From positions 1-41,192 of the forward strand of contig CACZWD010000018.1 of assembly GCA_902784805.1 (NCBI GenBank): 41,192 nucleotides of DNA, written 5' to 3'. This stretch comes from an uncultured Ruminococcus sp. GTDB lineage: Bacteria > Bacillota > Clostridia > RUG12999. Of this stretch, positions 1-41,192 are shown piece by piece. The notes below the pieces were generated by a model. That model ran no database searches. It was not told where the DNA came from and saw nothing but the letters and a program-made list of their open reading frames with translations. Positions within the stretch are counted from its first letter, which is position 1, and each line of letters starts with the position of its first letter. Made by a program: the position numbers and the translations under genes.

Positions 1-415
1 CTCCATTTTTGTCTAAATAATTTTGCAGTATAATAACGGCAGAAAGTGTGTCAACCACGCCTCTGCGCTTTTTACTCCCGTTTACATTCATTTCGTTTAA
101 CATTTTATGTGCCGAAACCGTCGAAAGCCTTTCGTCAAAAAATTCATAAGGAACGCCTGTTTCGTCATAAAGCTTCCCTGCAAATTCTCTGACTGAAGCC
201 GCGCTGTCGCCTTCTGTGCCGTCCATATTTTTCGGCAGACCGAAAATAATTTTTGACGGCGAAAGCCTTTTAACCTCCTCGCCGACAGCTTTAACCTGTG
301 ACGGAAAATGCTTTTCGCTTATTGTTCCGACAGGGTTTGCCGTAATGCCGAGAAGGTCGCTTACAGCTATGCCTATACGGGCTTTGCCGTAATCAATGCC
401 AAGTATTTTTTGCAT
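1..415 (-). CDS. ruvX: RuvX/YqgF Holliday junction resolvase-like nuclease (3' end cut off)
   Basis: Putative pre-16S rRNA maturation nuclease / Holliday junction resolvase-like RNase H-fold protein of the cytoplasm. Read on the minus strand from an ATG at 415, it begins MQKILGIDYGKARIGIAVSD, the RuvX nucleotide-fold start with the first catalytic Asp in GIDYG, followed later by IIFGLPKNMDGTEG and the FDERLSTVSA motif that carries further acidic residues. The 138 codons seen are close to the usual family length of about 140, so only a few residues are missing beyond base 1. An AGAAGG lies 8 bases before the ATG. The start overlaps the end of the upstream csaB-like gene by 23 bases, which suggests translational coupling. 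The family is certain; its exact biochemical role is known only from relatives. Confidence 0.93.
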   Translation of the reverse strand, partial: MQKILGIDYGKARIGIAVSDLLGITANPVGTISEKHFPSQVKAVGEEVKRLSPSKIIFGLPKNMDGTEGDSAASVREFAGKLYDETGVPYEFFDERLSTVSAHKMLNEMNVNGSKKRRGVVDTLSAVIILQNYLDKNG

Positions 416-2642
416 TAAATACACCTTCTGTTTCCTTTATGAGCTTAATTGCCATATCGGCAGTTTGCTCGGATTTCCGTTCCATTTCCTCAGCCGTGTT
501 TTTAAGGCTTTCCGAAATATCCGCTTTATTTTTTACACACTCGTCAATTACCGTGATGCAGTCGCCTGCCGCAAGAGAACGGGGCTGTATAAAATACGGC
601 TGTGAAATGTAACGCTGAAAACCGCTTACCTTCGGGTCATAGACAATGCCTATTCCCGGCACGCCGGCGGTTGAAGCGTAAATTAAAAGGTGAAGCCTTA
701 CGCCGACAGCAAATTCGCTGCCGCTTATAATGTTAAGCATATCCTCCGCGGAAAGCCTTGAAGCGATAAATACGCTTTCTTCCTGCATTTCTTTCTGTAT
801 GCTTCTTATTATTTTTGCGTCGTAGGGATACTGCATAGGCAAAAAAACAACTTTATAGCCGTATTCGCGGACAACATAATCGCACAAATTCGCAAAGCTT
901 TTCTCAAAATTTTCGGGCTGACCTTTAAAACATCTCGGTGAAGCGCATATATATTTTTCGCCTTTTTTAATGCCTTTATATTCAAGCTCGTATGACGTTT
1001 TTCCCGTTAAAGAATTTCTTAAAGAAAAAACGGGGTCCGCCGTCACGAACACGTTTTCATCTATTCCTATTTTTTTTAGGTCTTCGGCGGAGTCCTTATC
1101 CCGCAAGGTTATAATATCAACGCCGCGGAGCGCCTTTGACGCGAGCCTTACGCTGCTTTTATGAAGGAACGGTCCTACTCCGTTAGCGTAAAGCATTGTT
1201 CTGCCGCAAAGCCTTTTTGCCATATTAAGACAAGCTGTATAATAGACAATCGAACGTCTGCTTGTTCCGTCCTGCAAAAGACTGCCGCCGCCCATTATGA
1301 AAAGCTTTGTATGCTTTAAAACCTTCCTTACAGCAAAAACATCAAATCGGTTTTCGGAATGAACGCCGTAAATTTTCGCGGTTTCCTCCGGCATATTTGA
1401 AAAAACAGCTATACGGATATCGGGATTGCGTTTTCGCAGCGAACCTATTATGGCGTGCAAAAGCGTGTCGTCACCGCTGTTGCGGTAGCCGTAATAACCG
1501 AGAACAGCGACGTCATAATTGCCCTCCGAAAGAGCGTCGTCATACATTTTAAGGTTATCCTTCACCATTTTACGAAGCGAATAATTCTGGACAACAACGC
1601 CTCTTGAATACGCTCCGAGAGCTTCGCGTTCCTCTTTTGTCATTCCGTATAATCCGAGAATATCATTGAAAAGCTCATCGTCATCTATATCGTGTGTACC
1701 CCGGCAGGTGAAATTATTACTCATGGCGGAGGCAAGCTTGTCCTCATTAAATATACCCATATACCCGAAAGACCCGGCAAGTATGCAGGGCTTTTCCTGC
1801 GCCATTTCCTCAAGCGCCGAGCGGCTTGTGGCAACGCAAAAATCGGCGGAAGCGTTTATTTTGCAAATATCTGTCCTTGCGCCGGTCATAATAACAACGC
1901 GTCTGCCTGCGGCAGTGTTGACCTCATCGGCAGAAGCTTTAAGCTCATCAAAACAGCCGCCGTCACCTGTAAGAACAATTTCAAGCCCCGATATTTTTTC
2001 CGCAAGCCTTGGCGCAAGGCGTATAAGCGCGTAAGCTCCCGCGCAAACTTCGCTTTCAAGACGGCTGACATACACAATTCTTGTAGCGAGCGGGTTAAGA
2101 CCGAACTCGTTTATAAAATCTTCAGCTGAAACGTCCGCCGAAAACTTTTCGGTATCGACTCCGTTTACGCTGACGTAAATATTTTGGGGCTTTATTTTTC
2201 TGTAATTTTGAATAAGATATCGCTTAATATCCTCGCTGACTGCCATCTGGCGGCTGCCCCAGCGTGACAGAAAGCCTATAATGCCTCTTGTATCGTAAGT
2301 TCCGTGAGCGCTCGTAACAAAAGCAAACCGCTTATTTGTTTTATGGATAATATGGCACAAAAATGCAGGCAGCCTTGCGTGAGCGTGAACAATGTCGGGC
2401 TTAAATTCCGCAATCACCCGTTTAAGCGTAAAATAAGCTTTCGGCATTCCCGAATGTTTGTTTAAAGGCGCGTAAAAGTGCTTAATTCCGGCGGTTTCAA
2501 TATCCGAAACATACGCTCCGCCCGCCGAAACAATACCTATTTCGTGTCCTTGCCTTTTCAGCTCTTTTGAAAGCTCTGTGACATGAGTTTCCGCGCCGCC
2601 TATATCAAGAGACATAAGCACCATCAATATTTTCATTGGCAT
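393..2642 (-). CDS. csaB: Fusion of GT4 glycosyltransferase and CsaB-type polysaccharide pyruvyl transferase
   Basis: A 749-residue two-domain enzyme. Residues about 1-370 form a GT-B family 4 glycosyltransferase: the SLDIGGAETHVTELSKEL start, DIVHAHARLP, GVDTEKF and an acidic helix SALEEMAQEKPC. Residues about 378-735 form a polysaccharide pyruvyl transferase, with GYYGYRNSGDDTLL, the MGGGSLLQD motif and a C-terminal GVRLHLLIYA. CsaB-type enzymes add ketal-pyruvate to secondary cell-wall polymer, the ligand of SLH domains; this window also encodes an SLH protein (36466-37584). A promoter lies at 2682-2710. Two start codons six bases apart are possible (2642 or 2636); the GAGAAG element is better spaced from the second. 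The domain assignment is seen; substrate and product are inferred. Confidence 0.9.
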   Translation of the reverse strand: MPMKILMVLMSLDIGGAETHVTELSKELKRQGHEIGIVSAGGAYVSDIETAGIKHFYAPLNKHSGMPKAYFTLKRVIAEFKPDIVHAHARLPAFLCHIIHKTNKRFAFVTSAHGTYDTRGIIGFLSRWGSRQMAVSEDIKRYLIQNYRKIKPQNIYVSVNGVDTEKFSADVSAEDFINEFGLNPLATRIVYVSRLESEVCAGAYALIRLAPRLAEKISGLEIVLTGDGGCFDELKASADEVNTAAGRRVVIMTGARTDICKINASADFCVATSRSALEEMAQEKPCILAGSFGYMGIFNEDKLASAMSNNFTCRGTHDIDDDELFNDILGLYGMTKEEREALGAYSRGVVVQNYSLRKMVKDNLKMYDDALSEGNYDVAVLGYYGYRNSGDDTLLHAIIGSLRKRNPDIRIAVFSNMPEETAKIYGVHSENRFDVFAVRKVLKHTKLFIMGGGSLLQDGTSRRSIVYYTACLNMAKRLCGRTMLYANGVGPFLHKSSVRLASKALRGVDIITLRDKDSAEDLKKIGIDENVFVTADPVFSLRNSLTGKTSYELEYKGIKKGEKYICASPRCFKGQPENFEKSFANLCDYVVREYGYKVVFLPMQYPYDAKIIRSIQKEMQEESVFIASRLSAEDMLNIISGSEFAVGVRLHLLIYASTAGVPGIGIVYDPKVSGFQRYISQPYFIQPRSLAAGDCITVIDECVKNKADISESLKNTAEEMERKSEQTADMAIKLIKETEGVFNAKNTWH

Positions 2643-2681
2643 TTCTTCTCTTTCGTTGTTTTTTGGGTATGCTTTTTATAT

Positions 2682-2710
2682 ATTCTACCATATAATGCCT
2701 CAAAAAGCAA
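2682..2710 (-). promoter_or_regulatory. Sigma-A-type promoter of the csaB-like gene
   Basis: On the minus strand TTGCTT, a 17-base spacer and TAGAAT precede the GT4/CsaB fusion by about 40 bases. The -10 has one mismatch to consensus; no operator is evident. Confidence 0.55.
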
Positions 2711-2751
2711 GAAAAATTTTTCGCAAACGACCGCTAAAATAATTTATTTTA

Positions 2752-4464
2752 TTACAAATTAAGCATTGTACAGACAAAATATGCCGCCGCGGAGCAAAGA
2801 TAAGCCGCTAAAAGCTGATAGATAAAGGCAAAAAAAGCAAAAGCGTTTCCAAGCTCCTTTCTCATTACCGAAAAAGCTGTAACGCAAGGCGGATAGACGG
2901 CGGAAAAAACCGTAAACGAAACAGCCGACGCCCTTGTGAAAAAGCTTTCTATGCCGGCTTTTCCGCAAAGCACGGAAAGAGAGGAAACAACAGCCTCTTT
3001 CGCAAAAAAACCCGAAAAAAGAGCCGAAACCGCCTGCGGAGAACCAAAACCTAGAGGCTTTAAAAGCCGCGCGAAAAAACCTGTAAACGCCGTAAGCGGC
3101 GCATAGCCTGTGTTTTGCAAATTGCCTAAAAAACGCATAAGAAGCGATGCCAAAAAGATTATCGTACCTGCCCGCGCAACAAAGTTTTTTGTCAGAATAA
3201 ATGTTTGAGTAAGCACATTTTTAAAAGAGGGCAGCCTGTAAGAAGGAAGCTCCAGCATAAAGCTTTCGTCCGTTTTTCCGCCCGAAAAAAGAGCGGCGCT
3301 TATAAGCATAAGCAATATCCCCGGCAAATACATAAGCGCCGCGAAAATTACGCTGCGTGAGGGAAAAAATGTTTTGCCGAAAAGCAGATATATGGGAAGC
3401 CTTGCCCCGCACGAAATAAAAGGAAGCACCAAAACGGTCAGAAAGCGGCTTTTTCCGCCCGAAACTGTTTTTGAGGCAATTACCGCGGAGGTTGTACAGC
3501 CAAAGCCCATTAAAAGCGGAACGAAGCTTTTTCCGCACAAACCGATTTTATTAAGAGGTCTGTCCGTTATAAAGGCGGCGCGCGCCATATATCCGCTGTC
3601 CTCTAAGATTGTCAGCACCGCGAAAAGCGACGCCATTTGAGGCAGAAAGGCAAGTACGGAGCCGACGCCTTTAAGCGCTCCGCCGCAGATAAGCTCCGCA
3701 AGAGAGCCGTTTACTCCTGCCGTTGTGAGCAAAGAAAAAATTTTTTTTGGAAGAAATAAGCAGAAAAAGTTTTCGCAAAAGCTTCCGAGACGGTTTACGG
3801 GTCCGCAGAAAATCACGGCAAAAACCAAAAACAGCACAAAAAAGAAAAACGGCAACGCGAAAAGAGGGTTTAAAATCAAACGGTCTATTTTTTCGGATAT
3901 GCCGTAAGAAGCCGTTTTTTTTCCGCAAAGCTCCGCAAGCTTTACCGCTTCTTCATATCGGGGACTTAAAGCCGCCTCGCAGGGCGGCTGTTCCCGCATA
4001 ATCTGCTTTTTAAGTTCGTTCAGATTATAGCCGCTTTTTGCGGATATACTTACCGCCCCGATGCCTGTTATAAGGCTTAATTTTTCGGTATCAAGTCCCG
4101 CACCGGTTTTGTTTGCCATATCTGCCATACCGACGGCAAGCAGCATAGGCTTTTTAAGCTTCGCGAGCTGAAGCGCGAGAAAAAGCCCCCGGTGCGGATG
4201 TATGCCGTCGATAACGCTTACAATAAGGTCATATTCTTCGTTTTTTAAATAGTTTACGGCGGCGGCTTCATCGGGTGACGCCGGACTAAGCGAGTATGTT
4301 CCCGGAAGGTCAACAACAGTATAATCTGTTTCCGTCATTTTACCTTCCGCCCATTCCGTTGTAATGCCCGGAAAATTGGCAACGCGCCTATGTCCTCCTG
4401 TAAGCCGGTTAAAAAGCATTGTTTTTCCGCAGTTTGGAGGACCGGTCAAAACTATTTTTTTCAT
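2752..4464 (-). CDS. feoB: Ferrous iron transport protein B (short form)
   Basis: Membrane Fe(II) transporter with an N-terminal GTPase. From the ATG at 4464 the protein has 570 residues. The G1 loop is GPPNCGKT (8-15), G3 is DLPG (52-55), G5 is SAKSG; the usual G4 NxxD reads GMAD here. The membrane part keeps the FeoB gate signatures LEDSGYMARAAF, LLMGFGC, FISCGARLPIY and FFAKEAVV. It is clearly shorter than the roughly 660-770 residues of many FeoB proteins and no feoA lies beside it. A GTG at 4473 is also in frame, but AAGAG sits 8 bases before the ATG at 4464, so that start is preferred. It is transcribed away from the germination operon. Transport of another divalent metal cannot be excluded. 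Confidence 0.9.
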   Translation of the reverse strand: MKKIVLTGPPNCGKTMLFNRLTGGHRRVANFPGITTEWAEGKMTETDYTVVDLPGTYSLSPASPDEAAAVNYLKNEEYDLIVSVIDGIHPHRGLFLALQLAKLKKPMLLAVGMADMANKTGAGLDTEKLSLITGIGAVSISAKSGYNLNELKKQIMREQPPCEAALSPRYEEAVKLAELCGKKTASYGISEKIDRLILNPLFALPFFFFVLFLVFAVIFCGPVNRLGSFCENFFCLFLPKKIFSLLTTAGVNGSLAELICGGALKGVGSVLAFLPQMASLFAVLTILEDSGYMARAAFITDRPLNKIGLCGKSFVPLLMGFGCTTSAVIASKTVSGGKSRFLTVLVLPFISCGARLPIYLLFGKTFFPSRSVIFAALMYLPGILLMLISAALFSGGKTDESFMLELPSYRLPSFKNVLTQTFILTKNFVARAGTIIFLASLLMRFLGNLQNTGYAPLTAFTGFFARLLKPLGFGSPQAVSALFSGFFAKEAVVSSLSVLCGKAGIESFFTRASAVSFTVFSAVYPPCVTAFSVMRKELGNAFAFFAFIYQLLAAYLCSAAAYFVCTMLNL

Positions 4465-4547
4465 ATTTAACACTCTTTTCTGGTTTATCTACATTTATTT
4501 TTATTCCGCCGAAAACATAATTATTTCAATTTAATTTTCTTTTTTGT

Positions 4548-4576
4548 GTATTTTTAAAAGCTTTGGGGACAATACT
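4548..4576 (+). promoter_or_regulatory. Possible sigma-G-like promoter of the germination operon
   Basis: GTATT, a 17-base spacer and CAATACT resemble the forespore sigma-G pattern (GYATR, N17-18, CATWMTA), which drives gerA-type operons in Bacillus. The match is imperfect and no TTGACA/TATAAT alternative stands out. A start near 4583 would leave the TTG at 4579 out of the message and favour the ATG at 4609. Confidence 0.35.
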
Positions 4577-4608
4577 TATTGATACACGACTTTTTAGGAT
4601 TTGATTAT

Positions 4609-6117
4609 ATGAAAAAAAATTTCAGTGTTTTTGTCGATTCGGTCGGCAATATAAATTATGACGATATGACGCTTTCGGCTTCGCTTAAAAATAACGGCGG
4701 GCTTATAGCTTCTCTTTTTGAAAATGACGCCATGCTTCGCAAAAGAGAATGTAAAAACATTTTTAACAAAAAAATTCACTGCCTGCTTTTCTTTATGGAC
4801 GGAATGGCAAAAAGCGAGCTTGTCGATGAAAGCATCGCAAAGCCCGTTATTGAGCTGCCGATTTCAAATTTTGAGGGCGATGTCATTGATTTTTTGGCGG
4901 AAAACGTACTTTATTCGGGTGAAATAAAAAAAACCGCCGATGTAAAAGAGCTTGCGGGAGCGCTGATTTACGGCGATACTCTTGTTTTTGCGGAGGGCTC
5001 CGAAAAGGCGCTGATTGTAAACTCAAAGGGCTGGCGGACAAGGAGCATTGAACAGCCCGAAAACGAGAAAACTCTCCGGGGACCGAAAGAAGGCTTTACC
5101 GAATCACTGCTTATGAATACAGGGCTTTTAAGGCGAAAGCTGCGGACACCCGACCTTAAATTTGAAACGGTGACATTAGGCTCACGGACAAACACCTGCG
5201 TATGCTTTTGCTACCTTAACAGTCTTGTAAACCGCGATGTGCTGCGCACATTAAAAAACCGTATAAATAAAATCAGCATTGATGGCATACTCGATACAAA
5301 CTATATAGATGAGCTCATCCGTGACAATCAGTGGACGCCGTTTAAAACGGCGGGCGTTACCGAGCGGCCCGATGTGGCTGCGGCAAGGCTGCTTGAAGGG
5401 AGAATTGCCGTTATTGCGGACGGCTCACCTTCGGTTATGACGGTTCCTTATCTCTTTGTTGAAAGTCTGCAAAGCGGAGACGATTACTATATCAACTATT
5501 ATTTTTCGTCGGTAGGAAGGCTGCTGCGCTTTATAAGCCTGTTTATTACCGTAATAACACCCGCTTTTTATATCGCTCTTGTGGCGTTTCACAAAGAGAT
5601 GATACCGACCAATCTTGCTCTGAGCATATCCGAAGCCCGTGAGGGTGTGCCGTTTCCGATAACGGTTGAATGTATTTTAATGCTGCTTGTCTTTGAAATC
5701 CTGCGCGAATCGGGCGTCAGAATGCCCTCGAATGTCGGCGCGGCGCTCAGTACCGTCGGCGCGATTGTTATAGGTCAGGCGGCGGTTGACGCGAAATTCA
5801 TAAGCGCTCCCATGGTGATTATCGTATCTGTAACAGGCATTACGGGAATAATGGTTTCAAAGCTTAAAGGCGTTGTTATTGTCTATCGCTTGGCGCTTGT
5901 CCTTCTTGCCTCAACTCTCGGAATGTACGGGCTTATTTTCGGAGTTATGATAATGGTTGCCCATGCCGAAAGCCTTACAAGCTTCGGCGTAAGATATACT
6001 TCGTTTATGTCAAGCGGGCGTCTTCAGGAAATTAAGGATATTTACATCCGTTTTCCGTGGCGGTTTATGAAAACAAGACCTTTTAATATAGCAAAAAATA
6101 TTGTTCGCAAGGGATAA
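4609..6117 (+). CDS. GerA-family germinant receptor A subunit
   Basis: Spore inner-membrane germination receptor subunit of the GerAA/GerKA/SpoVAF family, 502 residues from the ATG at 4609. The N-terminal soluble half has the family features LFFMDGMAKSEL, GDTLVFAEG and the linker GPKEGFTESLLMNTGLLRRKL. The C-terminal half begins with DGSPSVMTVPYLFVESLQS and then has several membrane helices starting at LLRFISLFITVITPAFYIAL, with the conserved LRESGVRMPSNVGAALSTVGAIVIGQAAV. An in-frame TTG at 4579 with GGGGA 9 bases upstream is possible, but ATG 4609 has AGGA at the same distance. It is the first gene of an A-C-D-B operon, which argues for a germinant receptor rather than SpoVAF. The germinant cannot be read from the sequence. 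Confidence 0.93.
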   Translation: MKKNFSVFVDSVGNINYDDMTLSASLKNNGGLIASLFENDAMLRKRECKNIFNKKIHCLLFFMDGMAKSELVDESIAKPVIELPISNFEGDVIDFLAENVLYSGEIKKTADVKELAGALIYGDTLVFAEGSEKALIVNSKGWRTRSIEQPENEKTLRGPKEGFTESLLMNTGLLRRKLRTPDLKFETVTLGSRTNTCVCFCYLNSLVNRDVLRTLKNRINKISIDGILDTNYIDELIRDNQWTPFKTAGVTERPDVAAARLLEGRIAVIADGSPSVMTVPYLFVESLQSGDDYYINYYFSSVGRLLRFISLFITVITPAFYIALVAFHKEMIPTNLALSISEAREGVPFPITVECILMLLVFEILRESGVRMPSNVGAALSTVGAIVIGQAAVDAKFISAPMVIIVSVTGITGIMVSKLKGVVIVYRLALVLLASTLGMYGLIFGVMIMVAHAESLTSFGVRYTSFMSSGRLQEIKDIYIRFPWRFMKTRPFNIAKNIVRKG

Positions 6118-6123
6118 AAAAAT

Positions 6124-7242
6124 ATGAAAGTATATAAAACCGTTTTGCCGCTTTTGTTATGCTGTACGCTTCTTTGCGGCTGCGGAAACTATCTGGAAAT
6201 AGAAGACACCTTTCTTGTAAGCGGAATTGCCGTTGACAAGGGAGAAAAGGATAATTTTTCCGTTACCGTTGAAATTGCGGGCACAGAGAGCGGCGAAGAC
6301 GCTCCGTCACGCAAGCAGCTCATACTTTCGGCGGAAGGCAAAAGCCTTTACGCTGCTCTCGGAAATATATCCGCGGCAGCGTCGAGAAAGCTTTTTTTGA
6401 GTCAGACAGCGGTTGTTATAATCGGAGAGGAAGCCGCGAAGGACGGGCTGCTTCAGATAATTGACCTTGCCATGCGCGATACGGAGCTTCGCATAACAAA
6501 CAGTGTGGTTGTGGCAAAGGACTGCAAAGCGAAAGAACTTCTTTCCGCGCCTTCGGCGGGTGAAACAATAAAAGCGTATGAAATAAAAAATGTTATCAAA
6601 ACATCGGCAAAAAATTTTTCCGTTACGCCGGACGTTACCGTTTACGAGCTTATAAACGCTATAGGTAACAGAGGAATTGCCGCGACGCTTCCCGCTTTCA
6701 GCATAGAAAAAAGCGAAAAAATGCAGTCTCTCGCGATTTGCGGCACAGCGGTTTTTAAAGATGACAAGCTTAAAACCTTTTTAAGTACAAGCGAGTCAAA
6801 GCTTATGACAATGCTTATGGGAAAAACGGAAGAAACCACGCTGGCAGAAAAAACGGGCGATGACATCATAAACCTCAAAGTATATAAATGCGATACTGAC
6901 GTAAAACCCGGATTTAAAGGAGAAAACCCGGTTATAAATATTTCCCTAAAGCTTGACGCGGGTATTGATGAGCTTACGGGCAAGGACCATGTTTTATCCG
7001 CGGGCGAGCACGAAAAAATCAGGCAACGGCTTGAAGAAAAGCTGAAAAAAGATATAGAAAATTTTGTCGGAAAGCTTGCCTTTGAAACAGGTGAAGATAT
7101 CCTTGGCTTCGGCAGCAGGATTTATAAGAAATATCCCGATAAATGGCTGAAATTTAAGCACAAAGGATATTTAAAGGATATAACCTGCCGGGTGAATGTT
7201 AAAATAAAGTTTCGCAGCACCGGTTTTGTAAATAAGGCATGA
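6124..7242 (+). CDS. GerC-family germinant receptor lipoprotein (C subunit)
   Basis: Lipoprotein of the Ger(x)C family, 372 residues, anchored on the outer face of the spore inner membrane in known systems. The signal sequence MKVYKTVLPLLLCCTLLCGC ends in a lipobox with Cys20 as lipidation site. The mature part follows the GerC pattern: ISGIAVDKG-like start (LVSGIAVDKGEKDNFSVTVEIAG), an AASRKLFLSQTAVVIIGEEAA segment split here only for reading, and a C-terminal helix-rich domain ending near KFKHKGYLKDITCRVNVKIK. It starts six bases after the A subunit stop. Its neighbours on both sides are other receptor subunits, so assignment is firm. Confidence 0.92.
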   Translation: MKVYKTVLPLLLCCTLLCGCGNYLEIEDTFLVSGIAVDKGEKDNFSVTVEIAGTESGEDAPSRKQLILSAEGKSLYAALGNISAAASRKLFLSQTAVVIIGEEAAKDGLLQIIDLAMRDTELRITNSVVVAKDCKAKELLSAPSAGETIKAYEIKNVIKTSAKNFSVTPDVTVYELINAIGNRGIAATLPAFSIEKSEKMQSLAICGTAVFKDDKLKTFLSTSESKLMTMLMGKTEETTLAEKTGDDIINLKVYKCDTDVKPGFKGENPVINISLKLDAGIDELTGKDHVLSAGEHEKIRQRLEEKLKKDIENFVGKLAFETGEDILGFGSRIYKKYPDKWLKFKHKGYLKDITCRVNVKIKFRSTGFVNKA

Positions 7243-7279
7243 AACCAAAAATCAAACTATCGGAGAGGAATGGGTTGCA

Positions 7280-7492
7280 GTGAGTGAGACAATACTTTTT
7301 GTGCTGTTTGTAACAGCCTGCGTTATGTGCGATATTATAAACCGCAACGCAAAAGAGAACGCGGCTGTGGTTACCGCGTACTGCCTTTTGACAATATGCG
7401 CTCTTGCGGTTGTAATATCTCTCGGCTTAGGTGTTGATGTACCAAATCCAAACACGGTTTTTGAAACGGCTTACAAAATGATTGTAAAATAA
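7280..7492 (+). CDS. Small two-helix membrane protein, D-type germinant receptor subunit candidate
   Basis: A 70-residue protein starting at GTG 7280, with GGAGAGGAA about 10 bases upstream. It has two hydrophobic stretches, ILFVLFVTACVMCDII and VVTAYCLLTICALAVVISLGL, separated by a short polar loop NRNAKENA. Small two-helix D proteins are encoded in or beside several Bacillus ger operons (for example gerKD and gerUD) and modulate germination. Size, topology and position between the C and B genes fit that class; sequence-level homology was not tested. It ends 12 bases before the B gene. Confidence 0.72.
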   Translation: MSETILFVLFVTACVMCDIINRNAKENAAVVTAYCLLTICALAVVISLGLGVDVPNPNTVFETAYKMIVK

Positions 7493-7504
7493 AGGAGAAC
7501 AAAC

Positions 7505-8596
7505 ATGGAAAAAGTATCAAACAGACAGCTCACCGGCATAATTGTAATGATATTGGTCAGCGGTATAATGATGTCGGGCGGAGCAAGCCGTTCCATGCAG
7601 GATTCGTGGATTGCATCAGCTTTGGCGGCAATACTTGCCGTACCGTTTTTTCTTATGTACGCGAGACTTGCCGACCTTTTTCCCGGAAAGGGACTGTTTG
7701 AAATCGCTTATGAAGTGTTCGGCCGTTTTTTCGGAGGAATCATCGTATTTTTAATAAGCTTTTACGCTTTTCATCTCGGCGGAATGGCAATGAAAAATTT
7801 TTCGGAGTTTAATATGGACGTTTCAATGCCCGAAACACCGCAGCTTGTAACGCTTATAATGTTTGGCGCGGCAACCTTATATATAATAAAAAAAGGAATA
7901 GAGGTTCTCGGAAGATTTACCGATTTTTTTCTTCCGATAATGATTTTTTTAATACTTCTTATGAATGTGCTGTCTGTGGGGAAAATGAATTTTTCAAATG
8001 TTTTGCCGGTTTTGAAAAGCAAGCCGGAGGATTTTTTTTCAGATGTTTTTTCGGCGTTTGCTTTTCCCGTAAGCGAGGTATCTCTTGCAGCGTGCCTTAT
8101 GGGCTTTAAAAAGAACAAAACAAAAACCCGCAAAATTTTTTTGTACGGGCTTCTTGTAGGCGGAGCGCTTCTTGTTGCGGAAACGCTGCGCAGCATAACC
8201 GTACTCGGAACGCATACGATAGCGCTTACCTATTATCCTTCTTATGTAGCAACGGGCGTTATAAACATTATGGATTTTTTTACGCGTATCGAAGTTATTG
8301 TTTCGGCGGCGTTTTTGTTTGCGCAGACGGTTAAGGTGTGTGTATGCGTATATGTTTTCAGCAGCGGAACAGGCAGCATTTTAAAAAGCACCGATTACAG
8401 AACGCTTGCCGTCCCCACGGTTTTAGGCATGATAGCGCTTGCGTCTGTGGTTTTTAAAAATACGCCGGACACCTATAAGTTTTTGCAGATTTATAAATTT
8501 TTCGCGCCGTTTTTTCAGATTGCGCTTCCCGCGGTAATCTTTGCGGGCGCGCAGTTTTATTTAAAACGTGAGCGAAGCCTGACGGCGCCAATTTGA
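7505..8596 (+). CDS. GerB-family germinant receptor permease subunit
   Basis: Polytopic membrane protein of the GerAB / spore permease family (APC superfamily), 363 residues with about ten hydrophobic segments. In known receptors this subunit contributes the germinant binding site. It starts at ATG 7505 with AAAGGAG 6-8 bases upstream. Recognisable family features are the N-terminal SNRQLTGIIVMILVSGIMM, LFEIAYEVFGRFFGG, the helix-5 region DFFLPIMIFLILLM, VLPVLKSKPEDF and a mid-protein AFAFPVSEVSLAACLMGF. The last codons, RSLTAPI and the TGA stop, are supplied by the terminal repeat of the element at 8576-8850, so the original C terminus may have been different. Confidence 0.92.
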   Translation: MEKVSNRQLTGIIVMILVSGIMMSGGASRSMQDSWIASALAAILAVPFFLMYARLADLFPGKGLFEIAYEVFGRFFGGIIVFLISFYAFHLGGMAMKNFSEFNMDVSMPETPQLVTLIMFGAATLYIIKKGIEVLGRFTDFFLPIMIFLILLMNVLSVGKMNFSNVLPVLKSKPEDFFSDVFSAFAFPVSEVSLAACLMGFKKNKTKTRKIFLYGLLVGGALLVAETLRSITVLGTHTIALTYYPSYVATGVINIMDFFTRIEVIVSAAFLFAQTVKVCVCVYVFSSGTGSILKSTDYRTLAVPTVLGMIALASVVFKNTPDTYKFLQIYKFFAPFFQIALPAVIFAGAQFYLKRERSLTAPI

Positions 8597-8850
8597 ACTA
8601 CGGTTTTTTTCGGCAAATTTATGCTGATACTGCGTCAAATACCTTGCAAATACGTCAGTATTCCCTGCGGCATTTTCCTTGTCTCGACATAAATTTGCAC
8701 GAAATAAACTCCGTAGGACTTTAAACAATGAGATTTCAGTCGATTTTTGCCGCAGAGGGCGAAGATGGGCTGGCGCCCATCAAGAACGATAAGGTAAAAA
8801 GCGGCGAAATACCGACGTTTAAAGCGTGTTCAAATTAGCGCCGTCAGGCT
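8576..8850. repeat. 275-bp MITE-like element with 23-bp terminal inverted repeats
   Basis: Bases 8576-8598 and 8828-8850 are inverted copies of each other with one mismatch (core CCTGACGGCG...AATTTGAAC). Inside lie a long imperfect hairpin (arms 8598-8623 and 8688-8716) and a compact perfect stem-loop (8764-8770 with 8775-8781, loop TGGC). Bases 8731-8850 recur in reverse orientation at 23669-23787: 53 bases at one end and 26 near the other are identical, the middle is diverged. There is no transposase gene, and no clear target duplication. It fills the space between the germination operon and the next gene and could act as an mRNA 3' hairpin. A 36-codon ORF (8728-8838, plus strand) runs through the shared part. 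After 8850, only a TATAAT at 8884-8889 is seen before the next gene. Confidence 0.75.
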
Positions 8851-8919
8851 AACTTAAAGTCATAAAAAAAGACAGCGGACGCATATAATAAATTAAAAAT
8901 AATAAGATTGGAGATTTCT

Positions 8920-9549
8920 ATGGAAAGGTACAAAATAAAAACACAGATTGTTTCGGAAAAACGAGGTAATTTAAGCTATGATATTTATTATCCCGTTATT
9001 GAATCTCCGTCAACCGTTGCGGCAGGCTCCATAAATAATTTTTCAAAATTCGCGGCGGGCGAATTTGAAAAGTTCATACATAGCGGTATTGTTCCCGCGG
9101 CAAGGAAAATTGAGGGGGATTTTTCGGTCGCGAGGATATACAGGCTTATGTACAGCTCAAGATTTGTTATATCTTACAAATATGAAACAACTTCGTATGA
9201 CAAAGATATGAACAGAATATATCTTGTAAGCGGCGCGACCTGGAACACGCGCACAGGCTCGCTGATTCGGCTCGGAGATTTTTTCAGGCAAAATGTTAAA
9301 TACCGTGAAATGATTTTATATATTCTTGAAAGCCGTATAAAAGAAAAAACAGCAAAGGGCGAAAAATTTTTTGACGATTGGAAAATAAGACTTTATTCGG
9401 GGTTTAAAACCGAAAATTATTACCTGTGTCCGGAAGGTTTTGTTTTTTACTTTCCTTACGGGACGCTGTCGGGTATCGAAGCGAAGCCGTGTGAATTTTT
9501 GATTTCTTTTATGGAGCTTAAAAATCAGATTAAAACGCAGATATTTTAA
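8920..9549 (+). CDS. DUF3298/RsiV-like domain protein without membrane anchor
   Basis: A 209-residue protein from ATG 8920, with TTGGAG 7-8 bases upstream; a TTG at 8908 is in frame but poorly placed. The order of motifs fits the PdaC/RsiV-like DUF4163-DUF3298 pair: an N-terminal beta segment ISYDIYYPVIE-like (NLSYDIYYPVIE), a middle FVISYKYETTSYD, LVSGATWNTRTGSLIRLGDFF, and the C-terminal EGFVFYFPYGTLSGIEA typical of DUF3298. In relatives these domains sit in extracytoplasmic anti-sigma factors or lysozyme-binding proteins. No signal peptide or transmembrane helix is visible here, so the location is probably cytoplasmic and the function is unknown. Confidence 0.75.
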   Translation: MERYKIKTQIVSEKRGNLSYDIYYPVIESPSTVAAGSINNFSKFAAGEFEKFIHSGIVPAARKIEGDFSVARIYRLMYSSRFVISYKYETTSYDKDMNRIYLVSGATWNTRTGSLIRLGDFFRQNVKYREMILYILESRIKEKTAKGEKFFDDWKIRLYSGFKTENYYLCPEGFVFYFPYGTLSGIEAKPCEFLISFMELKNQIKTQIF

Positions 9550-9578
9550 AAGGCGTACCGGTAAAAGTACGCCTTTTT
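9548..9578. terminator. Bidirectional intrinsic terminator
   Basis: AAAAGGCGTAC pairs perfectly with GTACGCCTTTT around an 8-base loop, flanked by A on one side and T on the other. It can end both the DUF3298-like gene (plus) and the exonuclease gene (minus), which converge here. Confidence 0.85.
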
Positions 9579-9587
9579 AAAATATCT

Positions 9588-10556
9588 CTATTTAATACTT
9601 ATTTGTTGATATCCGTCGGTTTTTATAACCTTCCACTTCCAAGCCTTTGATTTAAGACGCATATTTTTATTTGCTTCGTTTCCCGGTCTGTATGTGTTTC
9701 TGACAACTTTAACAACATTAAGCTCCTCAATGGGGCAAAGCTTTAAAAGAGACAAAAACCTGCCGTGATACGCGCATTTACACATAACCGCGTATTTTAA
9801 ATCGCTTTGCTTGTATTTTAAAATACTTGCCGCGGGTGCTTTGCATTCGGGACAAATAACGGACTCGCCCGAAATTTTTTCGGCAACGGTCTTTATATTA
9901 AGGTCTTCAAAAAGCTCTATATCCTTTACAAAGCCCTCAAACTCTTTTTCGTCACAGAAGGAGAGCCGCTTTATTTCAACATCACGGTAGTGCTTAAAGT
10001 ATCGCTTCGGCTTCATTTTTTTGCACACAAGAGCCGTGTAATACGCGTCGTTATAGGCATTGTGGCGCTTAAGCGTTTCTTTGATGCCGTAAAAATCCAT
10101 TGCGTAATCGAGAGAATACTGCCTGCCTGTTTTTTGCGTATGATAGTCAAAAACAAGCTGTAAATCATAGTTTTTTTCGGGAATGTACTCTAAGGGGAAA
10201 CCACGAAAAGCAAGGTTTTCGCTTAAAATTTTTATATCTTCATCGCCCCATGTAATAAACGAAAAATCCTTTCCGCACCACGAAATAAAGCTTTCAAGAG
10301 CCTCAACAGCGTCGGTTCCGTTTCCGGCGGTTCTGGTATCAATCCGCGTGATTGAGGCAATGTGCTTATGTATATGCTTGTAAACCTCGGGTTTTAAATT
10401 TATCTCAAATTTATCAACGGCGCGCAGCCATCTGTTAAGCTTTACCGCGCCGATTTGTATAATTTCTCCGTGCAGCGCCGTTCCGTTACGCTTTTTTATG
10501 CTGTTTTGCGAAAACGGCTGACTCCATTCCATATCAAGTGAAATATAGTGCGTAAT
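9588..10556 (-). CDS. DEDDh-family 3'-5' exonuclease domain protein, apparent ATT start
   Basis: A 322-residue protein with an N-terminal DEDDh exonuclease fold: motif I ISLDMEW (Asp8, Glu10), GEIIQIGAVKL, motif II SFITWGDEDIKIL and motif III HNAYNDAYYTAL (His and Asp five apart). The C-terminal third carries CPECKAP and MCKCAYHG, a likely zinc-binding cluster. No ATG, GTG or TTG lies suitably: the promoter at 10590-10618 would start RNA near 10583, and AGGGAGG (10563-10569) is 6 bases before an ATT at 10556 that opens ITHYISLDMEW. Upstream in-frame starts would fall in or before the promoter. It is similar in form to the KapD/ribosome-associated exonuclease group, but substrate is unknown. 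Confidence 0.82.
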   Translation of the reverse strand: MTHYISLDMEWSQPFSQNSIKKRNGTALHGEIIQIGAVKLNRWLRAVDKFEINLKPEVYKHIHKHIASITRIDTRTAGNGTDAVEALESFISWCGKDFSFITWGDEDIKILSENLAFRGFPLEYIPEKNYDLQLVFDYHTQKTGRQYSLDYAMDFYGIKETLKRHNAYNDAYYTALVCKKMKPKRYFKHYRDVEIKRLSFCDEKEFEGFVKDIELFEDLNIKTVAEKISGESVICPECKAPAASILKYKQSDLKYAVMCKCAYHGRFLSLLKLCPIEELNVVKVVRNTYRPGNEANKNMRLKSKAWKWKVIKTDGYQQISIK

Positions 10557-10589
10557 ATCCGACCTCCCTGAAAATATCCTACAAATAAT

Positions 10590-10618
10590 AGTATAAACCA
10601 AAATTTGCCGTATGTCAA
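10590..10618 (-). promoter_or_regulatory. Near-consensus sigma-A promoter of the exonuclease gene
   Basis: Minus-strand TTGACA, a 17-base spacer and TATACT. The predicted RNA start (about 10583) leaves only a short leader with AGGGAGG, which decides the unusual ATT start at 10556. Confidence 0.82.
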
Positions 10619-10685
10619 ATATAAAATGAATAAATTTGTTAAAATTGATTTTTGCGGGACTTGAAAAGCAGACATTAAAAATCAC

Positions 10686-10736
10686 CAAACCCCTTTTTAC
10701 GGCATATAATAAATATATACCGTAAAAAGGGGTTTG
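10686..10736. promoter_or_regulatory. Perfect 17-bp palindrome in front of a small membrane protein gene
   Basis: Bases 10686-10702 and 10720-10736 are perfect inverted copies (CAAACCCCTTTTTACGG) around a 17-base A/T loop. The right arm contains AAAAAGGGG, the only ribosome binding site for the ATG at 10743, and the loop contains TATAAT (10705-10710). It may be an RNA hairpin that hides the ribosome binding site, a protein operator over a -10 box, or a terminator for incoming transcription. The sequence does not decide among these. Confidence 0.7.
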
Positions 10737-10742
10737 ATTATA

Positions 10743-10943
10743 ATGAAGTTTAAAGCGCTTAAAAAATTTCGTCCCACGTGTTTCCTAAAAATAACCGTTC
10801 AGGTGCTTGTGTGCCTTCTCGCTATCGTTGCCGTATGCACCGTTGTTTCCTTTCTTATGCGGCATATCGCGGGCATAATCGCTCTCGCGCTGCTTGTTGC
10901 CGTTATTGCCGTTCTCGAATTTTTTTGCATATCAATGAAATAA
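10743..10943 (+). CDS. Small two-helix membrane protein, unknown function
   Basis: A 66-residue protein from ATG 10743, rich in basic residues at the N terminus (MKFKALKKFRP) followed by two hydrophobic stretches, VLVCLLAIVAVCTVVSFL and IIALALLVAVIAVLEFFCI, joined by MRHIAG. AAGGGG lies 10 bases upstream inside the right arm of a perfect palindrome. It stands alone between a divergent exonuclease gene and convergent tyrA, whose stop codons are only four bases apart from its own. I do not recognise a family. A TTG at 10734 is in frame but would leave no leader. Coding status rests on the helix pattern and placement. Confidence 0.55.
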   Translation: MKFKALKKFRPTCFLKITVQVLVCLLAIVAVCTVVSFLMRHIAGIIALALLVAVIAVLEFFCISMK

Positions 10944-10947
10944 ACCG

Positions 10948-11781
10948 TTATTTTCCGTCAACTTCTTCTTTGCGGCGCTTGCCTTCTTCAAGAAGCCCGC
11001 ATAGCTTTTCGCTGTCGCCAGTGCTTATGGCTTTTTTGTAAGCGGTAAGCTCCTTGATTAAAAAATCAAGCTCTTTTGTGACATTTCCGGCATTTTCAAT
11101 AAAAAGCCGGGTCCACATGGGAGCGTTGAGCCACGCAACCCTTGTCAGGTCTTTATAGCTGCCCGCCGAAAAGCCTTTGTGAGACAGCGCGGACGGACTT
11201 TTTATAAAGGCGTTTGAAATTATATGCGGCATCTGTGAGGTAAAAGCTATCATTTCATCATGCTTTTCCGCTGTTGTTACCGAAAACGAGCCGAAGCCCG
11301 CGGGGGCGAGAAGCTCCTCGGCTTTCGAGATAAGCGAAGGATTATCAAACACAGGCGGAACAAGTACCATGGGCGCGCCCTTAAACATATCGCTCCGTGA
11401 GTTTTTAAAGCCCGATTTATGTGTACCCGCCATAGGATGACCGCCTATAAAGGTAAAACCGTATTTTTCGGCAAGGGCAAAACCTGCCTTGCAGACATTT
11501 TTCTTTGTGCCGCAGCAATCTATCACAAAAGCGTTTTTATTTATATATTTCGCGTTATTTTCAAGATATTTTACGGCAGCGTCCGGCAGGGTGGCAAGAA
11601 GCAAAAGCTCACACACGCCGATGTTTTTTTCAGACATCGTAAAATCCGCATTTTCGGAGAGCTTCGCAAACGACAGCGTTTCTTTGTCCGTATCGAAGGC
11701 ATAAACCGTATGCCCTGCCTTTTTATAGGCGCGCGCCATTGAGCCGCCTATAAGTCCGAGTCCCAATATTCCGACATTCAT
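10948..11781 (-). CDS. tyrA: Prephenate dehydrogenase
   Basis: Oxidative decarboxylation of prephenate to 4-hydroxyphenylpyruvate for tyrosine synthesis, cytoplasmic. The 277-residue protein has the NAD-binding start MNVGILGLGLIGGSMARA, an acidic strand end YAFDTD, VIDCCGTKK, the family hallmark FIGGHPMAGTHKSG, and the helical domain with TSQMPHIISNAF and SYKDLTRVAWLNAPMW. There is no ACT domain, so it is the short form. Its start overlaps the stop of the upstream glycosyltransferase gene (ATGA), which implies co-translation although the two are functionally unrelated. No other aromatic pathway gene is nearby. An arogenate-specific variant is possible. Confidence 0.93.
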   Translation of the reverse strand: MNVGILGLGLIGGSMARAYKKAGHTVYAFDTDKETLSFAKLSENADFTMSEKNIGVCELLLLATLPDAAVKYLENNAKYINKNAFVIDCCGTKKNVCKAGFALAEKYGFTFIGGHPMAGTHKSGFKNSRSDMFKGAPMVLVPPVFDNPSLISKAEELLAPAGFGSFSVTTAEKHDEMIAFTSQMPHIISNAFIKSPSALSHKGFSAGSYKDLTRVAWLNAPMWTRLFIENAGNVTKELDFLIKELTAYKKAISTGDSEKLCGLLEEGKRRKEEVDGK

Positions 11782-13202
11782 TTTGTTTTTTCCTTTCCTC
11801 TTATTCCTTCATCCACATCGGCAATTGTAATTTTTGATTCGTGCGGAATAGGCTTCCACGTAACCTTTGTGACAAGGGCTATGTACATGGAAACGGTACC
11901 GATTATATCAAAAAACGGCCACATAAAACAGTACCATACCTTTTTTGGAAAACTGATTTTTTTAATTCTGTGCCGCTCGGTAAAGAACACATAAACAGCC
12001 ATACACGCCGCAGGCAGATGATTGCTTATTCTCCAGCCGAGACGCCACCACAAAACCGTCCACAGACAGGCAAAAAAGCCTTTATCAATATAAACGGCAA
12101 TATATAAAGCGCCGACAATAAGCCGCCTTGCAAGCGAAAACAGCGGTCTCGGAGCTATGAGCACAAACATATCGTATGACATAAATTTGTCGCGAAAGCC
12201 TTTTGCCGTGAATATGTTTTTAAAAAGCCCCGGACCCGATTCCACAAAAGCAAGTATATGTCCCTTTGCCCAGCGTATCCTCTGGCGCAGCGCTATGCGA
12301 AGGTTTACGGGCTGCTCGTCGTAAAACTCCGCCGCGTCATTATATGATATATGATACCCCATTACAACGGCGTCGGCGGTAAAGGCTCTGTCCTCCGTGA
12401 GAGAGGTATATTTCCAGCCGTTTTTTACAAGCTCACTCGCAAAAAGGAAGCCTGTTCCCTGAATATTTGTAGCAAGCCGGAAAACGGAACGTGCCCTGTG
12501 ACTTGCCCTTATTGAGCGCAGCCAATGAAGCGCGTAGCTTGCCGAAATCCAATTTTCGTCAAAATTTTTGGTATTACGGTATGAGGTAATTATTTTTTCA
12601 CCTTCATCAAAGGACTCGTTCATCCGGGTTATATAATCCTTTTTAAGAAGGTTATCGGCATCAAAGATAAAATATCCCTCAAATGACTGCCTGCCGAAAT
12701 CCTCCTCGATGCGCTCAAGCAAAAACTGCAGAGCGAAGCCCTTTGTGCGGTGTTCGTTATCAAAGCGCTCATAGCACACAGCGCCGCCCTGTCTTGCGAT
12801 TAAAGCGGTGTTGTCGGTGCAGTTATCGGCAACAACAAAAACTGTCACAAGCTCGCCCGGATAGTCCTGTTTTTTTATACTTTCGAGAAGGTTGCCTATA
12901 ACCTTTTCTTCGTTTCTGGCGGCAATAAGCACGGCATATTTGTGATTTTTCTTCGCCGGCTTAAAGCGGCGGGTTAAGAACATACCCGTAAAAAGATAGA
13001 CCGTATGGTAAGCGAAAAGCACCGTCAGGACATAGTTCCAGTTTTTTCTCAGGCAGTTCGCTATCTGAAAGGCGTTCATTTCATTAAAATGCCACAGACC
13101 TGTAAAAACCTTATAAAATTTATCGTAATGGTCCGGAATATAGCTTGTTATATAAGAAACCGCTGCGTTTATCAGATTTATCAAAGAATTTAAAATATCC
13201 AA
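11778..13202 (-). CDS. Membrane-bound family 2 glycosyltransferase
   Basis: Processive-type GT2 enzyme of the inner membrane, 474 residues. An N-terminal helix (NYVLTVLFAYHTVYLFTGMFL) precedes the catalytic domain: YAVLIAARNEEKVIGNLLES, VFVVADNCTDNT, FIFDADN (metal-binding Asp pair), LTEDRAF and the QRIRW motif that binds product chain. Three to four hydrophobic segments follow (from FVLIAPRPLFSL to FFDIIGTVSMYIALV). This is the layout of cellulose synthase/hyaluronan-type and ICA-like enzymes. Start ATG 13202 has AAGGAGG 7 bases upstream and a promoter at 13232-13260. The polymer cannot be named; there are no partner export or modification genes nearby. Confidence 0.88.
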   Translation of the reverse strand: MDILNSLINLINAAVSYITSYIPDHYDKFYKVFTGLWHFNEMNAFQIANCLRKNWNYVLTVLFAYHTVYLFTGMFLTRRFKPAKKNHKYAVLIAARNEEKVIGNLLESIKKQDYPGELVTVFVVADNCTDNTALIARQGGAVCYERFDNEHRTKGFALQFLLERIEEDFGRQSFEGYFIFDADNLLKKDYITRMNESFDEGEKIITSYRNTKNFDENWISASYALHWLRSIRASHRARSVFRLATNIQGTGFLFASELVKNGWKYTSLTEDRAFTADAVVMGYHISYNDAAEFYDEQPVNLRIALRQRIRWAKGHILAFVESGPGLFKNIFTAKGFRDKFMSYDMFVLIAPRPLFSLARRLIVGALYIAVYIDKGFFACLWTVLWWRLGWRISNHLPAACMAVYVFFTERHRIKKISFPKKVWYCFMWPFFDIIGTVSMYIALVTKVTWKPIPHESKITIADVDEGIRGKEKTK

Positions 13203-13231
13203 GAGCCGTCCTCCTTAAAAATACTATGTTT

Positions 13232-13260
13232 ATTTTACCATATTCATATTTTTATGTCAA
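13232..13260 (-). promoter_or_regulatory. Sigma-A promoter of the glycosyltransferase-tyrA operon
   Basis: Minus-strand TTGACA, 17-base spacer, TAAAAT, followed by AAGGAGG at 13210-13216. It diverges from the comEC promoter 50 bases away. Confidence 0.8.
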
Positions 13261-13311
13261 GAAAAACAGAACAAAAAAGTTACAATCCGAAAATATACGG
13301 TTTACAGCTTA

Positions 13312-13340
13312 TTGACAAATTTCCAAATAAACTGTATAAT
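13312..13340 (+). promoter_or_regulatory. Perfect-consensus sigma-A promoter of comEC-holA
   Basis: TTGACA, 17-base spacer, TATAAT. The expected RNA start is near 13347, about 26 bases before the TTG start codon of comEC. Confidence 0.85.
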
Positions 13341-13372
13341 TTAATTATACAAAAGAAGGGAGAGTTGCGCTT

Positions 13373-15697
13373 TTGAATATGGCGGCAGTATATTCGCTTA
13401 TTATAGCGGCAAGTACGGCAGTTTCTGTTTTTATGAGCAATGCTGTGCGGCTTGATGTTTGCAGGGCTCTTTTTTGGTCGGTAATTATTTACAGTGTTCA
13501 CACAATCAAAAAGCCTTTAACGCCCTTCGTGTATATTGCCGCGGTGTGTATGATTTTCGCCGTGACAAACGCTTCCTTTAATGATAAAAAATATGATGAT
13601 TTCAGACAGGATTACAGCGGTGAATGTATTGTAACGGGCAGAGTCTGCGGCTTTTCCGAAAAGGAGAATGATAACGGCGTAAAGCGATACGCGCATATTA
13701 AAGCGCATATTATAGGCAACAAAAATGGTTTTAAAAAGCTGTGCGGCACATTTTTTAAGCTGGAGCTTAAAGACGATATAAAGGAGCCGGCATACGGCGA
13801 TATTGTCACATTTGCCGCAACACCCTATTATTATGAGCCGCCGCACAATTTCGGAGAGTTTAATTACGCCGGATATATGCATTCAAAAGGTTTTGTCGGT
13901 ATTTTTTCGGAGCCTGCGAAAACAGCTTTTCGTGACGGCGGATTTTACCCTCCCAAAATCCTTTACGGGCTTACTTCTTATCTTAACAATACGATACACA
14001 AATACATTCACGGCGAAAGCGCGGAGTTTGTGTGCGGTATTTTGCTTGGCGACAGGTCGGGTTTTTCGGAGAAAATGACCGAAAACATACGGCTTGCGGG
14101 TGTAAGCCATATCACTGCCGTATCGGGAATGCATACAGCTATTCTGGCAGCGTTTATTATAGGTTTTACAAACCGTTTTACAAAACGCCGCAAAACAAAA
14201 GCGCTTATCGCGTCGTATATTCTTTTGATTTATATGTTTATGACGGGGCTGTCACCTTCGGTTGTCAGAGCCTCGCTTATGGCGTTATGCTCAATGGCGG
14301 GTGTGCTTTTCGGCAGAAGGGGTAACTCGTTTGATGTTCTTATTATTATTGCCGCCGTTATGCTTTCTTTAAATCCCGAGCTTGTTTTCAGTCCGTCGTT
14401 TATGCTTTCGTTTCTCGCAACGGCAGGTCTTCTGCTTTTTATGCCGCTGCTTTCGGGGACAAAACAAAATCAGCTTTCAAAGCTGCTCATTATGACGCTT
14501 ACCGCCAACGCTTTTACGCTTCCGTATGTGTTATGGAATTTCGGCTCGTTTTCGGTTATAGGAATTTTGGTGAATTTGATTGTTGTTCCTTTGCTGCCTT
14601 ATGTTTTTGTGGGAGGTATGATTACGGCACTTTTCGGATTTTTGCCTCCTGTCGGCGCTGCTGCCGGATTGTTTACGGAAACAATCGTAAGGGTGATAAA
14701 CGGAGCGATTTCGTCCGCGGCGTCCGGTCCGGGCGGGCAAATATACTTTTCGTATAAAAATTTTTTCTTTGTGATTTTTTGGTTTTTGCTGCTTTTTCTT
14801 ATATATCTGGGCTTAAAGAATATGGGAGAGGTTTCCGGAAAATTGTTTAAGGTAACGGCGTTTCTGTGTGTCGGTACATTTTTAGCGGGCTGTTTGTTTA
14901 ATTATATTTCGGCGGACAATTTCAGCGTAACTTATCTTTATGTCGGGCACGGCGACTGCGCTCTTTTAAATTTTCCCGGAGGAAAGAAAATGCTGATAGA
15001 TACCGGTGATGTTTCGGGAAACACAAGCCGAAGCGAGGAATTTTTAAAAAGCTACGGAATAAAAAAACTTGATTCCGTTTTTATATCACATTCAGACTCG
15101 GACCATTGCGGCGCGCTTGAAAATGTTTTGAGAGAGTGCGATGTCGGCACGATATATATAACCGCGTACAGCGATATAAACGGTATATCGGGAGATATTC
15201 AAAGCCTTGCGAGGCACTATGACTGCCCTGTCAAAACGCTTGAAACGGGAAAAATTATGAGATATAACGGCGCCGAAATACAAATTGTTTATCCCGAAAG
15301 TGATTATAAAGATTTGTCCGATAACGACAGCTCAATGGTTATGACGGTGAGTTTCAGAGGTAAAAAGTTTGTTTTTACGGGCGATATAAGCTCGGAAATC
15401 GAAAATGCGCTTGCCGAAAGAATAGGAAAATGTGACGTTTTAAAGGTGTCGCACCACGGCTCCGATACATCCACATCAAAGTATTTTCTTGAAACCTTAA
15501 AGCCGGGGTACGCGGTTGTCAGCGCGTCAAAGCCTTATTCATACAAAAGAGACACAATAAAAGACAAGCTTAAAGAAAGTGATATAAAAGCTTATTTTAC
15601 ATATGCTCACGGAGCTGTAAAGTTTACGGTATTTAAAAACGGAAAGCTGAAAATAAAAACGAAAAGGAGAGAATATATAAATGCCGAAATTGAGTAA
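13373..15697 (+). CDS. comEC: ComEC/Rec2-family DNA internalisation channel with metallo-beta-lactamase domain
   Basis: Membrane channel for single-stranded DNA uptake in transformation, 774 residues. The N-terminal soluble OB-like region is followed by the Competence domain with GILLGDRSGF and ITAVSGMHTAILAAFI, several helices, and from about residue 515 a metallo-beta-lactamase domain: YVGHGDCALLNF, LIDTGD, the metal-binding HSDSDHCGAL (about 573), KVSHHGSDTSTS and VVSASKPYSY. All zinc ligands appear present. The start is TTG 13373, 8-9 bases after GGGAGAG; the ATG at 13379 is spaced too far. The 3' end overlaps holA by 17 bases, the common comEC-holA arrangement. No other competence genes are in the window, so transformability is not shown. 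Confidence 0.95.
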   Translation: MNMAAVYSLIIAASTAVSVFMSNAVRLDVCRALFWSVIIYSVHTIKKPLTPFVYIAAVCMIFAVTNASFNDKKYDDFRQDYSGECIVTGRVCGFSEKENDNGVKRYAHIKAHIIGNKNGFKKLCGTFFKLELKDDIKEPAYGDIVTFAATPYYYEPPHNFGEFNYAGYMHSKGFVGIFSEPAKTAFRDGGFYPPKILYGLTSYLNNTIHKYIHGESAEFVCGILLGDRSGFSEKMTENIRLAGVSHITAVSGMHTAILAAFIIGFTNRFTKRRKTKALIASYILLIYMFMTGLSPSVVRASLMALCSMAGVLFGRRGNSFDVLIIIAAVMLSLNPELVFSPSFMLSFLATAGLLLFMPLLSGTKQNQLSKLLIMTLTANAFTLPYVLWNFGSFSVIGILVNLIVVPLLPYVFVGGMITALFGFLPPVGAAAGLFTETIVRVINGAISSAASGPGGQIYFSYKNFFFVIFWFLLLFLIYLGLKNMGEVSGKLFKVTAFLCVGTFLAGCLFNYISADNFSVTYLYVGHGDCALLNFPGGKKMLIDTGDVSGNTSRSEEFLKSYGIKKLDSVFISHSDSDHCGALENVLRECDVGTIYITAYSDINGISGDIQSLARHYDCPVKTLETGKIMRYNGAEIQIVYPESDYKDLSDNDSSMVMTVSFRGKKFVFTGDISSEIENALAERIGKCDVLKVSHHGSDTSTSKYFLETLKPGYAVVSASKPYSYKRDTIKDKLKESDIKAYFTYAHGAVKFTVFKNGKLKIKTKRREYINAEIE

Positions 15698-16694
15698 TAA
15701 CGCGCAGCAGACTGCCCTTATCGAAAAGCTGAAAAGCGGTAACTTAAACGGACTTTATCTGTTTACGGGCGAGGAGGTTTTTAACAAGGATTTTTATATT
15801 TCGCGTTTTAAGAACGCCTTTTCGGACGTACCTATGGCGGAGTTTAACATTTTAACGCTTGACGGAAGCGAGCTGCCCGAAGACACGCTTATTGAAGCCG
15901 CGGAAAGCTATCCCGTTATGGCGGATAAAAAGCTTGTTATAATTAAAAACAGCGGAATTTTTAAAAAAGCTTCTTTTGACAAAGAGGTATGGGGTGAAAT
16001 TTTTAAAAATCCGCCGGAAAATACAGTTATAATTTTTGACGAAAAAGAAATTGACGGCAGGAACGCCCTTTTAAAGAAATTTAAAGAGTACGGCTTATTT
16101 GTTGATTTTGAATATCTTGATTCTGCGACTATGGCTGAATGGATAAAAGGGTATTTTTTAAAGCGTAATTTTTCTGCGGACCGTGACGCCGTTTCGGAGC
16201 TTATGAAACGAGCGGGCGCTTCTATGGCAAATGTACACAGTGAAATGGAAAAGCTTATTGACTACTGCGCGGGAAACGGGAAGATTACTTTTGATGATGT
16301 ATGCGCCATTGTTACAAGGAGCTTAAACGACCGTATTTTTGATATGATAGACAGTATAACCGCAGGCGACCGTGACAAAGCGTTTGAAATACTTTCGGAT
16401 TTAAAACAGCTTCGTGAAGAGCCTGTTAAAATCATATCTGTTCTCGGAACAAACTTTACGGGCATTTTAAAATCAAAAATTCTTTTAAACGGCGGCAGTC
16501 ATAATCTTGCTTCGGAGCTTGGCGTAGCGCCGTTTATCGCGAAAAAATACGCTGCTGCAGCAAACAAGGCTTCAAAGGAGAAGCTTCAAAGTATGCTGTC
16601 GCTGTGTCTTGAAGCCGATAAATCCATAAAGCTCGGCGGTACTGACGGCTGGATAGCGCTTGAAACGCTTATGACGGTAATTTCACGGCGATAA
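15681..16694 (+). CDS. holA: DNA polymerase III delta subunit
   Basis: Clamp-loader delta subunit that opens the beta clamp during replication, 337 residues, cytoplasmic. Family features are the start KLKSGNLNGLYLFTGEEVFNK split across the first 35 residues, PVMADKKLVIIKNSG, the Walker-like strand TVIIFDEKEIDGRNALLKKF, the helical domain LMKRAGASMANVHSEMEKL and the C-terminal collar with LREEPVKIISVLG and KASKEKLQSMLSLCLEADKSIKLGG. An AAGGAGAG lies 9-10 bases before the ATG, inside the 3' end of comEC. It is co-transcribed with comEC. Identification by family pattern is secure. Confidence 0.93.
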   Translation: MPKLSNNAQQTALIEKLKSGNLNGLYLFTGEEVFNKDFYISRFKNAFSDVPMAEFNILTLDGSELPEDTLIEAAESYPVMADKKLVIIKNSGIFKKASFDKEVWGEIFKNPPENTVIIFDEKEIDGRNALLKKFKEYGLFVDFEYLDSATMAEWIKGYFLKRNFSADRDAVSELMKRAGASMANVHSEMEKLIDYCAGNGKITFDDVCAIVTRSLNDRIFDMIDSITAGDRDKAFEILSDLKQLREEPVKIISVLGTNFTGILKSKILLNGGSHNLASELGVAPFIAKKYAAAANKASKEKLQSMLSLCLEADKSIKLGGTDGWIALETLMTVISRR

Positions 16695-16726
16695 TGGTTT
16701 TTTATTCTGAAAAACCAAGAAAAATA

Positions 16727-16755
16727 TTGATTTATAAGTAATTATGTGATATAAT
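16727..16755 (+). promoter_or_regulatory. Sigma-A promoter of argH
   Basis: TTGATT, 17-base spacer, TATAAT, 22 bases before the argH ATG; AAGGAAG lies between. No arginine operator could be recognised. Confidence 0.75.
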
Positions 16756-16777
16756 TTTAGAATAAGGAAGTGATTTC

Positions 16778-18157
16778 ATGAAGCTATGGGGCGGACGCTT
16801 TCAAAAGGCGACAGATAAAAAGGTTGATGATTTTAACTCATCAATACGTTTCGACCATGTAATGTATAAGCAGGATATAAAAGGCAGTCTTGCGCACAGC
16901 AAAATGTTAGGAAGGCAAGGGATAATCCCCGAAGGTGACAGCGAAAAAATAGCGGCGGCGCTTTCCGAGGTGCTTGAGGATATTGAAAGCGGCAAAGCGG
17001 AGTTTGAAATTGACGCCGAGGATATACATATGAATATCGAAAAGCTGCTTACGGAAAAAATCGGTGACGCCGGCAAAAGGCTTCATACGGCAAGAAGCCG
17101 TAACGACCAGGTTGCGCTCGATATCAGAATGTATTTAAAGGACGAAACGGCAGAGATAAAGAAAATGCTTCTTTCGCTTGAAAATACCTTGATTTCGCTT
17201 GCGGAAAACAACTTGGGAACCATAATGCCCGGCTACACTCATATGCAAAAGGCGCAGCCTGTTACCTTTGCGCATCACGTTATGGCGTATGCGGAAATGT
17301 TTCTTCGTGACCTTGACAGGCTTTCTGATTGCCGCAGACGTATGAATGTTATGCCGCTCGGAAGCGGCGCTCTTGCTACGACTACCTATCCCATTGACAG
17401 GGAATTTGTAAAAGATGAGCTTGGCTTTGACAGCGTTACCTATAACAGCCTTGACGGCGTTTCGGACAGAGATTTTGCTATAGAGCTTGCGAGCGCGCTT
17501 TCGGTTATAATGATGCATTTAAGCCGCTTTTGTGAGGAGCTTATATTATGGAATACAAACGAGTTTTCGTTTGTTGAAATGGACGATGCTTTTTCGACAG
17601 GCAGCTCCATTATGCCGCAAAAGAAAAATCCCGACGTTGCCGAGCTTATAAGGGGCAAAACGGGACGAGTATATGGCAGTCTTATAACGCTTTTAACCGT
17701 TATGAAGGGCTTGCCGCTTGCGTATAATAAGGATATGCAGGAGGATAAAGAAGCGATTTTTGACGCCGTTAATACCGTAAAGCTTTGTTTGCCTGTTTTT
17801 GAAGGCATGATAAGCACGATGAAAATAAATAAAGAAAAAATGGAAAAGGGAGCGGGCGGCGGTTTTACAAACGCAACCGATTGCGCCGACTATCTTGTTA
17901 AAAAGGGTATGCCGTTCAGGGACGCTCACGCGGTTATAGGCAAACTTGTTTTTTATGCTATAAGCCATGAAAAGGCGCTTGACGAGCTTACGCTTGACGA
18001 ATTTAAGCAGTTTTCGGATATTTTCGATAACGGTGTTTATGAAGCGATTTCGCTTAAAACCTGCGTTTCACAGCGCAAAGTGACGGGCGGTCCCGCAAAG
18101 GAAGCTGTTGAAAAATCAATAAATGATGTAAAACAAAGGTTAAAAAAATTTGAATAA
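16778..18157 (+). CDS. argH: Argininosuccinate lyase
   Basis: Cleaves argininosuccinate to arginine and fumarate, the last step of arginine synthesis; cytoplasmic homotetramer. The 459 residues match the usual length. It begins [20 protein letters not shown], contains [18 protein letters not shown], the [14 protein letters not shown]-like segment ([19 protein letters not shown]), and the fumarase/lyase signature [12 protein letters not shown] at about 276-287 with the catalytic serine loop. The gene is not beside argG, its normal partner. It leads a tight run with an aminotransferase (14-base gap) and an Ldh-type oxidoreductase (29-base gap), probably one transcript from the promoter at 16727-16755. 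Confidence 0.96.
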
Positions 18158-18171
18158 AGAAGGAATATAAA

Positions 18172-19365
18172 ATGGCAGATATAAATAAAAATATGGAGGC
18201 TCTGGGCAAGGTACGCTCGGTAATAAGAGAGACCTTTGAGTACGGAAACAGGCGGGCAAAGGAAATAGGCAGAGAAAATATTTTTGATTTCAGCCTCGGA
18301 AATCCAAGTATTCCCGCGCCGCAGGAGCTTGAAGATGAAATAGCAAGGCTTGCGGGAAGCGGCAATTCGGTTGCCGTTCACGGCTATACCTCGGCGCAGG
18401 GCGCGGAAGCAACTCGCGCCGCTATTGCCGATAATATAAACAAGCGTTTCGGCGCTGGCGTCACAAAAGACGATATATATATGACCTGCGGAGCGGCGGC
18501 TTCGCTTACAATATCTCTTAAAGCGCTTACAAATCCCGGTGACGAGGTTATTGTTTTTGCTCCGTTTTTTCCCGAATACAAGGTTTTTGTAAACGCGGCG
18601 GGGGCAGAGCTTGCAGTAGTGCCCGCCGAGAAAAAAAGCTTTCAGATTGATTTTGAAGCTTTTGAGAAGCGAATTACGCGAAAAACAAAGGCGGTAATTA
18701 TAAACACTCCGAACAATCCCACGGGAGTTGTGCTTTCGGAGGAAACAATTATAAAGCTTTGCGCTTTATTAAAACAAAAGTCGGAAGAATACGGAAGCCC
18801 TGTATATCTTTTGACAGATGAGCCTTACCGTGAGCTGGTATATGATACGGAGAAGGAGCTTCCGTATCTTATGAATTATTATGATAACACGCTTGTATGT
18901 TATTCGTTCAGCAAATCACTTTCCGTGCCCGGTGACAGGCTCGGATATATAGCCGTATGTAACAAAATGAAGGACAACCGTGATGTCTATGCGGCTGTAT
19001 GCGGAGCCGGCAGGGCGCTCGGCTTTGTATGCGCTCCGTCACTTATGCAAAAGGCGGTTATTCCCGTTATAGGCAAGACCTCAGACATTTCTATATACAA
19101 AAAAAACAGGGATATTCTTTATAACGCGCTTACGGAGTATGGTTATGAATGTGTCTATCCCGACGGGGCGTTTTATCTGTTTGTAAAATCGCCCGAAGAG
19201 GACGCAAACGCTTTTTGTGAAAAAGCGAAAGAATTTGAGCTTTTGCTTGTCGCTTCGGACAGCTTTGGCTGTGAAGGCTATGTGCGCATATCGTACTGCG
19301 TTACAACCGAAATGATAGAGCGGAGCCTTCCGGCGTTTAAAAAGCTTATTGAAAGTTATGAATAA
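18172..19365 (+). CDS. Class I PLP-dependent aminotransferase
   Basis: Fold-type I aminotransferase of 397 residues, similar to aspartate/aromatic aminotransferases. It shows FDFSLGNPSIPAP near the start, HGYTSAQGAEATR, MTCGAAASLTISLKAL, the NTPNNPTG substrate-binding loop, the TDEPYREL aspartate that contacts the cofactor ring, and YSFSKSLSVPGDRLGY with the Schiff-base lysine at 248. A C-terminal substrate-binding arginine sits in GYVRISYCV. SD GAAGGA is 8 bases before the ATG. It lies between argH and an Ldh-family gene; transfer from glutamate to a 2-oxo acid that the neighbour makes or reduces is plausible, but the substrate is not determined. Confidence 0.92.
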   Translation: MADINKNMEALGKVRSVIRETFEYGNRRAKEIGRENIFDFSLGNPSIPAPQELEDEIARLAGSGNSVAVHGYTSAQGAEATRAAIADNINKRFGAGVTKDDIYMTCGAAASLTISLKALTNPGDEVIVFAPFFPEYKVFVNAAGAELAVVPAEKKSFQIDFEAFEKRITRKTKAVIINTPNNPTGVVLSEETIIKLCALLKQKSEEYGSPVYLLTDEPYRELVYDTEKELPYLMNYYDNTLVCYSFSKSLSVPGDRLGYIAVCNKMKDNRDVYAAVCGAGRALGFVCAPSLMQKAVIPVIGKTSDISIYKKNRDILYNALTEYGYECVYPDGAFYLFVKSPEEDANAFCEKAKEFELLLVASDSFGCEGYVRISYCVTTEMIERSLPAFKKLIESYE

Positions 19366-19394
19366 CATAAATATAAAGGAATGAGGTAAAAATT

Positions 19395-20537
19395 ATGGGT
19401 TCAATCAGGTACAGTCACAAGGTTCTTGAAAGCCTGTGCGTTGATGCTTTTGAAAAATTCGGTTTTTCAAAGGAAGAAGCGGAGCAAATTACGGACGTCC
19501 TTATTTTGGCGGATTTGTATAATGTAAGGTCACACGGTACACAACGTATCGCGAGATACCATAAGTCAATCGAAAACGGAGCAGTAAAAGTTGGCGCAAA
19601 GCCTGAAATTGTTTTTGAAACGCCTGTTTCGGCGGTTATTGACGGCCATTCGGGTATGGGACAGCTTGTTTCGGTTTTCGCAATGAAAAAAGCGATTGAA
19701 AAAGCGAAAAAATCGGGCGTAGGCATTATATCGGTAAGAAATTCAAACCATTACGGTATTGCCGGTTATTACGCAAAAATGGCTTGCGATGAAGGTTTAA
19801 TCGGTATGTCGGCAACAAACTCAGAGTCAATATGTGTTCACACAAACTCAAAAGAGGCGCTTTTAGGCTCGAACCCGATAGCTTTTGCTTTTCCGGCGGA
19901 GCCGTATCCGTTCTGGTTTGACGCTGCGACAACAGTTGTTCCGAGAGGTAAGCTTGAAGTATATGGCAAAGAGGATAAGCCTTTGGCGGACGGCTGGGCA
20001 ACCGACGAAAACGGTGATGTTTGTACGGACGCGGAGCACGTTTTAAAATGTATAAGTGACGAAAACAGCTGCGGCGGTATTCTTCCCGTAGGCGGCAAAA
20101 AAGAGGAAACAGGCAGTCATAAGGGCTACGGTTACAGTATGATTTGTGAAATTATGTGTTCCATACTTTCACTTGGCAACACTTCCAACCATCTTGTCAG
20201 AGAAAAAGGTCACGGCACCGAAACCTGTCATTCGTTTGTAGCTGTAAACCCCGAAATTTTTGGAGATGCAAACGCTATAAAGGAACACCTTTCGGTATTT
20301 CTTCAAGAGCTTCGCGATGCGAAACGCGCTGACGAAAATGTGCCTATATACACTCACGGTGAAAAAGAATTAAGAGGACTTAAAAAATATCTTGAAGAGG
20401 GAATTGACGTAAATATTAATACTGTTTCCGAAATGATAAATATGTGTAACTACCTCGGCATAGACAGCACAAAATATCTTGGTGAGGTCGATATTTCAAA
20501 CGCTAAGCAGAGCAGCTATGAAAAGGAATATAAATAA
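19395..20537 (+). CDS. Ldh-family (malate/L-lactate type) NAD(P)-dependent oxidoreductase
   Basis: Member of the Ldh_2 family of 2-hydroxyacid dehydrogenases (malate, sulfolactate, ureidoglycolate, delta-1-piperideine-2-carboxylate reductases), 380 residues. Typical segments are the N-terminal helical part with ADLYNVRSHGTQRIARY, VSAVIDGHSGMGQL, GIISVRNSNHYGIAGYYA (active-site His), IGMSATNSESICVHTNSKEA, GSNPIAFAFP and GSHKGYGYSMICEIMCSILS. The catalytic region is intact. GAGG lies 8 bases before the ATG. It closes the argH-aminotransferase run and is followed by a hairpin terminator. The substrate within the family cannot be decided. Confidence 0.9.
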   Translation: MGSIRYSHKVLESLCVDAFEKFGFSKEEAEQITDVLILADLYNVRSHGTQRIARYHKSIENGAVKVGAKPEIVFETPVSAVIDGHSGMGQLVSVFAMKKAIEKAKKSGVGIISVRNSNHYGIAGYYAKMACDEGLIGMSATNSESICVHTNSKEALLGSNPIAFAFPAEPYPFWFDAATTVVPRGKLEVYGKEDKPLADGWATDENGDVCTDAEHVLKCISDENSCGGILPVGGKKEETGSHKGYGYSMICEIMCSILSLGNTSNHLVREKGHGTETCHSFVAVNPEIFGDANAIKEHLSVFLQELRDAKRADENVPIYTHGEKELRGLKKYLEEGIDVNINTVSEMINMCNYLGIDSTKYLGEVDISNAKQSSYEKEYK

Positions 20538-20560
20538 ATATTTACACATTAGTGTTTTAA

Positions 20561-20596
20561 AAACTGCGGGGCTGCCTTTCGGCAGCCCCGCAAAAA
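20561..20596 (-). terminator. Strong GC-rich terminator between Ldh-family gene and upp
   Basis: A perfect 12-bp stem (20565-20576 with 20581-20592) with a four-base loop that reads GAAA on the minus strand. The T tract follows on the minus strand, so it mainly ends upp; it may also stop plus-strand transcription from the Ldh gene. Confidence 0.85.
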
Positions 20597-20608
20597 CATT
20601 TAAAAATT

Positions 20609-21244
20609 TTAAAGTGTGCCGAAAAGTCTGTCGCCGGCATCTCCGAGACCGGGGCATATGTAGCCGTGGTCGTTAAGCCTTTCGTCAACAGCGGCGCAGT
20701 ATATCTGAACATCGGGATGGTCCTTCTGAATCCTCTCAATGCCGTTTTCCGCAGCAAGTATGCACATAAGCTTTATGCTTTTACCGCCGTGTTTTTTAAT
20801 AAAGCCTATTGCCGCAGAAGCCGAACCGCCCGTAGCGAGCATGGGGTCAACTATAAATATCTGTCTTTCCTCAATATCTGACGGAAGCTTGCAGTAATAT
20901 TCAACAGGCTCAAGAGTTTTCGGGTCACGGTAAAGACCGATATGACCGATTTTTGCCGCGGGGATAAGATTGAGCATACCCGAAACCATACCAAGCCCCG
21001 CGCGGAGTATAGGAACAACGGCAAGCTTTTTACCCGCAAGCACTTTTGTGGTGGCAACTTCAATGGGAGTTTGCACCTTTGTTTCCATCAAAGGAAGGTC
21101 GCGCGTTGCCTCGTAAGCTATAAGCGTCGCAATTTCATCAACAAGCTCTTTAAACTCTTTCGTGCCTGTATTTACATCTCTTAAAATTGATAATTTGTGC
21201 TGAATAAGCGGGTGGTCCATAATAAGCAGATTTTTGTTTGTCAT
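20609..21244 (-). CDS. upp: Uracil phosphoribosyltransferase
   Basis: Salvages uracil to UMP with PRPP; cytoplasmic. The 211-residue protein has the family start [40 protein letters not shown], the PRPP-binding loop [15 protein letters not shown] and the C-terminal uracil-binding [16 protein letters not shown]. Length is normal. Its promoter at 21299-21327 is perfect consensus. It is transcribed alone and ends at a strong hairpin (20561-20596); no uracil permease gene is adjacent. Confidence 0.97.
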
Positions 21245-21298
21245 TTGTAAATCATCCTTTGGAAACGGTTTTCCGCTGTATGTTTATTTCGATATTTT

Positions 21299-21327
21299 AT
21301 TATATAACATTTGGCGTAAAATGTCAA
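21299..21327 (-). promoter_or_regulatory. Perfect-consensus sigma-A promoter of upp
   Basis: Minus-strand TTGACA, 17-base spacer, TATAAT, 55 bases before the upp start; AAAGGAT serves as ribosome binding site. No attenuator stem is evident in the leader. Confidence 0.82.
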
Positions 21328-21492
21328 TTAATATTTTTATGATATTTTTGTTTTTTGGTAAATTTTCTTTTTATAAAAAATAAAAATGAATTTAACAATA
21401 TCAAAAAATTCAAATTTAGTGAAAATTTTTCTTTAAAAAGATACAAAAATGAATTATTTTAAATATAAAATTGCAAAAAATAAAAATAACAC
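21328..21492. other. AT-rich spacer between divergent upp and citrate synthase promoters
   Basis: About 165 bases of very A/T-rich DNA with A and T runs and no open reading frame, stem or repeat that I could support. With the two promoters it fills the 300-base gap between upp and the citrate synthase gene. Curvature or UP elements are possible but not shown. Confidence 0.5.
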
Positions 21493-21521
21493 TTGACGGC
21501 AAAAAAAAAATATGGTATAAT
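21493..21521 (+). promoter_or_regulatory. Sigma-A promoter of citrate synthase with overlapping palindrome
   Basis: TTGACG, 17-base spacer (ten A in a row), TATAAT. A perfect inverted repeat TATGGTAT-A-ATACCATA (21511-21527, extendable by one pair) is centred on the -10 box, a position typical for a repressor operator. Confidence 0.75.
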
Positions 21522-21559
21522 ACCATATAATAAACAAATAATTATTAGGAATGATAAAA

Positions 21560-22903
21560 ATGTACAGTGAGAATTTAAAGAAAATTTTGGATAAAGCAAA
21601 AAAAGCCTATTCGGTAGATTATGAAAAATATTCGCTTTATAATGTTAAAAGAGGGCTTCGCAACGAGGACGGCACAGGTGTACTTGCGGGGCTGACCTCC
21701 ATTGGTGAAGTCCGCGGATATATCATTGATGATGGTGAGCGTGTGCCCGTTGAAGGGCATTTGAGCTATCGCGGAGTTGATATTTACAAAATTGTTGAAG
21801 CCTGCTCAAAGGAAAAGCGTTTCGGATATGAGGAGGTTGCGTTTTTGTTGCTTTTCGGCTTTTTACCGACCGCTGAAATGCTGGAGCATTTTAAAGAGGT
21901 TCTAGGACATCTCCGTAACCTTCCGGGCAGCTTTACTGAGGATATGATAATGAAAGCGCCGAGTAAAAACATTATGAATAAGCTGGCAAGCGCTGTGCTT
22001 TCAATGTACTCTTATGACGAAAACGCGGATTCCACGGAAATCGGCAACCTCATAAGACAGTCGCTTGAAATTATAGGAAAGCTGCCGACCATAATGTGCT
22101 ACGCTTATCAGACAAAAAGGCATTATTATGACCATGCGAGCTTTATTTTACATTCGCCGAGAGAGGATTACTCGACTGCGGAAAATATCCTTCATATGAT
22201 ACGTCCGGATAATAAATTCAGCCGTTTTGAAGCCGAAGTGCTTGACCTTATGCTTATGCTTCACGCGGAGCATGGCGGCGGTAACAACTCGGCTTTTGTG
22301 TGCCGCGCGACAAGCTCCACGGGTACAGATACATATTCGTCCATTGCCGCGGCAATAGGTTCACTCAAAGGGCCGAAGCACGGCGGCGCGAACGCGAAGG
22401 TTACAAGTATGATGAACAATATTGAGTGTAATATTTCCGACTGGAGCGATGATGACGAAATAAAAGCGTATCTTAAAAAAATAATACAAGGTGAGGCAAA
22501 TGACGGTAGCGGTCTTGTCTATGGTATGGGGCATGCCATTTATACCGTTTCGGATCCAAGGGCGGTTATTTTAAAAGCCAAAGCTGAGAGCCTTGCCGCC
22601 GCCAAAGGATATTTAAAAGAGTTTAATCTTTATAAAGCTATTGAAAGATTGACACCGGAAGTTTTCCGTGAGGTTAAGGGTATAAACAAGGCTATGTGCG
22701 CAAACGTTGATATGTATTCGGGCCTTGTGTATAAAATGCTTGACATTCCGCAGGATTTGTTTACGCCGCTTTTTGCGGTCGCGAGAACAGCAGGCTGGTG
22801 CGCTCACCGCATTGAGGAAATAAGCAACAACAAAATTATTCGCCCGGCGTATAAAAACATCAGCCATAATGTTGAGTATATACCTATGAGCGAAAGGAAG
22901 TAG
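21560..22903 (+). CDS. gltA: Citrate synthase
   Basis: Condenses acetyl-CoA and oxaloacetate to citrate; 447 residues from ATG 21560, which has AGGA 9 bases upstream (the ATG at 21551 abuts the AGGA and is unlikely). Features are VEGHLSYRGVDIYKI, a long helical large domain, MLHAEHGGGNNSAFVCR, SLKGPKHGGAN, the catalytic histidine GMGHAIYTVSDPRA, the active-site aspartate ANVDMYSGLVY and RTAGWCAHRIEE. No aconitase or isocitrate dehydrogenase gene follows; instead dut starts 7 bases later. In anaerobic clostridia it would feed 2-oxoglutarate and glutamate synthesis. A 2-methylcitrate or Re-type enzyme is not suggested by these motifs. Confidence 0.93.
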   Translation: MYSENLKKILDKAKKAYSVDYEKYSLYNVKRGLRNEDGTGVLAGLTSIGEVRGYIIDDGERVPVEGHLSYRGVDIYKIVEACSKEKRFGYEEVAFLLLFGFLPTAEMLEHFKEVLGHLRNLPGSFTEDMIMKAPSKNIMNKLASAVLSMYSYDENADSTEIGNLIRQSLEIIGKLPTIMCYAYQTKRHYYDHASFILHSPREDYSTAENILHMIRPDNKFSRFEAEVLDLMLMLHAEHGGGNNSAFVCRATSSTGTDTYSSIAAAIGSLKGPKHGGANAKVTSMMNNIECNISDWSDDDEIKAYLKKIIQGEANDGSGLVYGMGHAIYTVSDPRAVILKAKAESLAAAKGYLKEFNLYKAIERLTPEVFREVKGINKAMCANVDMYSGLVYKMLDIPQDLFTPLFAVARTAGWCAHRIEEISNNKIIRPAYKNISHNVEYIPMSERK

Positions 22904-22910
22904 TGAGCTT

Positions 22911-23402
22911 ATGAAAAAAATCGCGAAGTTTGAAAAGGTGTCAAAGACTCAGTTTTTAAAGGATTTTGAAGGCGAAAACGCGAAAGAGGTTTTTGAAAAA
23001 ATAAAGCTTCCCGCAAGGGCAACGAGCGGCTCGGCAGGATATGATTTTTACGCTCCGTTTGATTTTATTATCGCTCCGGGCGAAACAATTAAAGTGCCTA
23101 CGGGTATCAGAGTAAAAATTGACGAGGGTTGGGTGCTTAAAATATATCCGAGAAGCGGTCTCGGCTTTAAGTACAGGCTTCAGCTTAACAATACCGTCGG
23201 TATAATTGACAGTGATTATTATAATTCCGATAATGAAGGGCATATTTTTATTAAAATAACAAACGATTCAAACGAGGGTAAAACCGTTGAACTTAAAAAA
23301 GGCGAAGGCTTTGCACAGGGGATTTTTGTGGAGTACGGCATAACGGTTGATGATGAAGCCGTAGGCGTCCGCAACGGCGGTTTTGGAAGCACAACAAAAT
23401 AA
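22911..23402 (+). CDS. dut: dUTP diphosphatase family protein
   Basis: Hydrolyses dUTP to dUMP, keeping uracil out of DNA; trimer, cytoplasmic. The 163-residue protein has the dUTPase motifs in order: SAGYDFYAP (I), PRSGLGFKYRLQLNN (II), GIIDSDYY (III, catalytic Asp), GEGFAQGIFVEY (IV) and the C-terminal RNGGFGSTTK (V). A 30-residue N-terminal extension (KFEKVSKTQFLKDFEGENA) precedes motif I. The related dCTP deaminase is less likely given motif III and V. It is co-transcribed with citrate synthase and followed by a terminator. Confidence 0.92.
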   Translation: MKKIAKFEKVSKTQFLKDFEGENAKEVFEKIKLPARATSGSAGYDFYAPFDFIIAPGETIKVPTGIRVKIDEGWVLKIYPRSGLGFKYRLQLNNTVGIIDSDYYNSDNEGHIFIKITNDSNEGKTVELKKGEGFAQGIFVEYGITVDDEAVGVRNGGFGSTTK

Positions 23403-23419
23403 ATTTAATATTCTTTTTT

Positions 23420-23451
23420 AAAATGCTGCTTTTTTAGAGCAGCATTTTTTT
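23420..23451 (+). terminator. Intrinsic terminator after dut
   Basis: AAAATGCTGCT pairs with AGCAGCATTTT around a 7-base loop, followed by a T run. Confidence 0.88.
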
Positions 23452-23527
23452 GTCATTATTTAAACAAATCCTGAATATGATATTATAGTCAGGATTAAAA
23501 ATGGCGGGATTTTGCACTTTAAAAACT

Positions 23528-23657
23528 TATACGAAACCTGACGTCGGAAAATTTTATATTAGATGGGTGCGGAGGATGCAGATGGGCTTACGCCTATCAA
23601 AGACGACAAATCCCATATAATAAAAATTTAACAAGTCAGGGCGCATAGAGTTCGTAT
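23528..23657. repeat. Diverged copy of the dispersed repeat, plus orientation
   Basis: An imperfect inverted repeat: TATACGAAACCTGAC at the left is mirrored by GTCAGGG...TTCGTAT at the right, and AAATTTTATATTAGATGGG by CCCATATAATAAAAATTT. The centre (about 23570-23610) resembles 8750-8790: a stem-loop GATGGGC-TTAC-GCCTATC (23581-23598) and, in one frame, AEDADGLTPIKDDK against AEGEDGLAPIKNDK. The stretch before it (23452-23527) has only a small inverted repeat (ATCCTGA at 23468 with TCAGGAT at 23489). Confidence 0.55.
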
Positions 23658-23668
23658 CTCTTTTGCTT

Positions 23669-23787
23669 AGTCTGATGGCGCTAATTTGAACACGCTTTAA
23701 ACGTCGTTATTTCGCCGCTTTGAGCCTTTAGGTCTTGATGGGCGCCAGCCCATCTTCGCCCTCTGCGGCAAAAATCGACTGAAATCT
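23669..23787. repeat. Second copy of the dispersed repeat, inverted relative to 8731-8850
   Basis: Read on the minus strand this matches 8731-8850: the last 53 bases are identical, another 26-base block from CTAATTTGAAC onward is identical, and the segment between is diverged by substitutions and a one-base deletion. It carries the same terminal sequence (AGTCTGATGGCGCTAATTTGAAC at 23669, split by two mismatches from its partner) and the same stem-loop. The one-base deletion breaks the 36-codon reading frame found in the first copy. Past 23787 the similarity stops abruptly. Confidence 0.78.
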
Positions 23788-23792
23788 CTTTT

Positions 23793-23858
23793 CATTCCTT
23801 GCTCCGCTGATAAGAGATGAGTTAATTACTATTAGAGCCGAAGCGGAGCGGCGGAATG
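23793..23858 (+). promoter_or_regulatory. Inverted repeat overlapping the ribosome binding site of the PdaB-like gene
   Basis: CATTCCTTGCTCCGCT (23793-23808) pairs imperfectly with AGCGGAGCGGCGGAATG (23842-23858). The right arm ends in the GGAATGGAG that holds the ribosome binding site of the ATG at 23868. Folding could limit translation; it could also be a fragment of the neighbouring repeat. Confidence 0.5.
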
Positions 23859-23867
23859 GAGATTTTT

Positions 23868-24629
23868 ATGAAAATTTTTGTATTATCAAAGGATACTCTT
23901 ATTATTTACGGGCTTGTGATTCTGGTTCTTGTCGGAATGTTCACGGTTGGGACAATGAGCGAATCGGTTATGACAAACGCCGGTGTGCCTGACAATATAC
24001 CCATATACAGGGTTAATACGGAGGAGAAAAAAATAGCGCTCACTTTTGACGCTGCGTGGGACGATAACGATACCGACGAGCTGATGGCGGTACTTGACAA
24101 AAACGGCGCCAAGGCAAGCTTTTTTGTTGTCGGAGGGTTTATTGACAGATATCCCGAAACAGTAAAGAGATTTTATGACAGTGGGCACGAAGTGCTTAAT
24201 CATTCGGACACCCATTTACATATGACACAGCTTAATAAAGAACAGATTTTAAAAGAAATAAATGTTTGTGAGGAAAAAATAAAAAATGTTACGGGAGAGT
24301 CAAAAAAGCTTTTTCGCGCGCCTTACGGCGATTACAACGAGGAGGTTACAGGGCTTGCGAAGGATGCGGGCTATAAGACTATTCAGTGGGACGTTGACAG
24401 CCTTGACTGGAAGGATTTATCGGTTGAAGAAATAAGCGCCAGGGTAATCGGAAACGTTAAAAACGGTTCAATAATTCTATTTCATAACGGCGCGGAAAAC
24501 ACCGTCGAAGCTCTTGAAAATATTCTTCCGAAGCTCAAAGAGCAAGGATATGAGTTTGTAAAAGTCGGTGACCTTATATATCATGAAGATTATACCGTCG
24601 ATAAAAACGGCGAACAGTCGTCATATTAG
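23868..24629 (+). CDS. pdaB: PdaB-like polysaccharide deacetylase
   Basis: NodB-fold deacetylase, 253 residues from ATG 23868 (GGAG six bases upstream; the ATG at 23856 lies before it). A single N-terminal helix (TLIIYGLVILVLVGMFTVG) would anchor it outside the cell or forespore membrane. Motifs: KKIALTFDAAWDD (Asp61), the zinc histidines HSDTH (112 and 116), LFRAPYGDYN (Arg150), QWDVDSLDW and IILFHNG. The FVLSKD start and IYRVNTEEKKIALTFD spacing resemble PdaB, needed for cortex maintenance in Bacillus spores; other peptidoglycan deacetylases remain possible. It lies just upstream of an SSB-like gene (16-base gap) and downstream of the repeat cluster. Confidence 0.85.
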   Translation: MKIFVLSKDTLIIYGLVILVLVGMFTVGTMSESVMTNAGVPDNIPIYRVNTEEKKIALTFDAAWDDNDTDELMAVLDKNGAKASFFVVGGFIDRYPETVKRFYDSGHEVLNHSDTHLHMTQLNKEQILKEINVCEEKIKNVTGESKKLFRAPYGDYNEEVTGLAKDAGYKTIQWDVDSLDWKDLSVEEISARVIGNVKNGSIILFHNGAENTVEALENILPKLKEQGYEFVKVGDLIYHEDYTVDKNGEQSSY

Positions 24630-24645
24630 GAAAGGAATGGGAAAA

Positions 24646-25287
24646 ATGGTGGAATTTCAAAACAACAATGAGGCGACTGCAATAGGCAGAGCGGTAGCAG
24701 AGCCGGCTTTCAGTCATAATCATTTTGATGAAAATTTTTATAATCTTGAAATTGAAGTACCGAGACTCAGCGAAAACAGCGATACAATAAATGTTATAAT
24801 TTCGGAAAAGCTTTATGATATCGGCAGTATAGAGACGGGAGATATTTACGAAATTCACGGACAGTTCCGCTCTTACAATAATTACAGCGGAAACGGCAAC
24901 AGGCTTGTTTTGGTACTTTTCGCGAAAGAAATCCTTTTGAGAGAGAAAAGCGTTTTTCTTGAGGATTTACAGCCAAATTATATACATTTAAACGGTTACA
25001 TATGCAAAGAGCCTGTTTATCGAACAACTCCGTTCGGACGAGAGATAACCGATTTGCTTGTCGCGGTAAACCGTTCTTACGGTAAATCCGATTATATACC
25101 CTGTATTGCGTGGGGGCGAAACGCGAAATATTCATCAAAGCTTAAGGTCGGAGATAATGTTGATATAAGAGGAAGAATGCAAAGCCGTGAATATCAGAAA
25201 AAACTTGAGGACGGCGAAACGGTAACAAAAAAAGCGTTTGAGGTTTCGGTAAGCCGGATTAATATTGTTGAAAGTCAGGTAAAATAA
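24646..25287 (+). CDS. SSB-like protein with two OB folds and no acidic tail
   Basis: A 213-residue protein. The second half (about 105-210) is a recognisable single-strand DNA-binding OB fold: LNGYICKEPVYRTTPFGRE, TDLLVAVNRSYGKSDYIPCIAWGRNA, LKVGDNVDIRGRMQSREY. The first half (about 10-100) reads as another OB fold: AIGRAVAEPAF, FYNLEIEVPRLS, GDIYEIHGQFRSY. It ends NIVESQVK, without the acidic DDDIPF-type tip through which housekeeping SSB binds partners. Either ATG 24646 (AAAGGA 9 bases before) or 24637 may start it. It is probably co-transcribed with the deacetylase. A role in sporulating cells, mobile DNA or a specialised repair path is open. Confidence 0.75.
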   Translation: MVEFQNNNEATAIGRAVAEPAFSHNHFDENFYNLEIEVPRLSENSDTINVIISEKLYDIGSIETGDIYEIHGQFRSYNNYSGNGNRLVLVLFAKEILLREKSVFLEDLQPNYIHLNGYICKEPVYRTTPFGREITDLLVAVNRSYGKSDYIPCIAWGRNAKYSSKLKVGDNVDIRGRMQSREYQKKLEDGETVTKKAFEVSVSRINIVESQVK

Positions 25288-25290
25288 AGC

Positions 25291-25320
25291 AGGGGCTGCA
25301 ACAATAAACAGCCCCTTTTG
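25291..25320. terminator. Bidirectional terminator between SSB-like gene and kdgK
   Basis: AGGGGCTG pairs with CAGCCCCT around a 10-base loop, followed by TTT on the plus strand and by CTTTATTTT on the minus strand. It ends two convergent transcripts. Confidence 0.8.
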
Positions 25321-25338
25321 ACATAAAAAGTAAAATCG

Positions 25339-26361
25339 TTATCTCTGAACTCTGCCGCTTCCGTCGCCGCCGGCAAGTTTTTCAACTTCATCAACACTTA
25401 CAAGGTTTATATCGCCCTCTATAGAGTGTTTAAGGCAGCTTGCCGCTGTCGCGAACTCAACAGCGTCCTGACCGTTTTTGCCGGAAAGAAGCGAGTATAT
25501 AAGTCCCGCGCCAAAGCTGTCTCCCCCGCCGACACGGTCAACAATATGCATAAGATAGCTCTTGCTGAAATAATATTCGCTGCCGTCGTAAAGCATAGCC
25601 GCCCATTTATTATCGTTAGCTGAAATTGAGCTGCGAAGCGTTATTGCAACATATTTAAAGCCAAAACGGTCTTTAAGCTTTTTAGCGACATCTTTATAAC
25701 CTTCGTGGTTTACCTTACCTGTCGTTACATCGGTATTATCGGCTTTTATGCCGAAAACATCGCTTGCATCTTCTTCGTTGGCAATGCAGACATCTACATA
25801 TTCCATAAGCTTTTCCATAACCTCTCCGGCTTTTTCTCTTGACCAAAGGTTTTTGCGATAGTTAAGGTCACAGCTTACGGTTACACCTTTTGCTTTTGCG
25901 GCTTTTACGGCTTCAAGGCAAATTGCCGCAACATTATCGCCGAGCGCGGGAGTAATGCCCGTGAAGTGGAACCAATCCACGCCGTTAAAAATTTCGTCCC
26001 AGTTAAAATCCGCGCCGTCCGCTTTCGCGATAGAAGAACCCGCGCGGTCATAAATAACCTTTGAAGGTCTTTGACTTGCGCCTTTTTCAAGAAAATATAT
26101 ACCTACTCTGTCGCCTCCGCGAGCTATTTTTGAAGTATCGACACCAAAGCGTCTTAAAGTATTTACGGCAGCCTGCCCGATTTCGTGTTTCGGAAGCTTT
26201 GTTACAAAAGCTGCGTCAAGACCGAAATTTGAAAGCGATACGGCAACATTAGCCTCGCCGCCGCCATAGACAACTCCAAACTTGTCAGCCTGAATAAAAC
26301 GGTAATATCCTTCCGGAGCAAGCCTTAACATAATTTCACCAAAAGTGACAACTTTTTTCAT
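25339..26361 (-). CDS. kdgK: 2-keto-3-deoxygluconate kinase (PfkB family)
   Basis: Phosphorylates 2-keto-3-deoxygluconate (KDG) to KDPG in uronate/pectin breakdown; cytoplasmic ribokinase fold. The 340 residues include the KDG-kinase start VVTFGEIMLRLAP, FGVVYGGGEANVAVSLSNFG (first PfkB signature), SCDLNYRKNLWS, VAITLRSS and the catalytic DRVGGGDSFGAGLIYSL. The gene follows the KDPG aldolase gene with a 24-base gap, and the two products catalyse successive steps, which supports KDG over fructose or another sugar. It ends toward a terminator shared with the opposite gene. Confidence 0.9.
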   Translation of the reverse strand: MKKVVTFGEIMLRLAPEGYYRFIQADKFGVVYGGGEANVAVSLSNFGLDAAFVTKLPKHEIGQAAVNTLRRFGVDTSKIARGGDRVGIYFLEKGASQRPSKVIYDRAGSSIAKADGADFNWDEIFNGVDWFHFTGITPALGDNVAAICLEAVKAAKAKGVTVSCDLNYRKNLWSREKAGEVMEKLMEYVDVCIANEEDASDVFGIKADNTDVTTGKVNHEGYKDVAKKLKDRFGFKYVAITLRSSISANDNKWAAMLYDGSEYYFSKSYLMHIVDRVGGGDSFGAGLIYSLLSGKNGQDAVEFATAASCLKHSIEGDINLVSVDEVEKLAGGDGSGRVQR

Positions 26362-26385
26362 TTTATATCATTTCTCCTTTTAAAA

Positions 26386-27348
26386 TTATTTTTGAAGCAA
26401 ATGTACGGCAAAGCCGCCAAATTCCTCTTTAAGATAAGCAAATTTCAAATGACCTTTATCATCATATTTCTTTGTTTCCTCAATAAACTCAACGCCTCTT
26501 AATTCAAGATAATGCACTGCGCGGTCAAGATAATTTGTTTTTATTGCGATATGACCGTTTTTGCCGTAGTACGGCGATTTCATAATTTCAATGTATTTAT
26601 CCGCAAAGAAAGAACCGGTTTTCTCAATTTTTTCAAAGCCGAATACAGCTTCAAACATTTTAGCGACTTTTTCGGCTTTTTCGGCATTTTCCTCGTTTAT
26701 ACCAATATGAGCAAGCTCAAAGCCAAGCATTGTCTTTACCGCTTCGCGTGTCATATCACGGATTGTATCCCATTCACCTGCGGCAATAAGCGAATCCTTA
26801 ACCATCCAACTGCCGCCGCAAGCAATAATTTTCGGAAAATCAAGATATTCACAAAGATTTTTTGCGTTTATTCCGCCGGTCGGCATAAATTTTACATTAA
26901 CATAAGGAGCCGACATCGCTTTTATCATTGAAAGTCCGCCCGCGGCTTCCGCAGGGAAAAACTTAACAACATCAAGCCCAAGCGCGATTGCCGCCTCAAT
27001 ATCACTCGGATTTGAGCAGCCGGGAGTTACGGGCACACCTTTATCTATACAATATTTAACAACAGTGGGGTTAAGACCGGGACTTACGATAAATTTTGCG
27101 CCGGCAGCTGTTGCCCTGTCAACCTGCTCTGTTGTAAGCACTGTACCTGCGCCGACAAGCATTTCGGGATACGCATTGCTTATGAGAGAAATTGCTTCTT
27201 CCGCCGCATCTGTCCGGAAAGTAACCTCCGCGCAGGGAAGTCCCCCGTCAATAAGAGCTTTCGCGAGCGGTACGGCGCCTTTCGCGTCATCAATTTTAAC
27301 AACAGGAACAATTCCTATGCTGCTTATTTTTTTTAAGACATCATTCAT
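26386..27348 (-). CDS. eda: KDPG/KHG aldolase fused to a VOC (glyoxalase-like) domain
   Basis: Cleaves KDPG to pyruvate and glyceraldehyde-3-phosphate. From ATG 27348 it has 320 residues; the longer frame upstream has no suitable ribosome binding site and crosses likely promoter DNA. Residues 1-210 are the class I aldolase: GIVPVVKIDDA, GGLPCAEVTFRT (catalytic Glu), VGAGTVLT, SPGLNP, DVVKFFPAE with the Schiff-base Lys, and PTGGI. Residues 212-320 are a vicinal-oxygen-chelate fold: ELAHIGINEENAEKAEKVA, YYGKNGHIAIKT, LDRAVHYLELRGVEF, FGGFAVHLLQ. The VOC half keeps histidine and glutamate positions but its role is unknown. It precedes kdgK in one operon. Confidence 0.92.
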   Translation of the reverse strand: MNDVLKKISSIGIVPVVKIDDAKGAVPLAKALIDGGLPCAEVTFRTDAAEEAISLISNAYPEMLVGAGTVLTTEQVDRATAAGAKFIVSPGLNPTVVKYCIDKGVPVTPGCSNPSDIEAAIALGLDVVKFFPAEAAGGLSMIKAMSAPYVNVKFMPTGGINAKNLCEYLDFPKIIACGGSWMVKDSLIAAGEWDTIRDMTREAVKTMLGFELAHIGINEENAEKAEKVAKMFEAVFGFEKIEKTGSFFADKYIEIMKSPYYGKNGHIAIKTNYLDRAVHYLELRGVEFIEETKKYDDKGHLKFAYLKEEFGGFAVHLLQK

Positions 27349-27420
27349 TGTTTTATACGACCTTTCTTTTGATAATGTTTTGACAAAATTGTAAAATATT
27401 GCCATATACCCTCATTTTAT

Positions 27421-27451
27421 ATTATAGCACTACGAAACTTTTTGTTATCAA
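27421..27451 (-). promoter_or_regulatory. Possible extended -10 promoter of the eda-kdgK operon
   Basis: Minus-strand TGCTATAAT gives an extended -10; the best -35 (TTGATA) is 19 bases away, longer than ideal. A TTTTGTCAAAA sequence just downstream could be an operator, without proof. Confidence 0.4.
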
Positions 27452-27520
27452 AAAAGTAAAAAAATTATTTACACAGATTTTAAAATTTAAACCTTACCCG
27501 TGTAAGACCGAGTTTGTAAT

Positions 27521-27556
27521 TATAAAAACAGCGCGCCTTTCGGCACGCTGTTTCCT
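27521..27556 (-). terminator. Terminator of nifJ
   Basis: A hairpin AACAGCG-C-GCC with GGC-A-CGCTGTT (one mismatch) and a GAAA loop on the minus strand, followed by TTTTTATAATT in the nifJ direction. Confidence 0.75.
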
Positions 27557-27570
27557 TTTACCGTATGAAA

Positions 27571-31119
<3,549 letters not shown>

Positions 31120-31178
31120 CTAAAAAAATTATTTATAATATTTATTTAACGCGAGTATGAATAACTCTGCGAAAAATT

Positions 31179-32690
31179 TTAATCAATCAACGATTTACCT
31201 GTCATTTCCTCCGGAATTTTAAGCCCCATCATTGTAAGCATTGTGGGAGCAAGGTCCGAAAGACCTCCGTTATGAAGGGCTCCGTCATAGCCTATCATAA
31301 CAAGCGGTACGGGGTTTGTCGTGTGCGCCGTAAACGGACCGCCGTCCGTATCTATCATACAATCGGCGTTTCCGTGGTCTGCCGTAATCAGAAGCGCGCC
31401 GCCTTTTGCGGTAACGGCATCAACGACTTTGCCAAGGCACTCATCAACGGTTTCAACCGCCTTTATTGCGGCGTCCATATAGCCCGTATGCCCTACCATA
31501 TCGCAGTTTGCGAAGTTAAGTATAATAACGTCGTATTTATTGCTTTCAATGCGCTTTAAAACCTCGTCCGTAACTTCATAAGCGCTCATTTCGGGCTGAA
31601 GGTCATAGGTCGCGACCTTAGGCGAAGGAATAAGCGCTCTGTCCTCACCGTCATAAACCTTTTCAACGCCGCCGTTAAAGAAAAACGTAACATGAGCGTA
31701 TTTTTCGGTTTCGGCAATACGGAGCTGTTTCAGACCTTTTACGCTTAAATACTCGCCGAGAGTGTTTTTAAGACTTTCGGGCTTAAAAGCAACCTCTACA
31801 TTAGGCATTGAAGCGTCGTACTGGGTCATACATACGTAGAAAACCTTATTGTAAATCTTCCTTTCAAAACCCGAAAAAGCGTCATCAACAAAACAGCGTG
31901 TAAGCTCTCTTGCCCTGTCAGGTCTGAAATTGAAGAAAATTATACTGTCATTTTCCTCAACCTTTGAGCCGCCGCCTATTACGGTCGGCACCACAAATTC
32001 ATCAAAAACTTTTGCACCATAAGATTTTTGAACGGCATCTGCGGCATTATCGCAGGCTTCGCCGGCTCCGAGAGCAATAGCGTCATAGGCTTTTTCAACC
32101 CTGTCCCAGCGATTATCTCTGTCCATGGCATAGTATCTGCCCGAAACAGTAGCAATTTTGCCGACACCGATTTCTTTAAGCTTTTCTTCAAGAGCCTTTA
32201 CATAATCAATACCGGAGTTCGGCGGAACATCACGTCCGTCAAGCAGAGCATGAACATTCACATCTTTTAAGCCAAACCTTTTTGCCATTTCAACAAGGGC
32301 ATAAAGGTGAGTGTTGTGACTGTGAACGCCTCCGTCGGATAAAAGACCTATAAGGTGCAGCTTGCTGCCGTGCTTTTTGCAGTTATCCATAGCCGCGGCA
32401 AGCACATCGTTTTCAAAAAACGCGCCTTCTTCAATTGCCTTTGTAATCCTTGTAAGCTCCTGATATACTATTCTGCCCGCGCCGATATTGGTATGTCCCA
32501 CTTCGGAATTTCCCATCTGACCGTCGGGAAGCCCTACGGCAAGGCCGCTTGCATTAAGCTGAGCGTTCGGATATTCTTTAAGATATTTGTCCATATTCGG
32601 CGTTTTTGCCTTGGCAATGGCGCTTACGCTTTCATCTTGTGTTACGCCGTAGCCGTCCATAATTATAAGCGCGAGAGGTCTCTTTGCCAT
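31179..32690 (-). CDS. gpmI: 2,3-bisphosphoglycerate-independent phosphoglycerate mutase
   Basis: Interconverts 3- and 2-phosphoglycerate with two Mn(II); 503 residues, cytoplasmic. The alkaline-phosphatase fold is visible: [11 protein letters not shown] (first metal Asp), [20 protein letters not shown] with the phosphorylated serine near 60, the inserted transferase domain [24 protein letters not shown] and [13 protein letters not shown], then [12 protein letters not shown] and [11 protein letters not shown] with the remaining metal ligands. It starts 14 bases after tpiA ends, in line with co-transcription of pgk, tpiA and gpmI. Confidence 0.97.
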
Positions 32691-32704
32691 TTTAATAAGC
32701 CTCC

Positions 32705-33463
32705 TTACGCGTTTGTCGCGGCATTTATAATTGTGCAGAAATCGGGAGCTTTAAGGCTTGCGCCGCCGATAAGACCGCCGTCAATATCACTCTGTGCGAG
32801 AAGTCCCGCGGCATTTTTGGCATTCATACTGCCTCCGTAAAGTATTCTCATTGTGTTTGCCGTATTTTCTCCGTAAAGTTCTTTGACAGTTTTACGGATA
32901 AAGGCGCAAACTTCGTTTGCCTGCTCGTCCGTCGCGGTTTTGCCCGTTCCGATTGCCCAGATAGGCTCATAAGCGATAACAACCTTTTCGGCGTCCTGCG
33001 CCGATATATTTTTGAGCGCAAGCTTAACCTGCATCGCGATAAAATCAAAGGTTACGCCGTTTTCACGCTGAGAAAGCGATTCACCCACACAAACTATCGG
33101 TATAATATCGTTTGCGAGCGCCTTAACCGTTTTAAGGTTTACGGTTTCATCGGTTTCCGCAAAATACTGACGTCTCTCCGAGTGACCGATAACCGTGTAG
33201 GTTACGCCTACTTCTTTAAGCATTTCAGCCGAAATTTCGCCTGTAAAAGCGCCCTTATCTTCAAAGTGCATATTTTCGGCGGAAACGGCAATTTTGCTGC
33301 CCTCCGCGGCTTTAACCGCCGCAGGGAGGCAAATATAAGGTGTGCAGACAACAACATCGCATGACGCTTTATCCGCGGTTTCTTTAATATCGGCAATAAG
33401 AGCGGCACCCTGTGATGGGGTATTGTTCATTTTCCAGTTGCCGGCAATTAATTTTTTTCTCAT
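32705..33463 (-). CDS. tpiA: Triosephosphate isomerase
   Basis: Interconverts dihydroxyacetone phosphate and glyceraldehyde-3-phosphate; 252 residues from ATG 33463. It begins [14 protein letters not shown] (Asn and Lys of the active site) and has [11 protein letters not shown] with catalytic His, [17 protein letters not shown] with the catalytic glutamate and loop 6, [11 protein letters not shown] and [14 protein letters not shown] at 33484 is in frame but the conserved start is at 33463. The gene sits between pgk (29-base gap) and gpmI (14-base gap), a common glycolytic cluster order. Confidence 0.97.
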
Positions 33464-33492
33464 TTTTAATGACAGTCCTTTCAAATTAAAAC

Positions 33493-34680
33493 TTATTTAT
33501 CTTCAAGGCAGGCAATGCCGGGAAGCTCAAGACCTTCAAGAAATTCAAGACTTGCTCCGCCGCCTGTGGAAATATGCGACATTTTATCCGCAAAGCCGAG
33601 CTGTTCAACCGCTGCCGCGGAATCTCCGCCGCCGATAATTGTTGTAGCGTCCGCGTCCGCAACCATTTGTGCTACGGCAACAGTGCCCTTTGCGAAATTC
33701 GGCATTTCAAAAACGCCCATCGGACCGTTCCATACAATGGTTTTTGCGGCAAGAATTGTTTCTTTAAACTGCTCGATTGATTTTGGACCGATATCCATGC
33801 CCTGATAATCGTCCGGGATAGCCATAGAGTCAACAACCTTGAAGTTCGCGTCATTGCTGAAATCGTCAGCCGCAACGTTATCAACTGGGAGAAGCAGCTT
33901 AACGCCCTTATTCTTTGCTTTTGCGAGAATTTCCTTGCAGTAATCAAGCCTTTCCTCATCAAGAAGAGACTTTCCGATATTTCCGCCCATAGCCTTGATA
34001 AAGGTGTAAGCCATACCGCCGCCTATAACAATGGCGTCAACCTTTTCGAGAAGGTTGTTTATAACGCCGATTTTGTCCTTAACCTTAGCGCCGCCGAGAA
34101 TTGCCACAAACGGACGGTCGGGATTTGAAAGCGCCTTGCCCATAAAATCAATCTCTTTTTTGATGAGATAGCCCGAAACGGCGGGAAGATAATCGGCAAC
34201 GCCTGCGGTTGAAGCATGCGCTCTGTGCGCTGTTCCGAAAGCATCGTTTACGAATATATCCGCAAAGGAAGCAAGTGCCTTTGCGAACGCGGGGTCATTT
34301 TTCTCTTCCTCGGCGTGGAAACGAACGTTTTCAAGAAGCATAACATCGCCGTCTTTAAGACCTGCGGCAAGCTCTTTCGCGCTTTCGCCTATAACGTCTT
34401 TCGCAAGCTTAACCTCTTTGCCGAGCTTTTCGGAAAGCCTTTTCGCAACGGGAGCCAGGCTGTATTTCATATTGAATTCGCCTTTCGGCCTTCCCATGTG
34501 TGAGCAGAGGATAACCTTTGCGTTGTTTTTTATAAGATATTCAATCGTAGGCAGCGCGCCCACTATACGGTTTTCGTCCGTAATATTGCCGTCAGCATCA
34601 AGCGGAACGTTAAAGTCGCATCTTACAAGGACTTTTTTGCCTGTTACGTTAATGTCCTCAACAGTCTTTTTGTTTAACAT
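33493..34680 (-). CDS. pgk: Phosphoglycerate kinase
   Basis: Makes ATP and 3-phosphoglycerate from 1,3-bisphosphoglycerate; 395 residues. Motifs: [79 protein letters not shown], the nucleotide loop and the C-terminal [15 protein letters not shown] and [13 protein letters not shown]. First gene of the pgk-tpiA-gpmI(-nifJ) series; the promoter at 34727-34756 is upstream. Neither gap nor eno is adjacent, so glyceraldehyde-3-phosphate dehydrogenase and enolase must be encoded elsewhere. Confidence 0.97.
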
Positions 34681-34726
34681 AATAACACCTCATTAAAAAA
34701 ATTTTTCACAATTAATAAAAAAAGGA

Positions 34727-34756
34727 CAATATACACCATATATTATTTTACATCAA
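34727..34756 (-). promoter_or_regulatory. Promoter of the pgk-tpiA-gpmI cluster
   Basis: Minus-strand TTGATG, 18-base spacer, TATATT, about 45 bases before pgk. It is a moderate match in AT-rich DNA. Confidence 0.5.
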
Positions 34757-34804
34757 ATAGGAAAAAAATTCAAGTGCTTTACACAATTTTTTCTATATTT
34801 ATAT

Positions 34805-34841
34805 ATATTGACAAAAAATATTGATATTTTTTAGTCAATAT
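34805..34841. promoter_or_regulatory. Near-perfect AT-rich inverted repeat between pgk and PPTase promoters
   Basis: Left arm ATATTGACAAAAAATAT (34805-34821) mirrors right arm 34824-34841 with a single extra T, around TG. The size and place between two divergent promoters suit a dimeric regulator site or shared operator; as RNA it would be a weak stem. Confidence 0.45.
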
Positions 34842-34866
34842 TGTTTATATAGACAAGATATTATGC

Positions 34867-34895
34867 TTGAAAAAAAATAAAAAATAAAGTATAAT
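34867..34895 (+). promoter_or_regulatory. Sigma-A promoter of the phosphopantetheinyl transferase gene
   Basis: TTGAAA, 17-base spacer, TATAAT, 33 bases before the ATG; GAGGA is the ribosome binding site. Confidence 0.72.
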
Positions 34896-34928
34896 AAAGC
34901 AAATGCAGTAAAAAAGAGGATTTAAAAA

Positions 34929-35429
34929 ATGCGCATATATTTTACTGATTTTTCATGGCTTATAAAAGAAGATGGTATTAAAGCGGCAAGAGAAGCCGAA
35001 AAAGAAGCGGTGAGGCTTATTCTTCGCCGTGCCGCCGGGGATTTAAACTTAAAAAAACCTATATGTTTAAAATATCTTGACAGCGGCAAACCTTATATTG
35101 ACGAAGCCGAAATAAGCATAGCTCACAGCGGCAATTTTGCCGTGGCTGCTTTTTCGGATAAACCTGTCGGCATTGATATTCAGACAGTTTCGGAAGTTAA
35201 AGAACGTGTAATGAAGCGGTGTTTCTCGCCGGAGGAAACCGAAAGAGTAAATCATTCTTTGTGTCCGGAAAAAATCTTCACCGAAATATGGACGGTGAAG
35301 GAGGCGAATTATAAATTGTCGGGCAATTATAAAGAGGCAAACGAACACAAATTTACGCTTGAAACCGAAAGCTTCGCTCTGACGGCAGTCGGCGAAGGCG
35401 CGGAAAAAGCCGGGATTTTTGTCATTTGA
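34929..35429 (+). CDS. Sfp-type 4'-phosphopantetheinyl transferase
   Basis: Transfers 4'-phosphopantetheine from CoA to a carrier-protein serine; 166 residues, a short member. The superfamily motifs are present: GKPYI (P1-like), ISIAHSGNFAVAAF, the metal-binding VGIDIQTV, CFSPEE, and EIWTVKEANYKLSG (WxxKEA). No polyketide, peptide synthetase or fatty acid genes are in the window, so its carrier protein is unknown; it could be the only holo-ACP synthase of the cell. It converges on the patatin-like gene and the two reading frames overlap by 8 bases at their stops. Confidence 0.88.
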   Translation: MRIYFTDFSWLIKEDGIKAAREAEKEAVRLILRRAAGDLNLKKPICLKYLDSGKPYIDEAEISIAHSGNFAVAAFSDKPVGIDIQTVSEVKERVMKRCFSPEETERVNHSLCPEKIFTEIWTVKEANYKLSGNYKEANEHKFTLETESFALTAVGEGAEKAGIFVI

Positions 35430-36270
35430 AAAAGGCGTTTATTTCACCGATTTTTGCCATGGTACAGTCATAACCGTGCTCATAAAGAGCGCGAAGCTTA
35501 TTTTGATTTTTTTCAAATCTGCCGATATTTACTTTGTCGCTCTCCGGTGCGATTATAACCGCCCTGCCTTCTTTTTCGAGTTTTTCGGCAAGCTGTTGTT
35601 CCGATTTATATACAAAATGTCTGCGGTTTATTGTATCAACAAAAGCAGGATATTTTTTATAAATTTTGCTGTACGCGGCTTTAAAGCCTTCGGGCTTTTT
35701 AACGTAATTTTTCGGTCTTGTAAGAACAATTACAAGCTTGTCACAGCCGTCAAGCAGCGCACGCTTTATCGGTATTGGGTCGCTTATTCCGCCGTCCATA
35801 TATTTTTTGCCGTTTATTTCAACAGGTGATGAAATTAAAGGTAGCGAGGACGAAGCCTGTACGGGTAAAAAAAGCTCTCCAAGCTCATTTTTATTAAAAT
35901 AACGGGTTTTTCCGGTTTCAATATTTGTAGCTCCGACACGGTATTCGGCGTTTGAGGCTTTAAAAGCTTCATAATCAAAAGGTTCCTCCGAAAAATGAGG
36001 GAGAACATTAAAAATGAAATCCATACCAAAAGCGGATTTTTCTTTTATAAGGTTGCGCATACTTAAGTATCTTGGGTCGGCAACGTATTTCAATGTGATC
36101 CTGAAGCCTCTGCCGTTTTGTCCCGACAGATATGTGAGAGCATGGGCGGCTCCCGCGGAAACGCCCACAATATAGTCAAACATTATTCCGCTGTCCATAA
36201 AGGCGTCCAGCACGCCGAGAGTAAAAAAGCCTCTCATTCCGCCGCCTTCAAGCACAAGACCTGTTTTCAT
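35422..36270 (-). CDS. Patatin-like phospholipase/acyl hydrolase
   Basis: Serine hydrolase of the patatin family, RssA/YjjU-like, 282 residues. It has the oxyanion-hole loop LVLEGGGMRGFFTLGVLDAF, the nucleophile elbow GVSAGA, and the second dyad residue in DGGISDPIPIKRA. No signal peptide or membrane helix is evident. A promoter is at 36296-36324 and AAAGGAGATG lies upstream of the ATG. Substrate is unknown; relatives hydrolyse phospholipid or acyl esters in the cytoplasm. It faces a phosphopantetheinyl transferase gene. Confidence 0.9.
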   Translation of the reverse strand: MKTGLVLEGGGMRGFFTLGVLDAFMDSGIMFDYIVGVSAGAAHALTYLSGQNGRGFRITLKYVADPRYLSMRNLIKEKSAFGMDFIFNVLPHFSEEPFDYEAFKASNAEYRVGATNIETGKTRYFNKNELGELFLPVQASSSLPLISSPVEINGKKYMDGGISDPIPIKRALLDGCDKLVIVLTRPKNYVKKPEGFKAAYSKIYKKYPAFVDTINRRHFVYKSEQQLAEKLEKEGRAVIIAPESDKVNIGRFEKNQNKLRALYEHGYDCTMAKIGEINAFFK

Positions 36271-36295
36271 AACCTGTTCATCTCCTTTGATATAT

Positions 36296-36324
36296 ATTTT
36301 AACATATTTTTAATAAAAATACAA
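36296..36324 (-). promoter_or_regulatory. Promoter of the patatin-like gene
   Basis: Minus-strand TTGTAT, 17-base spacer, TAAAAT, about 25 bases before the start codon. Confidence 0.6.
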
Positions 36325-36385
36325 TATTTTTGCCCGAATATTTTACATTATTTATATTCCTACTGTTTCATTATTGTTACAATTA

Positions 36386-36414
36386 TTGACTTTTTTCGTT
36401 GTTTTTGATAAAAT
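36386..36414 (+). promoter_or_regulatory. Sigma-A promoter of the SLH-C39 gene
   Basis: TTGACT, 17-base spacer, TAAAAT, about 50 bases before the start. It could also drive the downstream ttcA-like, rsuA, proB and proA genes, which follow with small gaps. Confidence 0.72.
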
Positions 36415-36465
36415 AAGAATATATATTTTCTATTTAATATCGGAAACAAAACGGAGATGAAGCTT

Positions 36466-37584
36466 ATGCGCATTAAAAGCAGGACTTTAATATGTATCGT
36501 TTTTTTGAATATTTTATCGTTAAGTGTTTTCGCGAAAACCGTTTCTTTTAATGATATTGAAAGCGGCGCTTCATACAGCGAAGCTGTTATGACGGCGGCG
36601 CAGCAGGGCTTTTTTAAAGGTGATGAAAATGGAAATTTCAACCCGGAAAACACAATAACAAGGGCGGAATTTGCTGTCCTTATGTGCAGGCTTGCGGGAA
36701 GCGAAAAAACCGCTTCAAAAACAAGAACAAGACATTTTTCCGACCTTGACACGTCGCATTGGGCAAACGGTTATGTTGCGTGGACAGAAAAAAACGGTAT
36801 AATAAACGGCTTTGATGACGGCACCTTCAGACCTGAGGGCGAGGTCACGCAGCAGCAGGCGGCAAAAATGATAATCTGCGTTATAGGGAAAAAAGCGGAG
36901 GCTGAAAACCTCGGCGGATATCCGAAAGGATATGAGGAAGTTGCGAAAAAACTCGGTATGGCGGAAGAAGTGACAAACGCTTCACTTAAAAGATACGAGG
37001 CGGCTATTTATATTTCGGGCGCCGTAAAAGAAGAAGAAAAATCAGAACATAAAAAAACAGAAGAAAAAAACGCCAAAAATAATTTGTCCGACACTCTGAC
37101 CGATAAAGAAAAAGCGGATGACCGGGACGGTGACAGCCTTACTTTAAAGCAGGAGGAAAGAGATACCTGCACAGCCTGCGCTATGGCAATGCTTTTAAGA
37201 CGCGCGTATTTTCTTGAAGGAAAGGATTTTTCGGATATTACCGAGGAAGCGCTGAAAAATGACGAAAATGTCTGGCTTGAAGGAGTGGGACTTTATCATA
37301 ATATAACCTTTGGCAAATATAACATAGTAAAGCGTGATTTGGAAGAAGATATTGACAAGCAGGCGTATTTTACGGAACAGATAAAAAAACACCCCGAGGG
37401 CATTATTATTTACGACCGGGGTATGTGGCACGCGCTTCTTCTGACCGATGTAACAAACGGTACGTTTTATGTATGTGACCCCGCAACGGGCTTTATAACA
37501 CCGATTGAGGAAACAAGGACAACGGAGGGTTTCGGCGCGGAGGAAAAAATAAACGGTATTGACAGCATATGGATTATGAAATAA
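36466..37584 (+). CDS. Secreted SLH-domain protein with C39-like cysteine peptidase domain
   Basis: Exported surface protein, 372 residues from ATG 36466 (GGAG nine bases before; ATG 36457 abuts it). Signal peptide: MRIKSRTLICIVFLNILSLS to about residue 24. Two SLH domains: about 26-80 (FNPENTITRAEFAVLMCRLAG) with parts split, and 88-142 (HWANGYVAWTEKNGIINGF, FRPEGEVTQQQAAKMI); a third at about 150-186 is degenerate. A Lys/Glu-rich linker (188-225) leads to a peptidase C39-like domain: Cys in DTCTACAMAMLL (235 or 238), GMWHALLLTD (His322) and VCDPATG (Asp338). SLH domains bind pyruvylated cell-wall polymer, matching the csaB-type gene at 393. The substrate is unknown. Confidence 0.87.
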   Translation: MRIKSRTLICIVFLNILSLSVFAKTVSFNDIESGASYSEAVMTAAQQGFFKGDENGNFNPENTITRAEFAVLMCRLAGSEKTASKTRTRHFSDLDTSHWANGYVAWTEKNGIINGFDDGTFRPEGEVTQQQAAKMIICVIGKKAEAENLGGYPKGYEEVAKKLGMAEEVTNASLKRYEAAIYISGAVKEEEKSEHKKTEEKNAKNNLSDTLTDKEKADDRDGDSLTLKQEERDTCTACAMAMLLRRAYFLEGKDFSDITEEALKNDENVWLEGVGLYHNITFGKYNIVKRDLEEDIDKQAYFTEQIKKHPEGIIIYDRGMWHALLLTDVTNGTFYVCDPATGFITPIEETRTTEGFGAEEKINGIDSIWIMK

Positions 37585-37597
37585 AAGAGGGCTGCAA

Positions 37598-38320
37598 ATG
37601 AGAAAGATTTTGAGCCATGTCCGCAAAGCGGTTGAAGATTACAATATGATTGAAGAAGGAGACCGTATCGCGGTCGGCGTGTCGGGCGGGAAAGACAGCA
37701 TAAGTCTTATGCTGGCTCTTAAAGCCCTTCAAAGGTTTTATCCTAAAAAATTTGAGCTTGAAGCGGTTTGTCTTGACCTCGGCTTTAAAGGAGCGGATTA
37801 CGCACCTCTTTTAAATCTTTGCGAGGAAAAAGATATAAATCTGACTTTGGTAAAAACGCAAATCGGAGAGGTCGTTTTCGATATACGTCACGAGAAAAAC
37901 CCTTGTTCGCTTTGCGCGAAAATGCGCCGCGGAGCCCTTCACGAGCAGGCAAAAGCGCTCGGCTGCAATAAAGTCGCGCTCGGTCATCACTTTGACGATG
38001 TGCTTGAAACCTTTTTTCTGTGTCTTTTCAATGAGGCACGAATAGGCTGTTTTTCGCCCGTCACCTATCTTGACAGAACAAAACTTACTCTTATAAGACC
38101 GTTTATATATATTGAGGAGCGTGAAATAAAACGCTTTGTAAGGGATAACAATGTACCGGTTATTTTTAACCCCTGCCCGTCGGACGGTAAAACCAACAGG
38201 CAGGATATGAAGGATTTTATAGCGGAGCTTAGCAGGAAGCACCACGGCATAAAGGGCAGAATTTTTCACGCGATTGCTAATTCCGATATTGATACCTGGA
38301 AAAGAAAGAGTGATTTATAA
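37598..38320 (+). CDS. TtcA-like tRNA 2-thiolation family protein
   Basis: PP-loop ATPase of the TtcA family, 240 residues, cytoplasmic. It has the SGGKDS P-loop (VGVSGGKDSISLMLALKAL), VCLDLGF, the CxxC of the iron-sulfur/thiolation site in NPCSLCAKMRRGALHEQA, and ALGHHFDDVLETFFLCLF. A second CxxC of canonical TtcA is replaced by a single Cys in FNPCPSDGKTNRQ. TtcA proper makes 2-thiocytidine at position 32 of tRNA; Firmicute relatives are less well defined. It begins 13 bases after the SLH gene and overlaps the next gene by one base (TAATG). Confidence 0.85.
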   Translation: MRKILSHVRKAVEDYNMIEEGDRIAVGVSGGKDSISLMLALKALQRFYPKKFELEAVCLDLGFKGADYAPLLNLCEEKDINLTLVKTQIGEVVFDIRHEKNPCSLCAKMRRGALHEQAKALGCNKVALGHHFDDVLETFFLCLFNEARIGCFSPVTYLDRTKLTLIRPFIYIEEREIKRFVRDNNVPVIFNPCPSDGKTNRQDMKDFIAELSRKHHGIKGRIFHAIANSDIDTWKRKSDL

Positions 38321-39045
38321 TGCGGCTTGATAAATTTCTCGCGTCGTTTTCCGATTACAGCCGAAAGGAAATAAAAGCTGTTTTAAAAGAAAAGCGGGTA
38401 ACGGTGGGCGGCAGCGTTTTAACGGACCCGTCAGCTCATATTAACCCCGAAACGGATATAATCACACTTGACGGTGAGCCGCTTGTTTATAAACCATATA
38501 TATATTTTATGATGAATAAGCCTGCGGGTTTTATAACAGCTACAGAAGACAGGCGTGACCGCACGGTTATGGAATTTGTGCCGCGGGAATTTTTGAAGTA
38601 TGAGCCTTTCCCCGTCGGCAGACTTGATAAAGATACTGAGGGGCTTCTTGTTTTTACCAATGACGGTGAGCTTGCGCACAGACTGCTTTCCCCAAAAAAG
38701 AAGGTTCCGAAGGTTTATCTCGCGACAGCGGAAAGGAAAATAAGCGAAAAGGACATTAAAGCCTTCAGAAAAGGCATATACATAGATGAGGACGGATATA
38801 CAACACTCCCCGGTGATTTAAAAGTTGTTTCGGAAGGGGGAAATCCCGTCTGCGAGGTTACAATATATGAAGGAAAGTTTCATCAGGTAAAGCGAATGTT
38901 TGAAAAATGCGGCAACCGTGTTTTGTATCTTAAAAGAATAACCTTTGCGGGAGTGGCGCTTGATGACAGTCTTAAAACGGGGCAGGTCCGTGAGCTTACC
39001 GCGGCCGAAACAGATATATTAAGGAGTTGTTTTAAGAATGAATAA
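38320..39045 (+). CDS. rsuA: RsuA/RluB-family pseudouridine synthase
   Basis: Isomerises uridine in rRNA (RsuA type: 16S position 516 in E. coli); 241 residues. The N-terminal S4 RNA-binding domain is MRLDKFLASFSDYSRKEIK, followed by YIYFMMNKPAGFITATED, the catalytic aspartate motif VGRLDKDTEGLLVFTNDGELAHRL and the C-terminal EGKFHQVKRMFEKCG. The ATG overlaps the last base of the previous stop codon, so translation is coupled. RluB-type specificity (23S) is not excluded. Its 3' end overlaps a small membrane peptide gene. Confidence 0.92.
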   Translation: MRLDKFLASFSDYSRKEIKAVLKEKRVTVGGSVLTDPSAHINPETDIITLDGEPLVYKPYIYFMMNKPAGFITATEDRRDRTVMEFVPREFLKYEPFPVGRLDKDTEGLLVFTNDGELAHRLLSPKKKVPKVYLATAERKISEKDIKAFRKGIYIDEDGYTTLPGDLKVVSEGGNPVCEVTIYEGKFHQVKRMFEKCGNRVLYLKRITFAGVALDDSLKTGQVRELTAAETDILRSCFKNE

Positions 39046-39145
39046 ATATGACAGGAAAAAAAGAATAGTCGCCTGGGTGCTTATAGCCTGTATGGGTTTA
39101 ACACTTGTTATAGGCGCCGTAATGCAAGTTTTGAGCGTTTTTTAA
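39038..39145 (+). CDS. 35-residue single-helix membrane peptide
   Basis: ATG 39038 opens MNKYDRKKRIVAWVLIACMG, followed by a further 15 residues (LTLVIGAVMQVLSVF) and a stop at 39143. A basic N-terminal stretch (KYDRKKR) precedes one transmembrane helix. AAGGAG lies 11 bases upstream, inside the end of the pseudouridine synthase gene, which it overlaps by 8 bases. Such short basic-plus-helix proteins (DUF4044-like) are common in Firmicutes; sequence homology was not tested. It is too short to be certain, but the ribosome binding site and coupling favour translation. Confidence 0.6.
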   Translation: MNKYDRKKRIVAWVLIACMGLTLVIGAVMQVLSVF

Positions 39146-39181
39146 AACATAAATTTTAACGGAAGGTATGATTAAAAAAGT

Positions 39182-39949
39182 ATGAGAATTGTTATAAAAA
39201 TAGGTACATCGACACTCGCCCATTCCACGGGCAGGCTTAATATAAGGCGAATCGAACAGCTTTGCAAGGTTATGAGCGACCTTAAAAACAGCGGACACGA
39301 AATAATACTCGTTTCGTCGGGAGCAATAGGTATGGGTGTAGGCAAGCTCGGCCTCGGCGGCAGACCGGAGGATATAGCTTCAAAGCAGGCGGCGGCGGCT
39401 GTCGGGCAATGCGAGCTTATGTATGTATATGATAAGCTTTTTGCGGAATATAATCATACAGTCGGTCAGCTTCTTATAACGGGCATTGATATAGAAAATG
39501 AGCGTCACAGAAAAAATTTTGAAAATACGCTTTATAAGCTGCTTGAGCTTGGAGCTCTCCCGATTATTAACGAAAACGATACCGTTTCAACCGATGAAAT
39601 CGAAATAGGTGATAACGATACTCTGTCCGCTATTATCGCTTCAAGTATAAACGCGGAATTACTTGTGCTTTTATCGGATATTAACGGGCTGTACAATAAA
39701 AATCCGAAGACGCACCCCGATGCCGAAATGATAGAGGTCGTAAGGAAAATAACACCCGATATTGTGGCTCTTTCGGACGGAAAAGGAGTGCTCGGAACAG
39801 GCGGAATGGCAACAAAAATAAAGGCCGCGGAGCTTGTAACAAAGTCCGGCTGCGATATGGTAATCGCAAACGGAGCATATCCCAAAAAACTATATGACAT
39901 TGTGGAGGGAAAGCCTGTCGGCACGCGGTTTATAAAGGAGAACGGTTAG
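39182..39949 (+). CDS. proB: Glutamate 5-kinase (short form, no PUA domain)
   Basis: First step of proline synthesis, glutamate to glutamyl-5-phosphate; 255 residues, the amino acid kinase domain only. Motifs: [70 protein letters not shown] (split across catalytic loop residues), [13 protein letters not shown] and [13 protein letters not shown]. The C-terminal PUA domain of E. coli ProB is absent, as in several Firmicutes. The nearest GGAAGG is 15 bases upstream, with a 5-codon ORF in between whose stop overlaps the ATG. It is followed by proA with one base between. Confidence 0.94.
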
Positions 39950-39950
39950 T

Positions 39951-41192
39951 ATGAAAACATCGGATATTTTAAAAAACGCCGTAATGGCAAAAAACGATAT
40001 GCTTCTTCTGAATGCGAAAACAAAAAATGAAGCATTACTTAAAATGGCGGAATACCTTGAAAAAAACACCGATAAAATTCTTGACGCAAACCGTCTTGAT
40101 ACGGAAAAAGCAAAAAATACGGTGTCGGACGTTATGCTTGACAGGCTTAAGCTTGACGAACAACGCATAAAAGCTATGGCTGACGGTATAAGAGACGTTT
40201 CGGAGCTTGAAGATCCTATCGGTAAAATTCTTGAAAAAACAGTGCGCCCAAACGGGCTTATAATTGAAAAAACTTCTGTGCCGCTCGGTGTTGTCGCAAT
40301 AATTTACGAAAGCCGTCCGAATGTTACCTCTGACGCTGCTGCGCTGTGTTTTAAAAGCGGAAACGTCTGTGTGCTGAGAAGCGGAAAAGAGGCGTTTAAT
40401 TCTTCGGCAGCAATAGTATCGGTTTTAAGAGAAGCTCTTGAAGACTGTAATATTACGGCGGACTGTATAAATCTCATAACAGACACGAGCCGTGAAAGTG
40501 CGGCTATGCTTATGGTAGCAAACGGTTATATTGATTTGCTTATTCCAAGAGGCGGCAAAGGACTTATAGACGCCTGCATAAAAAATGCTACCGTTCCTTG
40601 CATACAAACAGGCACCGGCATTTGTCATATATATATTGATGAGAAGGCAGACCTTGATATGGCGCTTAAAATAGTTGAAAACGCAAAAACAAGCAGACCT
40701 TCCGTCTGCAATGCCGAGGAAGTTCTGCTTGTACATGAAAGCGTTGCCGACAATTTTCTGCCGCGGTTAAAACATCTTCTTACAGATGAACGCAAAAAAA
40801 ACGGACTGGTTCCTGTGGAGCTTCGGCTCGACCGTAAAGCGGCTTTGTACATCGAGGGAAAAACGGCATCGGAAAAGGATTTCGACACAGAATTTCTTAA
40901 TTATATTTTAGCTGTAAAGGTTGTCGCGAGTCTTGATGAAGCAATAGAGCATATAACGGCTCACTCGACCGGTCACAGTGAAGCTATAATAACCGAAAAC
41001 AAGCAGGCAGCCGAAAAATTTTTAAATCTTACAGACAGTGCAGCGGTTTATGTAAACGCCTCTACCCGTTTTACCGACGGCGGAGAATTCGGACTTGGCT
41101 GTGAAATGGGAATTTCCACTCAAAAACTTCACGCAAGAGGTCCTATGGGACTTTGTGAGCTTACGGCATACAAATATAAAATATACGGAAAC
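39951..41192 (+). CDS. proA: Gamma-glutamyl phosphate reductase (3' end cut off)
   Basis: Second step of proline synthesis; glutamate-5-semialdehyde dehydrogenase of the aldehyde dehydrogenase superfamily. The 414 codons seen are within a few residues of the usual 415-417, ending in [10 protein letters not shown]. It has [30 protein letters not shown], the catalytic cysteine in [15 protein letters not shown] (about 253), [36 protein letters not shown] (broken here by residues shared with the active site) and [18 protein letters not shown] is 10 bases before the ATG, within the end of proB. It runs off the right window edge. Confidence 0.96.

Follow-up and report, generated by a model that had tools for sequence, protein, structure and literature searches.

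The window analyzed here, a 41,192-nucleotide stretch of DNA from an uncultured Ruminococcus sp., carries at positions 8576 to 8850 a repeat for which an earlier note had considered mobility, an RNA, or a protein-level function, and which raises the question of what kind of element it is. The window DNA is from a spore-former, as indicated by a run of gerA, gerAC, and gerAB at 4579 to 8596. The repeat is very probably a nonautonomous fold-back MITE belonging to a large clan in Clostridia, a reading built up below from the element itself, its relatives, its ends, and its predicted folds.

The complete element and the half-elements in the window

The 275-bp unit with 23-bp TIRs proposed in the earlier note was confirmed as a complete, Y-shaped (two-arm) element (8576 to 8850, plus strand). 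Its left TIR, AGCCTGACGGCGCCAATTTGAAC (8576 to 8598, plus strand), is common to the copies in the same genome and agrees with the reverse-complemented right end in 22 of 23 bases; the right TIR (8828 to 8850, minus strand) reads AGCCTGACGGCGCTAATTTGAAC on the minus strand and is followed by TA, which flanks this particular copy on the right side only. A gerAB-like gene (spore-germination permease, 7505 to 8596) has the element at its 3' end and takes from it the last six codons (SLTAPI) and the stop, the TGA inside the left TIR being the end of the frame. Noncoding, intergenic, and flanked by TA, it is in all likelihood a MITE.

Two long hairpins fill the space between the TIRs. Arm 1 (8599 to 8716, plus strand) is a long imperfect hairpin in the minus-strand fold whose core is on the plus strand; it is matched by our arm model R1 at 8610 to 8703 with 93.9 bits, and its core, CCTTG-CAAATAC-GTCA-GTATTCC-CTGCGG (8642 to 8670, plus strand), recurs in other TIR families. 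Arm 2 (8717 to 8827, minus strand), also seen in the minus-strand fold, has its core on the minus strand, opposite to arm 1, a layout shared by 19 nonredundant Y elements; this core reads CTTG-ATGGGC-GCCA-GCCCAT-CTTCGCCCT-CTGCGG on the minus strand (8750 to 8784). The small stem-loop described in the earlier note, GATGGGC/GCCCATC at 8764 to 8781, is real and lies within the arm 2 core. The predicted folding energy of the whole 275-bp element, in which the TIRs pair over their full length, is -119.2 kcal/mol for the minus strand (z -9.95 relative to dinucleotide shuffles) and -109.9 kcal/mol for the plus strand (z -8.0).

The same note had counted three related units in the window; all are homologous, but they are in fact one complete element and two half-elements from two TIR families. 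The inverted close copy of the right part (23669 to 23791, minus strand) matches element positions 152 to 275 with 92% identity over 124 bp; it belongs to the family of the complete element, of which it has the TIR and arm 2 but not arm 1. The diverged unit at 23528 to 23657 aligns locally with 8731 to 8850 at a best score of 42, where shuffled sequences reached at most 32 (z 5.4), and is closer still to the right half of another element in the same genome, C47:12036 (score 66 versus a shuffled maximum of 41, z 10.3), the TIR of which is TTAGACAAAAGG..CTTGAAC. Because of this better match, we assign it to a second TIR family as a half-element reaching about 23668 (23528 to 23668, plus strand), made up of arm 2 and the right TIR GAGTTCGTATCTCTTTTGCT. 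Its arm GATGGGC/GCCTATC (23581 to 23598) does pair with one G-T pair, as had been noted, and that pair sits on the favored strand of its arm. Both half-elements abut at one common TA near 23668. An imperfect inverted repeat, CATTCCTTGCTCCGC / GCGGAGCGGCGGAATG, is also present at window positions 23792 to 23860, immediately upstream of a gene for a polysaccharide deacetylase.

Copies, architecture, and extent of the clan

Searches for further copies returned many with common ends, both in the same genome and in others, so the repeat is not confined to the copies in the window. The genome itself (1.67 Mb in 66 contigs, 84% complete) contains five full-length or nearly full copies of the window family (84 to 100% identity) and one half copy, and all ten TIR matches in it fall within these copies except one. 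This stray sequence (C10:48097-48120) is TIR-like with 2 mismatches, has no second TIR nearby, and apparently lies inside a helix-turn-helix-type gene. The arm 1 model gave eight matches in the genome, copies of other TIR types included. A single-hairpin element with ends GGTCACTTCTAAAAATTC was seen near position 15607 of contig C13; both architectures described below thus occur in this genome. Among 60 relatives compared, 83%-identical copies were found in a genome from another family of the same class (G017) and related copies in G005, G007, and G035, and full copies were not found in three same-genus genomes. Another comparison, of occupied with empty sites, gave a syntenic counterpart in a genome of the same genus (G003), which has both flanking genes at the window site without the element, at only 73% DNA identity, so that the junction is not base-exact. 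Such a patchy distribution, in which copies from genomes of different families remain highly identical, points to horizontal movement or to elements being gained and lost often. Taken together, shared ends, target duplications or TA flanks, the syntenic unoccupied site, and compensatory changes in the hairpins bear out the MITE-like reading.

Across many TIR types, paired TIRs are spaced in two sizes, about 158 to 182 bp and about 262 to 284 bp. The short class forms one long imperfect hairpin, and the long class, which includes the window copy, has a TIR stem from which two arms of about 103 to 118 bp branch; all 19 nonredundant Y elements fold in this way, with the same core type in both arms in opposite orientation. 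The TIRs are wholly different between families, whereas the hairpin core is kept: CTTG, stem, GTCA or GCCA loop, stem, CTGCG. CTTG facing CTGCG makes an inner internal loop, and beneath it is a second loop made of the same letters on swapped strands (GCGTC facing CCTTG). In our pattern-collected set, the search pattern itself dictates the core letters, whose constancy is therefore no evidence, and only alignment A1 samples the core freely; in freely sampled members, both strands of the tip stem vary (AATAC/GTATT, AATCC/GGATT, TAATAA/TTATTA), and the loop letters are largely constant.

In several Y families (L031, L202, L287, and L297), the inner TIR parts read GGGTTCGACTCCC or GGGTTCGGCTCCC and are tRNA T-arm-like, with the outer 7 to 9 bases varying; the TIRs of other Y families do not form a T-arm-like stem, and attC-like features were seen in some TIRs. 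Elements can also be nested, one lying within another at TTAA (L152). Two genomes, G060 and G061, commonly carry, alongside full copies, copies of 48 to 71 bp with little beyond the two TIRs (L164 to L193), which are probably hairpin-tip deletions and may themselves still move. Their existence means that the core, here deleted as a whole, is not required for a copy to persist.

Model R1 had matches in 79 of the 391 genomes of the class compared with 2 of about 285 other genomes in the phylum; at most 10 to 14 candidates were scored per genome in this search, making its copy counts lower bounds. The exact core pattern occurs in at least 120 stretches in public genomes; among the matches listed, record titles name Clostridia, Clostridiales, Oscillospiraceae, or Ruminococcus, plus one untyped bacterium, and many of these matches are at contig ends, indicating that the elements break metagenome assemblies. 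One TIR type alone had 648 matches in G060 (2.7 Mb) and 196 in G061, with 0 for a reversed-pattern control, and 86 TIR matches were counted in G035. The window repeat belongs, as a single copy among many, to a large and apparently undescribed clan present in about one-fifth of the sampled Clostridia genomes. A 59.6-bit arm 1 match was seen on an unverified human-feces phage contig (MT837146.1:2454-2548), a possible carrier. Carriage by viruses or plasmids was set aside as a general explanation, as only this contig and one Vescimonas replicon pointed to it and viral contigs gave no match to the core pattern.

Ends, target sites, and candidate mobilizers

If the clan is mobile, its ends should reveal what moves it, and here the two architectures differ. 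The single-arm AGGAACTG family, whose members range from 48 to 160 bp through nested loss of the hairpin tip, is flanked by TTA/TTA or TAA/TAA (TWA) in 19 of the 21 copies with both flanks readable; other single-arm families have 4-bp flanks, e.g., TTAA, TTGA, or TTTA. Single-hairpin families are thus characterized by target duplications of 3 to 4 bp. Most Y copies have TA at both ends, and in one case (L276) two tandem Y copies have one TA in common.

Complete insertion sequences with ends like those of single-arm MITEs in the same genome were found twice: a 1,220-bp IS in RUG080 (L302), with ends matching a same-genome MITE at 19 of 20 and 16 of 20 positions, and a 1,235-bp IS in Ruminococcaceae bacterium P7 (L306), with ends matching a MITE at 14 of 16 and 12 of 16. 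In NK3B98 (L301), an IS end of matching type adjoins a transposase. Such ISs are the probable mobilizers of single-arm families. The transposases of L302 and L306 belong to the IS5 family (293 and 284 bits to NF033581, cut-off 140), and we consider it quite likely that IS5-type transposases move the single-hairpin families in general. Acting in trans, these enzymes would read nothing but the outer 16 to 20 bp. Two IS5-type ISs in G060 and G061 (L194 and L195) were rejected as mobilizers, their ends being different.

The window copy itself is not an IS5-derived MITE, given its TA flanks, its other ends, and the lack of PF01609 in its genome; searches of that 84% complete genome found neither PF01609 (DDE_Tnp_1) nor PF13358 (DDE_3). 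Its TA target would fit an IS630-type (RUP-like) derivation, but PF13358 had no match in this genome or in 13 of 15 other genomes tested, and IS630 is too rare to be the general mobilizer. Y1 transposases were dismissed on the same ground, as Y1_Tnp was present in no more than 8 of the 16 carrier genomes searched for it. In G035, there was no IS-length TIR pair among the matches listed, and no mobilizer of the Y/TA class was found. The Y class would thus call for a different, TA-targeting transposase, and it seems reasonably likely that such an enzyme, other than those found here, moves it.

Folding strand and competing explanations

Checking the hairpins for covariation, as the earlier note had suggested, revealed compensatory changes, with strong covariation in the helix next to the core. 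On an ungapped alignment of the core region from the pattern-collected set, 89.7% of cells in this helix are paired versus 75.1 ± 1.4% after shuffling, with 52 double changes versus 19.8 and a covariation score of 0.349 versus 0.104 (slid controls, at most 0.129); a simpler first count of pairs was concordant (208 of 288 versus a shuffled maximum of 174). In single-arm elements read on the core strand, A.C mismatches outnumber G.T mismatches 204 to 84 (33 elements versus 2, counts that come from related elements and hence are not independent), and 36 of 37 elements fold better on the strand opposite the core, by a mean of 19.8 kcal/mol. It follows from the A.C excess and the opposite-strand folding that the maintained folding strand is CGCAGG-AATAC-TGAC-GTATT-TCAAGG. 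In Y elements, the strand on which an arm is more stable goes with the core of that arm (16 of 19 and 19 of 19) and not with one whole-element strand, the arm mismatch counts are weaker (64 versus 47, P = 0.13; 68 versus 43, P = 0.02), and the TIRs have no strand bias. As judged from wobble pairs, each arm is thus predicted to fold preferentially from one strand, a bias that fits RNA and single-stranded DNA alike and cannot separate them.

The elements are mainly intergenic: 115 of 129 cores are outside ORFs, although ORFs make up 83% of that DNA. Neither convergent, divergent, nor tandem gene neighborhoods are clearly favored, and no clear regulatory placement relative to the flanking genes is seen. 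Among the functions considered in the earlier note, mobility is upheld by target duplications and dispersed copies, an RNA is possible alongside single-stranded DNA folding, and a protein is not indicated. The last would require a conserved peptide to be encoded by a 36-codon frame (MRFQSIFAAEGEDGLAPIK...) located in the right half, making the element a short coding one; the frame is open in four of five full copies in the genome, but differences by codon position (42, 48, and 31) show no third-position excess, and stops or frameshifts interrupt it in L004, L013, and L014, so that protein coding was rejected as extremely improbable.

An RNA gene or cis-regulatory RNA, spread by duplication and acting on the host as a terminator, attenuator, or RNase III site with mobility only incidental, would account for the strand-specific folding of nearly all single-arm elements and for covariation on the opposite strand. 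Such an origin does not predict target duplications, exact ends, or matching insertion sequences; moreover, the arms of Y elements favor opposite strands, so no single transcript suits both and a whole-element transcript was rejected, the flanking-gene arrangement equals background with orientations in tandem contexts of 25 versus 13, and no covariance model in Rfam matched the element. We therefore regard it as improbable. Somewhat less remote, though still unlikely, is the idea that these are unrelated IS-derived MITEs whose common core is a functionless product of chance fold-back or palindrome gene conversion. Palindromes convert easily, single-arm ends match IS5-family ISs, and tip-deleted copies are common, yet identical internal loops and the two sizes accompany unrelated TIRs in many genomes, and the helices around the core stay paired through change, with mismatches biased to one strand in 33 elements against 2.

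The recurrence of two fixed sizes and one core under unrelated TIRs, together with arms that fold best opposite the core, argues that the interior of the fold-back MITE is not free filler. We lean slightly toward the view that the core has its own function and is retained as the ends change, the simplest candidate for that function, proposed tentatively, being recognition of the hairpin on one strand. Each arm might then act as a strand-specific hairpin, in single-stranded DNA or RNA, that aids spread or limits the element's cost, and arms may have joined with ends from several types of transposon. Possibly, but speculatively, selection acts on this hairpin module as its actual unit, the module being paired singly or as an inverted pair with unrelated transposase ends (IS5-like with 3- to 4-bp targets, or TA-targeting) and spreading through recognition as single-stranded DNA or RNA by a common host or transposon factor.

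Bacterial MITEs are normally viewed as ends with disposable filler. Here, filler is conserved and ends change, in about one-fifth of the sampled Clostridia and at hundreds of copies in some rumen genomes, which opens the testable question of whether a hairpin core helps a parasite to switch mobilizers; the elements are also potential markers for gut Clostridia. IS5-family ISs resemble the single-hairpin families in outer ends and target size, whereas the MITE interior is not IS sequence and the Y class of the window copy differs both in its ends and in targeting TA. REP/REPIN elements with RAYT (Y1) transposases share paired inverted hairpins and a single-strand logic, and REPINs are not known to have long TIRs or target duplications. 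The clan was compared with RUP, BOX, and CIR by their descriptions. RUP of Streptococcus pneumoniae, a MITE that targets TA and is presumably mobilized by IS630-Spn1, is likewise short and noncoding, with TIRs paired in the fold and a partner transposase in trans (PMC2229807; PMC3049150), but it is limited to about one species group and has no core common to TIR types, and the genome containing the window lacks IS630-type DDE_3. BOX of streptococci is modular and tightly folded, with TIRs, target duplications, nested insertions, and high copy number (PMC3049150), but repeats an inner module between fixed ends where the clan keeps the inner module and varies the ends. CIR (Caulobacter/Brucella) has two long hairpin arms with a conserved motif at the loop (PMC2229807) and is set apart by description, with another bacterial class and the motif GANTC. 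A 2024 review of prokaryotic MITEs reports that MITE transcripts form stable stem-loops and names no Clostridia or Firmicutes (PMC10969869), and we found no description of the clan in Rfam or in open-access literature on MITEs in Clostridia, Ruminococcus, or Faecalibacterium, subscription papers and ISfinder being outside the scope of this search. Folded bacterial MITEs are thus known as a general kind; this clan differs in its conserved inside and variable ends, in having two fixed architectures, and in the strand preference of each arm.
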